In this document: one piece after another, positions 1 to 64,000 of the stretch
How the letters are laid out: each line of letters begins with the position of its first letter
How positions within the stretch are numbered: the first letter of the stretch is position 1
DNA from: Halonotius aquaticus
GTDB lineage: Archaea; Halobacteriota; Halobacteria; Halobacteriales; Haloferacaceae
DNA length: 64,000 bases
NCBI RefSeq assembly: GCF_003605575.1
Contig: NZ_QKNY01000009.1
Coordinates: 1 to 64,000 of the forward strand
Direction of reading: 5' to 3'
The notes under the pieces: generated by a model
Told to the model about the DNA's origin: nothing
The model's database searches: none
Seen by the model: only the letters and a program-made list of their open reading frames with translations
Made by a program: the position numbers and the translations under genes

Positions 1-402
1 GAGGTTGTTGACGACAAAATTAAGCAAATGTTCCTCCTTTAGCTCGTTGTCAGCTCGGGGTGTTTGCACACCTTCTCCGAGCGGACACTTCTACTAACCC
101 GATGTGATCGACTGAGTATCGCTTTCTGCAGTTCGCAGCTTCACGTTGTCATCGACCGCAGTCACCGCTTGATGCACCGCTATTCGAATTGCTCATCTAA
201 AAGCGACCAGCGCCGCAGGTGACGAGCAACGATTCCCGAGACCGTTCGCGGCGCATCGTAACAGCTTCGTTGACTGGGTGGGATCACGTATGGCTCGACG
301 CTGCAGCAGATGGTGACCAGTAGCCGTGTCGGTTGCTGTGTTGGTGACGCTGACAGACGAAACCAGTAGGATTATATAGAACATAATGATTAATCATGTT
401 GT
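1..402. other. No gene recognised at left edge
   Basis: I see no convincing coding region, RNA gene or repeat here. Short frames on both strands are basic or low-complexity and unlike haloarchaeal proteins. The last 30 bases are AT-rich and hold the TATA-like box of the next gene. It could be an eroded gene whose start lies outside the window, but nothing visible proves this. Confidence 0.5.
370..378 (+). promoter_or_regulatory. TATA-like box for GNAT gene
   Basis: An attatatag-type box lies about 25 bases upstream of the ATG at 403. This is the spacing expected for a leaderless haloarchaeal transcript and supports that start codon. Confidence 0.5.
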
Positions 403-996
403 ATGGGTGAGCCACCTGCGATTGGCTATGAGCGGTGTGAGGGCCGCATGTGCACGTGTTCACGATACTGTCCGCCCCGCTGCCCACGGTTCGTCGACAA
501 GCAGGGCAGTCGCTGGACGGTTCGCCCGGCTCGGAAGGATGATGCCGACAAACTGGCAGCGTTGTATCAGTCCTTCGGTGCGGCCGACCGCACACTGGGG
601 GTCCCACCGGCTGTGGATCACCAACGCCGGGCGTGGATAGAGCGATCGCTTGCAAATGGCCGGAATATCGTCGCCGAGAACCAAGAGCGAGTAGTCGGGC
701 ATGTCTACTATACGCCGGCGGATGCCCCTCGGCCCGAACTAGCCGTGTTCGTTCATCCAGCGTTTCACAACCGCGGCATCGGAACGGAACTGTGTAAGCA
801 TGCAGCGGCCGCCGCGGTGGAAGCTGACTGTGAGGCACTCGAATTACACGTCAGCCAGACCAATCGCGCCGCGATTACCGTGTACCAGCGACTCGGGTTT
901 GAAGTCGTTGACAGAGACCACACCATACAGATGACGCTTCCGCTGCAGGCGCAACGCACAGAGACAGTGGCCACCGAGAGAAACAGACAGTCCTGA
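403..996 (+). CDS. GNAT family N-acetyltransferase with Cys-rich N-terminus
   Basis: This 197-aa protein matches the GNAT fold, which transfers an acetyl group from acetyl-CoA to an amine; the substrate is unknown. The acetyl-CoA loop is visible as HNRGIGTELCKHA around residues 123-135. It is followed by the usual beta-strand, a helix with NRAAITVYQRLGF, and VVDRDHTI. Before the domain, residues 12-28 carry five cysteines in a C-x4-CxC-x3-C-x3-C spacing, which could bind a metal or could be leader sequence if translation starts later, near residue 37. The TATA box at 370-378 favours the ATG at 403. It stands alone, converging on the hydrogenase operon. The GNAT assignment is firm and the role is not. 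Confidence 0.85.
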   Translation: MGEPPAIGYERCEGRMCTCSRYCPPRCPRFVDKQGSRWTVRPARKDDADKLAALYQSFGAADRTLGVPPAVDHQRRAWIERSLANGRNIVAENQERVVGHVYYTPADAPRPELAVFVHPAFHNRGIGTELCKHAAAAAVEADCEALELHVSQTNRAAITVYQRLGFEVVDRDHTIQMTLPLQAQRTETVATERNRQS

Positions 997-1048
997 GTTG
1001 GCTCAAGCCGGTAAGACCATGGTGAAGATATCTCTTCGGCACCGCATC

Positions 1049-3379
1049 TCATCGATTGTCTGCAACAGAGATGTTTCTGGCAGTCGCGACGATGGCTTGT
1101 CCGTATGCGATCCCCCCGTCTCCTGGTGGTACCGCAGCTGGTTGGAGATAGCGACAGTCGCTCGGCTCGACGTGAGTTCGGAGCTGCCGCGAGATGGCAC
1201 CGTTGTAGGCTACCCCGCCGGTAAAGCCGACAGCTCCGACATTCCGCTCGGCAGCCGTGTCGAGCGCGATCGTCGCTAAGCCGCTCGCTAACGCATGTTG
1301 TGCTGTTGCAGCGACATCGGCTGCCGACGCGTCGGCTGTGAGGGCAGCCAGCGATCGGACGAGCGTCTGCACATCGAGGACACGATCGCCAGAGCGTGTC
1401 TTATAGGGGATATCGATCGGCTGCGGGGTTCCGTCGCGTGCGAGCCCTTCCAGCCGCTGGGCGGGTTCACCCTCGTAGGTGCGGCGGTCACAGGCACCGA
1501 CCAACGCGCTCACCGCATCGAGATACCGACCCGCGCTGGTCGTTGTCGGGGCGTTCACCCCGCGTTCAGCCTGCTGGCGGACGACAGCGGCATCATCGCG
1601 GCTTTCGACGGCACCGGTTTCCAGCAACCGGTCGTCGATCCGATCGGTATCCGCAAGCAGCGTCGCTAAGATGCGTGCTGGATATTCGATGGCAACCTCA
1701 CCACCGGGCAGCCCAAACGACGAGAGGCCCCCAACACGTTCGAACCCCTCGTAGGTCACGTCCAACACTTCACCGCCCCAGATAGTGCCGTCCGGGCCGT
1801 AACCGGTGCCATCGGCCACGACCACAATCGCTCGGTTGACGTCGTGTTCGGCACACAGCGCAGCTGCGTGGGCATGATGGTGTTGGACAGCAACTGGGCC
1901 GGCCATCCCATCTGCCGCATACTGTTCGGCCTCCGTCGTCGTCAAGAAGTCGGGATGGCGGTCACAGGCGACGACATCGGGAGAGAGGTTCGTAAGCTCC
2001 TGAAGATGGGTAACCGCGTCACGGTGAAACGCCAGCGTGTTCGGGGAGTCGACAGCACCGATGTGTTGTGAGCTAACGACGCCGTCACTGCCGGCGACTG
2101 CGACCGTCGCATCCCGTTCGGGGCCAACGGCCAGCACGACCGGTGACTCGCCGTCGACACCGGTCGGATTCGGCAGCGTCGTCGGCGTCCAGCCACGTGA
2201 TCGGCGGACGAACCGCGGGGTGTCGTCGACAACGCGTACCACGCTGTCATCACAGCGGGCGACGATCTCACGGTCGTGTCCGACCACGCCATCGACGACA
2301 TCGCCGAGTCGATCCCAGACGCTCTCCGTCGTCGTACACATCGGCTGCCCGGGGCGGTTCGCACTGGTCATCACCACGGGGTCGTCCACGTGGTCGAACA
2401 GCAGGTGGTGCAGGCCAGCGTATGGGGTCATGACCCCAACCGTCGATAGCCCCGGGGCGACGACATCGAGCCACGACGCCGCTGTCGTCGTCTCAAGCAG
2501 CACAATCGGACTGCGGACGTCGGTCAGCAACTCTCGGGCCGTGTTGTCGACCTCGGCGAAGGCTTCGATAGCGTCGACCGACCGAGCCATACACGCGAAG
2601 GGTTTCGCCGGTCGTCCGGTTCGGGCTCGGAGCCGGCCGACTGTCTCGGGGTCAGTCGCGTCACAGACCAGGTGGATGCCGCCGGTGCCTTTGATCGCAA
2701 GGATCGAGCCGTCGGTCAACGCGTCGCCGGCCCGAGCGATGGCGTCGGTGCCTGTCGCCACACACTCAGCACCTGTCGCCACGCACTCGGCGTCGATCTC
2801 GTAGCGAAGCGTCGGCCCACAGTCCGGACACCCGATGGTCTGGGCATGACAGCGACGGCTTGTCGGCGTTTCGTATCGCTCGCGGCAGTCCTCACACAGT
2901 GGGAAGGCGGCCATCGAGGTACGGGCGCGGTCGTACGGCACGTCCTCGACGACAGCAAAGCGCGGGCCGCAGTCGACGCAAGCGGTCGCCCAGTACTCGT
3001 GGTAGCGTGAGTCAGGATCACGGAGGTCGTCGAGACACGCCTCACAGATACCCGTATCCGGCGGTACCGGCGCATCAACGCCCCCGGCGTGCTTGCCGGT
3101 CGAGTCACAGATCTCGAAGCCTTCGACGCCGGTTGGATCGCGCCACTCGACATCGACCGCCTCAACGGTCGAAAGCGGTGGCGGGTCGGTACGAACCGTC
3201 TGGAGTACCTGTTCGATAGCCGCTTGCGGCCCCTCGAAGGCGGCCTCGACAGCACCCCCTGTATTGCGGACGTAGCCAGCGATACCGGCGTCAACGGCCG
3301 TTCGGTAGACAAACGGGCGGAAGCCGACGCCCTGGACTGTCCCTGAAATCTGCACGGCGGCACGACAGCGCTCATCCAT
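1049..3379 (-). CDS. hypF: Carbamoyltransferase HypF, [NiFe]-hydrogenase maturation
   Basis: HypF (776 aa) uses carbamoyl phosphate and ATP to make the thiocarboxamide on HypE that becomes the cyanide ligands of the [NiFe] active site. All family domains appear in order: an N-terminal acylphosphatase domain with GTVQGVGFRPFVYR (residues 13-26); paired zinc fingers with four CxxC motifs (about 105-185); a YrdC-like ATP/carbamoyl domain (about 200-385); and a Kae1-like C-terminal domain with the metal-binding HHHAHAA motif. The length is normal for the family. It is the last gene of the hydrogenase operon. Its ATG lies two bases after the hypB stop, so translation is probably coupled. Confidence 0.97.
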   Translation of the reverse strand: MDERCRAAVQISGTVQGVGFRPFVYRTAVDAGIAGYVRNTGGAVEAAFEGPQAAIEQVLQTVRTDPPPLSTVEAVDVEWRDPTGVEGFEICDSTGKHAGGVDAPVPPDTGICEACLDDLRDPDSRYHEYWATACVDCGPRFAVVEDVPYDRARTSMAAFPLCEDCRERYETPTSRRCHAQTIGCPDCGPTLRYEIDAECVATGAECVATGTDAIARAGDALTDGSILAIKGTGGIHLVCDATDPETVGRLRARTGRPAKPFACMARSVDAIEAFAEVDNTARELLTDVRSPIVLLETTTAASWLDVVAPGLSTVGVMTPYAGLHHLLFDHVDDPVVMTSANRPGQPMCTTTESVWDRLGDVVDGVVGHDREIVARCDDSVVRVVDDTPRFVRRSRGWTPTTLPNPTGVDGESPVVLAVGPERDATVAVAGSDGVVSSQHIGAVDSPNTLAFHRDAVTHLQELTNLSPDVVACDRHPDFLTTTEAEQYAADGMAGPVAVQHHHAHAAALCAEHDVNRAIVVVADGTGYGPDGTIWGGEVLDVTYEGFERVGGLSSFGLPGGEVAIEYPARILATLLADTDRIDDRLLETGAVESRDDAAVVRQQAERGVNAPTTTSAGRYLDAVSALVGACDRRTYEGEPAQRLEGLARDGTPQPIDIPYKTRSGDRVLDVQTLVRSLAALTADASAADVAATAQHALASGLATIALDTAAERNVGAVGFTGGVAYNGAISRQLRTHVEPSDCRYLQPAAVPPGDGGIAYGQAIVATARNISVADNR

Positions 3380-3381
3380 CG

Positions 3382-4179
3382 TCAGTGGTGGGCGTGGTCG
3401 TGTCCGGCGGCGCGCACGTCGGTGAGAAACGACGCCACCGCGTCGAGTCCGTCGCCGTCGCGGCCGTTCGTTCGGAACACGTCCATCTCGGGGGCAACAT
3501 CGGCGATGTCCGACGCCATCCGGTCGATATCAGCACCCACGGCATCGGCAATGTCGATCTTGTTGATCACGGCGGCATCACAGGCCTCGAACAACAGCGG
3601 GTGTTTGCGAACCACGTCGTCGCCCTCGGTCGTACTCACGACGAGTACCCGGGCCTGTGCACCGAGTGGGAAGTCAGCCGGACACACCATGTTCCCGACG
3701 TTCTCGACGTACAACCGGTCGAGTGCGTTGAGGTCGAGATCGGTGAGCGCATCTCCAAGCAGCCCGGGATCGAGATGGCACTCCTTGCCTGTCGTGACGT
3801 TGGCAACGTCGACGTCGTGCGTGCGGAATCGACGTGCATCGTCGTCGCCGGCCACGTCGCCGACGACGACGCCGATGGCTTCGTCCGACGGCGCGCGCTC
3901 GATCAGGTGTTCGATCAGGGTCGTCTTGCCGCTCCCGGTGGCACCGAGAAACTCGACGACTGACACGTCGTGGTCGTGAACCAGCCGCTCGTGGAGGGCA
4001 CGCGCCTGCTCGCGGTATTGGGCGAGCACGTCGTCGCTCATGTCGGTTCCATCGGCGTCGTCACCGTGACCGAACCGATGGGCGCGGGCGACCGGGAGCG
4101 GATTCTTGCGGCGCAGGACGCGGCGGAGTCGATGGATCGGGAATCGATGCGACCGTCGTGGGTGGGTGAACAGTGTCAT
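3382..4179 (-). CDS. hypB: Hydrogenase nickel incorporation GTPase HypB
   Basis: HypB is a SIMIBI-class GTPase that, with HypA, delivers nickel to the immature large subunit. The P-loop GATGSGKTT, the metal/G2 region with TGKECHLD, the VENVGN segment, STTEGDD and the guanine-specificity motif NKID are all present. The C-terminus ends in a short His tail (HDHAHH). Two starts compete. The ATG at 4179 overlaps the hypA stop (ATGA) and has a GGGAG ribosome-binding-like sequence seven bases upstream, but it adds 46 very basic residues unlike this acidic proteome. The ATG at 4041 gives a 219-aa protein beginning MSDDVLAQYREQ, which matches the usual archaeal HypB N-terminus. I give the longer form. 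The function is certain, the start is not. Confidence 0.93.
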   Translation of the reverse strand: MTLFTHPRRSHRFPIHRLRRVLRRKNPLPVARAHRFGHGDDADGTDMSDDVLAQYREQARALHERLVHDHDVSVVEFLGATGSGKTTLIEHLIERAPSDEAIGVVVGDVAGDDDARRFRTHDVDVANVTTGKECHLDPGLLGDALTDLDLNALDRLYVENVGNMVCPADFPLGAQARVLVVSTTEGDDVVRKHPLLFEACDAAVINKIDIADAVGADIDRMASDIADVAPEMDVFRTNGRDGDGLDAVASFLTDVRAAGHDHAHH

Positions 4180-4568
4180 GTGTGAACTCCCTCGTTGCAT
4201 TCTGGGGCATCCGGAACGGTGATCGACGCCAGCCGACACTCCTTGCCGCTGGTGAACTCGACGCTCGACCCGCAGTCGGGACAGCGCGCCGTCGGCACCC
4301 GGCCGGCCGTCGCCCCGAACGACGGCGGCTCACCGGCCCAGCCACAGTCACAGGCCGCCTGTGGGTCGACCGACTCGATCTCGACTGTCAGGTCGGAATC
4401 CCCCCGGGTTTCGGCGACAGTTTCGAGACAAAACCGTAACTGGGTGGGATTGACGTGTGTTGCCACCCCGAGCTCGACGGTCAGCGTCTCGACGGTGTCG
4501 GCCCCGTGGTCGGCTGCGGCCTCGCTGGCGCGGGCGAGCAGTTCCTCGGCGACACTGAGTTCATGCAT
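4176..4568 (-). CDS. hypA: Hydrogenase nickel metallochaperone HypA
   Basis: HypA (130 aa) binds nickel through its N-terminal MHE motif, which is present here as MHELSVAEEL, and hands it to the large subunit together with HypB. The structural zinc site is visible as CDC around residue 73 and CPDC about 20 residues later. Length is slightly above the usual 110-120 aa because of a short acidic tail. The stop overlaps the possible hypB ATG, and the start lies two bases after the hypE stop. Both fit tight co-translation in the hyp operon. Confidence 0.96.
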   Translation of the reverse strand: MHELSVAEELLARASEAAADHGADTVETLTVELGVATHVNPTQLRFCLETVAETRGDSDLTVEIESVDPQAACDCGWAGEPPSFGATAGRVPTARCPDCGSSVEFTSGKECRLASITVPDAPECNEGVHT

Positions 4569-4570
4569 TA

Positions 4571-5605
4571 TCAGCAGATTCGTGGGAGCTGTTCGCCCTC
4601 CGGTTCGCTCAGATAGCGACGCCCGAAGCCGGTATCGAGGACGACCCGCCCGGTGTGTTCGTCGGTCACCTCGCCGATCACCGCGGCATCGGCCCCGACG
4701 GACGTGGCCTGCAGGGCATCGACGACGGCGTCGGCGTCAGCCGCGTCCACGCCGAAGACGACTTCTCCCTCGTTGGCCACGTCGAAGGGATCGATCCCGA
4801 GGAGTTCGCCCGCCGCCGACACCGCGTCGTGCACCGGCACGGCTGGTTCGTCGACAACGATTCCAGCGGCGCCCTTCGTCGCCATCTCGTTGAGTGCGGT
4901 CGCAAGCCCGCCGCGCGTCGGATCCTTCATGGCCGTGATCGTGCCCGCATCGAGTGCCGCAGCAACAGCGTCGTTGACCGGGGCGACATCGCTGCGAAGC
5001 TCGCCATCGATATCGAACCCCTCGCGTTCGGCCAGCAGCGTGATGCCGTGATCACCGACGGCCCCTGAGAGGACGAGCTTGTCGCCCGGTGAGAGACCAG
5101 CATCCGGCACATGCGCACCCTGTGGGATGACGCCGACGCCCGTCGTGTTGATGACGACGCCGTCGACCTCGCCGCTGCCCATGACTTTCGTATCGCCGGT
5201 CGTGATCGCACAGCCGGCGGCCTCGCAGGTCGCCTCCATCGAATCAAGGATGTCCTCAAGCAACTCGACGGATGTGCCTGCCTCAACGATAAGCGAGCAG
5301 GTCAGCGAGAGCGGCTCGGTCGCGCCCATCACCGCCAGATCGTTGACGGTGCCCGCGACGGCCAGGCGGCCGATGTCGCCACCCGGAAACGAAAGCGGCG
5401 ACACGACGTGGCTGTCGGTCGTGACGACCACTGATCGATCATCGATCTCGTGAACCGCACCGTCGTCGAGGGCGTCCAATCCGACCGCAAGATCGTCGCC
5501 CGCGCCGTTTTGGGCAAATCTGGAGACGACGCTGTCTTCCAGAAACGCACGGGTCTTACCGGTGCCCGCGCCGTGGGCAACGGTCACCGTGTCGTCGTCG
5601 CTCAT
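4571..5605 (-). CDS. hypE: Hydrogenase maturation protein HypE (carbamoyl dehydratase)
   Basis: HypE (344 aa) dehydrates the carbamoyl group placed on its C-terminal cysteine by HypF, forming thiocyanate that becomes the CN ligands. The essential C-terminal cysteine is present: the protein ends PRIC. The PurM/AIR-synthase-like ATP-binding fold is recognisable from TTDSHVVSPLSFPGGDIGRL, the GDTKVMGSGEVDGVVINTT segment and MKDPTRGGLATALNEM. The start at 5605 is chosen because its ATG overlaps the hypD stop as ATGA. An upstream in-frame ATG would add 30 basic residues inside hypD and is rejected. Confidence 0.96.
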   Translation of the reverse strand: MSDDDTVTVAHGAGTGKTRAFLEDSVVSRFAQNGAGDDLAVGLDALDDGAVHEIDDRSVVVTTDSHVVSPLSFPGGDIGRLAVAGTVNDLAVMGATEPLSLTCSLIVEAGTSVELLEDILDSMEATCEAAGCAITTGDTKVMGSGEVDGVVINTTGVGVIPQGAHVPDAGLSPGDKLVLSGAVGDHGITLLAEREGFDIDGELRSDVAPVNDAVAAALDAGTITAMKDPTRGGLATALNEMATKGAAGIVVDEPAVPVHDAVSAAGELLGIDPFDVANEGEVVFGVDAADADAVVDALQATSVGADAAVIGEVTDEHTGRVVLDTGFGRRYLSEPEGEQLPRIC

Positions 5606-6744
5606 AGATCGGGCTCGCCCCCGTATTCGTGCCAGATCTTGCAGGTGCCTTCGTCGGAGACCATACACGCACCGACCGGATTCGACGGCGTGCACTCCTC
5701 GCCGAACAGCTCACACCCCTCGGGGGAGGCCGTGCCGGCCATGATATCCCCACAGATGCACTGTTCGGTGAGTGGATCTCCAGCCCCGTCGACAGCGTCG
5801 ATATCGAACTGGGCTCGGGCGCTGTGATCGGCGTAGGCCTCCCGCAACACGAAGTTGGCGTCCGGGATCTCGGCGATCCCGCGCCACTCGCCGGACGTGA
5901 GCGTGAACACGTCGTCGATGGCGGCCATCGCCGCCTCGTTGCCCTCCCGGGAGACACACCGCGGATAGGCGTTGTCGAGACCTCCCTCGCCGGCCTCGAT
6001 GAACTCCAGGATGCGCCGGACGCCGTAGAGTACGTCCAGCGGTTCGAACCCGCCGACGACGACTGGGAGATCGTACTCGTCGACGAACTCCTCAAACAGC
6101 CCGTACCCCGTGATGGTCGCGGCGTGGCCGGCGGCGAGAAACGCATCGACATCCGTCTCGGGCATCTCCGCGACGACTTCCATCGCCGGCGGGACGTACT
6201 TGTGCGCCGAGAGCACGGAGAAGTTCTCGGGTGGATCGGCCTGAAGGACGGCTGCGGTGGGTGCGGCGGTTGTCTCGAATCCCGTGGCGAAAAAGACCAC
6301 GTCCTCATCTGGGTTGGTTTCGGCGAGTTCGACGGCCTCGCTGGCGCTGTAGACGACCTCGACCGACGCCCCCTCGGCTTTGGCATCGGCGAGGCTTTTG
6401 ACGGTGCCTGGCACGCGAAACATGTCGCCGTACGTTGCGACCGTTTTGCCAGCCTCCGCTAGCGCGACCGCCTCGTCGACCTCGGGCATGTTCGTCACAC
6501 AGACCGGACACCCCGGCCCCATCGTCACTGAAAGGGCGTCGGGAAGCATGCTTCGCAGGCCGAACTTCGCGATGACCTGCTCGTGGCTCCCACAGACGTG
6601 CATGATCTCGACGGGCTCGTCGATGCGCTCCATCTGAGCCGCGATGTCGTCGGCGAGTTCGTCGGCAACCTCCGGGTCTCGAAACTGGAGGTCGGCAGCC
6701 CCGCCGTCGCCCGCATCGCTGGCGACCGGCTCGCTAGTCGTCAT
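5602..6744 (-). CDS. hypD: Hydrogenase maturation protein HypD
   Basis: HypD (380 aa) is the iron-sulfur scaffold on which the Fe(CN)2CO unit is assembled with HypC and HypE. Diagnostic motifs are visible: HVCGSHE near residue 49, GPGCPVCVT, ATGFETTAAPTA, and the C-terminal cysteine cluster with CICGDIMAG, GCELFGEEC and GACMVSDEGTC that holds the [4Fe-4S] cluster and redox thiols. The start at 6744 begins MTTSEPVAS. The same frame stays open another 100 codons upstream, but that stretch is Ser/Arg-rich shadow of hypC. The coding region overlaps the end of hypC by 11 bases. Confidence 0.96.
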   Translation of the reverse strand: MTTSEPVASDAGDGGAADLQFRDPEVADELADDIAAQMERIDEPVEIMHVCGSHEQVIAKFGLRSMLPDALSVTMGPGCPVCVTNMPEVDEAVALAEAGKTVATYGDMFRVPGTVKSLADAKAEGASVEVVYSASEAVELAETNPDEDVVFFATGFETTAAPTAAVLQADPPENFSVLSAHKYVPPAMEVVAEMPETDVDAFLAAGHAATITGYGLFEEFVDEYDLPVVVGGFEPLDVLYGVRRILEFIEAGEGGLDNAYPRCVSREGNEAAMAAIDDVFTLTSGEWRGIAEIPDANFVLREAYADHSARAQFDIDAVDGAGDPLTEQCICGDIMAGTASPEGCELFGEECTPSNPVGACMVSDEGTCKIWHEYGGEPDL

Positions 6745-7054
6745 CGCCGCCCTCCGGTTCGACAGCCGCTTGCTCGCCGCCGAGGTCGATGTCGGCACCG
6801 CGGGGCGCGCCGATCTCGTCGAGGGCCTCCTCGGCGTCATCGCCGAACAGCGATTCGTAGATGGCGATGGTTTCCTCGACCTCCTGTTCGGGGATCTTCC
6901 GGATGGCGAACCCTGCGTGGTTGAGGATATAATCGCCGACATCGACGGCGTCACCGACCACATCGAGCCGGACGCGCCGTTCGACACCCCAGAAATCGGC
7001 GACTGCCTCGTGGTCGTCGATCTCGACGATCTCGCCGGGGACACCGAGACACAT
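6734..7054 (-). CDS. hypC: Hydrogenase assembly chaperone HypC
   Basis: HypC (106 aa) is the small chaperone that carries the Fe(CN)2CO unit from HypD to the large subunit through its cysteine at position 2. The invariant MCLGVPG N-terminus is present, followed by the OB-fold-like body with VGDYILNHAGFAIRKI. An acidic tail of about 30 residues extends beyond the usual 75-90 aa. Its ATG overlaps the stop codon of the upstream 59-aa zinc-finger gene (TGATG). Confidence 0.96.
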   Translation of the reverse strand: MCLGVPGEIVEIDDHEAVADFWGVERRVRLDVVGDAVDVGDYILNHAGFAIRKIPEQEVEETIAIYESLFGDDAEEALDEIGAPRGADIDLGGEQAAVEPEGGDDD

Positions 7055-7233
7055 CAGCGCTCACCTCCAGGGCCCTCGCTGCCGGCCTGCGCACCGATGA
7101 GCTCCGGATCGCCCGGCAACAGGCGGTCTGGCCGGAAGAACCCCTTGACATGGTGGTCGTCGGCCTCATGGGCGTCGATTGCTCCTTTCTCGATCTCTTC
7201 CTCACAGTCCGTGCAGTACCAGGTTCCGTTCAT
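7054..7233 (-). CDS. 59-aa zinc-finger-like protein in hydrogenase operon
   Basis: This small frame starts MNGTWYCTDCEEEIEK and ends GPGGER. It has one CxxC pair (residues 7 and 10) and, about 15 residues later, H22 and an HH pair (27-28), which together could make a Cys2His2 zinc site. I do not recognise a named family. Its position argues strongly that it is translated. The ATG overlaps the stop of the upstream protease gene (ATGA), and its own stop overlaps the hypC ATG (TGATG). The codon usage is GC-rich like its neighbours. In some bacterial hydrogenase operons small rubredoxin-like or HupH/HypX-type accessory proteins occupy this position, but homology to them is not visible. Confidence 0.75.
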   Translation of the reverse strand: MNGTWYCTDCEEEIEKGAIDAHEADDHHVKGFFRPDRLLPGDPELIGAQAGSEGPGGER

Positions 7234-7727
7234 AGTGGTGTGTTGAGTCGTGTGGTAATGTGTGAGACAAGCTCGGGGAGTGCGTCCGAAACGGGGTCGG
7301 ACAGCTCTAACCCCGGCTCAAGGACGGCCGGCACCACGCCGACGAGTTCAACCGTCTCAGGGAGGTCGTAGGCGGCGTCGCCGACCGCGAGCGCGTCGCT
7401 AAAGCTAAAATCGTGCATGGTCACCTCCGGCGGGGTCTCGCCGGGGTCGTCGTAGCGAAACGTCCGGACACACCCCGGTTCGTCGTCAACCGCGAGTGCG
7501 TCGACGACGATCGCTCGGTCGCTTCCGCTCATCGCTTCGAGGGCCAGAAACGCGGTCGTGCCGGCGTGGCTCACCGTCGTCCCTGGTGGCAGCGATCGCT
7601 CCCGTAAGGCCTCGATAGCGTGGAAGCCGACGCCGTCGTCGCGCATGACGCGGCTTCCGACGCCGACGACGGCCTGGCTGGTCGGCAGCTCGGCCGTTCC
7701 GACCTCACCCGTCGTCGTCATCGTCAC
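7230..7727 (-). CDS. hyaD: Hydrogenase maturation endopeptidase (peptidase M52, HyaD/HycI family)
   Basis: This 165-aa protein belongs to the nickel-dependent proteases that remove the C-terminal extension of the large subunit after metal insertion. The N-terminal signature is present as GVGSRVMRDDGVGFHAIEAL, where most homologues have G-[IV]-G-N; the Asn is Ser here. The second metal-site acid lies in VVDALAVDD and the third ligand region in MHDFSFSDAL. The frame overlaps the end of the cytochrome b gene by 23 bases, and its stop overlaps the ATG of the small zinc-finger gene. With a single large subunit in the operon, its substrate is presumably the adjacent HyaB-like protein. Confidence 0.92.
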   Translation of the reverse strand: MTMTTTGEVGTAELPTSQAVVGVGSRVMRDDGVGFHAIEALRERSLPPGTTVSHAGTTAFLALEAMSGSDRAIVVDALAVDDEPGCVRTFRYDDPGETPPEVTMHDFSFSDALAVGDAAYDLPETVELVGVVPAVLEPGLELSDPVSDALPELVSHITTRLNTPL

Positions 7728-8556
7728 CTCCGAGCACGTAGGCGTCTATGTCGCCGAACAACATCGATCTGAGCGTCTCCCGGTTGCTGGGCAGCAGCGC
7801 GAAATACACGTGGCCCAGCACCATCGACACGACGATGAAAAACACGAACAGGTGGATCTGCTTGAGCAGGACGATGTTCAGCCAGCCATCCAGAAAGCCG
7901 AGCAGTTCGATCCACCAGGCCGGATCCGACCGCATCTCGGCGTACATTCCGAACCCGGTCACCACGAGGACGGCAAATAGGATGTTGATCCACCAGAAGA
8001 AGGTTTTCTGCATCGGGTGGTAGGCGACCCAATCACCCTCCGCCTCGTCGTACGTCTGGCGGGCGTCGTGATACCCCGGGATGTAGGATTTCAGCCCGAC
8101 AAACGCCTGGGCAACACGAATCGAGACGCGGATATCGGCGAGTTCGGCCAGTTGCCGGTGGCCATCGACATAGACGTGATACAGCGGGAAGAGAACGAAC
8201 AGGACGGCCATCAACAGGATGCCAGCCCAGAGATGCAGACCGAAAGCGATGTAGTAGCCGTCCCACGGCACGATGTTCAGTGGGCCATACGTGCCCGTCC
8301 AGATGGCGTACCCCGTTCCCATGAGGATGAACATCAACAGTGCCTGCGTCCAGTGGGAGAGGCGTGCGCCCAGCCCGTGACGCTCGACTGAGACCCGCCC
8401 TTTCATCGCCTGAATCCGGCTGTACCGGTCGTCGGCCGCCTCAGGCGACCGTAATACCGACCGTAGGAGCCCGAGCAGCTGGGCACTGATCCTGGATTCG
8501 GCCGCCGTCTCGCCGGGCGGGTTGCTGTCGGCGGCCTCCGGGTCGGAGGTCGTCAT
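7705..8556 (-). CDS. hyaC: Cytochrome b subunit of [NiFe]-hydrogenase
   Basis: This 283-aa membrane protein belongs to the cytochrome b561/Ni-hydrogenase b-type family. It takes electrons from the hydrogenase small subunit and reduces quinone, probably menaquinone in haloarchaea. Four hydrophobic segments are visible (about residues 68-86, 102-128, 184-204 and 228-256). Histidines suited to bind two b hemes lie at H68 (LSHW), H108 (GLHLW), H235 (KQIHLF) and H249 (LGHVYF). A soluble N-terminal extension of about 55 residues precedes the first helix. The C-terminus is a run of Asp/Gly. The stop overlaps the protease gene, and the start overlaps the large-subunit stop by four bases. Confidence 0.93.
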   Translation of the reverse strand: MTTSDPEAADSNPPGETAAESRISAQLLGLLRSVLRSPEAADDRYSRIQAMKGRVSVERHGLGARLSHWTQALLMFILMGTGYAIWTGTYGPLNIVPWDGYYIAFGLHLWAGILLMAVLFVLFPLYHVYVDGHRQLAELADIRVSIRVAQAFVGLKSYIPGYHDARQTYDEAEGDWVAYHPMQKTFFWWINILFAVLVVTGFGMYAEMRSDPAWWIELLGFLDGWLNIVLLKQIHLFVFFIVVSMVLGHVYFALLPSNRETLRSMLFGDIDAYVLGGDDDDDG

Positions 8557-10118
8557 GTGTCGTCGGCCTCCTCACCGGCGATCGGCGCGTCACAGGCCGC
8601 CGTGAGCGCGCTGCCCGGCGATGCCGGCGTGATCTCCTCGGTATAGCTTGCCTCCGGGCTTTCGACGTGAACTGAACAGGCCAAACAGGGGTCGAACGAC
8701 CGCACCGTTCGCATCACGTTGAGCGGGTTCTCGACATCGGCGACGGTCATCCCCTCGACGGCTGTCTCGAAGATGCTGGGCGTCCCCGAATCGTCGCGTG
8801 GGCCAAGGTTCCACAGCGTCGGAGTGATGATCTGATAGTTGGTGATGGTGCCGTCTTCAATCTTCACCCAGTGAGAGAGAGCGCCGCGGGAGGCCTCCCA
8901 GAGCCCGACGCCTTCGCCGCTGAAATCGTCGCTCCAGCCGGTGTTGACCGTCCCGTTCGGGTCGATATCGTCGAGTAGCTCGACGATCTGATCGCGGAGT
9001 AGCAACGCCTCCTGTGCGCGGGCGATGAGGCGGTTGAGCGTGCTGCTTTTGGTGGGATCGCCGCCGAGTGTCGCCCGGAGGTCGAAGGGATCCCTGTCGG
9101 TGACGATCAGGCGGGCGAGCGAACCGGTCTCCATGTTCATCCCGTTGTACCGCGGGGCTTTCCCCCACGAGTAGGCCCCCTCTTTGTCCGGTGCTGGCTT
9201 CGGTGGCGACTCCTCCATCGGCGACCCGCCGGAGTCGTCGGTGTACCACGAGTGGGCCGTGCTCTCGGTGATCGCGTTTTTGATCTCCTCGTCGCTGGGA
9301 TGAGAGAGTTCGCCGTCAACGTAGATTCCGGAGGGGATCTGATCCTCGCCGTTCTCGTCGGGGTAGATGCCGTTGCAGTAGTATCGCCCCGGGCCAACGC
9401 CGAAGTCGTCGGCACCGGCCTCCTTCGCGGCGAACAGCAGCGAAACGATGTCGTGGAGCCCCTCGCCAAGCGTCGGATCAAACCGGTCGTTGCGGACGTT
9501 CTCGATCACCTCGGGAACGGCGTCAGTCGGCCCGAGCCAGTCGCTGACGAACTCGACCTGGTCGCTGATCTGCTGGAGTTTCTCGATGGTTGGATTGGCC
9601 GACATCCCACCGGGCGCGTAGGTGAGTGGATGGGGGGCCTTCCCGCCGAACTCGGCGAACCCCTGCAGCAGTTTGCGCTGGGCCTCCAAGGCGGCGGTGT
9701 ACCCCGCTCCGTCCATGGGGTCGAGCCGTGTCAACCCTGTATCGGCGACGGCGTCGCTGTAGTCGGGGGCGACGAGCGCAAACATGTGAACCGCGTGGTT
9801 CCACAGCGTCGCCATCCGTTCCAGCAGGTTGCGCATCTTGCGGGCGGTGTCGGGGATCCCGTCGAAGACCCCCGCGTTCTTGGCGGCGTTCTCGATGGCC
9901 AACAGCGCGGTCTGTCGATGGACGGTGAAACAGACGCCACAGACCCGTTGGGTGAACACCGGCGCGTCCGACGGCGGGCGGTTCAACACGACCAGCTCCA
10001 TGCCGCGGAACATGTCCATGTGGCTCTTCGCCTCAGTAACCACGCCGCCCTCGACATTCAGCGTGGTACTGTGATGACCTTCGATTCGTGTTGTCGGGTC
10101 GATTTCGATCTCTGGCAT
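8553..10118 (-). CDS. hyaB: [NiFe]-hydrogenase large (catalytic) subunit
   Basis: This 521-aa subunit holds the Ni-Fe centre that splits H2. Both ligand motifs are intact: the N-terminal RVCGVCFTVH (Cys60, Cys63, His67) and the C-terminal DPCLACSVH (Cys478, Cys481, His484). The N-terminus DPTTRIEGHHS is typical of membrane-bound uptake (group 1-like) enzymes. By family rule the maturation protease cuts after His484, removing a propeptide of 37 residues, longer than the usual 15 or so. The protein lies one codon after the small subunit gene and directly upstream of the cytochrome b. It would be co-exported with the Tat-signal-bearing small subunit. Confidence 0.96.
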   Translation of the reverse strand: MPEIEIDPTTRIEGHHSTTLNVEGGVVTEAKSHMDMFRGMELVVLNRPPSDAPVFTQRVCGVCFTVHRQTALLAIENAAKNAGVFDGIPDTARKMRNLLERMATLWNHAVHMFALVAPDYSDAVADTGLTRLDPMDGAGYTAALEAQRKLLQGFAEFGGKAPHPLTYAPGGMSANPTIEKLQQISDQVEFVSDWLGPTDAVPEVIENVRNDRFDPTLGEGLHDIVSLLFAAKEAGADDFGVGPGRYYCNGIYPDENGEDQIPSGIYVDGELSHPSDEEIKNAITESTAHSWYTDDSGGSPMEESPPKPAPDKEGAYSWGKAPRYNGMNMETGSLARLIVTDRDPFDLRATLGGDPTKSSTLNRLIARAQEALLLRDQIVELLDDIDPNGTVNTGWSDDFSGEGVGLWEASRGALSHWVKIEDGTITNYQIITPTLWNLGPRDDSGTPSIFETAVEGMTVADVENPLNVMRTVRSFDPCLACSVHVESPEASYTEEITPASPGSALTAACDAPIAGEEADDT

Positions 10119-10120
10119 GC

Positions 10121-11353
10121 TCAGTCCTCCGTGCTGGTGGCCTCACTTGCACATTCACACTCGCTTCCGCAGGCACAGCCACCGTCGGGTCTGGGTGGCT
10201 CTTCCGTCGCGCTGTCGGCGTCGTCGCCGTCACCGTACCCCATCGCCTTCCGTCCAGCGTGGGCCCCAAGGCCGGCTGCGGTCGCGCCGACGGCGGCAAC
10301 GCCGGCTGTCTCGATATCGCCGAGCGGGAGCCCCTGCTCCTCGATCGGCTGATAAAACGGCGTCATGTTGTCCCAGAAGGCGGGTTCCATACAGCCGATA
10401 CACGGAGCCCCGACATTCCGGCAGACGCTCGTGCCGTCGTTCCAGAGCCGTACCGAGTCGTCGCAATGGCAGTACGGCCCTTTGCAGCCGACCGTGTAGA
10501 GACATTTTTCGGAATCTTCGCCGACGTGGTCGACGAACTCACCGCGGTCGAAGTAGCCACGGCGAGAACACTGATCGTGAACGAGCGGCCCGTAGAACGC
10601 TTCGGGGCGGTTGAACTCGTCGAGCTCCGGTGTGTGGCCGTTCAACAGCGTTGCTACAGTAAGCAACACGTAGTCGGGGTGAGTCATACAGCCGGGGACA
10701 TTGATAACCGGGAGGCCGGCATTCGACCGAAAGTCGGGGCCAAGAACGCCCTCGTCGCCCTGCTGGTGGGTGAACTGGACGCCTTTCGCGCCGGTGACGT
10801 TGTCGTCCAGCCACGGCCCCTCCTCGGTGTCGTCGGTGACCGCCGGCGCGCCGTTTTGCGCCGACTGCCACCCGCCATAGCAGGCACACGTCCCGATCCC
10901 CATGACGAACTCCGAGCGTGGGGCCAGTTCCTTCACCCAATCAACGATCGGTTTTCGCCGTCCCTTCTCGTCGCGGCCGAAGGTCGCTGCCGACGGGATC
11001 TTCGTCGGGATCGCCCCCTCGATCATCAGGATGTCGGGGTCGTCGCTCATCGCGTCGATGGCGTCTTGGCCTGTCTCGGCCATGATCTCTGGATGGTAGG
11101 TGACGTTGAGTTTGAACTCGGAGATCGCCTCCTCAAGACTTGGCGACGTTCCCTGCAGCGTCGACATCGTACACGCCGAACAGGTCTGGCCTTGGAGCCA
11201 GACGACATCCTTCGTGCCGTCGGTCGCTTTGGTGAGTGCGGCTGCGACGTCTGTGCTGTACTCTGTCATGACGGTTCCGGCTGCTGAGGAGCCAACAAGG
11301 CGGAGGAAATTTCGTCTGGTCGTATCGGCGGTCGATAGCCCCAGATTGGCCAT
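10121..11353 (-). CDS. hyaA: [NiFe]-hydrogenase small subunit, Tat-exported
   Basis: This 410-aa iron-sulfur subunit relays electrons from the Ni-Fe site to the cytochrome b. A twin-arginine signal is visible (TTRRNFLRLVG, residues 11-21). Proximal-cluster ligands are Cys58, Cys61, Cys156 and Cys222. Distal-cluster ligands are His259, Cys262, Cys284 and Cys290. The medial motif has Cys311, Cys318 and Cys321 (CIGC), plus Cys295 or Cys297. At residue 311 most group 1 enzymes have proline, so the medial cluster here may be [4Fe-4S]. An extra Cys158 lies next to the proximal ligand. A weakly hydrophobic C-terminal helix (about 349-366) could anchor it, followed by a Cys-rich tail (CAC, CEC). The start at 11353 is chosen from the Tat motif and the TATA box at 11377-11384. 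Confidence 0.95.
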   Translation of the reverse strand: MANLGLSTADTTRRNFLRLVGSSAAGTVMTEYSTDVAAALTKATDGTKDVVWLQGQTCSACTMSTLQGTSPSLEEAISEFKLNVTYHPEIMAETGQDAIDAMSDDPDILMIEGAIPTKIPSAATFGRDEKGRRKPIVDWVKELAPRSEFVMGIGTCACYGGWQSAQNGAPAVTDDTEEGPWLDDNVTGAKGVQFTHQQGDEGVLGPDFRSNAGLPVINVPGCMTHPDYVLLTVATLLNGHTPELDEFNRPEAFYGPLVHDQCSRRGYFDRGEFVDHVGEDSEKCLYTVGCKGPYCHCDDSVRLWNDGTSVCRNVGAPCIGCMEPAFWDNMTPFYQPIEEQGLPLGDIETAGVAAVGATAAGLGAHAGRKAMGYGDGDDADSATEEPPRPDGGCACGSECECASEATSTED

Positions 11354-11376
11354 GGTTCCAGTGAGTGAAAATATCA

Positions 11377-11384
11377 TTAATAAA
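11377..11384 (-). promoter_or_regulatory. TATA-like box of the hydrogenase operon
   Basis: Read on the minus strand this is TTTATTAA, 24-31 bases upstream of the small-subunit ATG at 11353. That spacing predicts a leaderless or nearly leaderless transcript starting the whole structural-plus-hyp operon. No other convincing promoter is visible inside the cluster, where the genes overlap. Confidence 0.55.
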
Positions 11385-11453
11385 CGCACATTTGATTCTT
11401 AGAAACTGAGAACACCGAAGGAGAGTTTTGGTAGTGTGATGACCACCACTGGG

Positions 11454-11469
11454 TTTACACAATTTACAC
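11454..11469. promoter_or_regulatory. TTTACAC direct repeat upstream of hydrogenase promoter
   Basis: Two copies of TTTACAC lie nine bases apart (11454-11460 and 11463-11469), about 70-90 bases upstream of the operon TATA-like box. A tandem heptamer near one helical turn apart could bind an activator or repressor. It could also be chance. Confidence 0.25.
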
Positions 11470-11583
11470 GCGAGAAGCGCAGACACAGAGCAGACGACTG
11501 TCGCAAACTCCTGTCTACGGAATCGCGTGCGAACCCGAAACGGGTCGGCAGCAAATGACCGAGGCCATCAGTGTCGGTCGCCG

Positions 11584-12069
11584 TTACCCAGAGCCAAACG
11601 CGACGAGTACCCACCCGCCAGTCACCACGATGCCGACGACGAAGAGCCCATAGTTGGCGAGCGTGTTGTCTGCCCGCGTTACTGACAGGGAGTAGGTTCG
11701 TGGCAGCGGCCACAGCAGGGGGATACCCGCAGGCGTGAGCGCGTCGCCAACGAGATGCGCACCGACGGTGAGGAAACCGAGCAAAAACCCGAACGTCCCC
11801 AGTCCCAGCCCGGCAACGCGAAACACATCGCCAAGGGCGACGCCAGCCACAGCGAAGAGGCCACCGACAAGCCCCGCAAAGACCAGCGAATGCGTCACCC
11901 CACGATGCTCGATCACCGGGAACCGATGGTCAATATCAGGAAGCATCGCAAGCCAAAGCAGTACCACACCGGTCAGCATCGCGGCTTCGGGTTCGCCGAC
12001 GCTCACAAGCCAGTAGCCGACCGGCGCAAAGACAAGCAGCGAGACACCGAGGTGGCCCTTACGGTACAT
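11584..12069 (-). CDS. YdjM-like metal-dependent hydrolase family membrane protein
   Basis: This 161-aa membrane protein resembles the YdjM/DUF457 family of predicted membrane-bound metal-dependent hydrolases. The conserved LPDIDHRF (after the second helix) and HRGVTHS motifs are visible, as is a later GAHLVGDALTPAGIPLLWPL segment, all typical of this family. About four to five hydrophobic segments are present. The start at 12069 (MYRKGHLGVS) fits the family. An upstream in-frame ATG adds eight residues. Its function is not established. It lies immediately upstream of the hydrogenase operon in the same orientation, with about 230 bases between, and is not clearly linked to it. Confidence 0.85.
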   Translation of the reverse strand: MYRKGHLGVSLLVFAPVGYWLVSVGEPEAAMLTGVVLLWLAMLPDIDHRFPVIEHRGVTHSLVFAGLVGGLFAVAGVALGDVFRVAGLGLGTFGFLLGFLTVGAHLVGDALTPAGIPLLWPLPRTYSLSVTRADNTLANYGLFVVGIVVTGGWVLVAFGSG

Positions 12070-12244
12070 ACACCAACCCCACCGAGTGGCCACAAAAGGG
12101 GTTCGACTGTGTCGGATCGATCGCCTGGAGCAAGAGGAAGCAGTCAGTCGATATCGACAGCGATGAGACCGCGGTTCTTGCGGCGTGTTTTACTTTCACT
12201 CCGCTTGGCGACCGCTTATGTTGAATTACCTCCTATCAAGGGGT

Positions 12245-12427
12245 ATGAACGCACTCAAAGCACACACCGCAACTGACACCCCCGACGCTGAGCGTCACGA
12301 TACCCACGGGCACACGATCGGCGACACTCAGCCCCCGACGACCGGCTTCGATGCCCGCGATCGGCTGCTTGGTCGGCTTGACGATACCACCGTTCAGCAG
12401 GCTGCTGCACCGCTAGCCCACGAATAA
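12245..12427 (+). CDS. Small hypothetical protein
   Basis: This 60-aa frame starts MNALKAHTATDTPDAERHDT and ends TVQQAAAPLAHE. It is hydrophilic and His/Asp/Thr-rich with no recognisable domain. It is preceded by an AT-richer stretch, and its codon use is compatible with haloarchaea. There is no operon context. It could be a real small protein or a chance frame. Confidence 0.35.
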   Translation: MNALKAHTATDTPDAERHDTHGHTIGDTQPPTTGFDARDRLLGRLDDTTVQQAAAPLAHE

Positions 12428-12507
12428 CGAACGTTTGCTCGTCGCGTTACTACCTGGACGACAGCAGTGCCGCCGGTTGTGAGCGGGATGTGAGAGTCAA
12501 AAATGGG

Positions 12508-12858
12508 TTATTTGCCGCGTTGCCGCCGAACAGCCCACTCTTCTTTTGAGACAACATACAGGAGCACCTCAGTAGTAAGCCCCTCGTCGTCGTCGTCGGC
12601 ATCGACAATGGAGTAATGGATCGCGCGGTCGACGACACGGAAGTTCATAGCCTCCTCACCGCGGGGTCGCTCGGTGTCGTTTGTATCGTCGATCTGGAAG
12701 TTTTGGAGGCTAACGAGGTCGCCGACAGCGGGCACCGGGGGTGAACAGCCCGAGACAGCACCGATCTCCTGTTCGGTATCATCATCGAGGAGGATGATCT
12801 CCGTCTGTTCGGACTGCTGGTGGTCGTCAGGCTCGTCCAAGGAGGCGTTGCTGGCCAT
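12508..12858 (-). CDS. Acidic hypothetical protein
   Basis: This 116-aa, very acidic protein has no signal peptide, membrane segment or motif I recognise. Its C-terminal half (about residues 60-115) alternates beta-like strands, with AMNFRVVDRAIHYSIVDAD and LLYVVSKEEW, and looks like a small folded domain. The N-terminal 45 residues look disordered. An AT-rich stretch just upstream of the ATG at 12858 (attaatttgttataatg) probably holds its promoter. The residue composition is typical of a genuine haloarchaeal protein. I cannot assign a function. Confidence 0.7.
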   Translation of the reverse strand: MASNASLDEPDDHQQSEQTEIILLDDDTEQEIGAVSGCSPPVPAVGDLVSLQNFQIDDTNDTERPRGEEAMNFRVVDRAIHYSIVDADDDDEGLTTEVLLYVVSKEEWAVRRQRGK

Positions 12859-12943
12859 ACATTATAACAAATTAATGTGATTATTAAACTGTCGGCTGAA
12901 GCACTGTATCTACTGGTTCACCCCACACCACGGCCGCGAAGAC

Positions 12944-13681
12944 TCACTCCGAGGCGTCGGGTGTGTGCGTGTGGCCACAGTTGGGACACTCAACTTCCTC
13001 GCTGCGGAGCTCCGCGCTCTGCTGGCGAACATCCCGCATCACCGAGGAGATCCGTTCTTCGGCGTCGAGTTCGTCAGCGACCGCGAGGTCAACGCCTTCG
13101 ACCTCCAAGAGGAATTTGGCGACCTCGGTCACCTCATACATCAGATCATCGAGTTCGTCGGCCGTGAAGAAGCCCGACATCGCTCCGTAGAGAAACGTCG
13201 CACCGGCTTGCGTCACCTTATCCTCAAATGACGACCGGGCCTGGTTGACCGCCTGTGGGCTGTAGGTGTCGGTCATAAACGGGATTAGCTCCGGGAGGTT
13301 CTCGCCGATCTTCGTCATCTCGACGCCCGTTTCGGTGCGGAAATCCGCACACAGCCGGGCGATGGCCCACTCACGGGCGGTGATATAGGTGCGGTCGCGC
13401 AGAAACTCGTTGACGCGGTCGTACTGCGCGCCATCCATCTTCGTGAACCGCTCGTATTTGCGGACATCGGCTGGAATCTCCGTCTCAGCGTCGGCCGCTT
13501 GGCTCTCAGTTTGAGCGGTCGCGGGGTCGTCGTCGGCCGCTTGCCCCTCGGTCGGAGCAGTCGTGGGGTCGTCGCCGGCCGACTGGTCGCGTTCCTCGCG
13601 TGGCTGGCCGTCGTCACCGGCCGGCTGGTCGCCGTCGCCGGGCGGTGAGTGAGGCTCGGCGTCGGCTGCGTCGTCATCCAT
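12944..13681 (-). CDS. Haloarchaeal DUF5806-like protein with disordered repeat N-terminus
   Basis: This 245-aa protein has two parts. The first 85 or so residues are Asp/Gln/Ala/Thr-rich and contain near-repeats (DDPTTAPTEGQAA followed by DDPATAQTESQAA), so they are probably disordered. The second part, from EIPADVRKYERFTKMDG onward, is a helical domain seen across haloarchaea (I believe DUF5806). It ends in CPNCGHTHTP, half of a zinc-binding site. The start at 13681 (MDDDAADAEP) excludes an upstream basic extension. The divergent UspA gene begins 120 bases away. Function unknown. Confidence 0.78.
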   Translation of the reverse strand: MDDDAADAEPHSPPGDGDQPAGDDGQPREERDQSAGDDPTTAPTEGQAADDDPATAQTESQAADAETEIPADVRKYERFTKMDGAQYDRVNEFLRDRTYITAREWAIARLCADFRTETGVEMTKIGENLPELIPFMTDTYSPQAVNQARSSFEDKVTQAGATFLYGAMSGFFTADELDDLMYEVTEVAKFLLEVEGVDLAVADELDAEERISSVMRDVRQQSAELRSEEVECPNCGHTHTPDASE

Positions 13682-13801
13682 ATTTCCACTCCGAACGGCC
13701 GCTTGAAAAACGTTGTCGTGGTCGCCGCCACAGCCGTGAGGGCGGTTGCAAGGCGGTCGGACGGACAACGCTTTTAGTGAGTCGCCGCAACCGTCTCTTG
13801 C

Positions 13802-14164
13802 ATGAACGTACTCGTGGGGGTCGGCAGCCCAAACGACTCGCCGGCCGCCATCGAACGAACCATCCAGCGGGCGGCGAGGGTTGCCGACGAGCTGACCGTC
13901 GCCATCTGCAACCCCGATGCCGACACGGATGTGTCGCTTGCGGCGACTGTGACGGAAACACTGGAGGAACATGACATCACGGCCGCGACACGCCACGTTT
14001 CGGGCCAACCGGGCAGCGAACTCGTCGATATCGCCGAATCAGAGGGGTTCGACGAGATCGTCCTTGCCGGCGGCCAGACGAGTCCGATGGGAAAGATTAC
14101 GATCGACAAAACGGTTGAGTTCGTCGTACTCAACGCACACACCACGGTGACTCTCGTCCGATGA
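13802..14164 (+). CDS. Universal stress protein (UspA family), short
   Basis: This 120-aa Usp-like protein begins MNVLVGVGSPNDSP and keeps the alpha/beta layout ending in NAHTTVTLVR. The ATP-binding signature (GxxG-x9-G-S/T) is altered here: AGGQTSPMGKITI replaces the usual G-RG...GS run, so nucleotide binding is doubtful. The stop overlaps the ATG of the acetyltransferase that follows (ATGA), so the two are probably co-translated. Confidence 0.85.
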   Translation: MNVLVGVGSPNDSPAAIERTIQRAARVADELTVAICNPDADTDVSLAATVTETLEEHDITAATRHVSGQPGSELVDIAESEGFDEIVLAGGQTSPMGKITIDKTVEFVVLNAHTTVTLVR

Positions 14165-14706
14165 ATTCGGAACGTCGCTACCCTGAGACCATTTCAGGCC
14201 CGTTTGAGGAACCGCCAATCCACTTCAGCGATCGGGAGGATCGTGACATCGAGATCCGCCCGTATGATGGGTCAGAAGCGGAGTACGAGGCACTGGCAGA
14301 GATGTACGTCGAATTCGACCCCTCAGATCGTGCCCAAGGCATCCCGCCAGGGCGAGAGTCACGGGTGCGAACCTGGCTTGACGGCATCCTCGCCGATGAC
14401 TGCTACAATCTGATCGCGTGGGACGGCGACACCGCCGCCGGCCACTCAACGCTCGTCCCCGACGGCGACGACGACTACGAGTTGGCGATCTTCGTCCTCC
14501 AAGACTACCAGGAGGCCGGGATCGGCACCCACCTCATCGAGTCGTTGCTCGGCTACGGCTACAGCGAGGGGATCAACTGCGTCTGGCTCACTGTCGAACG
14601 CTGGAATCACGCTGCTGTGTCGCTGTACGAAAAGGTTGGCTTCGAAACAACAGGCGCAGAGAGCTTCGAGCTTGAGATGGCGATCCGACTCGCCGAAGAC
14701 GACTAA
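14161..14706 (+). CDS. GNAT family N-acetyltransferase
   Basis: This 181-aa protein has a complete GNAT core. The acetyl-CoA loop region reads QEAGIGTHLIESLLGYG, followed by the beta5 strand CVWLTVERWN and the C-terminal AVSLYEKVGFETTG. An N-terminal 35-residue segment precedes the fold. It is coupled by a four-base overlap to the short UspA-like gene upstream, which suggests a joint stress or modification role. Substrate unknown. Confidence 0.9.
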   Translation: MNSERRYPETISGPFEEPPIHFSDREDRDIEIRPYDGSEAEYEALAEMYVEFDPSDRAQGIPPGRESRVRTWLDGILADDCYNLIAWDGDTAAGHSTLVPDGDDDYELAIFVLQDYQEAGIGTHLIESLLGYGYSEGINCVWLTVERWNHAAVSLYEKVGFETTGAESFELEMAIRLAEDD

Positions 14707-14707
14707 C

Positions 14708-15157
14708 TCAGACCGACAATACCGGCTGACTCGCGTACAGCAGGACGTATTCGGCGGCTTTCTCTAAGACATCGGTATCGCTGTCGTTGGCTGGTTCCCG
14801 CGGGACAACGACGAAATCTGCCCCGAGTTCCTCGGCCGTATCGAGGACAACGCTTCCCGGGTGTAGCGTCTTGATCTCCGTCGAAAAACCACGGGTAACG
14901 GAGGTCGAGAGCTCGACGCTGGCGTCGGCAGCGATCTCATCGAGCCTGTCGCTGAAGGATTCGGTGTCGGTGGCGATCTCGGCGTCGGTGATCGTCCCGT
15001 CTGCCAGCCCACGCACGCGCGGCTCACCGAGGATGTAGGCCGCATGGACAGCCGCGTCGTACCGATCGGCGATCGCCACCGCGTACTCGACGGCGGTCGT
15101 AGACTCCGGGCTCCCGTCGACCGGGACGACAACGAGCTCGATATCGAGGTCGGCCAT
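14708..15157 (-). CDS. Universal stress protein (UspA family)
   Basis: This 149-aa Usp domain begins at ADLDIELVVVPVDGSPES, with the usual Asp after the first strand. The C-terminal region reads DFVVVPREPANDSDTDVLEKAAEYVLLYASQPVLSV, which lacks the G-x2-G-x9-G-S/T phosphate loop of ATP-binding Usp proteins. The start at 15157 is used rather than an upstream Met that would add a hydrophobic leader. It is divergent from another Usp gene 110 bases away. Confidence 0.88.
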   Translation of the reverse strand: MADLDIELVVVPVDGSPESTTAVEYAVAIADRYDAAVHAAYILGEPRVRGLADGTITDAEIATDTESFSDRLDEIAADASVELSTSVTRGFSTEIKTLHPGSVVLDTAEELGADFVVVPREPANDSDTDVLEKAAEYVLLYASQPVLSV

Positions 15158-15267
15158 ATCAACCACTCCACCCGGCGGCCACAAAAACACTCCCTTCCGT
15201 CGGTGTGATCGGCGACAGCCGAACCGAACACCAGCGTTTTATCATCGCTGCCACCGAACCGACTGGC

Positions 15268-15708
15268 ATGTTCGAGACGATCGTCGTGGCGACCGACGGC
15301 TCCGACAGCGTCAGCCGAGCGGTCACTGTTGCACTTGATGTTGCCGATCGGTTTGACGCAACCGTCCACGCGCTGTCGGTTGTCGACACCGACACGAGCG
15401 AGGAGGCCGCCGACCGACGCGACGAACTGACCGCCCACGCCGAGGACGCCCTCGACCTGGTCGAAGGGGAAACCGATCAGCCCGTTGTGACAACGATCCG
15501 GGAGGGTGAGCCCGCCGAGGAGATCAGCGCCTACGCCGAGGAGATCGATGCCGATCTGGTCACGACTGGCACCCGCGGCCGCCACGGCGAAAATCGGTTT
15601 CTGCTCGGCAGTGTCGCCGAACGCGTCGTCCGAATCTGTCCAGTCCCGGTGTTGACGGTGCGGCAACTGGCAGCCTTCGAGGACGACGACCCCGTCGAGG
15701 CCGCATAG
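15268..15708 (+). CDS. Universal stress protein (UspA family), ATP-binding type
   Basis: This 146-aa protein is a canonical Usp domain. It starts MFETIVVATDGSDSVSRAV and ends with the full nucleotide-binding motif (GTRGRHGENRFLLGSVAERV) and the closing strand PVPVLTVR. Unlike its two neighbours it keeps all glycine and serine positions, so it probably binds ATP. The start at 15268 was chosen because Usp folds begin a few residues before the first strand. Confidence 0.93.
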   Translation: MFETIVVATDGSDSVSRAVTVALDVADRFDATVHALSVVDTDTSEEAADRRDELTAHAEDALDLVEGETDQPVVTTIREGEPAEEISAYAEEIDADLVTTGTRGRHGENRFLLGSVAERVVRICPVPVLTVRQLAAFEDDDPVEAA

Positions 15709-15768
15709 CCGCTCCCCGGAGCCACGCCGTAGCTTCAAGTACGAAGCCGCGGCCACGGCGGGATACCG

Positions 15769-16212
15769 ATGGTCGAGCTTTCGTTTCCGACCGACAGCCG
15801 TGGCGTCTCGCCGGTGATCGGCGTGATCCTGATGGTCGCACTGACAGTGATTTTGGCAACGGTGCTCGGAACAGTGGTGCTTGATTTTGCCAGTGGGCTC
15901 TCCGAACAGCCGCCGCAGGCGGCCTTCGGATACGAACGCAACGATGCCGATGAGATCACGATCACCCATGTCAGCGGCGATCAGATCGACAACAATCGCG
16001 TTCGGATCACCGTCGACGGCGACGAGGTGTACCCCGATGACTCCGACGCGGCGGTCTCGAAAACCGGGTGGGACAGCCCGATCGAGGCCGGCGATACGGT
16101 CGATATCGAGCACACCGACGCGGATGGTGGTGACACCGTGCGGATCATCTGGCAAAACCCCTCAGGCCAGTCGGCAAACACGCTCAGCACGTGGCAGTGG
16201 CCGCAAGGATAA
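15769..16212 (+). CDS. Archaeal type IV pilin (DUF1628-type N-terminus)
   Basis: This 147-aa protein has the archaeal pilin signature: a short leader, the prepilin-peptidase site SRG followed by VSPVIGVILMVALTVILA, and a 20-residue hydrophobic helix (about 13-37). The remaining 105 residues form an acidic beta-rich head containing GYERNDADEITITHVSGDQI. PibD is expected to cleave between the Gly and Val. Such pilins build surface pili used in adhesion. It stands alone, with no pilus assembly genes visible nearby. Confidence 0.92.
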   Translation: MVELSFPTDSRGVSPVIGVILMVALTVILATVLGTVVLDFASGLSEQPPQAAFGYERNDADEITITHVSGDQIDNNRVRITVDGDEVYPDDSDAAVSKTGWDSPIEAGDTVDIEHTDADGGDTVRIIWQNPSGQSANTLSTWQWPQG

Positions 16213-16230
16213 CGGCACAGACGCCGGCAG

Positions 16231-17316
16231 CTATGAAAACACCCGCTTGAGGTGTTGCTTCGAGAACAGCGAGGTTGGCTTGTCCATGTGGACGCCGATT
16301 TCGCCCGACAGCGCGCGGAGGCCGAACCGCTGGATCGGTTCCGGCAGCGAGTAGCCACGCCGGATCAGGTGGCCGAGTCTGATTTCACTTGAGAGCGTTT
16401 CACGCCACGCGGATTCGTAGATCCCGAGTGAGTCGGGGCGATCCGGCTGGATGTGGCGGGCCGCGCAGTCGGCAGCGGTCATCCCGTAGAGGATGCCGCC
16501 ACCGGTGAAGGGCTTCGTCTGTGCGGCCGCGTCGCCGATAAGGAAGACGCGGTCAGTTGTGACCGTCTCCGGCGGCCCAATCGGAATCGCGCCCGAACAG
16601 AAGTGGTCGGTGTCGACATCGTACTGTTCGGTGAGGATATCGAAGCGGTCGTTGACATCAGCACCCGGCGCGGCTGCGAGTCCGTACTCGACGCCAGCCT
16701 CGCCGCGAGGGATGCGCCAGGCGAAGAATCGCGGGACAGTGAGATGGACATCGACGTAGTCGCCGTGGTCGTCCTCGTCGGTAAAGGCGAGGACGCCGTG
16801 GAGCTTTTCTTTCGGTTCGGGGAGTTCGACTGACTGCCGGACGCGAGAAACGGGGCCGTCACAGCCAGCGACCATGCGGGCCTCGATTTCCGTGGGTTCG
16901 GCTTCGTCGGCGACGCTGACGGTAAGCACGACACGGTCGTCGCGTTCGTCGACGCCGGTGACGGTGTGGCCTTCGCGGATCTCCGCGCCGGCGTCGCGGG
17001 CGGCGTCGGCGAGCGTGCGGTCAAGTTCGACGCGGTCGATGACGTTCGAGATCTCGTCGGTTTTGTAGAACAGATTGGCGTCGCTGTCGGGGCCGCCGGT
17101 GTAGAAGTTCGCGCCGTAGACGCGGTTCTGGAGGAGGTCGTCCTTGGCGTCATCAGGGACGAAGTCCCAGATGTCGGTGCTGACGTGACCCGAGCAGGCA
17201 AGTGGGGTGCCGACAGTGCCCTTTTCGAGGCCGAGCACGTCGTAGCCCGACTCGGCGGCCCGGCGGGCGAACCGCGCGCCGGCAGGGCCGACGCCGACAA
17301 CGACGAAATCGTACAT
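16231..17316 (-). CDS. Geranylgeranyl reductase family FAD-dependent oxidoreductase
   Basis: This 361-aa flavoprotein belongs to the geranylgeranyl reductase family, which saturates isoprenoid chains of archaeal lipids or quinones. The FAD-binding motif GVGPAGARFARRAAESG is at residues 8-24, the second FAD motif is FLIGDAAAQTKPFTGGGI, and the PLACSGHVS substrate-site region is present. The start at 17316 (MYDFVVVG) fits the family. An in-frame upstream Met adds 15 non-conserved residues. Whether it acts on core lipids or menaquinone cannot be told from sequence. Confidence 0.9.
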   Translation of the reverse strand: MYDFVVVGVGPAGARFARRAAESGYDVLGLEKGTVGTPLACSGHVSTDIWDFVPDDAKDDLLQNRVYGANFYTGGPDSDANLFYKTDEISNVIDRVELDRTLADAARDAGAEIREGHTVTGVDERDDRVVLTVSVADEAEPTEIEARMVAGCDGPVSRVRQSVELPEPKEKLHGVLAFTDEDDHGDYVDVHLTVPRFFAWRIPRGEAGVEYGLAAAPGADVNDRFDILTEQYDVDTDHFCSGAIPIGPPETVTTDRVFLIGDAAAQTKPFTGGGILYGMTAADCAARHIQPDRPDSLGIYESAWRETLSSEIRLGHLIRRGYSLPEPIQRFGLRALSGEIGVHMDKPTSLFSKQHLKRVFS

Positions 17317-17382
17317 TACTGTGGGTTTGCGGAAGCGGTGGTATAGGTTGTTTGTTTTCAACTCTTTGAGATTGTTGTGTGG

Positions 17383-18204
17383 TTATCGGAGGAGAATCTG
17401 CACACCCATCCCGAATAGGATACCTGCTCCATGGGCTACAATATTTTTGATAGCACCTGAAGAGGAGATAATGTTTGATGGCAGAGACGCGGAAAACGCC
17501 ATTACAGAGACACATACACAAATTAAAATCAAGAGACTTAATCGAGAATTCTCCATCATCCAATTGTGAAGCTTCGGGAATGAAGACATATATTGAGTAT
17601 TAGATCCAGCAGACACAGCGGTCAAAGATGAGAGGCCCGCTAAGGTCCACAACTTTCGAGACGTTGTAATTCCAAGTTGGAGCAACAGAATAGAGAAATA
17701 CATTCCCATAGAAAGAATAGATATTTTCTCTTCCTGTTCTTGAACAAACGTGCCGATTATACTCATTAACAAAAATCCGCCAATAGCCCCGACAACGCCT
17801 GAAAATCCTCTATCATTTTGTATTCCGAAATCCATGATCACCTCAAACATTACATAACTACTCAGACTAGCCACAAGCGGACCAAGGATGATTAGGAGGA
17901 AAAACGCCGACCAAAATTTCCGGCGCTCATCCAGAAAACAATACAGACTCCAGCAAGGGAATATAAGTAGCGAGTACCACACTAGATTATTAATTAGATG
18001 GCTGCTGGCAGATTGATGACTGTGAATCAGTGAGTTTGTCCAAAAAGTGTACACGACTGGATCAGTATGATCCAAAACAAGTGTCTGCTGAATAGGAACG
18101 GGCGTCAAATAGTAGATGCTTGCAAGGATTAGCGGGATCAAGCTAAGAATAATTCCTTCAACGATACGTTCGCTCGTGTCAGGCTTATTGAATTGCATTC
18201 GCAT
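17383..18204 (-). CDS. Rhomboid-family intramembrane serine protease
   Basis: This 273-aa polytopic membrane protein carries the rhomboid signatures. A histidine-rich region (H61) is followed by HLINN (H69, N73), the nucleophile motif is GFSG (Ser135), and the catalytic histidine lies in AHGAGILFG (H258). About seven hydrophobic segments are present. Rhomboids cleave transmembrane segments of other proteins, so this one should be active. The gene is clearly AT-richer than its surroundings and uses AT-ended codons, a sign of transfer. It is divergent from a membrane-anchored winged-helix gene 77 bases away, with similar composition. Confidence 0.85.
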   Translation of the reverse strand: MRMQFNKPDTSERIVEGIILSLIPLILASIYYLTPVPIQQTLVLDHTDPVVYTFWTNSLIHSHQSASSHLINNLVWYSLLIFPCWSLYCFLDERRKFWSAFFLLIILGPLVASLSSYVMFEVIMDFGIQNDRGFSGVVGAIGGFLLMSIIGTFVQEQEEKISILSMGMYFSILLLQLGITTSRKLWTLAGLSSLTAVSAGSNTQYMSSFPKLHNWMMENSRLSLLILICVCVSVMAFSASLPSNIISSSGAIKNIVAHGAGILFGMGVQILLR

Positions 18205-18281
18205 CAGCAGCTTTGTCTGGGTAAATATTTGATCTAGATTTTATTTTACACCCTCAATTACATTACCGAGCACAAAATATT

Positions 18282-18932
18282 GTGAAGCATAATCTACCCA
18301 TGTCCGGCGATCAGGGGGACTCCCATCCAGCTCGAAAGGTCGATCCTAGAGAGTTGAAGAAAACTTTGGCAGAGTATAATCAAAAAGTTCCAGCAGTACG
18401 ATCAAATGTTATCGCCCAAGAATTCTCGGATGTTGACCCACAAACAATTCGGAACAATTTAGATGATTTGGCAGATTCTAAACATATATGTCGATTCAAT
18501 GATGGTGACTCCAAATTCTACTGGTTTCCCCGAAATAACGACGAGCAGGGGTCAGTAGAATACAGCGAGATCGTTGATGATTCAGTTGACTGGGAAGAGA
18601 TAGATACTAGTCAAATACCGACTAATATAGCTGAGGAGATAGCAACAAATCGTCTACCATACTATCGTCCACGTAGTTTTTGGAGTAAGATAATTAATTT
18701 CTGCCAAATTGGAGTGATGGCTACATTTGGGTTAGTCATATTGGGTTTAGGAGGAATAGTTGATGGAACGCTTGGAATGAACCAAGAGATGGGAGTTATT
18801 TTGTTCAACAACGGATTACGGCTCTCCCTTGTTTTTCTACTAGGATACGTGGTCTCATTGGGGTTAGACCACCTTGCATCAGAAGGGAGGATTCCAAAGT
18901 CCCCGAGGTATTTTAATATCTTTAACAAATGA
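18282..18932 (+). CDS. Membrane-anchored winged-helix protein
   Basis: This 216-aa protein has an N-terminal helix-turn-helix-like domain (about residues 22-85), with VRSNVIAQEFSDVDPQTIRNNL followed by a wing-like KFYWF. An acidic linker (about 86-125) and two transmembrane segments follow (about 138-160 and 178-197). The layout resembles membrane-tethered regulators. The start could be at 18282 or at the second Met (18300). It is as AT-rich as the divergent rhomboid gene and shares its promoter region, so the two were probably acquired together. I infer, but cannot show, that the rhomboid releases the DNA-binding part. Confidence 0.75.
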   Translation: MKHNLPMSGDQGDSHPARKVDPRELKKTLAEYNQKVPAVRSNVIAQEFSDVDPQTIRNNLDDLADSKHICRFNDGDSKFYWFPRNNDEQGSVEYSEIVDDSVDWEEIDTSQIPTNIAEEIATNRLPYYRPRSFWSKIINFCQIGVMATFGLVILGLGGIVDGTLGMNQEMGVILFNNGLRLSLVFLLGYVVSLGLDHLASEGRIPKSPRYFNIFNK

Positions 18933-18993
18933 TGCAATTTTGATTGAATATATCCGTTTTATGTTTTCAGAATGATGAAAGCGGGAGAATAAA

Positions 18994-21942
18994 TCAGTCG
19001 TCGCTGGCGACTTTCGCGGGCTTGCGTCGATCCGAGCGCGGCCCCTCGATGTCGATATCGGGGAGGTAATCGCGCAGATAGCGACCGGTGTGCGACTCGT
19101 CGGTACGAGCGACCGATTCGGGTGTGCCGCTGGCGACAACGTCACCGCCGCCCTCACCACCCTCCGGGCCGAGGTCAATGATATGGTCGGCGTTTTTGAC
19201 GAGATCGAGTTCGTGTTCGACGACGACGACGCTGTTGCCGTTGTCAACGAGTCGCTGGAGGACGTCGATCAGTTTGCGTTCGTCCTCCTTGTGGAGGCCC
19301 GTGGTTGGCTCATCAAGCAGGTAGAGCGTGTCGCCGGTCTGTTTTTTGCCGAGTTCCTCCGCGAGTTTCACACGCTGGGCCTCGCCACCCGACAGCGTCG
19401 TGGATGGCTGGCCGAGCGACATGTACCCAAGGCCAACATCCTTCAGGAGTTTGAGCCGGCGGCGGATCTGGGTGTTGGCCTCGAAGAACTCGTAGGCTTC
19501 GGCGACCTCCATGTCGAGCACGTCAGCGATCGTCTTGTCCTTGTAGGTCACATCCAGCGTTTCGTCGTTGTAGCGCGCGCCGTCGCACTCCTCGCAGGGC
19601 ACCTGCACATCAGAAAGGAAGTTCATCTCGATGGTGACCGTTCCCTGCCCGCCGCAGGACTCACACCGGCCGCCTTTGACGTTGAACGAGAAGCGGCCCT
19701 TCTTGTAGCCGCGCTGTTTGGCGAGTTTGGTTTCAGCGAACAGCTCTCGAATGTAGTCGAAGACCCCGGTGTAGGTCGCGGGGTTCGATCGCGGCGTTCG
19801 ACCGATGGGACTCTGGTCGATCAGCCGAACCGTTTCGATCTCGTCGACGCCCTCCAGTGCGTCGTGTTCGCCCGGATCGACCGAGGTGTTGTCGTTCATC
19901 TTGCGGGCCAGCCCCTTGTAGAGGATTTCGTGCATCAGGGTCGATTTGCCCGATCCCGAAACGCCCGTAATCGCGGTGAAAACGCCCAGTGGGATCGGCA
20001 CGTCGAGGTTCTTGAGGTTGTGTTGGCGCGCGCCGCGGACGCGGAGTTCGCCGTCGCGGTCGCGTCGCTCGTCGGGGACAGGGATCTCCTTGCGACCCGC
20101 GAGATAGTCGCCGGTTGTTGAGTCCTCAGCGTCGCACACGTCGTCGAAATCACCCTGGACGACGATCTCACCGCCGCGCTTGCCCGGGCCAGGCCCCATG
20201 TCGATGATGGTGTCGGCCCGCCGCATCGTCTCCTCGTCGTGTTCGACGACAACGAGCGTGTTGCCGAGATCGCGCAAGCCTTCGAGGGTGTTGAGCAGGC
20301 GGTCGTTGTCGCGCTGGTGGAGCCCGATCGACGGCTCGTCGAGCACGTAGAGCACGCCGACGAGGCCGGAGCCGACCTGCGTCGCAAGGCGAATACGCTG
20401 GCTCTCGCCACCGGAGAGCGTCGATGCTTCGCGGTCAAGCGTGAGGTATTCGAGCCCGACCTCCTCCATGAAGCCGAGCCGTGCGCGAATCTCCTTGAGA
20501 ATCTCCTCGGCGATGGTGCGGTCGCGCGCCGAGAGGTTCTCTTCCATGCCCTCGAAGTGACGCCGCGCCTCGCCGATCGACATCTGATTGACCTCGGTGA
20601 TCGACGTACCGTCAACGAGGACGTGACGGGACTGCTCTTTGAGCCGCGTGCCGTCACACTCCGGACACTCGGTGACAGCCATGTACTCCTCGATGTGCTC
20701 GCGGGTACCCTCGGAGTCGGTTTCGACGTGCCGGCGGCTCAGGTTCGGAATGACGCCCTCGAAGCGTTTCTCCTTCCGGCGGGTGCCGTTGCGGGTCGAC
20801 CGCTCGAAGACGACCTGCCGATCCGTTCCGTAGAGGAACTGGCGTTGAATGTCGTCGTCGATCTCTTCCCAGGGTGTGTCGAGGGCGACGCCGAAGTGCT
20901 CGGCGACCGAGTCGATTCGCGTCCGGTAGTACGACCGGTTGTAGCTCCAGGCCTCAAACACGTGTTTCAGGGGTTTGCTCGGATCCTGAATCACCAGGCC
21001 CTCATCGACTTCCTTCGCTTGGCCGATGCCCTCACACTCCGGGCAGGCTCCGTAGGGGCTGTTGAACGAGAACGATCGGGTCTCGATCTCGGAGAATTGA
21101 AACTCGCTGTTGGGGTTGCCAAGCGTCTCGGAGAACTCGACGGTGAGGCGGTCGTCGCCGTCGCCGCCCAGATCGCCCGTCGAGCGCGTGTTCGACCCGA
21201 TCGGCGGGTTCTCCGGCGGATCAGGAATGATCGCCTTGAGAACGCCGTCAGCCTCCTCAAGTGCGGTTTCGACGCTGTCAGTGAGCCGCGAGCGTGCGTC
21301 GGCGGTGAGCTTCACGCGGTCGACGATCACGTCGATCGTGTGGTCGTAGTTCTTGTCAAGCTCTGGGCTCTCCATCGTCAGATCGAACTGCTCGCCGTCG
21401 ACCTCGACGCGGGCGTAGCCCTCACTGACGAGCTCTTCAAACAGCTCCTCGAAGGCCCCTTTCTGATCGCGGACGATCGGGGCAGCGATCTTTGCACGCG
21501 TCTCTTCTGGGAACTCCAGCAGTTGCGTAATCATCGCCTGAGGGCTTTGCTCGCCGACCTCCTCGCCGGTGATCGGATCGTACTGGGTGCCAGTACGGGC
21601 GTAGAGGAGTCGCAGGTAGTCGTGGAGTTCAGTGACGGTGCCGACCGTCGAGCGAGGGTTGTTGGCGGCGTTTTTCTGATCGATCGAGATCGCCGGCGAC
21701 AATCCCTCGACGGCTTCGACTTTCGGCTTGTCCATCTGCCCGAGGAAATTTCGGGCGTAGGCCGACAGCGATTCGATGTAGCGTCGCTGCCCCTCGGCGT
21801 AGACCGTATCAAAGGCCAGCGAGGATTTCCCGGAGCCTGACAGGCCGGTGACAACGGTGAGTTCTTCGCGTGGAATCTCCACGTCGACCTCCTTCAGATT
21901 GTGTTCCTCCGCACCGCGGACGTCGATGACATCGCGGCTCAT
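18994..21942 (-). CDS. uvrA: Excinuclease ABC subunit UvrA
   Basis: UvrA (982 aa) is the damage-recognition ATPase of nucleotide excision repair. Both ABC modules are complete: Walker A as [13 protein letters not shown] near the N-terminus and [13 protein letters not shown] in the second half, ABC signatures [12 protein letters not shown] and [12 protein letters not shown], and Walker B followed by DEP. Zinc fingers (CPECEG, CPECDG, CESCGG, CEECDG) are present. The start at 21942 ([17 protein letters not shown]) is canonical. An upstream open extension of 114 codons is Ser/Pro-rich non-coding shadow. uvrB and uvrC are not in the window. Confidence 0.98.
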
Positions 21943-22165
21943 CGGTGATGGATCACCCGAGAGCGACGACAACGAGTCGATGTGGCGACAACGCAGTTCA
22001 TACCACAGGCACGGCTTCGACCGACTTAACGCGCCCGCTCCGTGGGTCGGCATGTCGTGGCCGACGGCCAGACCGGCGGGTGCGACCGCCGGTGGCGTGG
22101 CCACGGGGAGACCTCTTTGTGGGCTGAAACAAACGCTAAGTGGGTCGCTGTCATAGCGACCAGGT

Positions 22166-22459
22166 ATGCTGGGCTCCGGTGGTGGTGATACGACGGTCGT
22201 CTGCATCGCCTGCGGGGAGTCACTGCCACGGTCGGAGGCCCGCGAGTACGACAAAACCGGCGACCGCTGGGAGAGACACGACAAGGAGTTCGAACACTTC
22301 TGTAAGGATTGTTTCCGGGAACTCTCCCATCAGCCGCGGTCGGGGCTTGAGTCCCTCTTGGTCGACATTGAGGACGACGGCCTCTCGGAGACGGAGTTTC
22401 TCTCCCGGTATCTCGACCGTGTCGATGACGACGAGGCGGTCGAAGAGCCCGATTCCTGA
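22166..22459 (+). CDS. Small haloarchaeal zinc-finger protein
   Basis: This 97-aa protein has CIAC at residues 13-16 and CKDC near residue 46, a spacing that would form a treble-clef or zinc-ribbon site. The C-terminus is acidic and helical. It resembles short zinc-finger proteins common in haloarchaea, whose function is unknown. It is divergent from uvrA, with about 220 bases between. Confidence 0.8.
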   Translation: MLGSGGGDTTVVCIACGESLPRSEAREYDKTGDRWERHDKEFEHFCKDCFRELSHQPRSGLESLLVDIEDDGLSETEFLSRYLDRVDDDEAVEEPDS

Positions 22460-22626
22460 CGCGGACACCGGCGTGTCGGGCTGTGTCGCCGTCGTGATCT
22501 GTCGACGCGACGCCGTTGGTACCGCCATCGTCGACGTCGACAGGCAACGACCCGTGCCATCGTCGCCGACGCCAGTGCTCAGGCCCAAGCGAACTCCTTT
22601 TGATGACGGCTCTCAGAACGGTGGGT

Positions 22627-22941
22627 ATGGCAACTGACACAACGACCGGGCTCTCCGAGCATATGCGGGGGGTGACGGTCACGACGATCGCCTGTCTGGC
22701 CGGGCTGGGGGCCGCGCTCGGATCAGCGACGATCTTCGGCACCACGGCCGCCGACGCGGTCGGCACGGGGCAGGCACTCCTCGTGGCGACGGCGATCCTC
22801 ATCCAGTTCCCGATTCTCAAGGTCGTCGGCGTCGACATCAGCGACTTCGGGATCAAGGACAATCTCTATATCGCGTTCATGACGTTCTGTCTCTGGTTTA
22901 TCACCTACACGGTGTTGCTCACGTCGGCGGTGGGAGCGTAG
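22627..22941 (+). CDS. EMC6-like small membrane protein
   Basis: This 104-aa protein has three hydrophobic segments (about residues 15-35, 47-63 and 78-100) and the layout of the archaeal EMC6/Rab5IP-like family, proposed relatives of a eukaryotic membrane-protein insertase subunit. Its stop directly abuts the ABCE1 start (22941/22942), so the two are in one transcript. That pairing hints at a link between ribosome recycling and membrane insertion, but this is inference. The start at 22627 (MATDTTTGLSEHM) is chosen because the upstream in-frame extension is basic and not protein-like. Confidence 0.78.
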   Translation: MATDTTTGLSEHMRGVTVTTIACLAGLGAALGSATIFGTTAADAVGTGQALLVATAILIQFPILKVVGVDISDFGIKDNLYIAFMTFCLWFITYTVLLTSAVGA

Positions 22942-24777
22942 ATGGCCGACGACAGCATCGCGGTCGTTGACCTCGACCGCTGTCAGCCCGATCGCTGTAA
23001 CTACGAGTGTGCAAACTTCTGTCCGCCAAACCGGACGGGCGAGGAGTGTATCATCACCCGCGAAGACCGGTTCGCGGACGACGACCGCTATGAGGGCGAC
23101 CCAGACCAGATCAGCATCTCCGAGGAGCTGTGTCTCGGTGAAACCTGCGGCATCTGCGTCGAGAAATGTCCCTTCGATGCCATCGAGATCATCAACCTCC
23201 CCCAGGAGCTCGACGACGAGCCGACCCACCGCTACGGCGACAACGCCTTCGCGCTATATGGGCTCCCGGTTCCCGCACCGGGCAACGTCACCGGCATCCT
23301 CGGCCCCAACGGGATCGGAAAGTCGACGGCGGTCAAGGCGTTGGCTGACGAAATCGTGCCGAATCTCGGCGAGTACGGCGGCGACGCCACCTGGGAGGCC
23401 GTCCTGGATCGCTACCGCGGCTCCGAACTGCAGAACTACCTCACCCAACTGATGGACGAGGAGATCACGGTCGCCCGCAAACCGCAGTATGTCGACCAGA
23501 TCCCCAAACAGTTCGACGGCAACACCCGCGAGCTACTGGAGCAAACTGACGAACGCGGCGCGCTTGACGAATTGGTTGAACGGCTCTCGATCCAGCCGAT
23601 CATGGATCAGCCCATCGACTCGATCAGTGGCGGCGAACTCCAGCGCGTCGCCATCGCGGCGACACTCGCCCGAGACGCCGACTTCTACTTCCTCGATGAG
23701 ATCACGCCGTATCTCGACATCGGCCAGCGAATGGTCGTCGCCCGGCTGATCCGCGAACTCGCCGACGACCCCGAGGCTGAGCGATCGATGCTCGTCGTCG
23801 AACACGATCTGGCGATTCTTGATCTCTTGGCTGACACGCTGCACGTCGCCTACGGTGAGGCCGGCGTCTTCGGCGTGATGACCGATCCGAAATCCGTCCG
23901 CAACGGGATCAACGAGTATCTTGAGGGCTACCTCAACAACGAGAATATGCGGATCCGGCCGGAGTCGATCACCTTCGAGGAACACGCCCCCCGAGAGACC
24001 ACCCGCGGGACGCCGCTGGTAGAGTACCCCAAACTCTCGAAATCCTACGGCGACGGCGAATTCTCCCTTGATGTGGACAGTGGGCTGATCTACGAGGGTG
24101 AAGTGCTGGGCGTGGTCGGCCCCAATGGAATCGGGAAATCGACACTCGCCAAGCTGTTCGCCGGCTCAATCGAGCCAGACAGCGGCGACCTCGATTTCGA
24201 TCTCGATATCTCGTATAAACCGCAGTACATCGAGATCGACCAGCCGATGCGCGTCGATAGCTTCCTCTCGTCGATCACCGACGAGTTCGGCACCTCCTAC
24301 TGGGATACAGAGGTTGCCAAACCCCTCCAGCTGAACCCGATTATGGAACAGCAGCTCACCGATCTCTCCGGTGGCGAACGCCAGCGTGTCGCCATCGCGG
24401 CCTGCCTCTCCGAACCGGCCGACCTCTACGTGCTCGACGAGCCCTCCGCACACCTCGATGTCGAACAGCGCGTCCAGGCCACCTCGGCGATCCGCCGCTA
24501 CGCCGAGAATCACGACGCGACCGCGCTCGTCATCGACCACGACATCTACATGATCGACCTGCTGGCCGACCGGCTGATGGTCTTCGACGGCGAGCCAGCC
24601 CAACAGGGCCATGCCACCGAGCCACAGGAGATGCGCGCTGGTATGAACGACTTCCTCGCGGATCTGGATATCACCTTCCGCCGCGATGAGGGCACCGGGC
24701 GTCCCCGGATCAACAAACCGGGCAGCCAGAAGGACAGCCAGCAGAAACGCGACGGCGAGTACTATTATTCGGCGTAG
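22942..24777 (+). CDS. Ribosome recycling ATPase ABCE1/Rli1
   Basis: This 611-aa protein is the archaeal ABCE1, which splits terminated ribosomes into subunits. The N-terminal iron-sulfur domain shows two cysteine clusters, CQPDRCNYEC...CPPN and CLGETCGICVEKCPFDA. Two ABC domains follow with Walker A as GPNGIGKSTA and GPNGIGKSTL, signatures SGGELQRVAIA and SGGERQRVAIA, and Walker B followed by DEI and DEPSAH. The length is typical. It directly follows the EMC6-like gene. Confidence 0.98.
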   Translation: MADDSIAVVDLDRCQPDRCNYECANFCPPNRTGEECIITREDRFADDDRYEGDPDQISISEELCLGETCGICVEKCPFDAIEIINLPQELDDEPTHRYGDNAFALYGLPVPAPGNVTGILGPNGIGKSTAVKALADEIVPNLGEYGGDATWEAVLDRYRGSELQNYLTQLMDEEITVARKPQYVDQIPKQFDGNTRELLEQTDERGALDELVERLSIQPIMDQPIDSISGGELQRVAIAATLARDADFYFLDEITPYLDIGQRMVVARLIRELADDPEAERSMLVVEHDLAILDLLADTLHVAYGEAGVFGVMTDPKSVRNGINEYLEGYLNNENMRIRPESITFEEHAPRETTRGTPLVEYPKLSKSYGDGEFSLDVDSGLIYEGEVLGVVGPNGIGKSTLAKLFAGSIEPDSGDLDFDLDISYKPQYIEIDQPMRVDSFLSSITDEFGTSYWDTEVAKPLQLNPIMEQQLTDLSGGERQRVAIAACLSEPADLYVLDEPSAHLDVEQRVQATSAIRRYAENHDATALVIDHDIYMIDLLADRLMVFDGEPAQQGHATEPQEMRAGMNDFLADLDITFRRDEGTGRPRINKPGSQKDSQQKRDGEYYYSA

Positions 24778-24843
24778 TCGGTGTCGCAGACGACACGCCC
24801 TAAACCAACAACCGTTTTCCGTCCCCCGGGCGAACGCGGAGCC

Positions 24844-25275
24844 ATGACAGACGACGAGGAATCCACGCCGGACGCTGAGGAGCCTGAGACCCCAGAGCAG
24901 CCCGACGCTGCGGACGCCGACGGCGAGGAGAAATCCTTCCGTGAGCGCGTCGAAGAGATCCGCGAGAAACGACAGCAGGAACGCGAAGAGGGCGGCGAAG
25001 GCCAGCCAAGCCCCGAGGAGATGATGGGCGGCGGTGGCGCGCCCGGCGGCATGGGTGGCGGCGGTGGCGGCAACCCCTTCGCCCAGATGATGAGCGGGAT
25101 GATGGGCGGCGGTGGCGGCCCGGGCGGCATGGGCGGCGGCCCGCCAGGCATGGGTGGCGGCGAGGAGTCGTCCAACGACAACGAACAACTCGTCCGTGAA
25201 ATCCGTCAGCTCCGCGATGAGGTGCGAGATGCCAACCGCGAGCTACGCCGGATCGCCGACGCGCTCGAAGACTAA
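24844..25275 (+). CDS. Gly/Met-rich acidic protein with coiled-coil end
   Basis: This 143-aa protein has three parts. Residues 1-55 are acidic and charged. Residues 58-110 are a Gly/Met/Pro low-complexity stretch (repeats of GGMGGG). The last 30 residues (QLVREIRQLRDEVRDANREL) look like a coiled coil. The Gly-Met run resembles the C-terminal tails of thermosome subunits, but no chaperonin domain is present. Function unknown. A TATA-like signal is not obvious upstream, so it may be expressed with ABCE1, 66 bases away. Confidence 0.8.
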   Translation: MTDDEESTPDAEEPETPEQPDAADADGEEKSFRERVEEIREKRQQEREEGGEGQPSPEEMMGGGGAPGGMGGGGGGNPFAQMMSGMMGGGGGPGGMGGGPPGMGGGEESSNDNEQLVREIRQLRDEVRDANRELRRIADALED

Positions 25276-25371
25276 GCTACGCTCGCCGAGAGCCTCTTTT
25301 CAACAGCGAGTGGCTACAGGTTCGCGGTGGGTCGCAACACCTAACACGCACTCGGCTCCGAGATACCGACA

Positions 25372-25647
25372 GTGAGTATCGCCGCCGAGCGTATCGAGCG
25401 ACTGTTCGCTCTCGCAAAGGAGGCGACCGCCAACGGCGAGTTCGACCGCTCACGGGAGTACGTTCGGCTGGCCCGCCGCATCGCCGAACGGAACCGGTGT
25501 GGGCTGCCGCGGGCATTCAAGCGGTTTACCTGCCCGCGCTGTGCGGTCGCCCTCCGGCCTGGTGTCAACGCGCGCGTCAGACTGCAGGACGGCCATGTCG
25601 CCATCAGCTGTGACTGTGGGGCGATCAAGCGGTATCCATACGACTGA
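25372..25647 (+). CDS. rnp4: Ribonuclease P protein component 4 (Rpp21 homologue)
   Basis: This 91-aa protein matches archaeal Rnp4/Rpp21, a zinc-ribbon subunit of RNase P that trims the 5' ends of pre-tRNA. The helical part ERIERLFALAKEA and EYVRLARRIAERNR is typical, as is the zinc site CPRC (about 56-59) with CDCG near the end, followed by the family ending RYPYD. The start is GTG at 25372, the only one that gives the full family N-terminus. Confidence 0.92.
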   Translation: MSIAAERIERLFALAKEATANGEFDRSREYVRLARRIAERNRCGLPRAFKRFTCPRCAVALRPGVNARVRLQDGHVAISCDCGAIKRYPYD

Positions 25648-25805
25648 TCACGAATCGCTGGGAGCGATACACAGCGTTGTGATGGTATAGTTACAAAAAT
25701 CCGCACAGCGAGGCGGCGGGCCGGCGGCTGCGGTCGCTTGTGCTGTCACCAAACGGATACGATTAACATACAATTATTAATCAGTAGCAACCAGAGTCGA
25801 TAGCA

Positions 25806-26207
25806 ATGGCAGCACCGCATGTGCTCCTCGTGGAAGACAGCGATTTCATGGCGACCCGGGTCGCCGAGACGCTGGAGGAGATCCACGGCTTCTACGTGAC
25901 GACCGTCGATACGGCTGATGACGTCCGAGCGGCACTCACGGAGTACGACGACATTGAATGCATCGTAACAAACTACGAGCTCCCGGAGACAAATGGGGTC
26001 AAACTCGCCGCCTCGATCAACGGCCGAAACGAGGAGCCGGAGATCCCGATCATCATTCTCACCGGCAAAGAGCTCGAACCGATCGCCAGCGACGCGATCC
26101 GGGCCGGCGTCACGGAGTTTGTCTACAAGGGCGACCACGCGACCGGCGAGATGGATGTCCTCGCCAATCGAATCAGCCTCGTGTTGAAAGCCTACAGCGA
26201 CCGCTGA
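25806..26207 (+). CDS. Receiver-domain protein lacking the phospho-acceptor Asp
   Basis: This 133-aa protein is a single CheY-like receiver domain. The acidic pair E10-D11 and the conserved Thr86 (ILTG) and Lys108 (YKGD) are present, but the phosphorylated Asp is replaced by Asn56 (VTNYELPETNG). It therefore probably cannot be phosphorylated in the usual way and may act as a constitutive or phosphorylation-independent adaptor. It stands alone with no kinase next to it. An AT-rich stretch upstream (acaattattaatc) probably holds the promoter. Confidence 0.9.
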   Translation: MAAPHVLLVEDSDFMATRVAETLEEIHGFYVTTVDTADDVRAALTEYDDIECIVTNYELPETNGVKLAASINGRNEEPEIPIIILTGKELEPIASDAIRAGVTEFVYKGDHATGEMDVLANRISLVLKAYSDR

Positions 26208-26277
26208 TCAGCCAAGCGGGTGAGCACAGCCGACGGAACCCGTAGGCTTTTGTTGATTCCGACCCCAGCAGATGGTA

Positions 26278-26472
26278 ATGAAGGAGTCGCTCATGGACAT
26301 CCTCTGTTGTCCGGTGGACAAACACGACCTCGAACTGACCGTCGACACAAAAGACGACGAAGAGATCATCGAGGGGACACTCACCTGTACGGAGTGCGGG
26401 GAGGCCTACCCCATCGAGGACGGCATCCCGAACCTGCTGCCGCCGGATATGCGGGACGAAGCCGCGGCCTGA
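26278..26472 (+). CDS. trm112: Trm112-family methyltransferase activator
   Basis: This 64-aa zinc-ribbon protein belongs to the Trm112 family, which activates and stabilises several tRNA, rRNA and protein methyltransferases. Motifs are MDILCCPVDKHDLEL, CTECGEAYPIEDGIPNLLP and the zinc cysteines of both. The start at 26278 follows the family's usual MKE opening. An in-frame ATG six bases earlier is possible. Confidence 0.92.
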   Translation: MKESLMDILCCPVDKHDLELTVDTKDDEEIIEGTLTCTECGEAYPIEDGIPNLLPPDMRDEAAA

Positions 26473-26518
26473 TCCGGTGTACCTGTAGCTTTTTGTTCCG
26501 TGGGGTCGATTCACAACC

Positions 26519-27097
26519 GTGTCGCAACTGACAGTATCGCTCAACGACGACGGCCTTCATTCGATCACCGCGCCCGATAGCTTCGAGACCAGCGGGCCCG
26601 TTGAGCTCCTGTTAGACAACCACGGCGAGGCCGTCCACGTCCATCTCAATCTCGATGAGACGTTGTCAGCCGTCGCCGACATCCGGGCGAACAACCATTA
26701 CGTCGAACCCGAGAACGAACGCCCGGTTTCGGTCGCCGTCAACCCACGATCGGCGGCGGTGACCGGTCGGCTCAAGATCGCCACCGGATACGGTTCGGAA
26801 GTCGCTTACACGACGATTAGCGTAAAACCGCCGTCAGAGGATCCAAACCGCGTCACCGTCGACGAATCGCTATCGAAACCCCAGCGTGAGCCACCGGCGG
26901 AACCAACCACCGCCGAACAGCTCGCCGACGCCGTCGCCGGCGGGAACTCGACTGGACTGCTGGTTGGCTTCGGGCTGCTCGCAGTGGTGCTGGCGGTTGC
27001 TATCGCCGTCACACTCGAAAGCGGCGTTGTCGTCGCGGGTGCGATCGTTGTGCTGCTTGGCGTTATCGTTGCTGTCGGCCTAGCCGTACGCGTCTAG
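26519..27097 (+). CDS. Haloarchaeal membrane-anchored protein (DUF7524-like)
   Basis: This 192-aa protein has an extended beta-rich N-terminal domain (about residues 1-115) resembling an Ig- or BatA-like sandwich, a Pro/Glu linker, and two hydrophobic helices near the C-terminus (about 144-163 and 168-190). I believe it corresponds to a haloarchaeal DUF. It may expose the beta domain outside the cell. The start is GTG at 26519. It converges on the DR2241-like gene, with three bases between the stops. Confidence 0.75.
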   Translation: MSQLTVSLNDDGLHSITAPDSFETSGPVELLLDNHGEAVHVHLNLDETLSAVADIRANNHYVEPENERPVSVAVNPRSAAVTGRLKIATGYGSEVAYTTISVKPPSEDPNRVTVDESLSKPQREPPAEPTTAEQLADAVAGGNSTGLLVGFGLLAVVLAVAIAVTLESGVVVAGAIVVLLGVIVAVGLAVRV

Positions 27098-27100
27098 TTC

Positions 27101-28219
27101 TCATTTGCTATCGTCGTCGTGGCCATCGGGATGTGTCGGCGTCCCCGACAGATTGCCATCGTCGTCGAACCGCTTCTCGCGGAGGTATCGCGCCCGGTAG
27201 CGGTTGGCTCCCTCGGAGAGGTCGGCTTCGCGGATATCGTCGACGGTGCCATCGGCGACCGCGTCGATGATGGCCTCGATCTGTTCCTTTTCGCTTGGGG
27301 TGAGCTCGAACTCGTAGGTCTGGGTGTCCTCCCGTTCCAGTTTGGCCCACTCCCGCCCCGCGGCGACAACCATCGAGCACGGTTCCCGGCAGGGGAAGAC
27401 GCAGTCGCCGCCTTCGGCAGCTAACGGTTCGTCCTCGGAGAGCTGCCATTCGCGCCGTTTGAGACACTGGGAGTCGTCACAACACGCGGCAGCCGCCCAC
27501 TCAACGGCCTCGTCGGGCAGGACGGTAATCAGATTGTAGATCCCGCTTTGTCGATCCTGTTCGTCCCGCCAGTGGTCGATATCGAGGTCGCCACGCTGTT
27601 CGCGGTGCCAGTTGACGATCGTTGCCGGATAGAACGCTTCGACTGCCTCATAGACCTCAGCGGCGGTGAGTTTGGGGAAGATCCAACCAGAGTCAAGCGA
27701 CGGCGCGGTTCGAAGCGGACGGTAGCGACCGTCGGCATCACGCGTCCCGATATCACGGGCGTCAAACGGATCCGTGTGCATTGTCAGCGCGTCGCCGTCG
27801 GCGTCGCTGTCGTTGACATGACGAATCTCGTAGCGACGATCGCCGTCGGCTGCCAGTGTGGTCGTTATGGTGAGTTCGCCCCACTCGCGGTCGATGCCGG
27901 ATTCGAGGTCGTCGTAGCGAGCCGGAACCGAGCGGTCGTCGGCCAGTTCAAGCCAGCGACAGAACGCGTGCTTGCGCTCAGTAGTGACCTGCTGGGTGTA
28001 GAAATACCAGTTCGAGATGTAGGCTGCCTGCTCGCCGGCGACCGTACTGAGTTCGGCAGCACCGAGGCTGGTCTGGTGGTCGGGCGTCTCAATGGAGTAG
28101 GTGTCTTCGGCGGCGTCGTAGTCGGCAGCCAGCCCGTCGTACTCGATTGGTTCCGCCGCAAGCTGTTCTCTGAACGCCGCCAGTTGCGTTTCTGAAAGCG
28201 TAGCGTCGGCAACAGACAT
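27101..28219 (-). CDS. DR2241-family protein with Cys cluster, paired with CbiX
   Basis: This 372-aa protein resembles the DR2241 family that accompanies or is fused to CbiX chelatases. A cysteine-rich region (about residues 244-283) contains CCDDSQCLKRREW and, later, CVFPCREPCSM, which probably binds a [4Fe-4S] cluster. The rest is acidic, with no membrane part. Its ATG directly follows the CbiX stop with no gap, so the two are co-translated and probably work together in tetrapyrrole (cobalamin or siroheme) metabolism. The exact reaction is unknown. Confidence 0.85.
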   Translation of the reverse strand: MSVADATLSETQLAAFREQLAAEPIEYDGLAADYDAAEDTYSIETPDHQTSLGAAELSTVAGEQAAYISNWYFYTQQVTTERKHAFCRWLELADDRSVPARYDDLESGIDREWGELTITTTLAADGDRRYEIRHVNDSDADGDALTMHTDPFDARDIGTRDADGRYRPLRTAPSLDSGWIFPKLTAAEVYEAVEAFYPATIVNWHREQRGDLDIDHWRDEQDRQSGIYNLITVLPDEAVEWAAAACCDDSQCLKRREWQLSEDEPLAAEGGDCVFPCREPCSMVVAAGREWAKLEREDTQTYEFELTPSEKEQIEAIIDAVADGTVDDIREADLSEGANRYRARYLREKRFDDDGNLSGTPTHPDGHDDDSK

Positions 28220-29098
28220 CTATTCACCCGCCACCTGTGTCGCTGGGTTGGTTCGCTGTCGCACCCGCGCGATCGCATCACCGATATCCGCACCGGCGTC
28301 AGCGGCGCGTTCGAGCACCACATCGGCGGTCAGTTCCTCGGTGCCGACTGCGCCGCCGTACCAGATCCGGTGGCCGTCGACGGTCGCGGGCACGTCGTAT
28401 CCGTTCCGATAATCCTCAGTGAGCCCCATGTCCTCAGGGATATCCTCCTGGGTGTGGAAGCCGTCGGCGATAAACAGCGGGACGACAATGATATCCTCGC
28501 TGTCGAAATGGTGGGTCACATCGTCGACCTCCGGCTCCTCGTCCATGAACAGGGCCTTGACCTCGTCGAACCGCCCGATATCTCGGAGGCGTTCGGTGTG
28601 GTACTCGATCGCTTTCGCGCTGTTTTCGTTGCGCTCGGTGCCGTGACCGACGACGGCGAACCCAAATCCGTTACCCACTTCGGGATCGCCGGTGACCGAT
28701 TCCGCGCGGCGAACGAGGACATCCGTCATCGCCTCGTGGGTGCCGACGGGGCCGCAGTAGTGTACCTCCTTGTCGATGTCGCTGGCGACCAGCGTGGCGG
28801 TATCCGCCGAGATACCATCGGAGTTCCACAGCTCCGGCTCCCAGCCCTCTAACCGGAGTTCTCGTGGGATGACCCGCTCGGTGAAATACCCCTCACTGAT
28901 GAACAGCGGGACGACGTAGATCTCGTCGCCGTGGGTTGTGCGGAGCACCTCACGAAGCGAGGGCTGCTCCTTCCAGAAGCCGGTTCGCACCTCGTCGAAG
29001 GCACCGGTTGCCCGGATGGTATCGGCGTGGGTGTGTGTCGGCGTCGCCGAATCAGGGTTGAGATGCGACCCGTGGGCGACGATGACCAGCGATTGCAT
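28220..29098 (-). CDS. cbiX: Sirohydrochlorin chelatase CbiX
   Basis: This 292-aa protein is a two-domain CbiX, which inserts cobalt (or iron) into sirohydrochlorin. The repeated chelatase fold is visible. The first half begins MQSLVIVAHGSHLNP, and the second begins FAVVGHGTERNENS; the metal-binding histidines sit in these HG motifs. Each half also has a VVPLFI segment (VVPLFISEGYFTE, VVPLFIADGFHTQ). The start at 29098 is the family start. An upstream extension is rejected as basic and non-conserved. It is followed without gap by the DR2241-like gene. Confidence 0.92.
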   Translation of the reverse strand: MQSLVIVAHGSHLNPDSATPTHTHADTIRATGAFDEVRTGFWKEQPSLREVLRTTHGDEIYVVPLFISEGYFTERVIPRELRLEGWEPELWNSDGISADTATLVASDIDKEVHYCGPVGTHEAMTDVLVRRAESVTGDPEVGNGFGFAVVGHGTERNENSAKAIEYHTERLRDIGRFDEVKALFMDEEPEVDDVTHHFDSEDIIVVPLFIADGFHTQEDIPEDMGLTEDYRNGYDVPATVDGHRIWYGGAVGTEELTADVVLERAADAGADIGDAIARVRQRTNPATQVAGE

Positions 29099-29266
29099 AC
29101 GCGGGGCTTCGGGCGTCGATGGCTTATGGACTTCGGGCGATCGGTGATCGGGGTTGCCGAGACACCGAGCAAGCGGTGGTTTTTGCGCCAATTTCCACCG
29201 ATCGGTCATCGATGACTGTCCGACCGACGGCGAAATCATCATTACCGTCGGCGACACGCCTCTGGT

Positions 29267-29776
29267 ATGTCACTTGCCGCCGAAACGCGTGAGGCCGTCC
29301 GCCAGCGCCCCACGCTCTATGACGCGCTGCGGGCGGGCATCCTCAACTACACCGCCGCCGCCGACAGCCTCGATATCGACGGCGACACCGAAGCGATCGC
29401 TACCGCGCTGCGTCGATTCGGCGAGTCGCTGTCGACAGAGGATGGCGACGAAAAGCCTGACCGCTCGATGACGGTTCGCATGGAGAGCGGCATCGACCGT
29501 GTCGACACCGACGCGCAACTCGCTGTCGGCGGTGTCGGCTTCGGCACCAACGCGGCCACAGCGCCAGCCTCAGATGTCGCCGAGGAGTCGCCATCGCTGA
29601 CGGCGATTCAGGCGACTGGCGATGTCGACAGCGACCTGTTAGCGACGGTGCTGGATCGGCTGCGGATCGCCGACATCGAGGTACGGGCGGCCGGCATCGC
29701 CGACGACGCGCTAGTCGTGGTTGTGCCGCGTCGAGCAGGGGCGACAGCCCTCCGGCTGGTTGAGGCCGCGGCGTAG
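29267..29776 (+). CDS. Haloarchaeal hypothetical protein (DUF7523-like)
   Basis: This 169-aa protein has two visible parts: a helical N-terminal region (about 1-60) that looks like a winged-helix or wH-like fold (RQRPTLYDALRAGILNYTAA), and a C-terminal alpha/beta domain (about 110-168) resembling an ACT-type ligand-binding fold. I believe it is a conserved haloarchaeal DUF. A regulatory role is plausible but not shown. The cysS gene follows 57 bases later on the same strand. Confidence 0.78.
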   Translation: MSLAAETREAVRQRPTLYDALRAGILNYTAAADSLDIDGDTEAIATALRRFGESLSTEDGDEKPDRSMTVRMESGIDRVDTDAQLAVGGVGFGTNAATAPASDVAEESPSLTAIQATGDVDSDLLATVLDRLRIADIEVRAAGIADDALVVVVPRRAGATALRLVEAAA

Positions 29777-29833
29777 TCGACAGCGCAAAAATTCGACGGC
29801 TTCAAACGCCCGCCGGTATCACCACCGACAACA

Positions 29834-31312
29834 ATGGCGCTGTCCGTGACGAACTCCCTGACAGACGAGCGTGAGGCATTCGAGCCGACCGGCGATGAAG
29901 TCCTGGTGTACGTCTGTGGGCTGACCGTCTCGGATGATCCCCACCTCGGCCACGCACGACTCTGGACGCACGCCGACGTAATCGCCCGCTGGCTGGCCGC
30001 TTCGGGCTACGACGTGCGGCACGTCGAGAACTTTACTGACGTCAACGAGAAGATCGCCGCCCGGGTCGGCGAACGCCCGGAGTGGGACACCGAGGCCGAC
30101 GTGGCACGGCACTACATCGCTCGCGTCATCGAGTACATGCGCGGGCTGAACTTCCGACGCGCAACAGTCTACCCGCGTGTCTCCGAGCACATCCCCGAGA
30201 TCATCGAGTTAGTCGAGACGCTGATCGAGGCCGGCCACGCCTACGAGGCCAACGGCTCGGTGTACTTCGATGTGACCACCTTCGACGACTACGGCAAACT
30301 CTCGAATCAACAGCCCGACGACCTCGAAGCCCAAGGCGATCCCGACGAGCGAAGCGAGAAGCGCAACCCCGCGGATTTCGCTCTCTGGAAGGCCGGCGGC
30401 GTCGCACCCGATGCCATCGAAGAACACGCCAAACACGACCACGGCGACGACCACCCAACCGGACAGACGTGGGAGTCACCGTGGAGCGAGGGTCGCCCCG
30501 GCTGGCACATCGAGTGCTCGGCGATGTCGATGACGCATCTCGACGACACGATCGATATTCACATCGGTGGCCACGATCTGGTCTTCCCGCATCACGAAAA
30601 CGAGATCGCCCAAAGCGAGGCCGCCACCGGCCAGCAGTTTGCCAACTACTGGCTGCATACCGGCCTGCTTCAGACCGACGACGAGAAGATGAGCTCCAGT
30701 CTCGGGAACTTCTTCACCGTCGAGGATGCCCTCGAAAAATACGGCCCGAACGTCATCCGCACGTTCTACCTCTCGACGGAATACGGCTCGAAACAGACGT
30801 TCTCCGAGGCAGCGATGGCCGAAGCCGAGGAACGCTGGGAACGACTCGAACGCACCTACCACGCCGCTGTCGCGGCCTGTGATTCCGTCGATGCGACCGC
30901 GAAAGCCGAGGACAGCGACCTCCGGGCGGCGGTCAGCGACACCACCGAGGAATTCACCGCGGCGATGAACGCCGATTTCAACGTTCGGGAGGCGATGGCC
31001 GCGTTGCGCTCGCTGACAACCGCTGTCAACCGCCACATCGAGGAAGCAGAGCCCTACGACTATCAGGGGCTCAAAGCCGCCATCGAGACCTTCGAGTCGC
31101 TTGGTGGCGATGTCTTCGGCCTCCAATTCGACACAGAGACCGACGGCGACGTTGCACTCGCCAGTGAGGTTGTCGAACTCGTCTTAGACGTGCGTGAGGC
31201 CGAACGCGAGGCCGGCAACTACGACCGTGCCGACGACCTTCGGGACTCCTTGGCCGACCTCGGCATCGAGGTACAAGACAGCGACGATGGGCCGACGTTC
31301 CGGTTCGAGTAG
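29834..31312 (+). CDS. cysS: Cysteinyl-tRNA synthetase
   Basis: This 492-aa class I synthetase charges tRNA-Cys. It shows the CGLTVSDDPHLGHAR region with the HIGH-type motif (HLGH), zinc-binding Cys and His residues (WHIECS and HHENE), and KMSSS. The C-terminal DALR-type region is shorter than the bacterial average, as in other haloarchaeal CysS. The start at 29834 is the first in frame and matches the family. Confidence 0.97.
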   Translation: MALSVTNSLTDEREAFEPTGDEVLVYVCGLTVSDDPHLGHARLWTHADVIARWLAASGYDVRHVENFTDVNEKIAARVGERPEWDTEADVARHYIARVIEYMRGLNFRRATVYPRVSEHIPEIIELVETLIEAGHAYEANGSVYFDVTTFDDYGKLSNQQPDDLEAQGDPDERSEKRNPADFALWKAGGVAPDAIEEHAKHDHGDDHPTGQTWESPWSEGRPGWHIECSAMSMTHLDDTIDIHIGGHDLVFPHHENEIAQSEAATGQQFANYWLHTGLLQTDDEKMSSSLGNFFTVEDALEKYGPNVIRTFYLSTEYGSKQTFSEAAMAEAEERWERLERTYHAAVAACDSVDATAKAEDSDLRAAVSDTTEEFTAAMNADFNVREAMAALRSLTTAVNRHIEEAEPYDYQGLKAAIETFESLGGDVFGLQFDTETDGDVALASEVVELVLDVREAEREAGNYDRADDLRDSLADLGIEVQDSDDGPTFRFE

Positions 31313-31355
31313 CTGAAACGTCACATATTTGTCTCGTTGCCGTCAGCCATCCGAT

Positions 31356-32189
31356 ATGGACGGTCGTCGACTCATCGAAGCCCTCCTCGGCGTCTACGTC
31401 GCAACGCTGGTGCTCCCAGCATTTGCGGTGTTCGGCTGGGTCGCCGTCGCCTCGGCATCGCTCGGATCGATCCTCGCCGCTGGGCTGGCTATCGCGGCGG
31501 CGACCGCGATGGCAGCGACCACCATCGCCGACCTGCCGGATCGCGTTACCTCACCGTCGGTCGTCGTCGCGACGATCCTGCCGCCCTTGCTATTTTTACC
31601 GTATATGATCCTTGCCCGACCCGAATCAACCCCCGATGTATTCCCGGTTGTCGGCCTCCTCGCTGTCCTCCCTGGGATCGGCGTGCTGCTCGCTGCGGCC
31701 GAGATTCGGAACCGTCGACTCCGAGCACAAGCGAGCGAATATGCGGTCGTGACGACCGGCGACGACGCCAATGAGAGCAGTCTCGGTCGATCGATCAGAG
31801 TTGCTGCCGCCGGCGGGGTCGGCCTCATCGTCGTCGGTGTCGCGGTATCGATCCTAGCGTTCGACGGCTTCGATGGGAACTCAACCTTGTTCACCTCGCT
31901 GACCGGGTTGTCATCGCTGTTCTTTCTGTTCGACAACGACAGCCAAGAGTTGGCGGTTACCGACAAAGGGCTGCGAGTCAACCGCTCGATGACGCCGTGG
32001 GCCGATTTCGATAGCTTCCGTGTCACCGACGAGAAGATCAAACTCAAACGCGCCCGGTGGTGGCTTCCGACCCGGGATTTCGACCGTGAGGAAATCGACG
32101 ATGACGCTGCATTTATCGAAGCCATGGGTGAGTTTCTGGCGCGCACAGATACCGAGACGGAACGAGCCACGGCGACACCGGAGCGATAG
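31356..32189 (+). CDS. Membrane protein with C-terminal PH-like domain
   Basis: This 277-aa protein has about six hydrophobic segments in the first 190 residues, then a soluble domain (about 195-265) with LAVTDKGLRVNRSMTPWADF that resembles PH-like domains of DUF304/bPH2 membrane proteins. The start at 31356 (MDGRRLIEAL) is preferred over an upstream Met nine codons earlier. It is unrelated in function to the preceding cysS, as far as can be seen. Confidence 0.75.
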   Translation: MDGRRLIEALLGVYVATLVLPAFAVFGWVAVASASLGSILAAGLAIAAATAMAATTIADLPDRVTSPSVVVATILPPLLFLPYMILARPESTPDVFPVVGLLAVLPGIGVLLAAAEIRNRRLRAQASEYAVVTTGDDANESSLGRSIRVAAAGGVGLIVVGVAVSILAFDGFDGNSTLFTSLTGLSSLFFLFDNDSQELAVTDKGLRVNRSMTPWADFDSFRVTDEKIKLKRARWWLPTRDFDREEIDDDAAFIEAMGEFLARTDTETERATATPER

Positions 32190-32282
32190 CGACGGTGCTG
32201 TGACCGCGTCGATACCGGAATAGCGGGTGGCAACGCCAGTTGCACAGAACAGCTATCCCGGCTGATCACGTATCGACGTGGA

Positions 32283-33047
32283 ATGGAACACACTGACGCG
32301 CCACAGTCGGAGCGGCCGATCTACACGGCACCGCGAACCGAGATTGCACAGGAGCAAGGCCGGTTCCGGACGTATTTCAATTTCCCCGGGCGGATGGTGC
32401 CCGGCCACGACGACCACGGCTACGGCCCGCTGGCGACGGTCGTCGAGTCGTTCATGGATCCCGGCACGCTGATCCGGATGCACCAACACCGCAACGAGGA
32501 GATTATCTCGTGGGTACCGGAGGGCGTCATGCGACACGACGATCGCGAGGGCAATGAACTGGTGACTGACCCCGAACACCTGCTGGTGATGAACGCCGGC
32601 CGGGGATTCTGGCACGCCGAGGAAACCCATGGCTCGGATCCACCGCTCCGGATGCTCCAGTGTTTTGTTCGCCCACACAGTCTCGACCTGGATCCCAAAC
32701 TCCAACACGAACCGATCTCCGAACCGACCCAAAACGCGTGGCGACACCTCTTCGGCCCTGAGGGAAGCGACGCCCCACTGGGTGTCCGCAACGATATCCA
32801 CTGTTATGACGCTCGACTCGACGCCGACACGTCGGTCACGCTACCGACGCGACCAGGCTGGCACACCTACTGTTATGTCTTCGATGGCTCAACCGAGGTC
32901 GGCGACGAAGCCGTCGGCGAGACCGAAAGCGCACTAGTAACCGCCGACGAGGCGGCGACAGTCACCGCAGCCGAGGATTCGGTCGTCGTTGCCTTCGATA
33001 TCAACCCCGACGCCCCGGTTACTCGACAGGGAACCATCGGTCGGTGA
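32283..33047 (+). CDS. Pirin-family protein
   Basis: This 254-aa protein belongs to the pirin cupin family. The first cupin motif MHQHRNEEIISWVPEGVMRHDD supplies the metal-binding histidines, and later residues include GRGFWHAEE and LRMLQCFVRP. Some pirins act as quercetinases, others have unknown roles. The second cupin half is degenerate, as usual. The gene is isolated from its neighbours. A tRNA-Glu gene follows on the other strand. Confidence 0.9.
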   Translation: MEHTDAPQSERPIYTAPRTEIAQEQGRFRTYFNFPGRMVPGHDDHGYGPLATVVESFMDPGTLIRMHQHRNEEIISWVPEGVMRHDDREGNELVTDPEHLLVMNAGRGFWHAEETHGSDPPLRMLQCFVRPHSLDLDPKLQHEPISEPTQNAWRHLFGPEGSDAPLGVRNDIHCYDARLDADTSVTLPTRPGWHTYCYVFDGSTEVGDEAVGETESALVTADEAATVTAAEDSVVVAFDINPDAPVTRQGTIGR

Positions 33048-33098
33048 AAGCTCGTCGAGAGAACAGCGGCTACGAGAGTTGAGACGACAGCAGGAAAG

Positions 33099-33173
33099 TG
33101 CTCCGGCAGGGATTTGAACCCTGGTCATCACCGTGAGAGGGTGATATGATTGGCCGGACTACACCACCAGAGC
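33099..33173 (-). tRNA. tRNA-Glu (anticodon CTC)
   Basis: A 75-base cloverleaf is readable on the minus strand. The 5' acceptor GCTCTGG pairs with CCGGAGC (one G-U pair). The D arm contains GTCCGGCCA, the anticodon loop CTCTCAC gives CTC, and the T loop is GGTTCAAATCC. The discriminator is A and no CCA is encoded. There is no intron. The anticodon reads GAG (glutamate), and the D-arm shape with two extra loop bases fits archaeal tRNA-Glu. Confidence 0.95.
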
Positions 33174-33342
33174 AGGCTGCATTCGCCTGAATGCATCCGA
33201 TTGTAGCCGGGTTGGTATCAAAACAGTTGCGCTTCGGCCGCCCCATGTGACAGCGTGACGAATGACAGTATGATGGTCACCCCGTTCGTGGACGTGAAAT
33301 CGTCGTCGACGGTGATATACGAACATCTACAGCCGAAAAGCA

Positions 33343-33369
33343 GTATTGAATAGAAAACCTCTTCAATAC
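33343..33369. promoter_or_regulatory. Inverted repeat upstream of nadABC (candidate operator)
   Basis: GTATTGAA (33343-33350) and TTCAATAC (33362-33369) form a perfect eight-base inverted repeat with 11 bases between, about 40-65 bases upstream of the nadA start. Half-sites one to two turns apart suit a dimeric regulator. A related GAATAGAAAA sequence also lies upstream of the MOSC gene at 37791-37805. The regulator is unknown. Confidence 0.4.
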
Positions 33370-33406
33370 AGGTGACGTGCCATAGATACCCAACGGATCC
33401 GACTCT

Positions 33407-34540
33407 ATGGCCAACATGGAAACAGCGACGTTCGATACCGAACTGAGCCTTTTTAAGTACGACAATCTCGAACAGCTGCCGGCGAGCCACCGCGACCTGA
33501 CCGAAGCCGACCGCGAACCACGCATCGAAGCCGCGCTCGACGAACTCGGCGACGACGTGGTCATCCTCGGCCACAACTACCAGCGACGCGAGATCGTCGA
33601 ACACACCGATTTTATCGGTGATTCCTACGCCCTGAGCAAACACGCTGCTGAGGCCGACGCCGAGTACGTGATCTTCGGCGGGGTGACGTTCATGGCCGAA
33701 TCCGCCGACATCATCACCGACGACAACCAGACAGTCATCCTCCCCTGCATGGAGGCTTCATGCCCGATGGCGGGGATGGCCGAAGCCCTGCAGGTCGACG
33801 CCGCCTGGGAGCAGATCACCGCCGCCGACCCCGACAGTGAGATCATCCCGATCACCTACATGAACTCCTACGCCGACCTGAAGGCCTTTTGCGCCGAACA
33901 AGGCGGCCTCGTCTGTACCTCCTCGAACGCCCACAAGGCCTTCGAGTGGGCCTTCGAGCGCGGCGATAAGGTGCTCTTCCTGCCGGACAAACACCTCGGC
34001 GAAAACACGGCCCACCGCCTCGGCATGGAGGATTCGATCGCCGAGTGGAACCCCTGGGATCCCGAGTCGAAGGACGCCGACGAACTCGAAGACGCCGAAA
34101 TCGTCCTCTGGGACGGCTACTGCCAGGTTCACGAGCGATTTACCGCCGACCACATCGCTGACGTACGCGAGCGACACCCCGACGCCAACGTCGTCGTCCA
34201 CCCCGAGTGCCGTCGCGAAGTCGTCGAAGCCGCCGATGTCGTCGGCTCCACGGCGACGATCACCGAAGTCGTCGAGGAGGCCGACCCCGGCGAAACGTGG
34301 GCCATCGGCACCGAAATTCACCTCGCCAAACATCTCGACCGCTGGCACGACGACGTGAACGTGGTGCCGCTCTGTGGCGACGCGTGTATGGACTGCGATG
34401 CGATGCGCCAGATCGACCCGAACTACCTGACGTGGGTGCTCGAAGAGTTGGCAGCGGGCCGCGAACACAACGTCGTTGAGGTCGCTCCCGAGGAGAAAGA
34501 ACTCGCCGGCGTCGCCCTCGACCGCATGCTGGAGCTCTAA
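33407..34540 (+). CDS. nadA: Quinolinate synthase NadA
   Basis: NadA (377 aa) condenses iminoaspartate with dihydroxyacetone phosphate to quinolinate in NAD synthesis. It is a [4Fe-4S] enzyme. Ligand and active-site segments are visible as LGHNYQRREI, PCMEASCPMAGMAE, HPECRREVVEAAD and CGDACMDCDAM. The ATG at 33407 is followed three codons later by another at 33416. Either is possible. It is the first gene of the nadA-nadB-nadC operon; nadB begins one base after its stop. Confidence 0.95.
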   Translation: MANMETATFDTELSLFKYDNLEQLPASHRDLTEADREPRIEAALDELGDDVVILGHNYQRREIVEHTDFIGDSYALSKHAAEADAEYVIFGGVTFMAESADIITDDNQTVILPCMEASCPMAGMAEALQVDAAWEQITAADPDSEIIPITYMNSYADLKAFCAEQGGLVCTSSNAHKAFEWAFERGDKVLFLPDKHLGENTAHRLGMEDSIAEWNPWDPESKDADELEDAEIVLWDGYCQVHERFTADHIADVRERHPDANVVVHPECRREVVEAADVVGSTATITEVVEEADPGETWAIGTEIHLAKHLDRWHDDVNVVPLCGDACMDCDAMRQIDPNYLTWVLEELAAGREHNVVEVAPEEKELAGVALDRMLEL

Positions 34541-34541
34541 G

Positions 34542-36086
34542 ATGACACCGGACACACCAACAGCAGACACCCCACGCACCGCTGACGTGCTCGTCGTCGG
34601 CTCCGGGATCGCCGGCTGTGCGGCCGCCCTCGCCGCCGCGCGCAAGGGCGAAGACGTGCTGCTCGTCACAAAGGCCAGCGAACCCGAAGACGCCGCCTCC
34701 GATTGGGCACAGGGCGGCATCGCCACCACTCGCGGCGACCCTGAATCACTCAAAGCCGACATTATCGACGCCAGCGCGGGCGTGGCCGACCCCGAAGCGG
34801 TCGACGTACTCGTCGAGCACGCCGCCGACGCCGTCCGCGACGTGTTGATCGAGACGCTGGGTGTCGAGTTCGACACCCTCGACGACGAGTACGACTTCGC
34901 ACAGGAGGCCGCCCACTCCGAGGATCGCATTCTCCATGTCGACGCCGCGACCGGCCAGCACGTCCTCCGGCCGTTTCTCTCGCATCTCGACGCGGTCGAC
35001 AACGTCGAGATCCTCGAATCGACGGCCGCCCTCGAACTCCTGCGCCACGAGGGCCGCGTCCACGGCGCGCTGCTCGATACCGAACCCGACGGCGAACCGG
35101 TCTTCGCCGGCGCGACCGTCCTCGCCACCGGCGGCATCGGCGACTGCTTCGAGCAGTCGACCAACCCGCCGGGCTCGACGGGTGACGGCATCGCTATGGC
35201 GTTTCTCGCCGGAGCCGAGGTCGAGGACATGGAGTACGTCCAGTTCCACCCGACCGCGGCCGATGTCGAGGAACCCTTCTTGCTGAGCGAGGCGGTACGC
35301 GGCGAGGGGGCGCTCCTTCGGAACGCTGATGGCGAGCGGTTCATGCCCGACTACCACGCCGACGCCGAACTCGCACCACGGGATGTCGTCGCCCGCGCCG
35401 TCCAAGACGAGATCGACGCGACTGGGGGCGTGACGCTCGATGTCAGCCCGCTGGAGCAACCCTTCGAAGAAGCGTTCCCAAATCTCGCTGACCGCTGTGC
35501 CGACCACGGGATCGATCCCGCCGACGGGATTCCGGTTGCACCCTGCGAGCACTTCCTCTGTGGCGGTGTCGCCGTCGACGACCACGGCCGCGCGACGCTG
35601 GACCGCCTCTATGCTGTCGGCGAGTGTGCACACACCGGCGTCCACGGCGCGAACCGACTCGCCTCGACGAGCCTACTGGAAGGCCTCGTGTGGGGCCTCC
35701 GCGCTGGCCGTGATGCAACGGGCTTCGAACCGGAAGCAATCGAGTACCAACGGCTCCAAAACAGCGATCCTGCGCTGCCTGACCGTTTTGCTGGTGAGAA
35801 GTTCCACCGACTGCGGCGCGTCGTCAGCGACGAACTTGGCCTTCGACGAACGAAAAGCGGGATCGACAGCGCGCGTGGACTCCTCCGGCGACTCAAAGGC
35901 GAAGTCGATGCCTACACCCGGACGCGAACTGCCCGGAGCCTCTATGAACTCCGGAACGCCACGGTCGTCGCCATCCTGATCGCCAACGCCGCTGCCGACA
36001 ACGACGAGAGCGTCGGCTGCCACTATCTCGTTGACGACGCGGCAGCGGAAAACGAATCGACAGCGGCAGCGACAAACGGGGACTGA
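34542..36086 (+). CDS. nadB: L-aspartate oxidase NadB
   Basis: NadB (514 aa) oxidises aspartate to iminoaspartate with FAD. The FAD motif VVGSGIAGCAAALAAA lies at residues 17-32. SDWAQGGIA, EYVQFHPTA and the late TGVHGANRLASTSLLEGLVWG confirm the fumarate-reductase/NadB family. It starts one base after nadA and its stop overlaps the nadC ATG, so it is in one operon. A C-terminal helical domain completes the usual length. Confidence 0.95.
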   Translation: MTPDTPTADTPRTADVLVVGSGIAGCAAALAAARKGEDVLLVTKASEPEDAASDWAQGGIATTRGDPESLKADIIDASAGVADPEAVDVLVEHAADAVRDVLIETLGVEFDTLDDEYDFAQEAAHSEDRILHVDAATGQHVLRPFLSHLDAVDNVEILESTAALELLRHEGRVHGALLDTEPDGEPVFAGATVLATGGIGDCFEQSTNPPGSTGDGIAMAFLAGAEVEDMEYVQFHPTAADVEEPFLLSEAVRGEGALLRNADGERFMPDYHADAELAPRDVVARAVQDEIDATGGVTLDVSPLEQPFEEAFPNLADRCADHGIDPADGIPVAPCEHFLCGGVAVDDHGRATLDRLYAVGECAHTGVHGANRLASTSLLEGLVWGLRAGRDATGFEPEAIEYQRLQNSDPALPDRFAGEKFHRLRRVVSDELGLRRTKSGIDSARGLLRRLKGEVDAYTRTRTARSLYELRNATVVAILIANAAADNDESVGCHYLVDDAAAENESTAAATNGD

Positions 36087-36904
36087 TGCTTACGGCCAGT
36101 CAGATCGACCGGTGGCTACAGGAGGATATCGGCCACCACGACGTGACCAACGACGTGGGCGGGGACACGCGTGGGCGACTCGTTGCTAAGGAATCCGGCG
36201 TTGCCGCCGGGATCGACGCGGCCGCAGCCGTGTTCGACCATCTTGACGTCGACGCCGACCGCGAGGTCAACGACGGCGACGCTATCGACGCTGGCGATGT
36301 CGTCCTGCAGACAAACGGGGCGGCCCAAGCGACGCTCCGGGCCGAACGCGTCGCGGTGAACCTTGCGGGCCACGCCTCGGGCGTCGCTACGAAGACACGC
36401 GAGGCTGTCGACCGGGCCGAACGCGTCGCCAGCGACGTGCGAATCGCCGGGACGCGAAAGACGACGCCTGGGCTGCGCGGGATCGAGAAACGTGCCGTCG
36501 TCGCTGGCGGCGGCGACAGCCATCGACTCGACCTCTCGCATATGGTGATGATCAAGGAGAACCACATCGCCGAGATGGGACTCGAACCCGCCGTCGAGCG
36601 GTTCCGCGAGCGCGTCTCGTTTGCGACGAAGCTCGAAGTCGAAGCCGAATCGACCGAGCAGGCCCGCCGTGCGGCCGCGGCGGGTGCCGATATCGTCCTG
36701 CTGGATAACATGACGCCGGGCGAAACCGCCGAAGCGGTCGACGCCCTCGCTGACGACACACCCGACGTGCTGACCGAAGCCAGCGGCGGCATCGCCCTCG
36801 ACGACGTCGCCGACTACGCCGCCACCGGCGTCGACATCATCTCGATGGGGTCGCTGACACACTCGGCTCCGAGCCTCGATTTCTCGTTCCGAACCGGTGA
36901 GTGA
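36086..36904 (+). CDS. nadC: Nicotinate-nucleotide pyrophosphorylase NadC
   Basis: NadC (272 aa) converts quinolinate and PRPP to nicotinate mononucleotide. The family motifs are present: LQEDIGHHDVTN near the N-terminus, AGTRKTTPGLRGIEKRAV, GGGDSHRLDLSHMVMIKENH, and the barrel end TEASGGIALDDVADYAATGVD. Its ATG overlaps the nadB stop (TGATG). The MOSC gene converges on it. Confidence 0.96.
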   Translation: MLTASQIDRWLQEDIGHHDVTNDVGGDTRGRLVAKESGVAAGIDAAAAVFDHLDVDADREVNDGDAIDAGDVVLQTNGAAQATLRAERVAVNLAGHASGVATKTREAVDRAERVASDVRIAGTRKTTPGLRGIEKRAVVAGGGDSHRLDLSHMVMIKENHIAEMGLEPAVERFRERVSFATKLEVEAESTEQARRAAAAGADIVLLDNMTPGETAEAVDALADDTPDVLTEASGGIALDDVADYAATGVDIISMGSLTHSAPSLDFSFRTGE

Positions 36905-36922
36905 GCGGCGTCGACACGCACG

Positions 36923-37774
36923 CTACTCGGCCGGTACGGATGTCTCGTCGGCTGGCACCGTTTTGTCGACTGTTAGCTCGTCACCGACAGCGATTGTCTC
37001 GCCCCAACTCGCCTCGGGAACTGCGGTGTTGACCATCAGCCGAAAATCGTGGTTGAACCAGTCGCCGCCGCTCCAGTCGGGCATCGTCGCCCGCCGCTGT
37101 GCGATGAACGTCTTGTTGAAGTCCTCGATCTCGTTGCCGGTGTCGGGATCACGGCTCGGGACGACACACCGCTGGCAGGGGTTGACCCCGAGGAAGTCGG
37201 CGTCGCCGATCGTGAATCGGACGCGGCTCTCGCGGTCGGCGAAGAGATGGTCTTCCCAAAACGGCGGTACGCCACCGAGGACGATATTCGGGCGGAGACG
37301 ACGACGCATCCCTGCTGGATCGACGCCGTCGAACCAGCCGGCGACGGTTTCGATCGTCGCTTCGCTGATGATCGTCGGCCCTGAAGCAGTGGTGTCGTCG
37401 GGGAAGCCACCCTCGTGGTTGTGGTCGAGCGTGACGGGGTAGCCGAACCACGCACGCAGCCAGTCGGTGAGGGCGGCCGTTTCGTCGTTGGCCACGGCTC
37501 CGAGTTCGAAGCGGCGTGGCTCTTGTTCCGGCGTCGACAACGTCACCGCCTCTGCGCGCGCTGTCTCGCCATCGTAGGCCGCACGGATCGGATGCACCTG
37601 CCGGTCGTTTTTTCCGTTGACGTAGTCGCCGTCGCCGTCAAACAGCGCGTACTCGCGGTCGCCGGCAAGCCCGCCGTTGGTGACAATCTCGACACGCTCG
37701 ACCGACCGTTCGTCGAGCGATTTGATCGGGTACATCAATATGTGTTCAACCGTCGCCGACTCCGGAGGGTGCAT
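36923..37774 (-). CDS. MOSC domain protein (mARC-like)
   Basis: This 283-aa protein has an N-terminal MOSC beta-barrel domain (VEHILMYPIKSL) and a MOSC domain with RLRPNIVLGG, and the cysteine motif NPCQRCVVPSRDPDTG that in mARC proteins holds the molybdenum cofactor. It may therefore be a molybdoenzyme reducing N-hydroxylated compounds, or a Moco carrier. The start at 37774 (MHPPESATVEHI) fits the family. Upstream extension is rejected. No molybdopterin genes are adjacent. Confidence 0.85.
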   Translation of the reverse strand: MHPPESATVEHILMYPIKSLDERSVERVEIVTNGGLAGDREYALFDGDGDYVNGKNDRQVHPIRAAYDGETARAEAVTLSTPEQEPRRFELGAVANDETAALTDWLRAWFGYPVTLDHNHEGGFPDDTTASGPTIISEATIETVAGWFDGVDPAGMRRRLRPNIVLGGVPPFWEDHLFADRESRVRFTIGDADFLGVNPCQRCVVPSRDPDTGNEIEDFNKTFIAQRRATMPDWSGGDWFNHDFRLMVNTAVPEASWGETIAVGDELTVDKTVPADETSVPAE

Positions 37775-37859
37775 GTCGGCAGGACAGCACACTGAATAGA
37801 AAATCCATCGGTTCAACCAAATATTCAGCGGCGTCGACGGGGACGCGTGAGCCGCTGGC

Positions 37860-38603
37860 TTACTCGTCGGCTTCGTCGGCGTCAAGGTCGATATCGGCGT
37901 CGTCGAAGATCTCCTCGATCTCGTCGACGCTCAGCGAGCGGTACCCCTCATCCGCAGAGAGAGTGGAGATACTGACTTCCTTCGGGCCGAGTTCATCAGT
38001 CGCAACGCGGAGCGCGCGTACCGCAAGCGCGAGGCCGTCGTCGTGGCTGATCTCGTCGTCCCATTCCTCTTCGAGGAATTCCTGGATGTCCGCACCGGAG
38101 CCACCGATGACCGTCGCCTTCCACTCGTTGGGGGTTCCCGAGGGGTCGGCCGCGAACAGCCGTGGCTCACCGTTGTCGATCCCGCCGATGAGCAGGGCTG
38201 CCCCGTACGGACGGGTGCCACCGCGCTGGGTATTTTCCTGAATGTGATCGGTGAGTCGCTTGGTGAGCGCCTCCACGTCGATCGGCTCGCCGTACCGGAG
38301 CTGGCTGACCTGGCCCTGCTGGCGGGCGAAGTCGATCAGCTGACGAGCATCGGCGACGTGGCCCGCGGAAGCCGCACCGACGTGATCGTCAATCTTATGC
38401 AGCTTTTCGATACTCTCGGATTCCATCAGCGAGGAGCCCGCGCGGCTCTGGGCGGCCAGCACGACGCCGTCGGCTGTTCGGATGCCGACGCTTGGCGCAC
38501 CACGAGAGACGGCTTCGCGGGCGTACTCAACCTGATAGATCCGACCGTCCGGCGAAAACAGTGACGTGCCGCGGTCGTAGGCCTGCTGGTCGTTCCCTCT
38601 CAT
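37860..38603 (-). CDS. psmA: Proteasome alpha subunit (divergent paralogue possible)
   Basis: This 247-aa alpha-type subunit has the gate-forming N-terminus YDRGTSLFSPDGR and the alpha signature QVEYAREAV. It also has the Lys (K67, in ESIEKLH) used by PAN to dock at the ring, and the RPYGAALLIGGID and DPSGT motifs. Residues 50-60 (AAQSRAGSSLM) differ from the usual VDKRIRSPLM of archaeal alpha subunits, so this may be the second (PsmA2-type) paralogue found in some haloarchaea. No beta subunit lies nearby. Confidence 0.9.
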   Translation of the reverse strand: MRGNDQQAYDRGTSLFSPDGRIYQVEYAREAVSRGAPSVGIRTADGVVLAAQSRAGSSLMESESIEKLHKIDDHVGAASAGHVADARQLIDFARQQGQVSQLRYGEPIDVEALTKRLTDHIQENTQRGGTRPYGAALLIGGIDNGEPRLFAADPSGTPNEWKATVIGGSGADIQEFLEEEWDDEISHDDGLALAVRALRVATDELGPKEVSISTLSADEGYRSLSVDEIEEIFDDADIDLDADEADE

Positions 38604-38747
38604 CGCTGTCCTCCAAACCGGCGACCAACTGCGTACTGATTCATCTGTCACCACCTAAGAGACCGATAGGAAAAACCCTTGCTACCCATTCCGGGGCACT
38701 GCCCGCTGGTCGCTGTCGCACCCTGCGGCTGTCCCGACTGCCACCGA

Positions 38748-38924
38748 TCAGCCGGCCCAGCCACCCGGCATATCGCCGTCGACGCGCTCACGCCATAGCT
38801 CGAAGGCCTCGTTGCACTCAGGGTGTGACTCGATGTGTTCCATGAAGCCGGCGCCGGCGGAGCCGATAGGTCGCTCACAGAACGGACAGCGGTTGGGCTC
38901 GACGGAATTGGTAGCTGTTGCCAT
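38748..38924 (-). CDS. Small zinc-finger protein (haloarchaeal)
   Basis: This 58-aa protein carries a CPFC...HIESHPEC pattern (Cys13, Cys16, then HxxxH and C), the spacing of a C2H2-type zinc finger, here with the residues MEHIESHPECNEAFELW. It may bind nucleic acid or protein. The family is small and haloarchaeal. The start at 38924 is chosen because upstream residues are not part of the finger. Confidence 0.75.
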   Translation of the reverse strand: MATATNSVEPNRCPFCERPIGSAGAGFMEHIESHPECNEAFELWRERVDGDMPGGWAG

Positions 38925-39107
38925 ACCACATGCTTTGTCGCCAGCCATATAACGATTGTGCACGATCAATCGATCTTTCTGACGAAACAGCTCCGATAAA
39001 TCGAGTTCGGCGTGAGAAACAGCAGCCCACCAGACAGCACTTCACAAGGGCAACACCGCTGAGCCGCCAGCCGGTAGCTCTTCCATCCAGCATGCGAAAG
39101 GGTGGGT

Positions 39108-39530
39108 ATGAACGAACGACGAAAACACAAACTCGCCGACACCGCCCAACAGATCGTCGGCGGGTTTCTGCTGGCCGGGCCATTCGTCGTCACCGAGGAA
39201 GTGTGGTCGCTCGCTCGCAATATGACGCCGCTGCACAGCATCGTCCTCATCGGTGCCGTGATGGCGATCGGCTACGGCGGTCTCTACGGTGCGGACAACG
39301 ATCGTGATCCACGACGCGAGGCAGCGATCGCTGGCGTCCCGATCCGCTTCATCTCGGTGTTACTCGTTGCCTTCGGCTCTGTCGGCGCGCTTGCCATCGC
39401 GATTACCGCACCGGCTGTGTTCCTGAGCGATCTTGAGCCGGCAGCCCGCGCAGCAGTCACCGTCCGAGCGATCAGCATCGCGGCTGTGTTTAGCGTTGTT
39501 GGGGCTGTAACGACCGATAGCCTCTTTTGA
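39108..39530 (+). CDS. DUF2391-like integral membrane protein
   Basis: This 140-aa protein has four hydrophobic segments and a charged N-terminus (MNERRKHKLADTAQQIVGG). It resembles the DUF2391 membrane protein family of unknown function. The start at 39108 is the second possible start; the first, GTG six bases earlier, adds two residues. It is divergent from the small zinc-finger gene and converges with the histidine-kinase gene. Confidence 0.75.
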   Translation: MNERRKHKLADTAQQIVGGFLLAGPFVVTEEVWSLARNMTPLHSIVLIGAVMAIGYGGLYGADNDRDPRREAAIAGVPIRFISVLLVAFGSVGALAIAITAPAVFLSDLEPAARAAVTVRAISIAAVFSVVGAVTTDSLF

Positions 39531-39554
39531 GATGGTGTGGCGGCCGCCGGTGGG

Positions 39555-40976
39555 TCAGTCGATATCCGGATCGTAGATCTGGAGTTCGACAACAAATATC
39601 GCCCCGGTTGGCTCGGCGTCTTCAACCCAGATCTCGCCGTTGTACTGATCGACCAGTTTCGAGACGAGATAGAGCCCGATCCCCGAGCCCGGGCTTTCGG
39701 CGCCCTTGCGACCCTTCTCGAATACAGCCTCCTTCTCGCTGTCAGGAATCCCCGGCCCGTTGTCGGCGATCCGGAGGACGATCGTCGTGGCCGTCCGGTC
39801 GGCAGTGATCTCGATCGCAGGGGCGTCGGTATCGTTGTGCCGGATCGCATTCGTGAGGAGGTTGCCGACCACCGATGACAGCAGTTCGTTCGCTCGAACG
39901 ACGGCGTCGATCTCGTCGCCGACGGTGATCGTTACGTCGTCGTGTTTTGAGCGAAGCTTGCTCACCTCAGTGTCGACGATTGCGCCAAGGTCGATCGCTT
40001 CGAGGTCAACGGTGGTCGTTCCCTCGATCGAGTCGACGAAGTCCTTGGCGATCTGGGCGAGTTCTGCGATATGGTCACTCGTTTCTCTGATCCGCTCGAC
40101 CATCTCGATGGCCGCTGGATCGGTGTGATCCGGGAGGACGCCTGCCCACCCGGAGATGACGTTGACATCGTTTTTGATGTCGTGGCTGACGATCCGGTTA
40201 ATGAAGGTGAGTTCCTCTTTTTTGCGGCGGAGTTCCTCTTCGTTGTGTTTCTGGAGGGTGATCTCACGGGTGACGATCTGTACCGAATCCTCCTCGCTGC
40301 CGGTCTCCAGCGGAACCACGATGTTGTGAAAATGCCGGAGGCCGATGCTGTCCTGAAACGTCACAACGCTGCCGGCGGTAATCGCTCGTTGACCCTGTGT
40401 GCGGCGGTTTTCGGCAACATCCTCGGGCAGAATCGAGGACAATTGCTGGCCAACAAGCTCGTCGGTGGTGGTGTTGAACGCCCGCGCCATCGTCTCATTT
40501 GCGGCCAAGATCGTCCCATCGAGTCGCACCTGGCTGATCTCGTCGGGGGCGTTGGCGACGAGGCGTTCGTATTTCTGCTGGGTGCGGTGTCTATCGACGA
40601 CGTTATCGATACGGTTGGCCAGCAGTTTGAGCGCGTCAGCCTCGTTGATATCCTGTTTGAGGATGTACTCGTCGACGCCCTTGCGGATCGCGCGACTGGC
40701 GACTGTCTCATCGCCCTCGCTGGTGACCAAAATAAAGGGGACATCGGTTTTGTCGACAATGGCATCATACAGCTCCAAGCCGGTGAGATCCGGCATCTGG
40801 TAGTCGCTCACGATACAGTCGACCGTGCCCTCGGCGGCGATCGACACCGCCTCCCGAGGATCGGTGACAGCGGTCGTTGCCATCCCGTGTTCCTCGCTGA
40901 GCGTCTCGGCGACCAGGGTGGCAAAGAACTCACTGTCGTCGACAACGAGTATCGAGAGCGATTCGTGTCTCACCAT
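39555..40976 (-). CDS. Receiver-PAS-histidine kinase hybrid
   Basis: This 473-aa protein has, in order, a CheY-type receiver (Asp58 phospho-acceptor in SDYQMPDLTG), a PAS domain (about residues 140-250), a histidine phosphotransfer helix with SHDIKNDVNVISGWAG, and a HATPase_c domain (NAIRHND, IADNGPGIP, GSGIGLYLV). It is soluble, so it senses an intracellular cue. The start at 40976 (MVRHESLSILVVDDSEF) is chosen. A longer upstream frame lacks protein character. Confidence 0.93.
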   Translation of the reverse strand: MVRHESLSILVVDDSEFFATLVAETLSEEHGMATTAVTDPREAVSIAAEGTVDCIVSDYQMPDLTGLELYDAIVDKTDVPFILVTSEGDETVASRAIRKGVDEYILKQDINEADALKLLANRIDNVVDRHRTQQKYERLVANAPDEISQVRLDGTILAANETMARAFNTTTDELVGQQLSSILPEDVAENRRTQGQRAITAGSVVTFQDSIGLRHFHNIVVPLETGSEEDSVQIVTREITLQKHNEEELRRKKEELTFINRIVSHDIKNDVNVISGWAGVLPDHTDPAAIEMVERIRETSDHIAELAQIAKDFVDSIEGTTTVDLEAIDLGAIVDTEVSKLRSKHDDVTITVGDEIDAVVRANELLSSVVGNLLTNAIRHNDTDAPAIEITADRTATTIVLRIADNGPGIPDSEKEAVFEKGRKGAESPGSGIGLYLVSKLVDQYNGEIWVEDAEPTGAIFVVELQIYDPDID

Positions 40977-41082
40977 GTGGGTGGTTTGTAGTCGTAGCGT
41001 GTCGGCGGGTTTAATTCTGCAGGTGTGGGTGTCGATCGCGATAGTAAGATAGAGCGATACGACCAACCAACATGCTACCCAA

Positions 41083-41156
41083 AGCCGGAGGAGGGAATTG
41101 AACCCTCGGCCTAATCCTTACGAAGGATTCGCTCTGCCAGGCTGAGCTACTCCGGC
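41083..41156 (-). tRNA. tRNA-Thr (anticodon CGT)
   Basis: A 74-base cloverleaf is readable on the minus strand: acceptor GCCGGAG/CTCCGGC, D stem GCTC/GAGC, anticodon stem AATCC/GGATT with loop TTCGTAA, T stem GAGGG/CCCTC with loop TTCAATT, and discriminator T. The anticodon CGT reads ACG (threonine). No intron and no encoded CCA are seen. Confidence 0.95.
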
Positions 41157-41245
41157 ACGCCGTCCGTGGCTACTTCCTCGTTGCGTGATTGCAGAAATAA
41201 GGGTTGCGAAACAGCCGCCGCGCCGTCGGTGGTCTCGACGCCGGC

Positions 41246-41812
41246 TCAGTCGTCGCCCATCGCGTCAATGATCTCGACTTCGCCGTCTTCGACGGTCACG
41301 TTGATCAACGTCTTGACGTGGTAGTCAGTTTCATCAAGCTCGTTCGGGCCGGCCTTCTTGATCACCGCGACCACATCGGCGATCTCCGTGCCGATCTCGG
41401 TCAGCGCATCGAGGATGGCCGCCATCGTCCCACCGGTCGAGAGCACGTCGTCAAGGACGAGCACGCGGTCGCCGGGCTCGACATCGTTGATGTACATCTC
41501 CGATTCGGAGTAGCCGGTCTGTTTCGACAGCGACACCTCACCGTCAAGCCCGTAGGAACGTTTCCGGATGACGACCAGCGGGATATCGGTCATCAGCGAA
41601 ACGGCCGTCGAGATGTGGATGCCCATCGCCGCCGGCGTGACGATCTTGTCGACGTTTTCGATCTCGGCCTTCCGAATAATTCGGATGACAATCTCCCGCA
41701 GCAGTTCGGGGCGCAGCATTGGTACCCCGTCGCTGATCGGATGGACGAAATACTCGTAGTCGCCCTTTTCGATGATCGGTGCGTCGAGAAGCGACTGCTG
41801 CAAGCGATCCAT
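41246..41812 (-). CDS. hpt: Hypoxanthine/adenine phosphoribosyltransferase-like (HGPRTase family)
   Basis: This 188-aa protein belongs to the archaeal purine phosphoribosyltransferase family. The PRPP-binding motif is [16 protein letters not shown] (about residues 117-132), and [14 protein letters not shown] and [13 protein letters not shown] are also typical. It salvages hypoxanthine, guanine or adenine to nucleotides. Which base is preferred cannot be told. It is divergent from the 88-aa gene at 41935. Confidence 0.9.
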
Positions 41813-41934
41813 ACCACTTCTTCACCAGACGAGACCTAAAGATGACGATCCTCCCAGCGAGGCGCGAGCGACGCCGGGGGTGGCCGGATCACCCGCATCG
41901 AAGCCATTAACAGCCAGCCAGTCGAAGCCCGGGT

Positions 41935-42201
41935 ATGCAACATCTCATCGTCACCGGCGACCCCGGTATCCGCAAGGGCGCGATCATCGACTACGATGGG
42001 CGCGAGCAGATCTGTTTTGCGATCCAGCGACAGGGCGACTGGCACGGCCCCGATGAGGTACAGCTGTGGTGTACGATCGGCACCGAAGACGAACGCGAAA
42101 CCTTCGAGAAACGGGAGTACGTCCCCAACTGGCTCGATGTCGACACCATCGACGCCGAGTCACTTGAGGTCATCCAGGCGAACAACGAACTGTCCGTCTA
42201 A
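41935..42201 (+). CDS. HAH_0734-family haloarchaeal protein
   Basis: This 88-aa protein matches the short haloarchaeal family named after Haloarcula HAH_0734, of unknown function. It begins MQHLIVTGDPGIRKGAII, has several strand-like segments and ends in an acidic tail. No catalytic motif is recognisable. It converges on the frameshifted gene. Confidence 0.8.
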   Translation: MQHLIVTGDPGIRKGAIIDYDGREQICFAIQRQGDWHGPDEVQLWCTIGTEDERETFEKREYVPNWLDVDTIDAESLEVIQANNELSV

Positions 42202-42228
42202 CCACCGAGCGGTTCGATCGTGTGCCGA

Positions 42229-42725
42229 TCAGGCAGCCGCGCCGAACATACCAGCGAGGTTCATCGCCTGCTTGGCGATAAACACTTTTACCTTGTCGAT
42301 CGTCCCCGCGCCTTCGATCGTGATCTCGCCGCTATCGTAGGCCTGGTTGAACGTCGCGACCGGATCCGCAGCCGTGTAGAGCGAACAGGCCGTCTGGCGG
42401 TCGGTCTTGACGATCACGTTCGGGTTCTCGGCCTCGCCGAGTTCGACTGACGTGATCGCTAAGGAGCCGTCAGCCTGTAGGGTGTAATACTTCTGGGAGC
42501 GTTCTCGACCTGTAGTTCGGTGGTGTTGGATGCCGCAACCGAACCCACCATTGACGGGACGGCGTCGGTGTTGTCGTTGTACACAGCAACGACCTGATCA
42601 ATCTGTATTTCACCCGTCTCGCCACCACAGGTAATCGGTGGATTTGACTGGGCACTAACCGAGCCGGTGACGCCAGCAACGAGTGCGACGACGACCACCA
42701 GCGTCACAAAGAGTGTTCGATGCAT
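42229..42725 (-). pseudogene. Frameshifted secreted protein gene
   Basis: Two frames join into one logical protein. The first (42725 down to about 42490) encodes a signal peptide MHRTLFVTLVVVVALVAGV with a cut after VSA, then a domain ending VENAP. The second frame continues KYYTLQADGSLAITSVELGEA and ends at 42229. Near 42490 the coding strand reads GCTCCCAGAAGTAT; adding one C to the CCC run restores one frame, giving APQKYY. A single-base deletion there is the simplest explanation. The intact protein would be about 165 aa with a basic, helical C-terminus. I do not recognise the family. Confidence 0.75.
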
Positions 42726-42815
42726 ACTGTATCATTTGGCTGCAGTCATAATTGCATTTTGTCAAATTATCGCCGCGTCCAGCCGTTCGAAATCGCCAAT
42801 CTGGAGCCACACCAA

Positions 42816-43334
42816 TCAGTCTGTCAGCTCGCCGTCGATGTACTTCTCGGTGAGCGGGTCAGCCTCGGGAACCCGACCGTACTCCGCGAACCGAGCATAC
42901 AGGATCCAGTAGTACGCCGGATTGTGTTCGTCCTCAGTCGCCGGGAGGCTCTGGACGGTGTTGACGATGGGATCGATACTTTCGACCAGTTCGTCGGCGT
43001 CGAGCTCGCCGCTGATTCCCCCTGCCGCATCGCGGTAGGCGGTGGCTAGCTTCTCGGTGGCAATCACCCCAAAGTACGCGAAATCGACCTCGGGGCGTGT
43101 ATCGGTAGCGACGTAATCCTCGAAGACCGGTTCGTACTCCTCAGGGTCGAGGAAGTCGTCGGGCGCATACCGCGCGCAATGAGTACAAAGCGTTGCGATG
43201 TTGTCGGGATCGTCGCGGCCATCGAACGCCAATGGAACGATATAGTGGTCGACCATCTCCTCGGGGGAACCCTGCTGGCCGCACTTCTCGCAGGCGACCA
43301 AATCATGGGCAGTGGTATCAGTCCCCGCAGACAT
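42816..43334 (-). CDS. HNH-type endonuclease-like protein
   Basis: This 172-aa protein has an HNH-like zinc module near its start: CEKCGQQG, DHYIVPLAFDGRDDPDN and CTHC. The DH and DN residues match the H-N-H consensus for metal-dependent nucleases. The rest is an alpha-helical acidic domain. The start at 43334 (MSAGTDTT) is used. Its target is unknown. No phage or restriction genes are adjacent. Confidence 0.8.
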   Translation of the reverse strand: MSAGTDTTAHDLVACEKCGQQGSPEEMVDHYIVPLAFDGRDDPDNIATLCTHCARYAPDDFLDPEEYEPVFEDYVATDTRPEVDFAYFGVIATEKLATAYRDAAGGISGELDADELVESIDPIVNTVQSLPATEDEHNPAYYWILYARFAEYGRVPEADPLTEKYIDGELTD

Positions 43335-43447
43335 ATTCAAGAGTACGAAGCCCACGGTATTTAGTTATACTTGGAGACGCCCTCACACACAGCCATGGTG
43401 GGCCTGCTCACGACCCGGCAGCCGCTCCCAGTGGCCGCCCCGCTCGC

Positions 43448-43564
43448 TCATCGGGAGAGCATCCAGAGAAAGCCGATGACGGCGACGATGATGATGATAA
43501 CGACAACACCCGTAAGGACGACAACCTCCTGTGTCGCCGCCGGGTTCGCTGACTCACCGATCAT
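43448..43564 (-). CDS. Small single-span membrane protein
   Basis: This 38-aa frame begins MIGESANPAATQEVV and has one strongly hydrophobic helix (VVIIIIVAVIGFLWML). A TATA-like box (TTTTATCA on the minus strand, about 25-30 bases upstream of 43564) supports a leaderless start. The upstream in-frame part is not protein-like. Similar tiny membrane proteins are common in haloarchaea. No function can be given. Confidence 0.5.
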   Translation of the reverse strand: MIGESANPAATQEVVVLTGVVVIIIIVAVIGFLWMLSR

Positions 43565-43682
43565 ACGACGCCCAACAGCCGGGAGTGATAAAACTGTACG
43601 CCCTGGCAGTGGTCGCAGGTCGGCAGTGCTACCGGGGCAGCGATCAACAGAAAATCGACAACAGAACAACGGTAAGCGAGAT

Positions 43683-44019
43683 TGGTGTCTCGGTTCTCAG
43701 TGTTGAAGCCTGCATTCCGATGTCAGTTAGACAGGTTCACAGGCTGTATCAGTATCAAGGAGAATTTTAGTGATAAAGCTGTGCGTTAAATTATCACAAC
43801 TGATGTAGAGAGGCCGGAACAACGCTCGGCAACGCGGTCGCACCAGAACCAGAGAGTTGGCGGAACAGGCACCCGGGATTCGCGGGAGCCATCACTACGA
43901 GACAACAGACACAACAGCACAGTGACATCAGCAACGCTCTTAGGAGCGTTTCAGTTGAACCGCCCACCTGGTGTCTGAGAGAAGGTTCACCATGTTCAGC
44001 ACTGAGAACCGAGACACCA
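43683..44019. mobile_element. 337-bp MITE-like element with 25-bp terminal inverted repeats
   Basis: The sequence tggtgtctcggttctcagtg at 43683 and its inverted copy ending at 44019 form 25-base terminal repeats with one mismatch. A GAT trinucleotide flanks both sides (43680-43682 and 44020-44022), which looks like a three-base target duplication. The inside has no transposase frame, so this is either a non-autonomous (MITE-like) element or the remnant of an insertion sequence. Its middle carries a perfect seven-base hairpin at 43933-43950 with a TTAG loop. Confidence 0.6.
43933..43950. terminator. Strong hairpin inside MITE-like element
   Basis: AACGCTC-TTAG-GAGCGTT is a perfect seven-base stem with a four-base loop, followed by TT. 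It could end transcription from either side of the element. No measured function is known. Confidence 0.3.
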
Positions 44020-44363
44020 GATGGACAGACGGTAGTACGACAGGCAGGGTCTTAAACATAACGCGTAGGAGATGTGATTGCCATCGATACAATCGCCCAG
44101 CGGCGACAGTACCGAATACCCCAAGATCAGATACGTTTCAGGTAATAAGTAGTGGTACACTACAGTAATAGCCCACTTATTACAAACTTTCCTCATATTT
44201 TCCATACAATATTTACTTTGACCAGTTTTATTCCTGTCAACTGACAAAAATACAGTATTAAACGTGTAGTTATGAGTGAGTATGTGTATGTATCGACAAG
44301 CGACCACGAGTGGGGCGTGCCAAGAGCCACGCCGATCCCACGTGAGAGGCAGAGAATCAAACG

Positions 44364-45512
44364 ATGAGTGATGACAATCCCGTAACTGAGTCGATATCGC
44401 CAGGCCAAGAGCGAATCCTCGAGGTCGCCGCAGCACGACCGGAGCTAACGACCGCTGAGATCGCCGCCGAAACCGGACACATCGTCGCAACCGTCCGTGA
44501 TACGCTGGCGGCTCACGGCGACGCCATCGACGACCAGGCTGATGGGTCGACAACCGGCAGCAAACCAACCGACTCGGCGTCGTTCAATGCCACCGAACAG
44601 GTCGTCCTCGAAGCGGCGTTGCGGAATCCTGACTCGACAAACCGGGAGATCGCCACCCGTGTCGGCACCCACGTTGGGCTGGTTCGAGATATCCGCGATG
44701 CCTATGAGGCGGTAGCGACACTACCCGACGACGAACCGACGACAGCCGACGAAGCGAGTGGGTCAGCAATGGAGTTCAACCAAGAGCTACTCTCGGCAGC
44801 CCAAGAGCGGATTCTTGAGACTGCCAGGGAGAACCCGGCGTTGACCAACAGGGAGATCGCCGACCAAACCGGCACGCGACTCCCGCTTGTGCGGGATACG
44901 ATCGCCGCCCACGGCCCCGAGACAACGACGAGACGACAGGCCAGCGGCGCAAAACCGACTGATTCAGCCACATTCAACGAGACGGAGCAGGCCGTCCTTG
45001 AGGCGGCACTGCGGAACCCGGAGGCGACCAACAAGGAGATCGCTGTACGCGTCGACAGCCATGTTGGGTTGGTTCGGGATATCCGCGACGCCCACGAGGA
45101 GACCGCAACCCTCCCCGACAACCACGACATCGCGGCGACAGCAACAGCAGATACCGAAGCCGCCGGCGATCACGATGCGCTCTCGGAGATACAGCAGGCG
45201 ATCCTTGCAGCGGCCGCCGACGCACCCGAAGACACCTACGCCGAGATTGCTGAGACGGTCGGGGCCCGGCTGCCGCTGGTCAGAGATACCCTTGAGGCCC
45301 ACGACATCGACGACACAGCAACCGCAGCGTCGACGGCGACAGACGACACGGCTACAGGGGATGAATCGCTGTCCGCCCTCCAACAGGAGATCATCGAGCA
45401 GGCGGCAGCGAACCCGACCCAAACGTACGCCGAGATCGCCGCCGAAACCGGGGCGCGGCTCCCGTTGGTCAGGGATACCCTCGAAACCCACGGCGACAAA
45501 CAGCCTGCCTGA
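44364..45512 (+). CDS. Protein of six repeated helix-turn-helix-like modules
   Basis: This 382-aa protein consists of six modules of about 38 residues separated by acidic or Ser/Thr-rich linkers (modules at about 14-52, 77-116, 145-184, 207-246, 276-313 and 339-377). Each follows the plan of two helices then a recognition-type helix: QERIL-EVAAARPELTT-AEIAAETG-...VRDTL. Modules 1, 3, 5 and 6 end in VRDTLxxH-like segments. Modules 2 and 4 share EAALRNP and HVGLVRDIRDAxE. Modules 1-2 are repeated as 3-4 at about 131 residues (393 bases). This is an array of winged-helix or HTH-like units and could bind several DNA sites. I do not know a named family. A MITE-like element lies just upstream. Confidence 0.85.
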   Translation: MSDDNPVTESISPGQERILEVAAARPELTTAEIAAETGHIVATVRDTLAAHGDAIDDQADGSTTGSKPTDSASFNATEQVVLEAALRNPDSTNREIATRVGTHVGLVRDIRDAYEAVATLPDDEPTTADEASGSAMEFNQELLSAAQERILETARENPALTNREIADQTGTRLPLVRDTIAAHGPETTTRRQASGAKPTDSATFNETEQAVLEAALRNPEATNKEIAVRVDSHVGLVRDIRDAHEETATLPDNHDIAATATADTEAAGDHDALSEIQQAILAAAADAPEDTYAEIAETVGARLPLVRDTLEAHDIDDTATAASTATDDTATGDESLSALQQEIIEQAAANPTQTYAEIAAETGARLPLVRDTLETHGDKQPA

Positions 45513-45630
45513 GGAGGCCGGCACGATCGCCAACAGCAGCCACAACAGAGGCTTCGGCGCACGGAGACGACGCGACAGCCGGGGGGCCGGTTCCGAATCC
45601 TTTTGCCGATCCCCCACCCTCATCCGCGTA

Positions 45631-46524
45631 ATGACCGAGATTATCGACGGCAACGCTGTCGCCAGCGACATCCGCGCCGAGATTACCGACTGTGTTGAGA
45701 CACTGCAGGACAGCGGCGTCACACCCGGCCTGGCGACCGTCCTGATGAGCGACGACCCCGCCAGCGAGACCTACGTCTCGATGAAACAACAGGACTGCGA
45801 GGAGGTCGGCATCAACGGGATCCACGTCGAGATCGATCCCGACGCACCAGCCGAAGAATTGTTCGAAACCATCGACCGTCTCAACGACGACCCCGAGGTC
45901 CACGGGATCTTGGTGCAGTTGCCGGTGCCCGACCACGTCGACAAACGCGCGGTCATCCGGGCGATCGACCCCGCAAAGGACGTTGATGGCTTCCACCCCG
46001 AAAACGTCGGTCGGCTTGTCGCCGGCGACGCGCGATTCAAACCCTGTACCCCCCACGGTGTCCAGAAGCTCCTGGAAGCCTACGAGGTCGACACCGAAGG
46101 CGCGGACGCGGTTGTCGTCGGCCGCTCGGATATCGTCGGCAAACCCCTTGCTAATCTGTTCATCCAGAAAGCCCCGCAGGGCAATGCGACGACGACGATC
46201 TGTCACTCCCGTACCGACGATCTCGAAGCCAAAACGAAGACAGCAGATATCGTCGTCGCCGCCGCCGGCGTCCCGGAGTTCATCGATGGCTCGATGCTCA
46301 AGGAAGGCGCGACCGTCATCGACGTGGGCGTCAACCGCGTCGATGCCGACACGGAGAAGGGGTACGAGCTCGTCGGCGATGTCGACTACGAGAGCGCGGA
46401 AGCCGTCGCGGGTGCGATCACCCCCGTTCCCGGTGGTGTTGGCCCGATGACGCGGGCGATGTTGCTGTACAATACGGTGGCCGCCGCGAGCGAACAACAC
46501 GACATCGACATCGAGTTGCCGTAG
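45631..46524 (+). CDS. folD: Methylenetetrahydrofolate dehydrogenase/cyclohydrolase FolD
   Basis: FolD (297 aa) interconverts methylene-, methenyl- and formyl-tetrahydrofolate. The signatures are SDDPASETYVSMKQQDCEE, VQLPVP, PAKDVDGFHPENVGRL, CTPHGVQKLLEAY, VVVGRSDIVGKPLANLF, PGGVGPMTRAMLL. The start ATG is at 45631, about 120 bases after the preceding gene's stop. The reading frame is open far upstream, but that part is Arg-rich shadow of the six-module gene. Confidence 0.97.
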   Translation: MTEIIDGNAVASDIRAEITDCVETLQDSGVTPGLATVLMSDDPASETYVSMKQQDCEEVGINGIHVEIDPDAPAEELFETIDRLNDDPEVHGILVQLPVPDHVDKRAVIRAIDPAKDVDGFHPENVGRLVAGDARFKPCTPHGVQKLLEAYEVDTEGADAVVVGRSDIVGKPLANLFIQKAPQGNATTTICHSRTDDLEAKTKTADIVVAAAGVPEFIDGSMLKEGATVIDVGVNRVDADTEKGYELVGDVDYESAEAVAGAITPVPGGVGPMTRAMLLYNTVAAASEQHDIDIELP

Positions 46525-46529
46525 CCTCG

Positions 46530-46760
46530 TCAGTGTCGGAAGAGGTAGACGCCGTCGTCCTGGTTCAGTAGGCAGAACCGCGCACCGTCGTTTTCGGGAA
46601 ACTGTTGGGTTCGACCGCGCAAGATGAATAAGCGATCAAAGGCCGCCGCACACACCGGGCAGGAGACACCATCGCGGTTGTCGTACAGGCCGGTGTCGCT
46701 GCTCTCTCTGAGTTGTTTCATCTGGTGGCGGTGATCGTGGATATCAAACGGTTCGGACAT
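46530..46760 (-). CDS. Small haloarchaeal flagella-cluster-type protein (DUF7385-like)
   Basis: This 76-aa protein has a His-rich N-terminus (MSEPFDIHDHRHQMKQLRE) and CPVCAAAFDRLFILRGRTQQFP. It resembles a short family that sits in haloarchaeal archaellum clusters, but no archaellum gene is visible here. The single CPVC pair may bind zinc with the histidines. It lies convergent to folD. Confidence 0.7.
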   Translation of the reverse strand: MSEPFDIHDHRHQMKQLRESSDTGLYDNRDGVSCPVCAAAFDRLFILRGRTQQFPENDGARFCLLNQDDGVYLFRH

Positions 46761-46792
46761 GGGTAGCGCAAGGAGCGAAGGGGGCTTTGGTA

Positions 46793-47584
46793 TTATGCCT
46801 GCGAGAGCCGCGTCAGTCGATCACGGGCGGCGGTGAGTGCCGCCTCGTCGTCCGTCCGGAGATACCGACCAACAGCACGGGCGCTTGCGACGAGATCGGC
46901 CGCAACCGCCGGCTCAACATCGCCTTGGAGGGCATTGAGGCGGTTGACGTGATCTCGGAGTCGGCTGAGAGTCGTCGCTGCCGCCTCGTCGGGTGTCGCA
47001 TCAAGCCACGTTCGGAGGTCGCTACAGTAGACAGCCACAGCGTCGGCGACAGCCAACCCCCACGCAGCACGGAGATCGCTTGGCACCTGTGCGGCAGCCA
47101 GTGAGGGAGCGTCGATATCGGTGTCCGTCGTGTCGTTGTCAGTATCGTCGACGGTGGTGTCGACAGCTTCAGCGGCGGCATCGTCAGCGAGTGTTTCGTA
47201 TAGCGATAAAAGGTATAATTCGGCGTCGGGGGTCGGTGCTTGGCGACGAGCGAGGATATCGACGGTGTGCAGCAACGTCCGGGCTGTGAGATAGCGATCG
47301 TCGAGCGGTTGGAGTTCACCGCCGTTGATGAACCCGCGTTTGCGGGTGTACTCCCGAAGCACCGATTTGAGATCGTTGGCGTAGGTCGCCACCGACTCCT
47401 CGGCGATCCGACCGCTAAACGTTGCCAGCGGCAGCGCAGCGGGTGTATCGGTGTGGAGCTGGCGTTCCTCATCGCGGCCGACACTGCGGAGTGAGCCGCA
47501 GCTTGGACAGGCGACGCTGCCGGTCTCGTAGTACGACCACTCGGTATTACAGGCTTGACAGACACGCTGGCCGCGAATCTCCAT
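46793..47584 (-). CDS. Zinc-ribbon protein, helical C-terminus (DUF7117-like)
   Basis: This 263-aa protein begins with a zinc ribbon, CQAC (residues 9-12) and CPSC (26-29), similar to TFIIB-type ribbons. It is followed by a long alpha-helical, Ala-rich region with an Asp/Thr-rich break (about 145-165). I believe it is a haloarchaeal DUF. The start at 47584 (MEIRGQRVCQAC) is used because the frame upstream is not conserved. Function unknown. Confidence 0.75.
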   Translation of the reverse strand: MEIRGQRVCQACNTEWSYYETGSVACPSCGSLRSVGRDEERQLHTDTPAALPLATFSGRIAEESVATYANDLKSVLREYTRKRGFINGGELQPLDDRYLTARTLLHTVDILARRQAPTPDAELYLLSLYETLADDAAAEAVDTTVDDTDNDTTDTDIDAPSLAAAQVPSDLRAAWGLAVADAVAVYCSDLRTWLDATPDEAAATTLSRLRDHVNRLNALQGDVEPAVAADLVASARAVGRYLRTDDEAALTAARDRLTRLSQA

Positions 47585-47782
47585 ACCGACCGTTGCCGAT
47601 GCAGCTAAAAAGGGATTCGGGAGCCAGCAGTGGTGGCATCGTTGCCCGTCCCAAATTTCGCCCGACGGGAGCCGCTTTTTCGGTAGAGTGGCCGCCATAT
47701 GCAACGACGCAAAAGCAAAAAGACAGATAAGACACGTAACACGCGACGAATGATCCCCCGCGAGGAGCCGTAATAGGCCACT

Positions 47783-47801
47783 CTATCGGCTGGATCGATA
47801 G
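47783..47801. promoter_or_regulatory. Inverted repeat and TATA-like region upstream of PadR gene
   Basis: CTATCG and CGATAG form a perfect six-base inverted repeat with seven bases between, just upstream of the TATA-like sequence atatttatttaaa at about 47810-47822. Its position next to a PadR-type gene fits autoregulation, but this is unproved. Confidence 0.35.
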
Positions 47802-47853
47802 TGAGCCGACATATTTATTTAAACAAAAGAATAACAATCGAACGGACATTACG

Positions 47854-48126
47854 ATGTATGACCTCACAGGGTTTCAGCGTGATCTACTGTACGTGATCGC
47901 CGGCCTCGATGAGCCACACGGGCTGGCGATCAAGGACGAACTCGAATCGTACTACGAAAAGGAGATCCACCACGGCCGGCTCTACCCCAACCTCGATACC
48001 CTCGTCGAGAAGGGGCTCGTCGAGAAGGGCCAACGCGACCGGCGGACAAACTTCTATACGCTCACCCGTCGCGGTAGCCGCGAGATCGACGCCCGTTCCG
48101 AGTGGGAAGCCCAGTACCTCGACTAA
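47854..48126 (+). CDS. PadR-family transcriptional regulator
   Basis: This 90-aa protein is a compact PadR-type winged helix: FQRDLLYVIAGLDEPHGLAI, LYPNLDTLVEKGLVEKG and the wing NFYTLTRRGSREI. The C-terminal dimer helix of larger PadR proteins is absent, so it forms a minimal version. It may act on its own promoter through the repeat at 47783-47801. Its neighbours do not reveal the regulated pathway. Confidence 0.9.
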   Translation: MYDLTGFQRDLLYVIAGLDEPHGLAIKDELESYYEKEIHHGRLYPNLDTLVEKGLVEKGQRDRRTNFYTLTRRGSREIDARSEWEAQYLD

Positions 48127-48175
48127 CGCGTTCAATCAGTCGGGGAGCAGCCCGCTTGTCCCCGCGCCCTCCGGC

Positions 48176-49426
48176 TCACGACTCCGTCGCGGATTCGTCG
48201 TCAGCGGCTGACTCCGAAGTTGTGGATTCGTCGGCTTCCGTCGACCCGTCGTCAGCGTCGGGTGTGGAACTCGTCGCAGTCGTCTCCGAGTCTACCTCGG
48301 CGGCGACCGCCGCAGAGAACCGCTGGAGCGGCGGCTGGCTGTCGTGGGTCGACGATGATCCGAGATCAAGCGAGGGGACGACGACAACGGCAAACTGGAC
48401 GATCACAACCAGCAAGGCCGGCATCAAAAACAGGCCGTACCAGCCGAAAAACAGCGGCCCGAGAATGTAGGCGAGCATGAGCGAGCCGATGTGAACGTTC
48501 TTCCCGGAGACGTAGGGCCGGAGGAGAAAATCCGGGATCGAGTCGACGACAATGACCGAGACGATCGCAAAGAGCACCACAAACCACAGGCTCTCGCCGC
48601 CGGTGGTCACCACCCCGCGGACAGCCATGTAGAGCCCGACCGGGACGTAGATGATCTTCATACCGACAATCGGGATCAGACTTGCGGCGCCCGCAAGCGA
48701 GCCGACGAGGGCGGCTGCCGGAATGGCTGCGCCCGCCGGTGCAAAGACGTTCAGTACCGAGTAGGAAATGACCGCGATGGTGCCGGTGATGATCGCATTG
48801 AGGATGTTGCCGAAAAAGATGCTGCTCAGATCGCGATCAACAGCCTGCAAAAACTCTTCGAACACCGTTTCTCGGGTGTCGAAGTTGGTGTGAATCCATC
48901 CGGCAAGGCGGTCATCGTCCCGAAGCAGATAGAAGGCGAAGACGACGATGGCTAGCAGATTAATGAGGATAATCCCAAGCGTTGTCGCCGTTTCGGCGAG
49001 CGAGACAACCGATTGGAGGATCGACCCGGAGAGTTCGCCAGTAACCAACTCGCGGGCCTCCGGCGACAACAGAAACGACGGATCGGTCAGGCGACTGTAG
49101 GTTTCGGGATCGATCCCAAGTTGCTGGGGGCCAAGCGCAGCCACGTTCGTCAGCCGTCGGAGTTCGCGGGAGACAATGAGCAGCGCGTAGCCGACCAGCA
49201 GAAACGCCGGTAACACGAGGGCGATAATCGAGAGGCCGGCGGCAACGGTCGGATGGTCGATCCGGTCGACCAGCCGCCGGTACACCGGGCGGGCGGCGTA
49301 GTAGACGAACAGTCCGACAACGACGAGCCCGATAAACGAGCTGAGGACGTAACCGATCGCGCCCAAGAGGACGATCCCGGCGAGCAGCCACAACGGGTGA
49401 TCGCGGACGACAGAACGGAGGGCCAT
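48176..49426 (-). CDS. AI-2E family transporter-like membrane protein
   Basis: This 416-aa protein matches the AI-2E (YdiK/PerM/TqsA-like) family with eight or so transmembrane segments. The family's conserved late segments are recognisable: PAAALVGSLAGAASLIPIVG, VVDSIPDFLLRPYVSGKNVHI and LAYILGPLFFGWYGLFLMPALL. A C-terminal 60-residue Asp/Ser/Thr/Glu-rich tail follows. The substrate is unknown; some relatives export autoinducers or act as ion antiporters. The start at 49426 (MALRSVVRDHPL) is chosen. Confidence 0.9.
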   Translation of the reverse strand: MALRSVVRDHPLWLLAGIVLLGAIGYVLSSFIGLVVVGLFVYYAARPVYRRLVDRIDHPTVAAGLSIIALVLPAFLLVGYALLIVSRELRRLTNVAALGPQQLGIDPETYSRLTDPSFLLSPEARELVTGELSGSILQSVVSLAETATTLGIILINLLAIVVFAFYLLRDDDRLAGWIHTNFDTRETVFEEFLQAVDRDLSSIFFGNILNAIITGTIAVISYSVLNVFAPAGAAIPAAALVGSLAGAASLIPIVGMKIIYVPVGLYMAVRGVVTTGGESLWFVVLFAIVSVIVVDSIPDFLLRPYVSGKNVHIGSLMLAYILGPLFFGWYGLFLMPALLVVIVQFAVVVVPSLDLGSSSTHDSQPPLQRFSAAVAAEVDSETTATSSTPDADDGSTEADESTTSESAADDESATES

Positions 49427-50055
49427 ATCAACGTGGCCGACAGGCGACAAAAAAAGCATACCGGCTCACGACCGAAGCCACACAGCAGCGGAGCGCGAGC
49501 CACAGCAGCCCAATATACCGGGCGGGGGCGACGCACCAACAGTGAGGGATCCGCAGAGGTACCATGACAGGCGGACGACACACCAATATCAGTGCTGAAA
49601 AATTGAGCGAGAGATATTTATACGTATCTCGCCCACATTGAGGTAGTCCCTTGAGTCATTCAAGACGACTACCCCCCGAACAGGTGTGGAAGTTTCCCCC
49701 GACTTCCAGTCCTTCGATTTCTACGAGTCAAGTCACACATACCGTACCGAGAGGACAGTGTTGATCGAAGAGTGAGATGAGCTGCGCTGGTCGTCGGCAT
49801 CAGATCAAATTATTAGAATTGATTTTGTCCGCGATGAATATTTATACTCTCATCGGCAACGTACTGGTGTCGTCAGATAAAGAGAAGGCGACATTGACCC
49901 CCCTAGAACCCCGCTACCCCACTGCCATGGTGGTAGCACTGCAGTTGTAGTATACAACCCCCTTCCTCATTATAATTTCGGTCAGTGAGCCCCGCCTGTG
50001 AGTTGCAGCCACTGAGAACAGTATTCATAAGCCTGCCGACCACTGAGCGTCGTCA
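49427..50055. other. Structured non-coding stretch between AI-2E gene and mutY
   Basis: No convincing protein gene is seen. There is a TATA-like gatatttatac at about 49613-49624, a GCGAGA/TCTCGC hairpin around it, and a GGAAGT/ACTTCC hairpin around 49687-49710. There is also a second TATA-like gaatatttatac near 49837 and a run of C-rich tract plus ACTGC/GCAGT repeat at about 49919-49945. This pattern fits one or two small RNAs or long leaders. A 58-codon frame starting near 49777 is possible but weak. Confidence 0.35.
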
Positions 50056-50985
50056 ATGAGCGAGGCCAACGACAGCGCGACCGCGTTGCTCCCGGGCGAA
50101 GACGCCCTCGCTGCCGTCCGATCAGGGTTGATTGCGTGGTACGAGGCCGACCACCGCGAGTATCCGTGGCGAGAAACCGACGATCCCTACGCCATTCTCG
50201 TCTCGGAGATCATGAGCCAACAGACCCAATTGGGTCGTGTGGTTTCAGCATGGGCGGACTTCCTCGATCGGTGGCCGACCGTGGAAGCGTTGGCCGACGC
50301 ACCGCGAGGCGAGGTGGTCTCGTTTTGGAGCAGCCACAGCCTCGGCTACAACAACCGCGCGAAATACCTCCACGAGGCGGCAACGCAGATCGTCACCGAA
50401 TACGACGGCGCGTTTCCGGAAACACCCGATGAGCTCCAGGAGCTGATGGGTGTCGGCCCCTACACCGCCAACGCCGTCGCGTCCTTTGCGTTCAACACTG
50501 GCAACGCCGTTGTCGACACGAACGTCAAACGCGTCCTGTATCGCGCCTTCGACGTGCCTGATGACGACACCGTGTTCGAAGGCGTCGCCGACGAGCTCAT
50601 GCCGGCAGGCGACTCGCGGGTTTGGAACAATGCGATCATGGAACTCGGTGGGGTCGCCTGCGAGAAGACGCCACGGTGTGATGCGGCGGGCTGTCCATGG
50701 CGGGAGTGGTGTCACGCCTACGAGACGGGTGATTTTACCGCCCCAGACGTGCCGACCCAGCCGAGTTTTGAGGGGAGTCGCCGGCAGTTCCGTGGACGCG
50801 TAATCGAGACACTTGGCGAGTACGACGAACTACCGCTGTCAAAACTGGGGCCACGGATCCGTGTCGATTACGGCGGCGACACCGGCCGTGAGTGGCTTGA
50901 GGGGTTGGTTTCTGACCTTGCCGACGATGGGTTGGTCGAACGACGCGAGCGAGCGGATGAAACAGTGGTACGGCTCCAAAGCTAA
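50056..50985 (+). CDS. mutY: A/G-specific adenine glycosylase MutY
   Basis: MutY (309 aa) removes adenine mispaired with 8-oxoguanine. Motifs include SEIMSQQTQLGRV with the catalytic Glu, the helix-hairpin-helix LMGVGPYTANAVASFAF, the catalytic Asp in VVDTNVKRV, and the [4Fe-4S] cluster C-x6-C-x3-C-x5-C (CEKTPRCDAAGCPWREWC). The bacterial C-terminal NUDIX-like domain is replaced by a short winged-helix-like region, so recognition of 8-oxoG may differ. It is followed 73 bases later by photolyase, another repair gene. Confidence 0.94.
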   Translation: MSEANDSATALLPGEDALAAVRSGLIAWYEADHREYPWRETDDPYAILVSEIMSQQTQLGRVVSAWADFLDRWPTVEALADAPRGEVVSFWSSHSLGYNNRAKYLHEAATQIVTEYDGAFPETPDELQELMGVGPYTANAVASFAFNTGNAVVDTNVKRVLYRAFDVPDDDTVFEGVADELMPAGDSRVWNNAIMELGGVACEKTPRCDAAGCPWREWCHAYETGDFTAPDVPTQPSFEGSRRQFRGRVIETLGEYDELPLSKLGPRIRVDYGGDTGREWLEGLVSDLADDGLVERRERADETVVRLQS

Positions 50986-51029
50986 CGACATACCGGATTG
51001 CGGTTCGTCGCTTCGGGTCGGCACGCGGC

Positions 51030-51035
51030 TTATTA
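51030..51035 (+). promoter_or_regulatory. TATA-like box of photolyase
   Basis: The sequence cttattag (core 51030-51035) lies about 25-29 bases before the GTG at 51059, the spacing for a leaderless haloarchaeal start. This supports GTG over upstream ATGs. Confidence 0.5.
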
Positions 51036-51058
51036 GCATCTGTGCCCAACGAACACGT

Positions 51059-52645
51059 GTGAACGCACCATCCAGCGCGGCGCAGCTTTCGGCGGTGTCA
51101 CAGCAGGTGGATGGTGTCGATGACATCTGTCTCGTCTGGCACTGCCGCAACTTACGCACAGACGACCACCCTGCGATCGAGTATGCCACCGAGCAGCATG
51201 CGGCGATACTTCCGGTTTTTATCGTTGATCCGGCGTTCTACGGCGCGGATGGGTTGGCCTGTGACGCCCGGATTCAGTTCATGCTGGAATCGCTCGCTGA
51301 TCTGACCGACCAGTATGCGTCGCTTGGCGGTGGACTCACCATGTTGCATGGCGAGCCGGTCGAACTGCTCGAGGAACTCGATGCACACGTGGCCCAGATC
51401 GTCACGACCGCAGACCCAACCGGAAGATACGGCCTTCGCCGAGACAACGCTGTCGCCGAGGCGTGTGATATCACCTTCGTCGACGCCGATGGGCTTCGTC
51501 GTGACGTCCCTGACACGCGAGACGGCTGGAGCGACCATGTTGAGTCGTACCTCACCGCGCCGATCCACGAGGTCGACGGCGAGGAGATACCGATTCACGA
51601 TGTCGACACCGATATCGATCCGGCGTGGGTCGAGAACTACTACGATATCTCGCCGGAAAAACAAATCTCTCGGGTCGGCGGAACCGAACACGCAGTGCAG
51701 GTGTTGAACGAATTTATTGACACGCTCTCGGAGTATCCAGGGAATATCTCAGCACCGACCGATGCGCGCACCGGAACCAGTCAACTCTCACCATATCTGC
51801 GGTTTGGCTGTCTTTCGGTGCGGCAGGTCTACCAAGCCGTCGACGACGCATCTGGAAGTGGTCAGGCCACCGAGATGTTCACATCTCGGCTCTACTGGAA
51901 TCGCCACTACAATCAAAAACTCGCCGATTGGGCGGGCTGGATGGACCAGGCGGTAAACCCCGTCTTAGAGGACTTTCATCAGGAGACGCATGACCCCGAC
52001 CGCGTCGAGGCCTGGAAAACGGGGACGACAGGGTATCCGATGGTTGATGCAGCAATGCGATGTCTCCGTCAAACCGGATGGCTCAACTTTCGGATGCGGG
52101 CGATGTGTGCCTCGTTTTTGTGTGATTTGCTCCAACAGCCCTGGAAGATCGGGGCTGATTTCTTTTATTACCATCTACTTGACGCAGATCCGGCGATCAA
52201 CTACACCCAGTTTCAACTGCAGGCCGGCGTCGACGGCACCAACATGCTGCGGATATACAATCCGCGAAAGCAGGTGCGCGACAACGATCCCGACGGCGAG
52301 TTCATCAAAAAATGGGTGCCGGAACTCGATGCACTGCCAGTCGAGTATCTGGATCAGCCGGAAAAAACGCCGCTCCACGTCCAAGACGAGGTTGGTGTAC
52401 GGATCGGGGAGACGTATCCATACCCGATCGTTGAGTACGAAGCAGCACGGGAGGCGATCATCGAGAAAATCGAGGCTGTGCGAGCGGCGGCGACAAAAGC
52501 GCTGCAACACCCAGAGGTGAACCGCCGCGCATCGCTCTCTCAACGCGGCGGCGCAACGCAGCCGACAGCCGATGTGGCGATCGAGGCTGTGACCGATACA
52601 GAAGAAGAACAGAATGGGCAGTCATCGCTGGACGATTTTACCTGA
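51059..52645 (+). CDS. phr: Deoxyribodipyrimidine photolyase (cryptochrome/photolyase family)
   Basis: This 528-aa flavoprotein repairs UV-induced pyrimidine dimers with blue light. The N-terminal photolyase domain begins VDDICLVWHCRNLRTDDHPA. The FAD domain contains TGTSQLSPYLRFGCLSVRQVY, FTSRLYWNRHYNQ, TGYPMVDAAMRCLRQTGWLNFRMRAM and DPAINYTQFQLQAGVDG. The GTG start at 51059 is supported by a TATA-like box 24-29 bases upstream. An open frame to 50813 is Met-rich shadow of mutY. The C-terminal 60 residues are an acidic extra tail. Confidence 0.93.
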   Translation: MNAPSSAAQLSAVSQQVDGVDDICLVWHCRNLRTDDHPAIEYATEQHAAILPVFIVDPAFYGADGLACDARIQFMLESLADLTDQYASLGGGLTMLHGEPVELLEELDAHVAQIVTTADPTGRYGLRRDNAVAEACDITFVDADGLRRDVPDTRDGWSDHVESYLTAPIHEVDGEEIPIHDVDTDIDPAWVENYYDISPEKQISRVGGTEHAVQVLNEFIDTLSEYPGNISAPTDARTGTSQLSPYLRFGCLSVRQVYQAVDDASGSGQATEMFTSRLYWNRHYNQKLADWAGWMDQAVNPVLEDFHQETHDPDRVEAWKTGTTGYPMVDAAMRCLRQTGWLNFRMRAMCASFLCDLLQQPWKIGADFFYYHLLDADPAINYTQFQLQAGVDGTNMLRIYNPRKQVRDNDPDGEFIKKWVPELDALPVEYLDQPEKTPLHVQDEVGVRIGETYPYPIVEYEAAREAIIEKIEAVRAAATKALQHPEVNRRASLSQRGGATQPTADVAIEAVTDTEEEQNGQSSLDDFT

Positions 52646-52747
52646 GTGAAGCCATAGCGACCACTGATTCGCCGGGAATGCGCGACAGCCAACAGAGCTC
52701 CACAGTGCCGGTGGTGGCGGGCGAAATCGAACAAATGGGAGTGGAAC

Positions 52748-54547
52748 TCAGGGTGCCGCCTCGGCGTTAACGGGCTGGTCAGTGACGAATTCGACGCCCG
52801 TGATCTCGAAGCGGGCGCCACCCGCGGCGCTGTCAGTGACGGTGATCTCCCAGCCGTGTGCGTCGACGATGTCCGCAACGATCGAGAGGCCAAACCCGGT
52901 GCCATCGGTGGTCGTTGTGTATCCATGCTCGAAGATGTCCGCCCGCTCGCTCTCCGGAATCCCACACCCAGTGTCTTCGACGAAAAATCCTGTCTGGTGG
53001 AGTGACGTATCAGACGACCCCGTCTCGGAGAGCACACCAACACGCAGCGTTACTGCCCCATCGGTATGTTCGACCGCGTTTCGGTAGAGGTTCTCAAACA
53101 GCTCTCCCAGTCGGTCGGCGTCGGCAATCACGGTCGTTGTGGCTGGGATCGCCATTGCAACGTCGCAGTCGGTGAGATCAACGAGGCCCGTCGCTGCTGT
53201 CGCCGCATCCGCGAGGGCAACCTCGTCAGTGTCCTCGATCGTCTGGCCGACCTGTGCCAGGGTGAGCAGGTCGTCGATGAGCCGTTCCATCCGATCGTGG
53301 GCCTGCGTGATGGCCGCAAACTGTTCGTCGTCAATATCGTCCTCGATGCGCTGTAGATGGCCGTAGGCAACGTTGAGCGGGTTCTGTAAGTCGTGAGAAA
53401 CGGTGCTGGCAAACTGATCAAGCCGCTCGTTTTGGCGTTTGAGCTCTCGCTCTCGGTGTTTTTGCGCGGTGATCTCCCGAAGGACGAGCAGCCGACCACG
53501 GGGGCTGTGATCGGCACCGATCGTCGAAACGTCCGGGGCGAAGTACCGGGTCGTGGTGCCGTCGGCAACGCTGAGTTCGTCTCCATCGGACGGCCCGCGG
53601 AGGATGCGTTGGATATCATCGCTCAGCGATCCAAAAAAGTCGCCGACGGACAGCCCATGCCACCCATCCGGCGCGCTCACTAACGCTCTGGCGGCAGGAT
53701 TGCAGTCAACAACACGACCGTCGGCATCAAGCATGACGACTGGATCGGTCAGCTGGGCAACAAGCTGCTGGCGGCCCATCGGAGCAATGTCCAAAAGTCG
53801 GTAGCGGAAGATGCCAACGGCAAAGCCGACCGCGGTGACCCCATAGGCAACCCCGGTGACGCTCAACTCCGGTGGAACGATCCCAGCGACCAACAGTCCG
53901 ACAGCCAGCAGTGGCGAGATAGCCCCGACGCCGACCGCGACCGCTTGGCCGGTATACAGGTCACCACGGTGCTGAAGCAGATACCGGCCGAGAATACCAA
54001 TGGCACTGAGGACAATCGCGGAGACACCCAGCACCACGGCAAAAAATGGGCGTTTGAGCGTTCGGTCAAGCGAGACCCACTCGCCGAAGGTGACACCGAG
54101 AACCGTCATCGGGCCTTGGGTAACCAGCCCGTTGGCAGCATACAGAAACTCGGGGGCAACAATGACGGCCATCGTGAGCCCCAGCGGGGCTGCGAGGGCG
54201 AGTCCGGCAAGCCACCGATTCAGCAACCGGGTCGTATTGGCGTACGCCAGTGCAAACCACAAAAACGAGTAGCTGGATAGCCAGATGCCGATCGCGTTGA
54301 GCACGTTGAACCCGAGGAGTTTCAGCCCCGGTTCGGTGACGATCCGCAGGAACGTTTCGGTGAGCAGCGAACTACTCAGGGCGATCATCAACGCGATAAA
54401 GGCGAGCAGCGCTGACTCATGGCCGCGACGCTGGTACTGTCGCAGACCGTACGCTGCCAGAACAGTCGTGAGAAGAAGGCTACCGACAAGGAAAGGGACA
54501 CGCGGCGGGAGTTGGACGGCCACAACGGGGGTGGGTGACCCACCCAA
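52748..54547 (-). CDS. Seven-transmembrane PAS histidine kinase
   Basis: This 599-aa sensor kinase has a hydrophobic N-terminal part of about 250 residues with seven helices, matching the HisK_7TM family. A PAS domain follows (MLDADGRVVDCNPAARALV, about 272-365), then the phosphotransfer helix with STVSHDLQNPLNVAYGH, and HATPase_c (RNAVEHTDGAV, VEDTGCGIPESE, GTGFGLSIV). It probably senses a membrane or extracellular cue. No response regulator lies next to it. The operon context gives no clue to its partner. Confidence 0.93.
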   Translation of the reverse strand: MGGSPTPVVAVQLPPRVPFLVGSLLLTTVLAAYGLRQYQRRGHESALLAFIALMIALSSSLLTETFLRIVTEPGLKLLGFNVLNAIGIWLSSYSFLWFALAYANTTRLLNRWLAGLALAAPLGLTMAVIVAPEFLYAANGLVTQGPMTVLGVTFGEWVSLDRTLKRPFFAVVLGVSAIVLSAIGILGRYLLQHRGDLYTGQAVAVGVGAISPLLAVGLLVAGIVPPELSVTGVAYGVTAVGFAVGIFRYRLLDIAPMGRQQLVAQLTDPVVMLDADGRVVDCNPAARALVSAPDGWHGLSVGDFFGSLSDDIQRILRGPSDGDELSVADGTTTRYFAPDVSTIGADHSPRGRLLVLREITAQKHRERELKRQNERLDQFASTVSHDLQNPLNVAYGHLQRIEDDIDDEQFAAITQAHDRMERLIDDLLTLAQVGQTIEDTDEVALADAATAATGLVDLTDCDVAMAIPATTTVIADADRLGELFENLYRNAVEHTDGAVTLRVGVLSETGSSDTSLHQTGFFVEDTGCGIPESERADIFEHGYTTTTDGTGFGLSIVADIVDAHGWEITVTDSAAGGARFEITGVEFVTDQPVNAEAAP

Positions 54548-54605
54548 ATGGAAGTTATGGTGCCGGCGGTTGGGGAGTCGTCGGTGGCGAAACCACAGTG
54601 CGTCG

Positions 54606-55379
54606 CTACTGGTTCTCGGCGACGACAGCGACAGCAGTCAACTGCTCGTCGTATTTCGCAAGCACCGACCGCATCGCACTGAGCCGGCGGCGTGCCGCCG
54701 GGGTTGTGAGCACATTGTATCCGAATTTCAGCGTTCGCAGCAGCCCCTCATCCGCAATGACTCGCCGCGGGGAAAGCAACGCCATCGGTGCGCTGTCGGT
54801 CCAGGTCACATCGAATCCCGCGGCTTCGAGCCGATCGATCCACTCCGATTCGGTGAGTGGACGTGAGTTCACGCGAGTTACCTCGGCGAGGTCGTCGTAG
54901 ATCGCAGTCTTTGTTTCCTCGGGGATATCGTCGGGCACAAGGCCGAGTTCGTGAATGCCGTACCGGCCACCCGGACGCAAGAGCCGAGCGGCCTCAGCGA
55001 GGATCTCAGCTTTCCCGTCGTCGGGTTGCAGCGTCAGCATGGCTTCACCGTAGACCACATCCGCCGACTGGGCAGCCAAGTCGGTGTTGCCGGCATTCCC
55101 GACGCGAATCTCACAGTCGTCGCCAAACTGGTGCCGCAGGGCTACTGCGGCGTCACGATCCAACTCAACGGCGGTGTAGGACTGTGGGTTTCGATCGAGG
55201 GTGTGGCGGGCCGTGTAGCCGGTTCCGGGCGCAAACTCAACGACATCGTCGGTGTCAGTGATCGCCAGTTCGGTGAGTAAGTCGAGCGTTAGCTGTTTGC
55301 CGCCCGGACGGAGCGATCGCTTGCCGAGCGCGGAAAGTAGCTCATGGGCCGGTCGATCAGCCATCGATTGGTGAGCCAT
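54606..55379 (-). CDS. SAM-dependent methyltransferase
   Basis: This 257-aa protein has the class I methyltransferase fold. The SAM-binding motif is VVEFAPGTGYTARHTL, with post-I YTAVELDRD and motif IV-like DVVYGEAMLTL, plus LLRPGGRYGIHEL. A substrate-specificity C-terminal region of about 100 residues follows. The substrate is unknown. The ATG at 55379 or at residue 6 (55364) may be used. It is 59 bases downstream of nothing related; the kinase gene lies after it on the same strand. Confidence 0.88.
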   Translation of the reverse strand: MAHQSMADRPAHELLSALGKRSLRPGGKQLTLDLLTELAITDTDDVVEFAPGTGYTARHTLDRNPQSYTAVELDRDAAVALRHQFGDDCEIRVGNAGNTDLAAQSADVVYGEAMLTLQPDDGKAEILAEAARLLRPGGRYGIHELGLVPDDIPEETKTAIYDDLAEVTRVNSRPLTESEWIDRLEAAGFDVTWTDSAPMALLSPRRVIADEGLLRTLKFGYNVLTTPAARRRLSAMRSVLAKYDEQLTAVAVVAENQ

Positions 55380-55596
55380 CAGTTACGCTCCGCGCCAGCG
55401 ACGGCGGCGTCGACGATAGCGGTGTGTTGGGGACGATTGGGTGCAACCAGTCCAACTGATGTCGCCATAGTGGCCGGCACAGGTCGGCGCATTGTGGGCG
55501 GCTACGCTCGTGTGGGGTAAATCAGTTGGCTTGTATGGAATCCTGAGAGACGTTCGACAGCCACTACCGGATAGACCTCAAACGAGCCACTAACAT

Positions 55597-56490
55597 ATGG
55601 GGACAGCCGCGCTGCTGGTGACACCAACCGAACTCGCCGTGACTGGCTTTGCGTTCGTGACGCTGCTTGGCGATGCGTGGGTGCTCTTTGTCGGCCTCGC
55701 GCTGGGCTACTGGATCGGGCCGCGGATTGACGAAACCACCCGGCCGGCCGCAGCCACAGGGATCGCCATCGCCACGCTCGCCTTGGCGGTCGTCCTGGCG
55801 GCGAAAAGCTACACCGCGATCCCGCGGCCCACAGCGATGCCGATCGATCCCGCCGGCCTCCCGGGAACGCTCTCTGGCTTCGTCGCCGGCGAGCTCGACT
55901 CCGGTGGCTTTAGCTTCCCGAGCGGCCATGCCACCGGAGCGACTGCGGTCTACGGCAGTCTCGGGTTATTGCTGACCGTTGGGCGTCGGCGATGGCGGTA
56001 TCTCCTTGCCGGCGGGGCGATCAGCCTGATCAGCCTCTCACGGCTTGTCTTGCAGGTGCATTACCCCCGAGACGTGCTTGCCGGGATGACCCTCGGTGCG
56101 GGACTGGTCGCCGGGGGACTGTGGGTTGTCCGCGACGGTGATCGCTGGCGAGTCGATCGTGGTTTCCTGCTGGCCGGTATCGCCGCCGTTGTCGGCATCG
56201 TGGTCGCATGGCAGGGCGGCCACGCCGAGGAACTGCGACATGGGATGATCGGCGTCGGCACCGCAGTCGGCGGTGGCGGCGTGTGGTACCAGTATGGCGA
56301 GCGACTGATCTCGAGGCCGGCAGTCTCGGTGCCGATTGCGGCTGGTGGCCTGGGTGTCGCCGGCGGACTGTGGATCGGTGCCTACGAGGGATTGTTTGGG
56401 TTGATCGGTGCAGCCGTCGGCAGCGCGGTCAGTGTGGCGATTATTCTGGGGCTCCCGCTGGCCGAATCGTGGCGGCAAAAAAGAGCGTGA
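55597..56490 (+). CDS. PAP2-family membrane phosphatase
   Basis: This 297-aa membrane protein carries the acid phosphatase/PAP2 motifs: KSYTAIPRP (motif C1), PSGHATGA (C2), and SRLVLQVHYPRDVLAG (C3) with the catalytic His. Eight or so hydrophobic segments are present. It may dephosphorylate lipid pyrophosphates. The C-terminal half (about 190-290) adds transmembrane helices beyond the catalytic core. Confidence 0.92.
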   Translation: MGTAALLVTPTELAVTGFAFVTLLGDAWVLFVGLALGYWIGPRIDETTRPAAATGIAIATLALAVVLAAKSYTAIPRPTAMPIDPAGLPGTLSGFVAGELDSGGFSFPSGHATGATAVYGSLGLLLTVGRRRWRYLLAGGAISLISLSRLVLQVHYPRDVLAGMTLGAGLVAGGLWVVRDGDRWRVDRGFLLAGIAAVVGIVVAWQGGHAEELRHGMIGVGTAVGGGGVWYQYGERLISRPAVSVPIAAGGLGVAGGLWIGAYEGLFGLIGAAVGSAVSVAIILGLPLAESWRQKRA

Positions 56491-56503
56491 CGCGGGTGGC
56501 CGT

Positions 56504-57871
56504 TTAGAACTTCTCGAGGTAGCGATCGATCTCCCACTCGGAGACGCTGACGAGGTAGTCGGTGAACTCCTCGCGTTTGGCTTCGACGAACTTCTCGGCA
56601 ACGTGGTCGCCGAGGCCGCCAAGGATCACATCATCAGCTTCAAGCGCGTCGACGGCGTCGCCGAGGTTCTTCGGCAGCGTCTCGATGCCGTACTCCTCGA
56701 TCTTCTCCTCGTCGAAGTCGTAGATGTTCTCGCGGATCGGATCCGGCGCGTCGATATCGCGCTCGATGCCGTCGATCCCGGCGTTGAGCAGCGACGCGAA
56801 GCCGAGGTACGGGTTACAGGACGGATCAGGGAAGCGGGCCTCAATACGCGTGGCGACCGGCTCGCGGGCCGCCGGCTTCCGGATGAGCGCCGAGCGGTTC
56901 CGATCAGACCACGCGACGTAGACAGGGGCCTCGTATCCGGGGACAAGGCGTTTGTAGGAGTTCACGGTCGGGTTGGTGACCGCGGTGATGGCTGGGGCGT
57001 GATCGAGAATCCCACCAAGGAAGGAAAGCGCGGTCTCGCTGAGATCAAAGTCGCCCTCGCCGTGGAAGGCGTTCTCGCCGTCCTCAAACAGCGAGATGTG
57101 GGTGTGCATCCCCGAGCCGTTGATCTTCGGCACCGGTTTTGGCATGAACGTTGCGTGGAGGTCGTGTTGGGCGGCAACAGCCCGAACGACAAAGCGGAAG
57201 GTCGCAACGTTGTCGGCGGTGGTCAGCGCGTCGTCGTACTCGAAGTTGATCTCGTATTGGCCTTGGGCGACTTCGTGGTGGCTGGCCTCGATCTCGAAGC
57301 CCATCTCTTCGAGCGTGAAGATGATCTCCCGGCGCACGTCGCTTTGGAGATCCTTCGGGGCGAGATCGAAGTAACCGCCGTGGTCGGCGAACTCCGTGGT
57401 CGCATAGCCGTCGTCGTCGGTCTTAAAGAGGAAGAACTCCGGTTCGGGGGCCATGTTGACATCGAAGCCGTGTTCCTCGGCTTTGTCGATGGCCTCCTGG
57501 AGCACATAGCGTGGATCGCCCTCGAAAGGCTCGCCGGTCGAGGTGTTGATCACATCACAGATGAGTCGAGCCGCCCCGCTTTCCTCGTCGTTGCGCCATG
57601 GGAGAATGGCAAACGTGTCGGGGTCGGGTTTGAGCCGCATGTCGGACTCCTGGATCCGGACGAACCCGTTGATCGAGGAGCCATCGAAGTAGATGCCCTC
57701 AGTGAAGGCCTTCTCTGCTTGGTCGGCCGGCACTGACACATTTTTGACCGTTCCAAGGATATCAGTAAACTGGAGTCGAAGGAAATCGATTCCTTCATCA
57801 TCAATTTCATCAATAACGTCTTGTTCTTTCTCAGTCAATCCACCGTCTGTGGCAACGTTCTTTTCAGTCAT
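56504..57871 (-). CDS. glnA: Glutamine synthetase
   Basis: GlnA (455 aa) makes glutamine from glutamate, ammonia and ATP. The beta-grasp part contains [10 protein letters not shown], and the catalytic part has [81 protein letters not shown] and [13 protein letters not shown]. The start at 57871 ([12 protein letters not shown]) is used. A TATA-like box at 57901-57908 is well spaced. It is divergent from an lrp-type gene, its likely regulator. Confidence 0.97.
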
Positions 57872-57900
57872 ATTCCGGACGAGTATACCATTTGGTGCCA

Positions 57901-57908
57901 GTATAAAG
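57901..57908 (-). promoter_or_regulatory. TATA-like box of glnA
   Basis: TTTATAC on the minus strand lies about 30 bases before the glnA ATG at 57871. The divergent lrp-like gene also has its own box (57962-57972), so the 125-base region holds two back-to-back promoters. Confidence 0.5.
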
Positions 57909-57961
57909 GTCTTACCGCTTATGGCAATTACACCGCTCAAACTCAGAAATTGGATATTCGT

Positions 57962-57972
57962 AAAATTATAAT
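57962..57972 (+). promoter_or_regulatory. TATA-like box of lrp
   Basis: aaaattataat lies 25-35 bases before the ATG at 57997, the spacing for a leaderless transcript. The site is close to the glnA promoter on the other strand, so one regulator could act on both. Confidence 0.45.
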
Positions 57973-57996
57973 CCCCCCAGTCCGTCGGTAGGTTGT

Positions 57997-58458
57997 ATGA
58001 CGTACGAAAACTTGGATGCGAAGTTGATCAATGCATTACTTGGCAACGGTCGAGCAAGTCTGCGCAGTCTTGGCGAGCAGCTTGATGTCTCGGTAACGAC
58101 CGTCTCAAATCACCTCCGCGATCTCGAAGCCGAGGGGGTTGTCAACGGCTACACGCCGATCGTCGACTACGACAATCTTGGCTACGATGTAACCGCCATT
58201 ATCAACCTCAAAGTTGAGGGAAGCGCACTGCAGACGGTCGCCGAGCGCCTGCGGGACGAAAAACAGATGGTCAGCGTCTATGAGGTCACCGGCGACTACG
58301 ACATCGTTGCCATCGGCAAGTTCCAGAATACCGACGGTATGAACGACCAGATCAAGGAACTGCTGACCGACGTGGACATCCGGGAATCGAACACAAGTGT
58401 CGTGCTCAACGCGGCCTGCGAAAACGAACAGTTCGAACTCGACGTCGACGAGGAGTAA
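57997..58458 (+). CDS. lrp: Lrp/AsnC-family transcriptional regulator
   Basis: This 153-aa regulator has an N-terminal winged helix ([44 protein letters not shown]) and a C-terminal RAM ligand-binding domain ([18 protein letters not shown]). Its place divergent to glnA is seen across haloarchaea, where it has been linked to glutamine synthetase control; here this is inferred from position. An acidic C-terminus ends the protein. Confidence 0.93.
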
Positions 58459-58568
58459 CACCCATCGCAGACTGTTTTCGACGACCACCAACCAGCTCCC
58501 AAGCGGCGTCGCAAGCGAACAATTGAGCCAACGGAAAGGGCCTTGACGGTCGCCCACAGAGAGTCGGT

Positions 58569-59222
58569 ATGAACGCGACACCACAGACGACAGCCGCCGA
58601 GGTCGTCGTCGTCGACTACGGGCTTGGCAACCTCCGGAGTGTCACCCGCGGGCTTGAACGTGCGAACGCGGGCGTGACGATCACCGACGACCCCGCAAGC
58701 TTCACCGACGCCGACGGCATCGTCCTCCCTGGCGTCGGGGCGTTCCGCGAGGGGATGGACAACGCCGGGCCCTATCGGGATGCACTCGCCGACGCCGCCG
58801 ACCGTGGTCAGCCTATCTTCGGGATCTGTCTCGGGATGCAAATGCTGCTAGGCTCCAGCGAGGAGGCCGAACACGCCGGCGAGGGCGACGTCGAGGGCCT
58901 GAACTTCATCCCCGGCACCAACGTCCGGTTCGATGTCGACCGGAAGGTGCCGCATATGGGCTGGAACGAACTCGACGTCCAGCGGGAGCACCCCCTCGTT
59001 GACGGGGTCGATGGTGAGCACGCTTACTTCGTCCACTCCTACTACGCCGCCCCCGACGACGGGCACGCGGTCGTCGCCAGCACGGACTACGGCGTCGATT
59101 TCCCATCCGTGATTGCCAACGAAGACGGCACCATCTTCGGCACGCAGTTCCACCCCGAGAAAAGCGGCGAGACCGGCCTGCGGATCCTCCGGAACTTCGT
59201 CGACATCTGCGCCGAGCAGTAA
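58569..59222 (+). CDS. hisH: Imidazole glycerol phosphate synthase glutaminase subunit HisH
   Basis: HisH (217 aa) supplies ammonia from glutamine to HisF in histidine synthesis. It is a class I glutamine amidotransferase with the nucleophile in GICLGMQML (Cys87) and the His-Glu pair in GTQFHPEKSGE. Other marks are VVDYGLGNLRSV and LPGVGAFREGM. HisF is not adjacent, so other his genes lie elsewhere. Confidence 0.96.
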   Translation: MNATPQTTAAEVVVVDYGLGNLRSVTRGLERANAGVTITDDPASFTDADGIVLPGVGAFREGMDNAGPYRDALADAADRGQPIFGICLGMQMLLGSSEEAEHAGEGDVEGLNFIPGTNVRFDVDRKVPHMGWNELDVQREHPLVDGVDGEHAYFVHSYYAAPDDGHAVVASTDYGVDFPSVIANEDGTIFGTQFHPEKSGETGLRILRNFVDICAEQ

Positions 59223-59238
59223 CCAAGTGTAGCCGGAA

Positions 59239-62200
59239 TTAGGCGGTCTGTTCTGCGACAACCGAGACGCCGATTTCGACCTCGGTGTCCTCGATCTCCC
59301 ACGTTTCCAGCCGGTCGGCGTCGTCGCTCGGCGCGTCAGTCAGTTCGGCGGCCCGAACCTCCTCGCTGATGAGATCGCGGTGCTCGTCGACGAAGCCGGC
59401 AACGCGGTCGCCGGCGACGGCGAGGCCGACGCTGATTTCGGCTTCGACATCGAGATCGAGTTCCTTCCGCATCTCCTGAATCCGGCGGATCACGTCGCGT
59501 GCGTAGCCCTCGGCTTCGAGGTCGTCGGTCAGTGTCGTGTCGACGTAGACCGTGCCGCCCTCGAAGTCGGTGCCGGTGACGTGTTCCGGTGGCTCCTTGC
59601 GGTATTCGACCATCTCGTCGTCGAGTTCGACTGTTTCACCGTTGACCTCGATACCGGCTTCGACTTCCTCGCGGGTCGCACCCTCGACGGCGTTCATCAC
59701 GTCTTGAGCGTCGCCGCCGAAGGCTGGGCCGATCTCGCCCATCTGTGGGTCGGCGTGTTCAACAAGTTCGTCGAACTCGGAGACAACATCGATAGCGCGA
59801 GTGTTGACGCGCTCGCCGAGCAGGTCGGAAAGGTTCTCGACCGCGCTGGCAACGTCTTCGTCGTCGGTTTCGACGACGACACGCGAGACGGGCCATCTGA
59901 GCTTCCGGCCGCCGCGCTGGCGGGCATTTGCCGCGGCTTCCTCCACATCGCGGAGGACGGCCATGTCGGCTTCAAGCTCAGGGTCGCGGCGGTCGTCGTC
60001 GACCTCGGGCCAATCGAGGGCGTGAACGGTCGTCGCGCTGCCGTCGATAGTCTGGTACATCTCCTCGGCCATGTACGGCGTAACCGGTGCCAGTAGGCGG
60101 ATGACGGCGTTGATGACCGTCGACAGCGTGGCGTACGCGCCGAGCTTCGTGGGCGAATCGCCCTCCTCCCACATCCGCTCGCGGGTCGCCTTGATGTAGA
60201 ACCGCGACACGTCCTCGGTGACGAAATCCAGCACCGTGTTGAGCGCGTCGTCGATGCGGTAGTCGGCCCACGCCTCGCTGGATTCCTCGATAACAGATTG
60301 CAGCCGCGAGAGCACCCACTCGTCGACTGTGGTTAGCTCGCCCTCGCTGAGGTCGGGATCGGCTGGATCGTAGCCGTCGAGATCCATGTATGTCAGCGGG
60401 AAGCGGAAGACGTTCCAGCAGATGTTGAGCGTGCCAGCCATGCTGCCGAGGCCGTCCCAGTCGAAGGAGAGGTCGACGCCCTGCTGGTCGTGGCTCAGCA
60501 GATACGCGCGCAGTGGGTCGCGGCCGGCCCGGTCGATAGCTTCCTCCGGCGTGACGATGTTGCCGACCGACTTGGACATCTTCCGGCCGTGTTTGTCGTT
60601 GGCGAACCCGTGCATGAGGACTTCCTTGTAGGGGCTTTCGCCGAAGGCGGTCGTCCCCATGCCGAGTTGCGACCAGAACCACCCGCGGGTCTGGTCGTGG
60701 GCTTCGATAATGAGGTCGGCGGGCCACAGCTCGTCGAAGGCCTCGGTCTCAGTTGGATAGCCCAGCGTGCCCCACGTCGCCACCGAGGAGTCCAGCCACA
60801 CATCGAAGACGTCCTCGATCCGGCGGTAAGTGGTGCCGGCCTCGGTGATCGTGATGTCGTCGACAGTCGGGCGGTGGAGGTCGATCTCGTCGGGGTCGAT
60901 GTCTTGGTCGGCCCGTTCGGCGAGTTCTTCCCGAGTGCCGACGACGATCATCTCCTCGTCGAGGGTGGCGTCGCCGTCGCTGGCGGCGTCTTCGGGCACC
61001 CAGATCGGGATCGGAATCCCCCAGTACCGCTGTCGGGAGACGTTCCAGTCAGGGGCGTTCTCGATGAAGTCCCGGAACCGGTTGTCGCGGGCCCATTGGG
61101 GGTGCCACTCGGCCTCCTCGATGTTGTCCAGCAGTTCCTCTTTGATATCGGTGATCGAGATGAACCACTGGTCGGTGGCGAGTTGGATGATGTCCGTGTC
61201 GCAGCGCCAACAGTGGCCGTAGGAGTGGGTGTAGGTTTCCTCGGCCAGCAGCGCGCCGTTGGCGTCGAGATCAGCGGTGATCTCGTCGTTGGCATCGCGG
61301 ACGAACTCGCCCGCGTATTTCCCACCCTCGTCGGTGTAGGTGCCGTCGCCAGCGACGGGGCAGAAGATATCGAGGCCCAATTCCTGGCCGCGGTGGAAGT
61401 CTTCCTCACCGTGGCCCGGCGCGGAATGGACGAGCCCGGTGCGGTCGGCTTCAACGAAGTCAGCAGTGTAGACTTCGCCCGCGCCCTCGAAACTCGGGTA
61501 ATCGGGGACTTCCTCAGCCAGCGGGTGATCGTACTCCCAGCCGACGAGTTCGGCGCCATCGAGTTCGGCCTCGATCTCGTAGTCGTCGTACCGGCCCTTG
61601 CCGAGGACATCGTCGACACACTCGGCAGCGATGTAGAGTACGTCTTCGTCGTCGCCTTTCGTTGCGCGGATTTTCTGGTACGTGAGGTCTTCGCCGACGC
61701 CGACGAACGTGTTTGCCGGAATCGTCCACGGCGTCGTCGTCCAGATGACGAGGCTGCCCTCGCGATCGCTGAGTGGGAATTTGACGTAGATCGAGGGGTC
61801 TTCGACCTGATCGTATTCGACTTCGTTGTTGGCGATCCCGGTTTCACACCGTGGGCATTGGGAGATCGAGCGTTTGCCCTGCTCGACGAGGCCGCGGTCG
61901 GCGACCTGTTTGAAGCCGTACCACGCGGCTTCCATGTACTCCGGCGAGATCGTTTTGTAGGGGTTGTCCCAGTCGAACCACGCGCCAATGGATTGGAAGT
62001 CGTCGTCCATCGCCACGCGGTTCTCCTCAGCGAAGGTCTTGCACTCCTCGATGAACGCCTCCATCCCGTACTCTTCGATGTCCTGCTTGCTCTCGAAGCC
62101 GAGTTCCTCTTCGACTTTGACCTCGATGGGAAGGCCGTGCATGTCGTAGCCCGGCCGGTCGGTGACCTGGTGGCCGGTCATCCGCTTTTGGCGGATCACG

Positions 62201-62397
62201 GCGTCTTTGAGCGTTTTGTTCCATGCGGTGCCGAGGTGCATCTGCCCGGAGGTGTACGGCGGGCCATCGACGAAAAAGAAGGTCGGGTCGTCGGCGTGGG
62301 CCGCCTTGGTCGCCTCGTAGGCGTCGTGTTCGTCCCAGTGGGCTTCGGCCGCCGCCTCCACGTCGGCGGGCGAATACTGGTCGCTAACGTCGTCCAT
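59239..62397 (-). CDS. ileS: Isoleucyl-tRNA synthetase
   Basis: IleS (1052 aa) charges tRNA-Ile. The HIGH-type motif HLGT is in PYTSGQMHLGTAWNKTLKD near residue 56, and KMSKS is in GRKMSKSVGN. The editing domain sequences between them (ATKGDDEDVLY, WTTTPWTIPANTFVGVG) are complete. The C-terminal zinc-less extension is archaeal-type. The start at 62397 (MDDVSDQYSP) is well supported. A long antisense frame over this gene is rejected. Confidence 0.97.
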   Translation of the reverse strand: MDDVSDQYSPADVEAAAEAHWDEHDAYEATKAAHADDPTFFFVDGPPYTSGQMHLGTAWNKTLKDAVIRQKRMTGHQVTDRPGYDMHGLPIEVKVEEELGFESKQDIEEYGMEAFIEECKTFAEENRVAMDDDFQSIGAWFDWDNPYKTISPEYMEAAWYGFKQVADRGLVEQGKRSISQCPRCETGIANNEVEYDQVEDPSIYVKFPLSDREGSLVIWTTTPWTIPANTFVGVGEDLTYQKIRATKGDDEDVLYIAAECVDDVLGKGRYDDYEIEAELDGAELVGWEYDHPLAEEVPDYPSFEGAGEVYTADFVEADRTGLVHSAPGHGEEDFHRGQELGLDIFCPVAGDGTYTDEGGKYAGEFVRDANDEITADLDANGALLAEETYTHSYGHCWRCDTDIIQLATDQWFISITDIKEELLDNIEEAEWHPQWARDNRFRDFIENAPDWNVSRQRYWGIPIPIWVPEDAASDGDATLDEEMIVVGTREELAERADQDIDPDEIDLHRPTVDDITITEAGTTYRRIEDVFDVWLDSSVATWGTLGYPTETEAFDELWPADLIIEAHDQTRGWFWSQLGMGTTAFGESPYKEVLMHGFANDKHGRKMSKSVGNIVTPEEAIDRAGRDPLRAYLLSHDQQGVDLSFDWDGLGSMAGTLNICWNVFRFPLTYMDLDGYDPADPDLSEGELTTVDEWVLSRLQSVIEESSEAWADYRIDDALNTVLDFVTEDVSRFYIKATRERMWEEGDSPTKLGAYATLSTVINAVIRLLAPVTPYMAEEMYQTIDGSATTVHALDWPEVDDDRRDPELEADMAVLRDVEEAAANARQRGGRKLRWPVSRVVVETDDEDVASAVENLSDLLGERVNTRAIDVVSEFDELVEHADPQMGEIGPAFGGDAQDVMNAVEGATREEVEAGIEVNGETVELDDEMVEYRKEPPEHVTGTDFEGGTVYVDTTLTDDLEAEGYARDVIRRIQEMRKELDLDVEAEISVGLAVAGDRVAGFVDEHRDLISEEVRAAELTDAPSDDADRLETWEIEDTEVEIGVSVVAEQTA

Positions 62398-62480
62398 GTA
62401 TCACAGGAACGGGTCGGCGTATATCAAAACGGTGATCCGAGGGCGATACGAGATCGTGGATTCTTATTCAGCCACGACGG

Positions 62481-62612
62481 TCGAAACAGACACCGCGAAA
62501 GCCCTCGGCGCGCTCGGATCCCGGGACTCGCTGCGCTCCTCGTTCGCTTCGCTCACTGCGGTGCTTACGTCGTCCGGGTTCGCCCAGCGCGCCTCGCCCT
62601 TTCAGTCCGCCA
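62481..62612. repeat. Haloarchaeal low-complexity intergenic repeat
   Basis: Between ileS and the DUF433 gene lies a stretch with alternating words such as ctcgctgcgctcc and gttcgcttcgctcac. Its oligomer bias is typical of extragenic filler in haloarchaea. No gene or obvious stem-loop was found in it. Confidence 0.35.
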
Positions 62613-62621
62613 GGGACGTAA

Positions 62622-62900
62622 TCAGGTCAACTCTGCGCGAAGCCGTTCCGATTCCCGCTTGATCGCTCGCCGCCGCTCGGCCGCTTCGGCCTCGCGTTCG
62701 CGCATCTCGTCGGCGTTATCGTAGTAGTACGCGAGCGCGTCGAACACCGCCGCGCCGTCGAGATCGTACTCGGCGGCGACCGCAAATGGATCCTCGTCGC
62801 CGTCGATCACCCGACGTTTGATGTCGAGAACGGAGATTCGGGTTCCCTCAATGCACGGATCACCTGACCGAATATCGGAATCCGTGACGATTGATACCAT
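62622..62900 (-). CDS. DUF433 family protein (orphan antitoxin-like)
   Basis: This 92-aa protein has the DUF433 helix-turn-helix-like fold. It begins MVSIVTDSDIRSGDPCIEGTRISVLDI and has FAVAAEYDLDGAAVFDALAYYYDN, the family's conserved region. DUF433 proteins are usually paired with a PIN-like DUF5615 toxin, but none follows here. The 220 bases between it and ileS hold only repeats. It may be an orphan or a solitary regulator. The last 25 residues are charged (REREAEAAERRRAIKRE). Confidence 0.85.
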   Translation of the reverse strand: MVSIVTDSDIRSGDPCIEGTRISVLDIKRRVIDGDEDPFAVAAEYDLDGAAVFDALAYYYDNADEMREREAEAAERRRAIKRESERLRAELT

Positions 62901-62972
62901 ACGCTGAGTTGTGCGTCTCAATTGATAAACGCTCGGACGTGATCAAAGAGGGTTCGTTAGAATCTTGACGAA

Positions 62973-62980
62973 TATTTATG
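62973..62980 (+). promoter_or_regulatory. TATA-like box of zinc-ribbon mini-operon
   Basis: gaatatttatg lies about 25-30 bases before the ATG at 63004, the spacing for a leaderless transcript that would carry all three overlapping genes. Confidence 0.5.
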
Positions 62981-63003
62981 AAAGCAGACAGTGATTACAA
63001 CCT

Positions 63004-63111
63004 ATGACAAAGGAGGAAATCAAGAAGACAGCCAAGAAGTGCCCGGATTGTGGTTCAATGGTGTTGAAACAGAGTTCAAAATGCGACTGTGGACACGATT
63101 TCAATGACTGA
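63004..63111 (+). CDS. 35-aa zinc-ribbon protein
   Basis: This tiny protein begins MTKEEIKKTAKKCPDCGSMV and ends CDCGHDFND. It has two Cys pairs (CPDC and CDC-G) that suit a zinc ribbon. The base composition is AT-rich, unlike the core genome. It overlaps the next gene by eight bases, so the set is translated together. The next gene carries the same CPDCGS core, suggesting a duplication. A role is unknown. Confidence 0.65.
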   Translation: MTKEEIKKTAKKCPDCGSMVLKQSSKCDCGHDFND

Positions 63112-63223
63112 CGACTCAAAAAAGGAAGCACTCAGGCAATGGAAGTGCCCAGATTGTGGTTCAAGTAACCTGACTCAACAGGGCAAGAAAAAATGTAGCA
63201 ACTGTGGATACAAAGTTGAGTGA
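63104..63223 (+). CDS. 39-aa zinc-ribbon protein (paralogue)
   Basis: This 39-aa protein begins MTDDSKKEALRQWKCPDCGS and ends CSNCGYKVE, a complete two-pair zinc ribbon. It shares CPDCGS with the preceding gene. Its stop overlaps the ATG of the membrane protein (TGATG). The AT-rich composition matches that gene. No function is visible. Confidence 0.65.
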   Translation: MTDDSKKEALRQWKCPDCGSSNLTQQGKKKCSNCGYKVE

Positions 63224-63720
63224 TGTTTTCTCTCTTTCTGGAAATCATCGCACAGTGGTTTCTTTTGATTTTATTCTTGGTTGAATTAGGTGCGAAAGTA
63301 TACTTGAATAAGGAACATCAGATGGCTACCGTGAGAGATCAATCTACGTATGATGAAATTTCTCAGCGTCAACGGGGGACTGCACTCTCAGTTGCAAGTC
63401 TTGTATTCGCAGGGATTACGCTGCTCCTATCTCAGAACGCACCTCAGTATGTTGAACAGATTGAGGTCTTCGTCGTCGCATTCGGGTTTTTACTGATTGC
63501 TGCGTTCGCCCACGAAATTACCCTTACACGTCGTATTATGCTAACAATTCAGGAGATGGCGCTGGAGTACGGTCTCCTGATGCTAGGATTCGGAGTCTAT
63601 CTCCTGATCAGTGAAATTGTTGAGGGTGCGAGTTTTGTGGCACTCGGTGTTTTCTCTGTAGTTATGATTATCCGATTCGCAAGCACTCCCGGAGAACTGC
63701 AGGCGCACCAAAACACATGA
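63223..63720 (+). CDS. Multi-span membrane protein, zinc-ribbon operon
   Basis: This 165-aa protein has about four hydrophobic segments (about 6-24, 51-66, 80-98 and 113-155). A charged, Gln-rich loop (RDQSTYDEISQRQRG) follows the first. I recognise no family. Its ATG overlaps the stop of the second zinc-ribbon gene. AT-rich base use and lack of core-genome relatives suggest recent acquisition. It may form a membrane complex with the two tiny proteins. Confidence 0.7.
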   Translation: MFSLFLEIIAQWFLLILFLVELGAKVYLNKEHQMATVRDQSTYDEISQRQRGTALSVASLVFAGITLLLSQNAPQYVEQIEVFVVAFGFLLIAAFAHEITLTRRIMLTIQEMALEYGLLMLGFGVYLLISEIVEGASFVALGVFSVVMIIRFASTPGELQAHQNT

Positions 63721-63910
63721 ATTCCGTTGAGTGTTGAATTTGTGCCCTGATCTTGTACGACACATCCTGACTGAATATAGAATAGACTGATTGCTATCGT
63801 AGGTAAGCGACTCAAATAAAAACAAGAATGGCCGCGGTCGCAACGCAGTCGATTCGAAGCCGGTACAGCGGTTAGGTTGGCGTGGGGGAGTGAGTAGGCT
63901 GTGACCTATT

Positions 63911-64000
63911 TCACATTGCGCCGCCCATGCCACCCATACCGCCCATGCCGCCCATGCCGCCGCCCATGCCGCCGCCACCGGGCATGTCTGGTCCGTCATC
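63911..64000 (-). CDS. C-terminal end of a thermosome subunit (partial)
   Basis: Only the last 29 codons are in the window. They read DDGPDMPGGGGMGGGMGG and continue with GGM repeats to the end GGAM. This Gly-Met tail is the hallmark of haloarchaeal group II chaperonin (thermosome) subunits, which fold proteins in the cytoplasm. The gene continues beyond position 64000. Which subunit it is cannot be told. Confidence 0.85.
   Translation of the reverse strand, partial: DDGPDMPGGGGMGGGMGGMGGMGGMGGAM

Follow-up and report, generated by a model that had tools for sequence, protein, structure and literature searches.

Gene content and predicted enzyme

The window analysed here, a stretch of 64,000 nucleotides from Halonotius aquaticus that starts at base 1 of a 188-kb contig (G000:C18) in a draft genome of 2.47 Mb (18 contigs, 98% estimated completeness), carries a [NiFe]-hydrogenase operon of 11 genes on the minus strand, running from 11353 down to 1049. 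The ten genes that can be named are all intact, and each is recognised by Pfam or NCBIfam models. The operon opens with the small subunit HydA (410 aa, 10121–11353; TIGR00391, PF14720/PF01058 and alignment), the large subunit HydB (521 aa, 8553–10118; PF00374, nickel-site motifs and tree position), a b-type cytochrome HydC (283 aa, 7705–8556; a cytochrome b561 match to PF01292, supported by homologues, with TIGR02125 below cut-off) and the maturation protease HydD/HycI (7230–7721; TIGR00072, PF01750). These are followed by a 59-aa ORF of C2H2-type zinc-finger-like character (7054–7233), assigned from homologue conservation and predicted structure, and then by hypC (6734–7054; TIGR00074, PF01455), hypD (5602–6744; TIGR00075, PF01924), hypE (4571–5605; TIGR02124), hypA (4176–4568; PF01155 over cut-off, TIGR00100 below), hypB (3382–4179; TIGR00073, with a conserved HRFGH motif seen when N-termini were compared) and a full-length hypF (1049–3379; TIGR00143, E 8e-225, and five Pfam domains over cut-off), whose domains are of the acylphosphatase, zinc-finger, YrdC and Kae1-like types. 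Because related haloarchaeal loci show this gene order as well, a chance arrangement is excluded.

The first-pass annotation had described ten genes packed in one direction with most junctions overlapping by a few bases, and in this it was right: seven of the ten junctions overlap and the remaining three are 2-bp gaps (range, 17-bp overlap to 2-bp gap), within the boundaries it gave. It had also called the locus complete, which holds for the ten named genes; it had, however, overlooked the eleventh, the 59-aa ORF, and left the strand unstated. Its further claim of self-sufficiency in hydrogenase biogenesis is sound for the maturation genes and overstated beyond these, as a nickel-import search limited to the CbiM type found no such importer. 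A TATA-like box, TTTATTAA (11377–11384, minus strand), matches the consensus and lies 31 nt upstream of the small-subunit ATG at 11353, which supports that start; an equivalent box is present in Halohasta salina, and we regard it as the putative operon promoter. A tRNA-Pro called by ARAGORN inside hypA (4263–4352, minus strand) has no Rfam support and is probably an artefact. We do not favour a plasmid location for this operon, given that the same contig carries apparent core genes (ileS, nad genes and a proteasome subunit, judged by how the predicted proteins begin, and also uvrA).

Both nickel-site motifs are present in HydB (L1, RVCGVCFTVH; L2, DPCLACSVH), and the 37-aa tail after the second is presumably cleaved, as expected for processing by the protease. 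Visual inspection of the alignment shows that HydA has a Tat motif (TTRRNFLRLVG) followed by hydrophobic residues; it also has a hydrophobic helix at its C-terminus, and the four His of HydC (in SHW, LHLW, QIH and GHVYFA) match those of Escherichia coli HyaC. Taken with the Pfam matches, these motifs support the earlier proposal of a Tat-type, membrane-anchored uptake enzyme with a b-type cytochrome. Alignment places ligands for three FeS clusters in HydA, with Cys at the medial-cluster site where bacterial [3Fe-4S] enzymes have Pro, so that the medial cluster is probably [4Fe-4S]. The proximal site is of the ordinary 4-Cys, standard O2-sensitive type: the CSAC and GTCACYGG segments are without the two extra Cys of HyaA, and hence without the six Cys that define group 1d. 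Past the C-terminal helix, HydA carries a Cys-rich tail, GGCACGSECECASE (10121–10200, minus strand), which is found in most of the window's subclade and is missing in both Halovenus and in the AArc1 subclade.

Considering these features together, we suggest that HypA–F would assemble the NiFe(CN)2CO site, that the protease would remove the large-subunit tail, and that the folded HydAB dimer may then be exported by way of the Tat signal and anchored through the HydA C-terminal helix and the HydC cytochrome b. Electrons from H2 would pass along the three FeS clusters and two b haems to menaquinone. Group 1 [NiFe]-hydrogenases are chemically reversible, and in principle the operon could run backwards, or act as a redox valve that vents H2 from an over-reduced quinone pool; but enzymes of group 1 that are linked to quinone work in uptake, the nearest relatives to have been studied grow on H2, and menaquinone is so oxidising that it does not readily drive H2 release, which makes this use very unlikely. 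That the locus encodes a haloarchaeal group 1 uptake hydrogenase, as a self-contained cassette, we hold with high confidence.

Phylogeny, distribution and probable transfer of the cassette

The large-subunit phylogeny proposed as a check by the first-pass annotation bears out a haloarchaeal group 1 enzyme. In a quick tree of 61 large subunits, with SH-aLRT support and no bootstrap, the window's protein falls within an all-haloarchaeal clade (30 rows, SH-aLRT 100) and there within a subclade of 10 rows (SH-aLRT 100), apart from the group 1d, 1h, 2b and 3d references. The haloarchaeal clade forms a joint clade (SH-aLRT 99) with a cluster of archaeal sequences, probably from Archaeoglobi. HydDB places Archaeoglobi enzymes in group 1j (PMC5037454), and the haloarchaeal enzymes are group 1a by the HydDB classifier according to Sorokin et al. 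2018 (PMC6176080).

Other hydrogenase forms occur among the haloarchaea. The group 1h enzyme of Cupriavidus necator (AH) groups not with the window's protein but with other haloarchaeal large subunits (L024, L023 and L058, from G070, G074 and G369; SH-aLRT 100), to which there are further matches in G075, G281, G334, G412 and G430; judged from sequence, these 1h-like proteins suggest high-affinity H2 oxidation in some haloarchaea. A second haloarchaeal form (L084, L091, L094 and L087), which has no adjacent cytochrome b homologue and a degraded Tat motif, is perhaps cytoplasmic. Separately, the haloarchaeal relatives L083, L085, L086, L088, L089 and L092 (~60% identity) have Met, Lys or Thr where the L1 motif (RxCGxC) usually has Arg; the window's protein keeps the Arg.

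Hydrogenases are indeed uncommon in haloarchaea, as had been stated: with a threshold above 640 bits, the large subunit of this gene class was found in 27 of 392 sampled Halobacteriales genomes (~7%). Members of the window's subclade (72–93% large-subunit identity) also occur in Halohasta, Haloplanus, Halorussus, Halovenus, Halobiforma, Natronomonas and Salinibaculum, so that the whole cassette is present in eight genera of five named families. Conservation extends through the whole operon, from the small subunit as far as hypF; in the flanks, any given gene family is shared by a few loci at most. Four genus mates all lack the cassette, though the completeness of one of these genomes is just 73%. 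Genus mate G058 is colinear with the genes upstream of the window operon as far as a YdjM-like gene, after which unrelated genes follow. Given the five-family spread, the differing flanks and the absence from genus mates, it is likely that the cassette moved horizontally as one block, which suggests that a hydrogen pathway can pass between families in this way. The locus also adds to the haloarchaea that could live partly on H2. The patchy distribution and the differing flanks would also suit a recently transferred, silent passenger; yet here and across the subclade the reading frames and catalytic motifs are undamaged and the gene order is unbroken, and we consider a silent cassette improbable.

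A small zinc-finger-like ORF linked to the operon

The 59-aa ORF shows a close association with this class of hydrogenase. Its pattern is WYCTDC...HE...H...PDRLL..DP, and across 16 homologues W5, C7, C10, H22 and H27, among others, are invariant. Neither Pfam nor NCBIfam gives a match for it, and the homologue on pAArc1-02 is annotated 'hypothetical protein'. Strong matches (E below 1e-19) were found in 25 of the 392 Halobacteriales genomes, and comparison of coordinates shows a hydrogenase large-subunit gene no more than ~2 kb away in all 25; not one of the 392 genomes has a strong match without having this hydrogenase. Conversely, 25 of the 27 genomes with the large subunit have the ORF, the two others being G419, where no hyp genes adjoin the hydrogenase subunits in the region examined, and G295. 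Eleven further matches, at E 1e-4 to 1e-9, are weaker; they fall at other places and resemble small zinc fingers of other kinds. The idea that the ORF is restricted to cytochrome b loci was rejected, since it is also present in loci with no adjacent cytochrome b.

The predicted structure has a beta-beta-alpha, zinc-finger-like core (residues 1–30, pLDDT 81–90; overall mean pLDDT 70.9), and a Foldseek search with the protein gave solely weak, non-significant B-box/ZZ-like matches. From its linkage to the operon, we suggest that the protein is probably a dedicated assembly or accessory factor, or a regulator. The ORF seems to be undescribed, and its linkage to the operon lies beyond the literature that could be searched; as a possible new accessory factor for hydrogenases, the gene is open to direct test.

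Electron acceptor and relation to known systems

The earlier suggestion that H2 serves as an electron source for respiration is largely right, and the uptake reading is well supported, but neither is new: H2 oxidation coupled to respiration has been shown for relatives (PMC6176080), in work published in 2017–2018 (PMC5437934, PMC6176080). With regard to the acceptor, we searched for molybdenum reductases by way of PF00384, the molybdopterin oxidoreductase family of the nitrate, DMSO, polysulfide, thiosulfate and formate molybdoenzymes. In the window's genome the family has no match, whereas 348 of the 392 Halobacteriales have one; this genome does have two COX1 (haem-copper oxidase) genes, one with an adjacent COX2. 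The family is likewise missing from Halorussus halobius, Halovenus aranensis, Halovenus salina and two Salinibaculum, that is, in all from six of the 10 genomes with the window's hydrogenase subclade as opposed to none of the 12 with the AArc1 subclade (Fisher, p 0.003; p 0.0004 against the whole order), in a post hoc comparison of related genomes in which four genera make up the six. An association of the subclade with genomes lacking molybdenum reductases, which is also beyond the searchable literature, is suggestive only.

Since there is no molybdopterin reductase and there are two O2 reductases, O2 appears the likeliest electron acceptor in this organism, a proposal that we make with moderate confidence; electrons would then most likely end on O2 via one or other haem-copper oxidase, perhaps where oxygen is scarce. 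Against this stand the ordinary proximal cluster, without the extra Cys of the O2-tolerant type, and the physiology of the AArc strains, which grow anaerobically on H2 with sulfur (S0) or DMSO and show no aerobic H2 use (PMC6176080). Natrarchaeobaculum and Halodesulfurarchaeum use H2 only in the absence of O2 (PMC6176080, PMC5437934), and the window enzyme may, like theirs, be anaerobic only, its acceptor being a non-molybdenum one or a reductase encoded on a replicon missing from the assembly. The draft state of the genome means that a plasmid with such a reductase could be missing from it; the same lack in five other members of the subclade, in an order where the family is common, tells against this explanation, and we judge it a real but lesser possibility. 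Low-oxygen use would reconcile O2 as acceptor with both the proximal cluster and the AArc physiology.

If O2 is the acceptor, this would contradict the anaerobic-only pattern reported for haloarchaeal H2 use, and the ability of a standard proximal cluster to withstand oxygen would call for an explanation; a literature search, mostly outside subscription papers, found nothing on aerobic H2 use in haloarchaea. The fuller proposal, that the subclade represents an O2-linked hydrogenase with an ordinary proximal cluster, in cells without a molybdenum reductase and with a dedicated new 59-aa assembly protein exclusive to these operons, is put forward tentatively and may well prove wrong in one part or another. 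A broad 2024 survey of archaeal hydrogenases ('minimal and hybrid hydrogenases') may already cover the window's clade.

Among known systems, HydABC of Halodesulfurarchaeum was described in 2017 (PMC5437934), and Sorokin et al. 2018, from the same group, described a compact module of hydABC, hydD and hypA–F in several haloarchaea, plasmid-borne in two and called suitable for lateral transfer (PMC6176080). The window locus belongs to this module, having hydABC, adjacent hydD and hypA–F, and a place in the haloarchaeal clade. Natrarchaeobaculum sulfurireducens AArc1 (pAArc1-02) shares the gene order including the small ORF, the Tat signal and the cytochrome b, and its large subunit is 59% identical to the window's; in AArc1, however, the locus is plasmid-borne, several molybdenum reductases are present and the L1 motif has Met, whereas the window's locus lies on a contig with what look like core chromosomal genes, its genome has no such reductase and its L1 motif has the usual Arg. 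Halodesulfurarchaeum formicicum, likened here by description and not by sequence, likewise has a haloarchaeal group 1 membrane-bound uptake enzyme (PMC5437934), in a sulfur/thiosulfate-respiring anaerobe. The Archaeoglobi-type group 1 enzymes (1j), a name that we infer from PMC6176080, share the joint clade at 39–43% identity, and in both loci inspected (L095 and L096) hyp genes are absent from their neighbourhood. Finally, the group 1d membrane-bound hydrogenases (E. coli Hyd-1 and C. necator HoxKG) share the order small subunit–large subunit–cytochrome b and Tat export, but possess the extra proximal-cluster Cys that the window enzyme lacks, and the latter lies on a separate branch.

Follow-up and report, generated by a model that had tools for sequence, protein, structure and literature searches.

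A soluble Halonotius protein modelled as six wingless helix-turn-helix modules, and its tail-anchored paralogue

A six-module array in Halonotius

A soluble protein encoded in the window (the whole 64,000-nucleotide stretch of Halonotius aquaticus DNA analysed here) is modelled as six wingless helix-turn-helix (HTH) domains on flexible acidic linkers, and we propose, with roughly even confidence, that it binds DNA multivalently and with low specificity by means of avidity. Family comparison suggests that the widespread and older form of the array is tail-anchored in the membrane, which lay beyond the reach of an earlier reading of the DNA from its letters alone (the sequence-only reading). That reading knew of no named family with this design, and Pfam, NCBIfam, PHROGs, PADLOC and the PDB indeed returned only generic HTH matches; none of the solved structures matched the whole soluble protein by sequence. 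The papers searched contain no description of multi-HTH arrays in haloarchaea, and the family is apparently undescribed and narrowly distributed.

The coordinates, strand and open reading frame of the gene had been assigned correctly, as had its six repeated modules (Table 1). The repeat is real and far above chance: a profile made solely from modules of Halohasta, a genus other than that of the window, detected all six modules with i-Evalues of 7e-20 to 1e-12 and scored the whole protein at 288.8 bits, compared with 11.6 bits for the best of 2000 shuffled versions. Pfam HTH_24 (PF13412) matches the whole protein at 6.8e-21, over the Pfam cut-off. The folded modules are ∼42 residues long, slightly more than the ∼38 first estimated, and start 61–69 residues apart. 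Score matrices separate modules 1, 3, 5 and 6 (type A) from modules 2 and 4 (type B), which gives the order A-B-A-B-A-A; the two subtypes previously described as alternating therefore do so in modules 1–4, but modules 5 and 6 are both of type A. The duplication of modules 1–2 as 3–4 had been given a period of 393 bases, which is the average of 390 bases between the B copies (modules 2 and 4, 73% identical in DNA) and 396 bases between the A copies (modules 1 and 3). Nor do the units cover the protein, as had been claimed, since 130 of its 382 residues, about one-third, are linker and termini, mostly predicted to be disordered.

Table 1. The soluble array gene, its modules and its upstream stretch (positions in the window)
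Feature	Positions	Strand	Remarks
Soluble six-module HTH-array gene	44364..45512	+	ATG at 44364, stop ends at 45512; 382 aa, net charge −47
Module 1, type A	44397..44525	+	aa 12–54; model helices 13–24, 30–37, 41–58
Module 2, type B	44586..44711	+	aa 75–116; KPTDSASF just before; nearest to the first module of the tail-anchored paralogue in Halonotius
Module 3, type A	44793..44915	+	aa 144–184
Module 4, type B	44976..45104	+	aa 205–247; near-duplicate of module 2
Module 5, type A	45183..45311	+	aa 274–316
Module 6, type A	45372..45500	+	aa 337–379
Upstream stretch CAACTGACAAAAATACAGTATTAAACGTGTAG, putative promoter core	44238..44269	+	kept in Halonotius roseus and A07HN63, flanks differ

Fold and recognition helix

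Structure prediction had been named beforehand as a check on the HTH assignment, and its outcome supports that assignment. From an alignment of six soluble sequences, AlphaFold2 models six three-helix modules (pLDDT ∼80–91) separated by disordered acidic linkers (pLDDT <50). The models of the soluble protein and of its paralogue contain no β strands and no wing, helix 3 passing directly into disordered linker; by comparison, nearly all of 26 other winged HTH proteins (wHTHs) of the window genome, used as controls, proceed after helix 3 to the usual L..G(L/I/V)(I/V) wing start. The modules are thus modelled as three-helix HTH domains without a wing, and they retain the canonical HTH residues Ala23, Gly27 and Val33 (module numbering). 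Pfam detects no AsnC ligand-binding (RAM) domain in the soluble protein, whose model has no strands. Comparison with solved structures by VIA-align placed Lrp/AsnC HTH domains in the top rows (Z 6–6.5, rmsd ∼2 Å over ∼50 residues). Z values of ∼6.5 are not high for helical domains of this small size, and we count them against the HTH and DNA-binding reading. The two top Foldseek rows were the tandem-Myb DNA binders SNAPc (7xur) and Reb1 (5eyb), with non-significant E values of 0.03–0.06.

A signature in helix 3 makes the family easy to recognise. When counted with a module profile in which columns 34–35 had been masked, Arg34-Asp35 was present in 100 of 100 modules from 17 sequences, including two distant proteins outside the model, and at none of the same recognition-helix positions in the 26 other wHTHs aligned to the modules. 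In canonical HTH numbering, we take residues 34–35 to lie on the side of helix 3 that is usually turned towards DNA. Positions 30 and 32 of this recognition helix are hydrophobic in the modules and mostly polar in the control wHTHs, and position 40 carries His or Tyr in place of a core Leu. In the GntR regulator FadR, Arg49 contacts backbone phosphate and Arg45 recognises a guanine (PMC7797058). With the register set by hand on the HTH positions, module Arg34 aligns with FadR Arg49, the phosphate contact, and the Arg45-equivalent position is Val, Leu or Ile in 92 of 92 aligned modules; on this alignment the modules would keep the phosphate-contacting arginine of GntR proteins without the one that reads guanine.

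The net charge is −47 for the soluble protein and −112 for the tail-anchored paralogue, whose whole modules are more acidic than the control wHTHs (p 6e-4). The recognition helices are near neutral and similar in charge to those of the control wHTHs (mean +0.35 for the controls; p 0.19 and 0.63). Because the recognition helices resemble the controls while the whole protein is acidic, charge is compatible with DNA binding in a salt-rich cytoplasm but no proof of it, and we rejected acidity as a disproof of it.

Family distribution and origin

The window genome contains a second gene, whose product, a paralogue of 526 aa, has seven modules and a hydrophobic C-terminal helix; AlphaFold2 models it as seven three-helix units with a predicted membrane helix at residues 505–525. 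The genomes of five Halonotius and four Halohasta were compared, among them Halonotius roseus, H. terrestris, H. pteroides, the uncultured archaeon A07HN63, Halohasta litorea and Halohasta salina. The tail-anchored form occurs in all nine, always with seven modules. The soluble form is confined to Halonotius, where it occurs in five of five genomes with six modules in the window, H. roseus and H. terrestris, three in H. pteroides and eight in A07HN63. In A07HN63 the eight modules lie across two overlapping frames (6019–7625), through a frameshift or an assembly error. Two distant haloarchaea, represented by the metagenome-assembled genome QH_10_67_22 and by genome G402, which belongs to a different family of the order, have proteins with four modules and a hydrophobic C-terminal tail. 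Homologues with other module numbers, the search for which had been suggested from the sequence, thus carry three, four, six, seven or eight. In a scan of 391 genomes of the class, Halonotius and Halohasta modules scored ∼61–84 bits, followed by those of G402 (42–57 bits). No relatives were found in IMG/VR viral contigs, plasmids or phage records, and a virus or plasmid origin was rejected on these grounds. A role in anti-phage defence was likewise rejected, as the PADLOC matches are only to the apparent HTH part of CARF models.

Related single modules were also observed in proteins of other design. A third protein of the window genome (∼745 aa; 2301–4535, contig C5:32800–35034, + strand) contains one family module (60.7 bits, with VRD) within an acidic low-complexity stretch and has a long coiled-coil C-terminal half. 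A PAS histidine kinase of H. roseus (1927–3246, − strand) carries a related HTH module, with VRQ replacing VRD, at its N terminus, an unusual site for an HTH. Several haloarchaeal families (eight loci) also have small proteins in which a single related HTH precedes a hydrophobic C-terminal stretch; the tail-anchored arrays may descend from this design.

The module positions of the tail-anchored proteins match between Halonotius and Halohasta above random pairing (p ∼0.001), which suggests that the seven-module form probably predates the split of the two genera. The type B soluble modules with the adjoining KPTDSASF score highest against the first module of the tail-anchored protein of Halonotius (mean 127–129 versus 97–101 for Halohasta), pointing to a soluble gene that probably arose within the Halonotius line, with copies of that module as part of its material. 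Both conclusions draw on short sequences. When the soluble protein of the window is compared with that of H. roseus, its modules are 78% identical (dN 0.15, dS 0.66) and its linkers 59% identical; judged from these values, the protein is under purifying selection, with the modules the more constrained part.

The soluble gene of the window and of H. roseus is flanked by folD and a gene for an HNH-type protein, and in the other Halonotius it lies elsewhere; the neighbours of the paralogue are common to Halonotius and different in Halohasta. Since the neighbours of both genes change between species or genera, a conserved operon was rejected and context yields no function for either gene. The place of the soluble gene differs in most Halonotius species. 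That of H. terrestris lies a few hundred bases past an apparent tRNA 3′ end (read by eye), upstream of position 5965; mobile DNA often inserts at such ends.

Proposed function and its alternatives

We propose that each module would dock helix 3 in the major groove of DNA, weakly and with little sequence specificity, because the modules keep the phosphate-contact position without a wing or a base-reading arginine. Six tethered copies could then jointly bind DNA tightly by avidity, and the array could hold clustered sites or bridge DNA segments. As the key positions are common to all modules, the array is expected to read one shared target rather than six, and the multi-site DNA binding envisaged by the sequence-only reading is plausible. 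The seven-module paralogue would bind likewise and tether DNA to the cytoplasmic membrane, with the soluble form as its free counterpart or competitor. The net charges of both proteins, the acidic paralogue modules, the missing wing, the hydrophobic positions 30 and 32 and the lack of a repeated genomic target in our searches all speak against DNA binding by the array.

The main rival is that the modules no longer bind DNA and act as protein-binding beads, on a scaffold that clusters one partner, such as a component of the transcription apparatus, either free or at the membrane. This is possible in view of the overall negative charge and the absence of a wing, and we regard it as doubtful on balance. 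The hydrophobic positions 30 and 32 would also suit a protein interface, and the invariant Asp beside the Arg favours one as well. The winged helix of archaeal TFE-α contacts the polymerase, and the array has a weak sequence likeness to TFE-α (NCBIfam E 1e-5; PDB 6pln E 0.03), but its structural matches to TFE are no better than those to Lrp. Further evidence against protein-binding beads comes from recognition helices charged as is normal for the wHTHs of the genome and from the invariant Arg at the phosphate-contact position (PMC7797058).

Alternatively, the protein could be a sequence-specific regulator in which each module reads a short motif and the array binds promoters with tandem copies, its own included. 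The upstream regions lend this some substance, as do recognition positions that are identical in all modules. The stretch CAACTGACAAAAATACAGTATTAAACGTGTAG is kept upstream of the soluble gene in three of five Halonotius species, and is likely to be a promoter core. Upstream of the tail-anchored gene, at a distance of ∼80–150 bases, lies a long intergenic element that is strongly conserved in the five Halonotius and recognisable in the four Halohasta (core TTAGATTGATTACTATTGCTTCGAGT and TAGATTAATTACTGTAGGTTAGAGT, respectively), although the neighbouring genes differ. Against such a regulator, the element, as TAGATTNATTACTNTNG, occurs without mismatch just once in the window genome, a regulon search with the upstream elements gave no excess over a reversed-pattern control, and neither an excess of a motif common to both promoters nor any repeated genomic target was found. 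With the base-reading Arg of GntR proteins replaced by Leu, Val or Ile, we consider specific regulation unlikely.

Lineage-specific repeat expansion with little or no function would account for the narrow distribution, the copy number that differs by species, the three modules of H. pteroides and the A07HN63 gene split in two frames, but it is improbable given a module dN well under dS, a soluble gene in every Halonotius and a tail-anchored gene of exactly seven modules in every genome compared.

Returning to DNA binding by avidity, a more far-reaching version, which we put forward only tentatively, is that the tail-anchored seven-module strings hold the haloarchaeal chromosome at the membrane by avidity and that the soluble form of Halonotius competes with them or bridges. 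If so, the six-module derivative would act on the same DNA as the tail-anchored form. Haloarchaea are polyploid and, to our knowledge, the organisation and anchoring of their DNA are poorly known. The soluble gene and its paralogue would offer two defined genetic entry points to this subject, an older membrane-anchored form and a soluble offshoot within one array family that may hold DNA at multiple points simultaneously.

Comparison with known systems

The closest structural likeness is to Lrp/AsnC and MarR-type wHTH proteins, with which the modules share the three-helix HTH core, the HTH_24 match and an rmsd of ∼2 Å. The soluble protein differs from these in having no wing, RAM or dimerisation domain and six copies per chain, and its modules differ in the invariant Arg-Asp and in His or Tyr at position 40. 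They differ from GntR regulators in lacking, in the hand-set register, an equivalent of FadR Arg45. TnsD-type target selectors of Tn7 also carry several HTH domains on one chain (PMC10293859), together with TniQ and zinc-finger parts; neither transposon genes nor similarity to these selectors was detected for the soluble array. ArnR and ArnR1, membrane-bound one-component regulators of Sulfolobus, have a single HTH joined to HAMP and sensor domains and a pair of membrane helices (PMC6396743). The tail-anchored paralogue resembles them as an archaeal HTH protein with a C-terminal membrane anchor, and differs in having seven HTHs, a single predicted membrane helix and no sensor domain; the soluble window protein lacks a membrane helix.

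Tandem Myb proteins (SNAPC4, Reb1, Cdc5) likewise carry several wingless three-helix HTH units per chain and occupy the top Foldseek rows and a place in the VIA-align list, with E values of 0.03 or worse that are non-significant. The soluble array differs from them in its long, flexible acidic linkers, and no Myb family is among its Pfam matches. By analogy, the array is thus like tandem Myb in design and the paralogue like ArnR, while the features tested do not establish membership in either group. Prokaryotic HTH proteins usually have one HTH unit or two, with oligomerisation supplying extra sites. Wingless chains of four to eight units would be a different route to avidity, nearer in design to the Myb arrays of eukaryotes.
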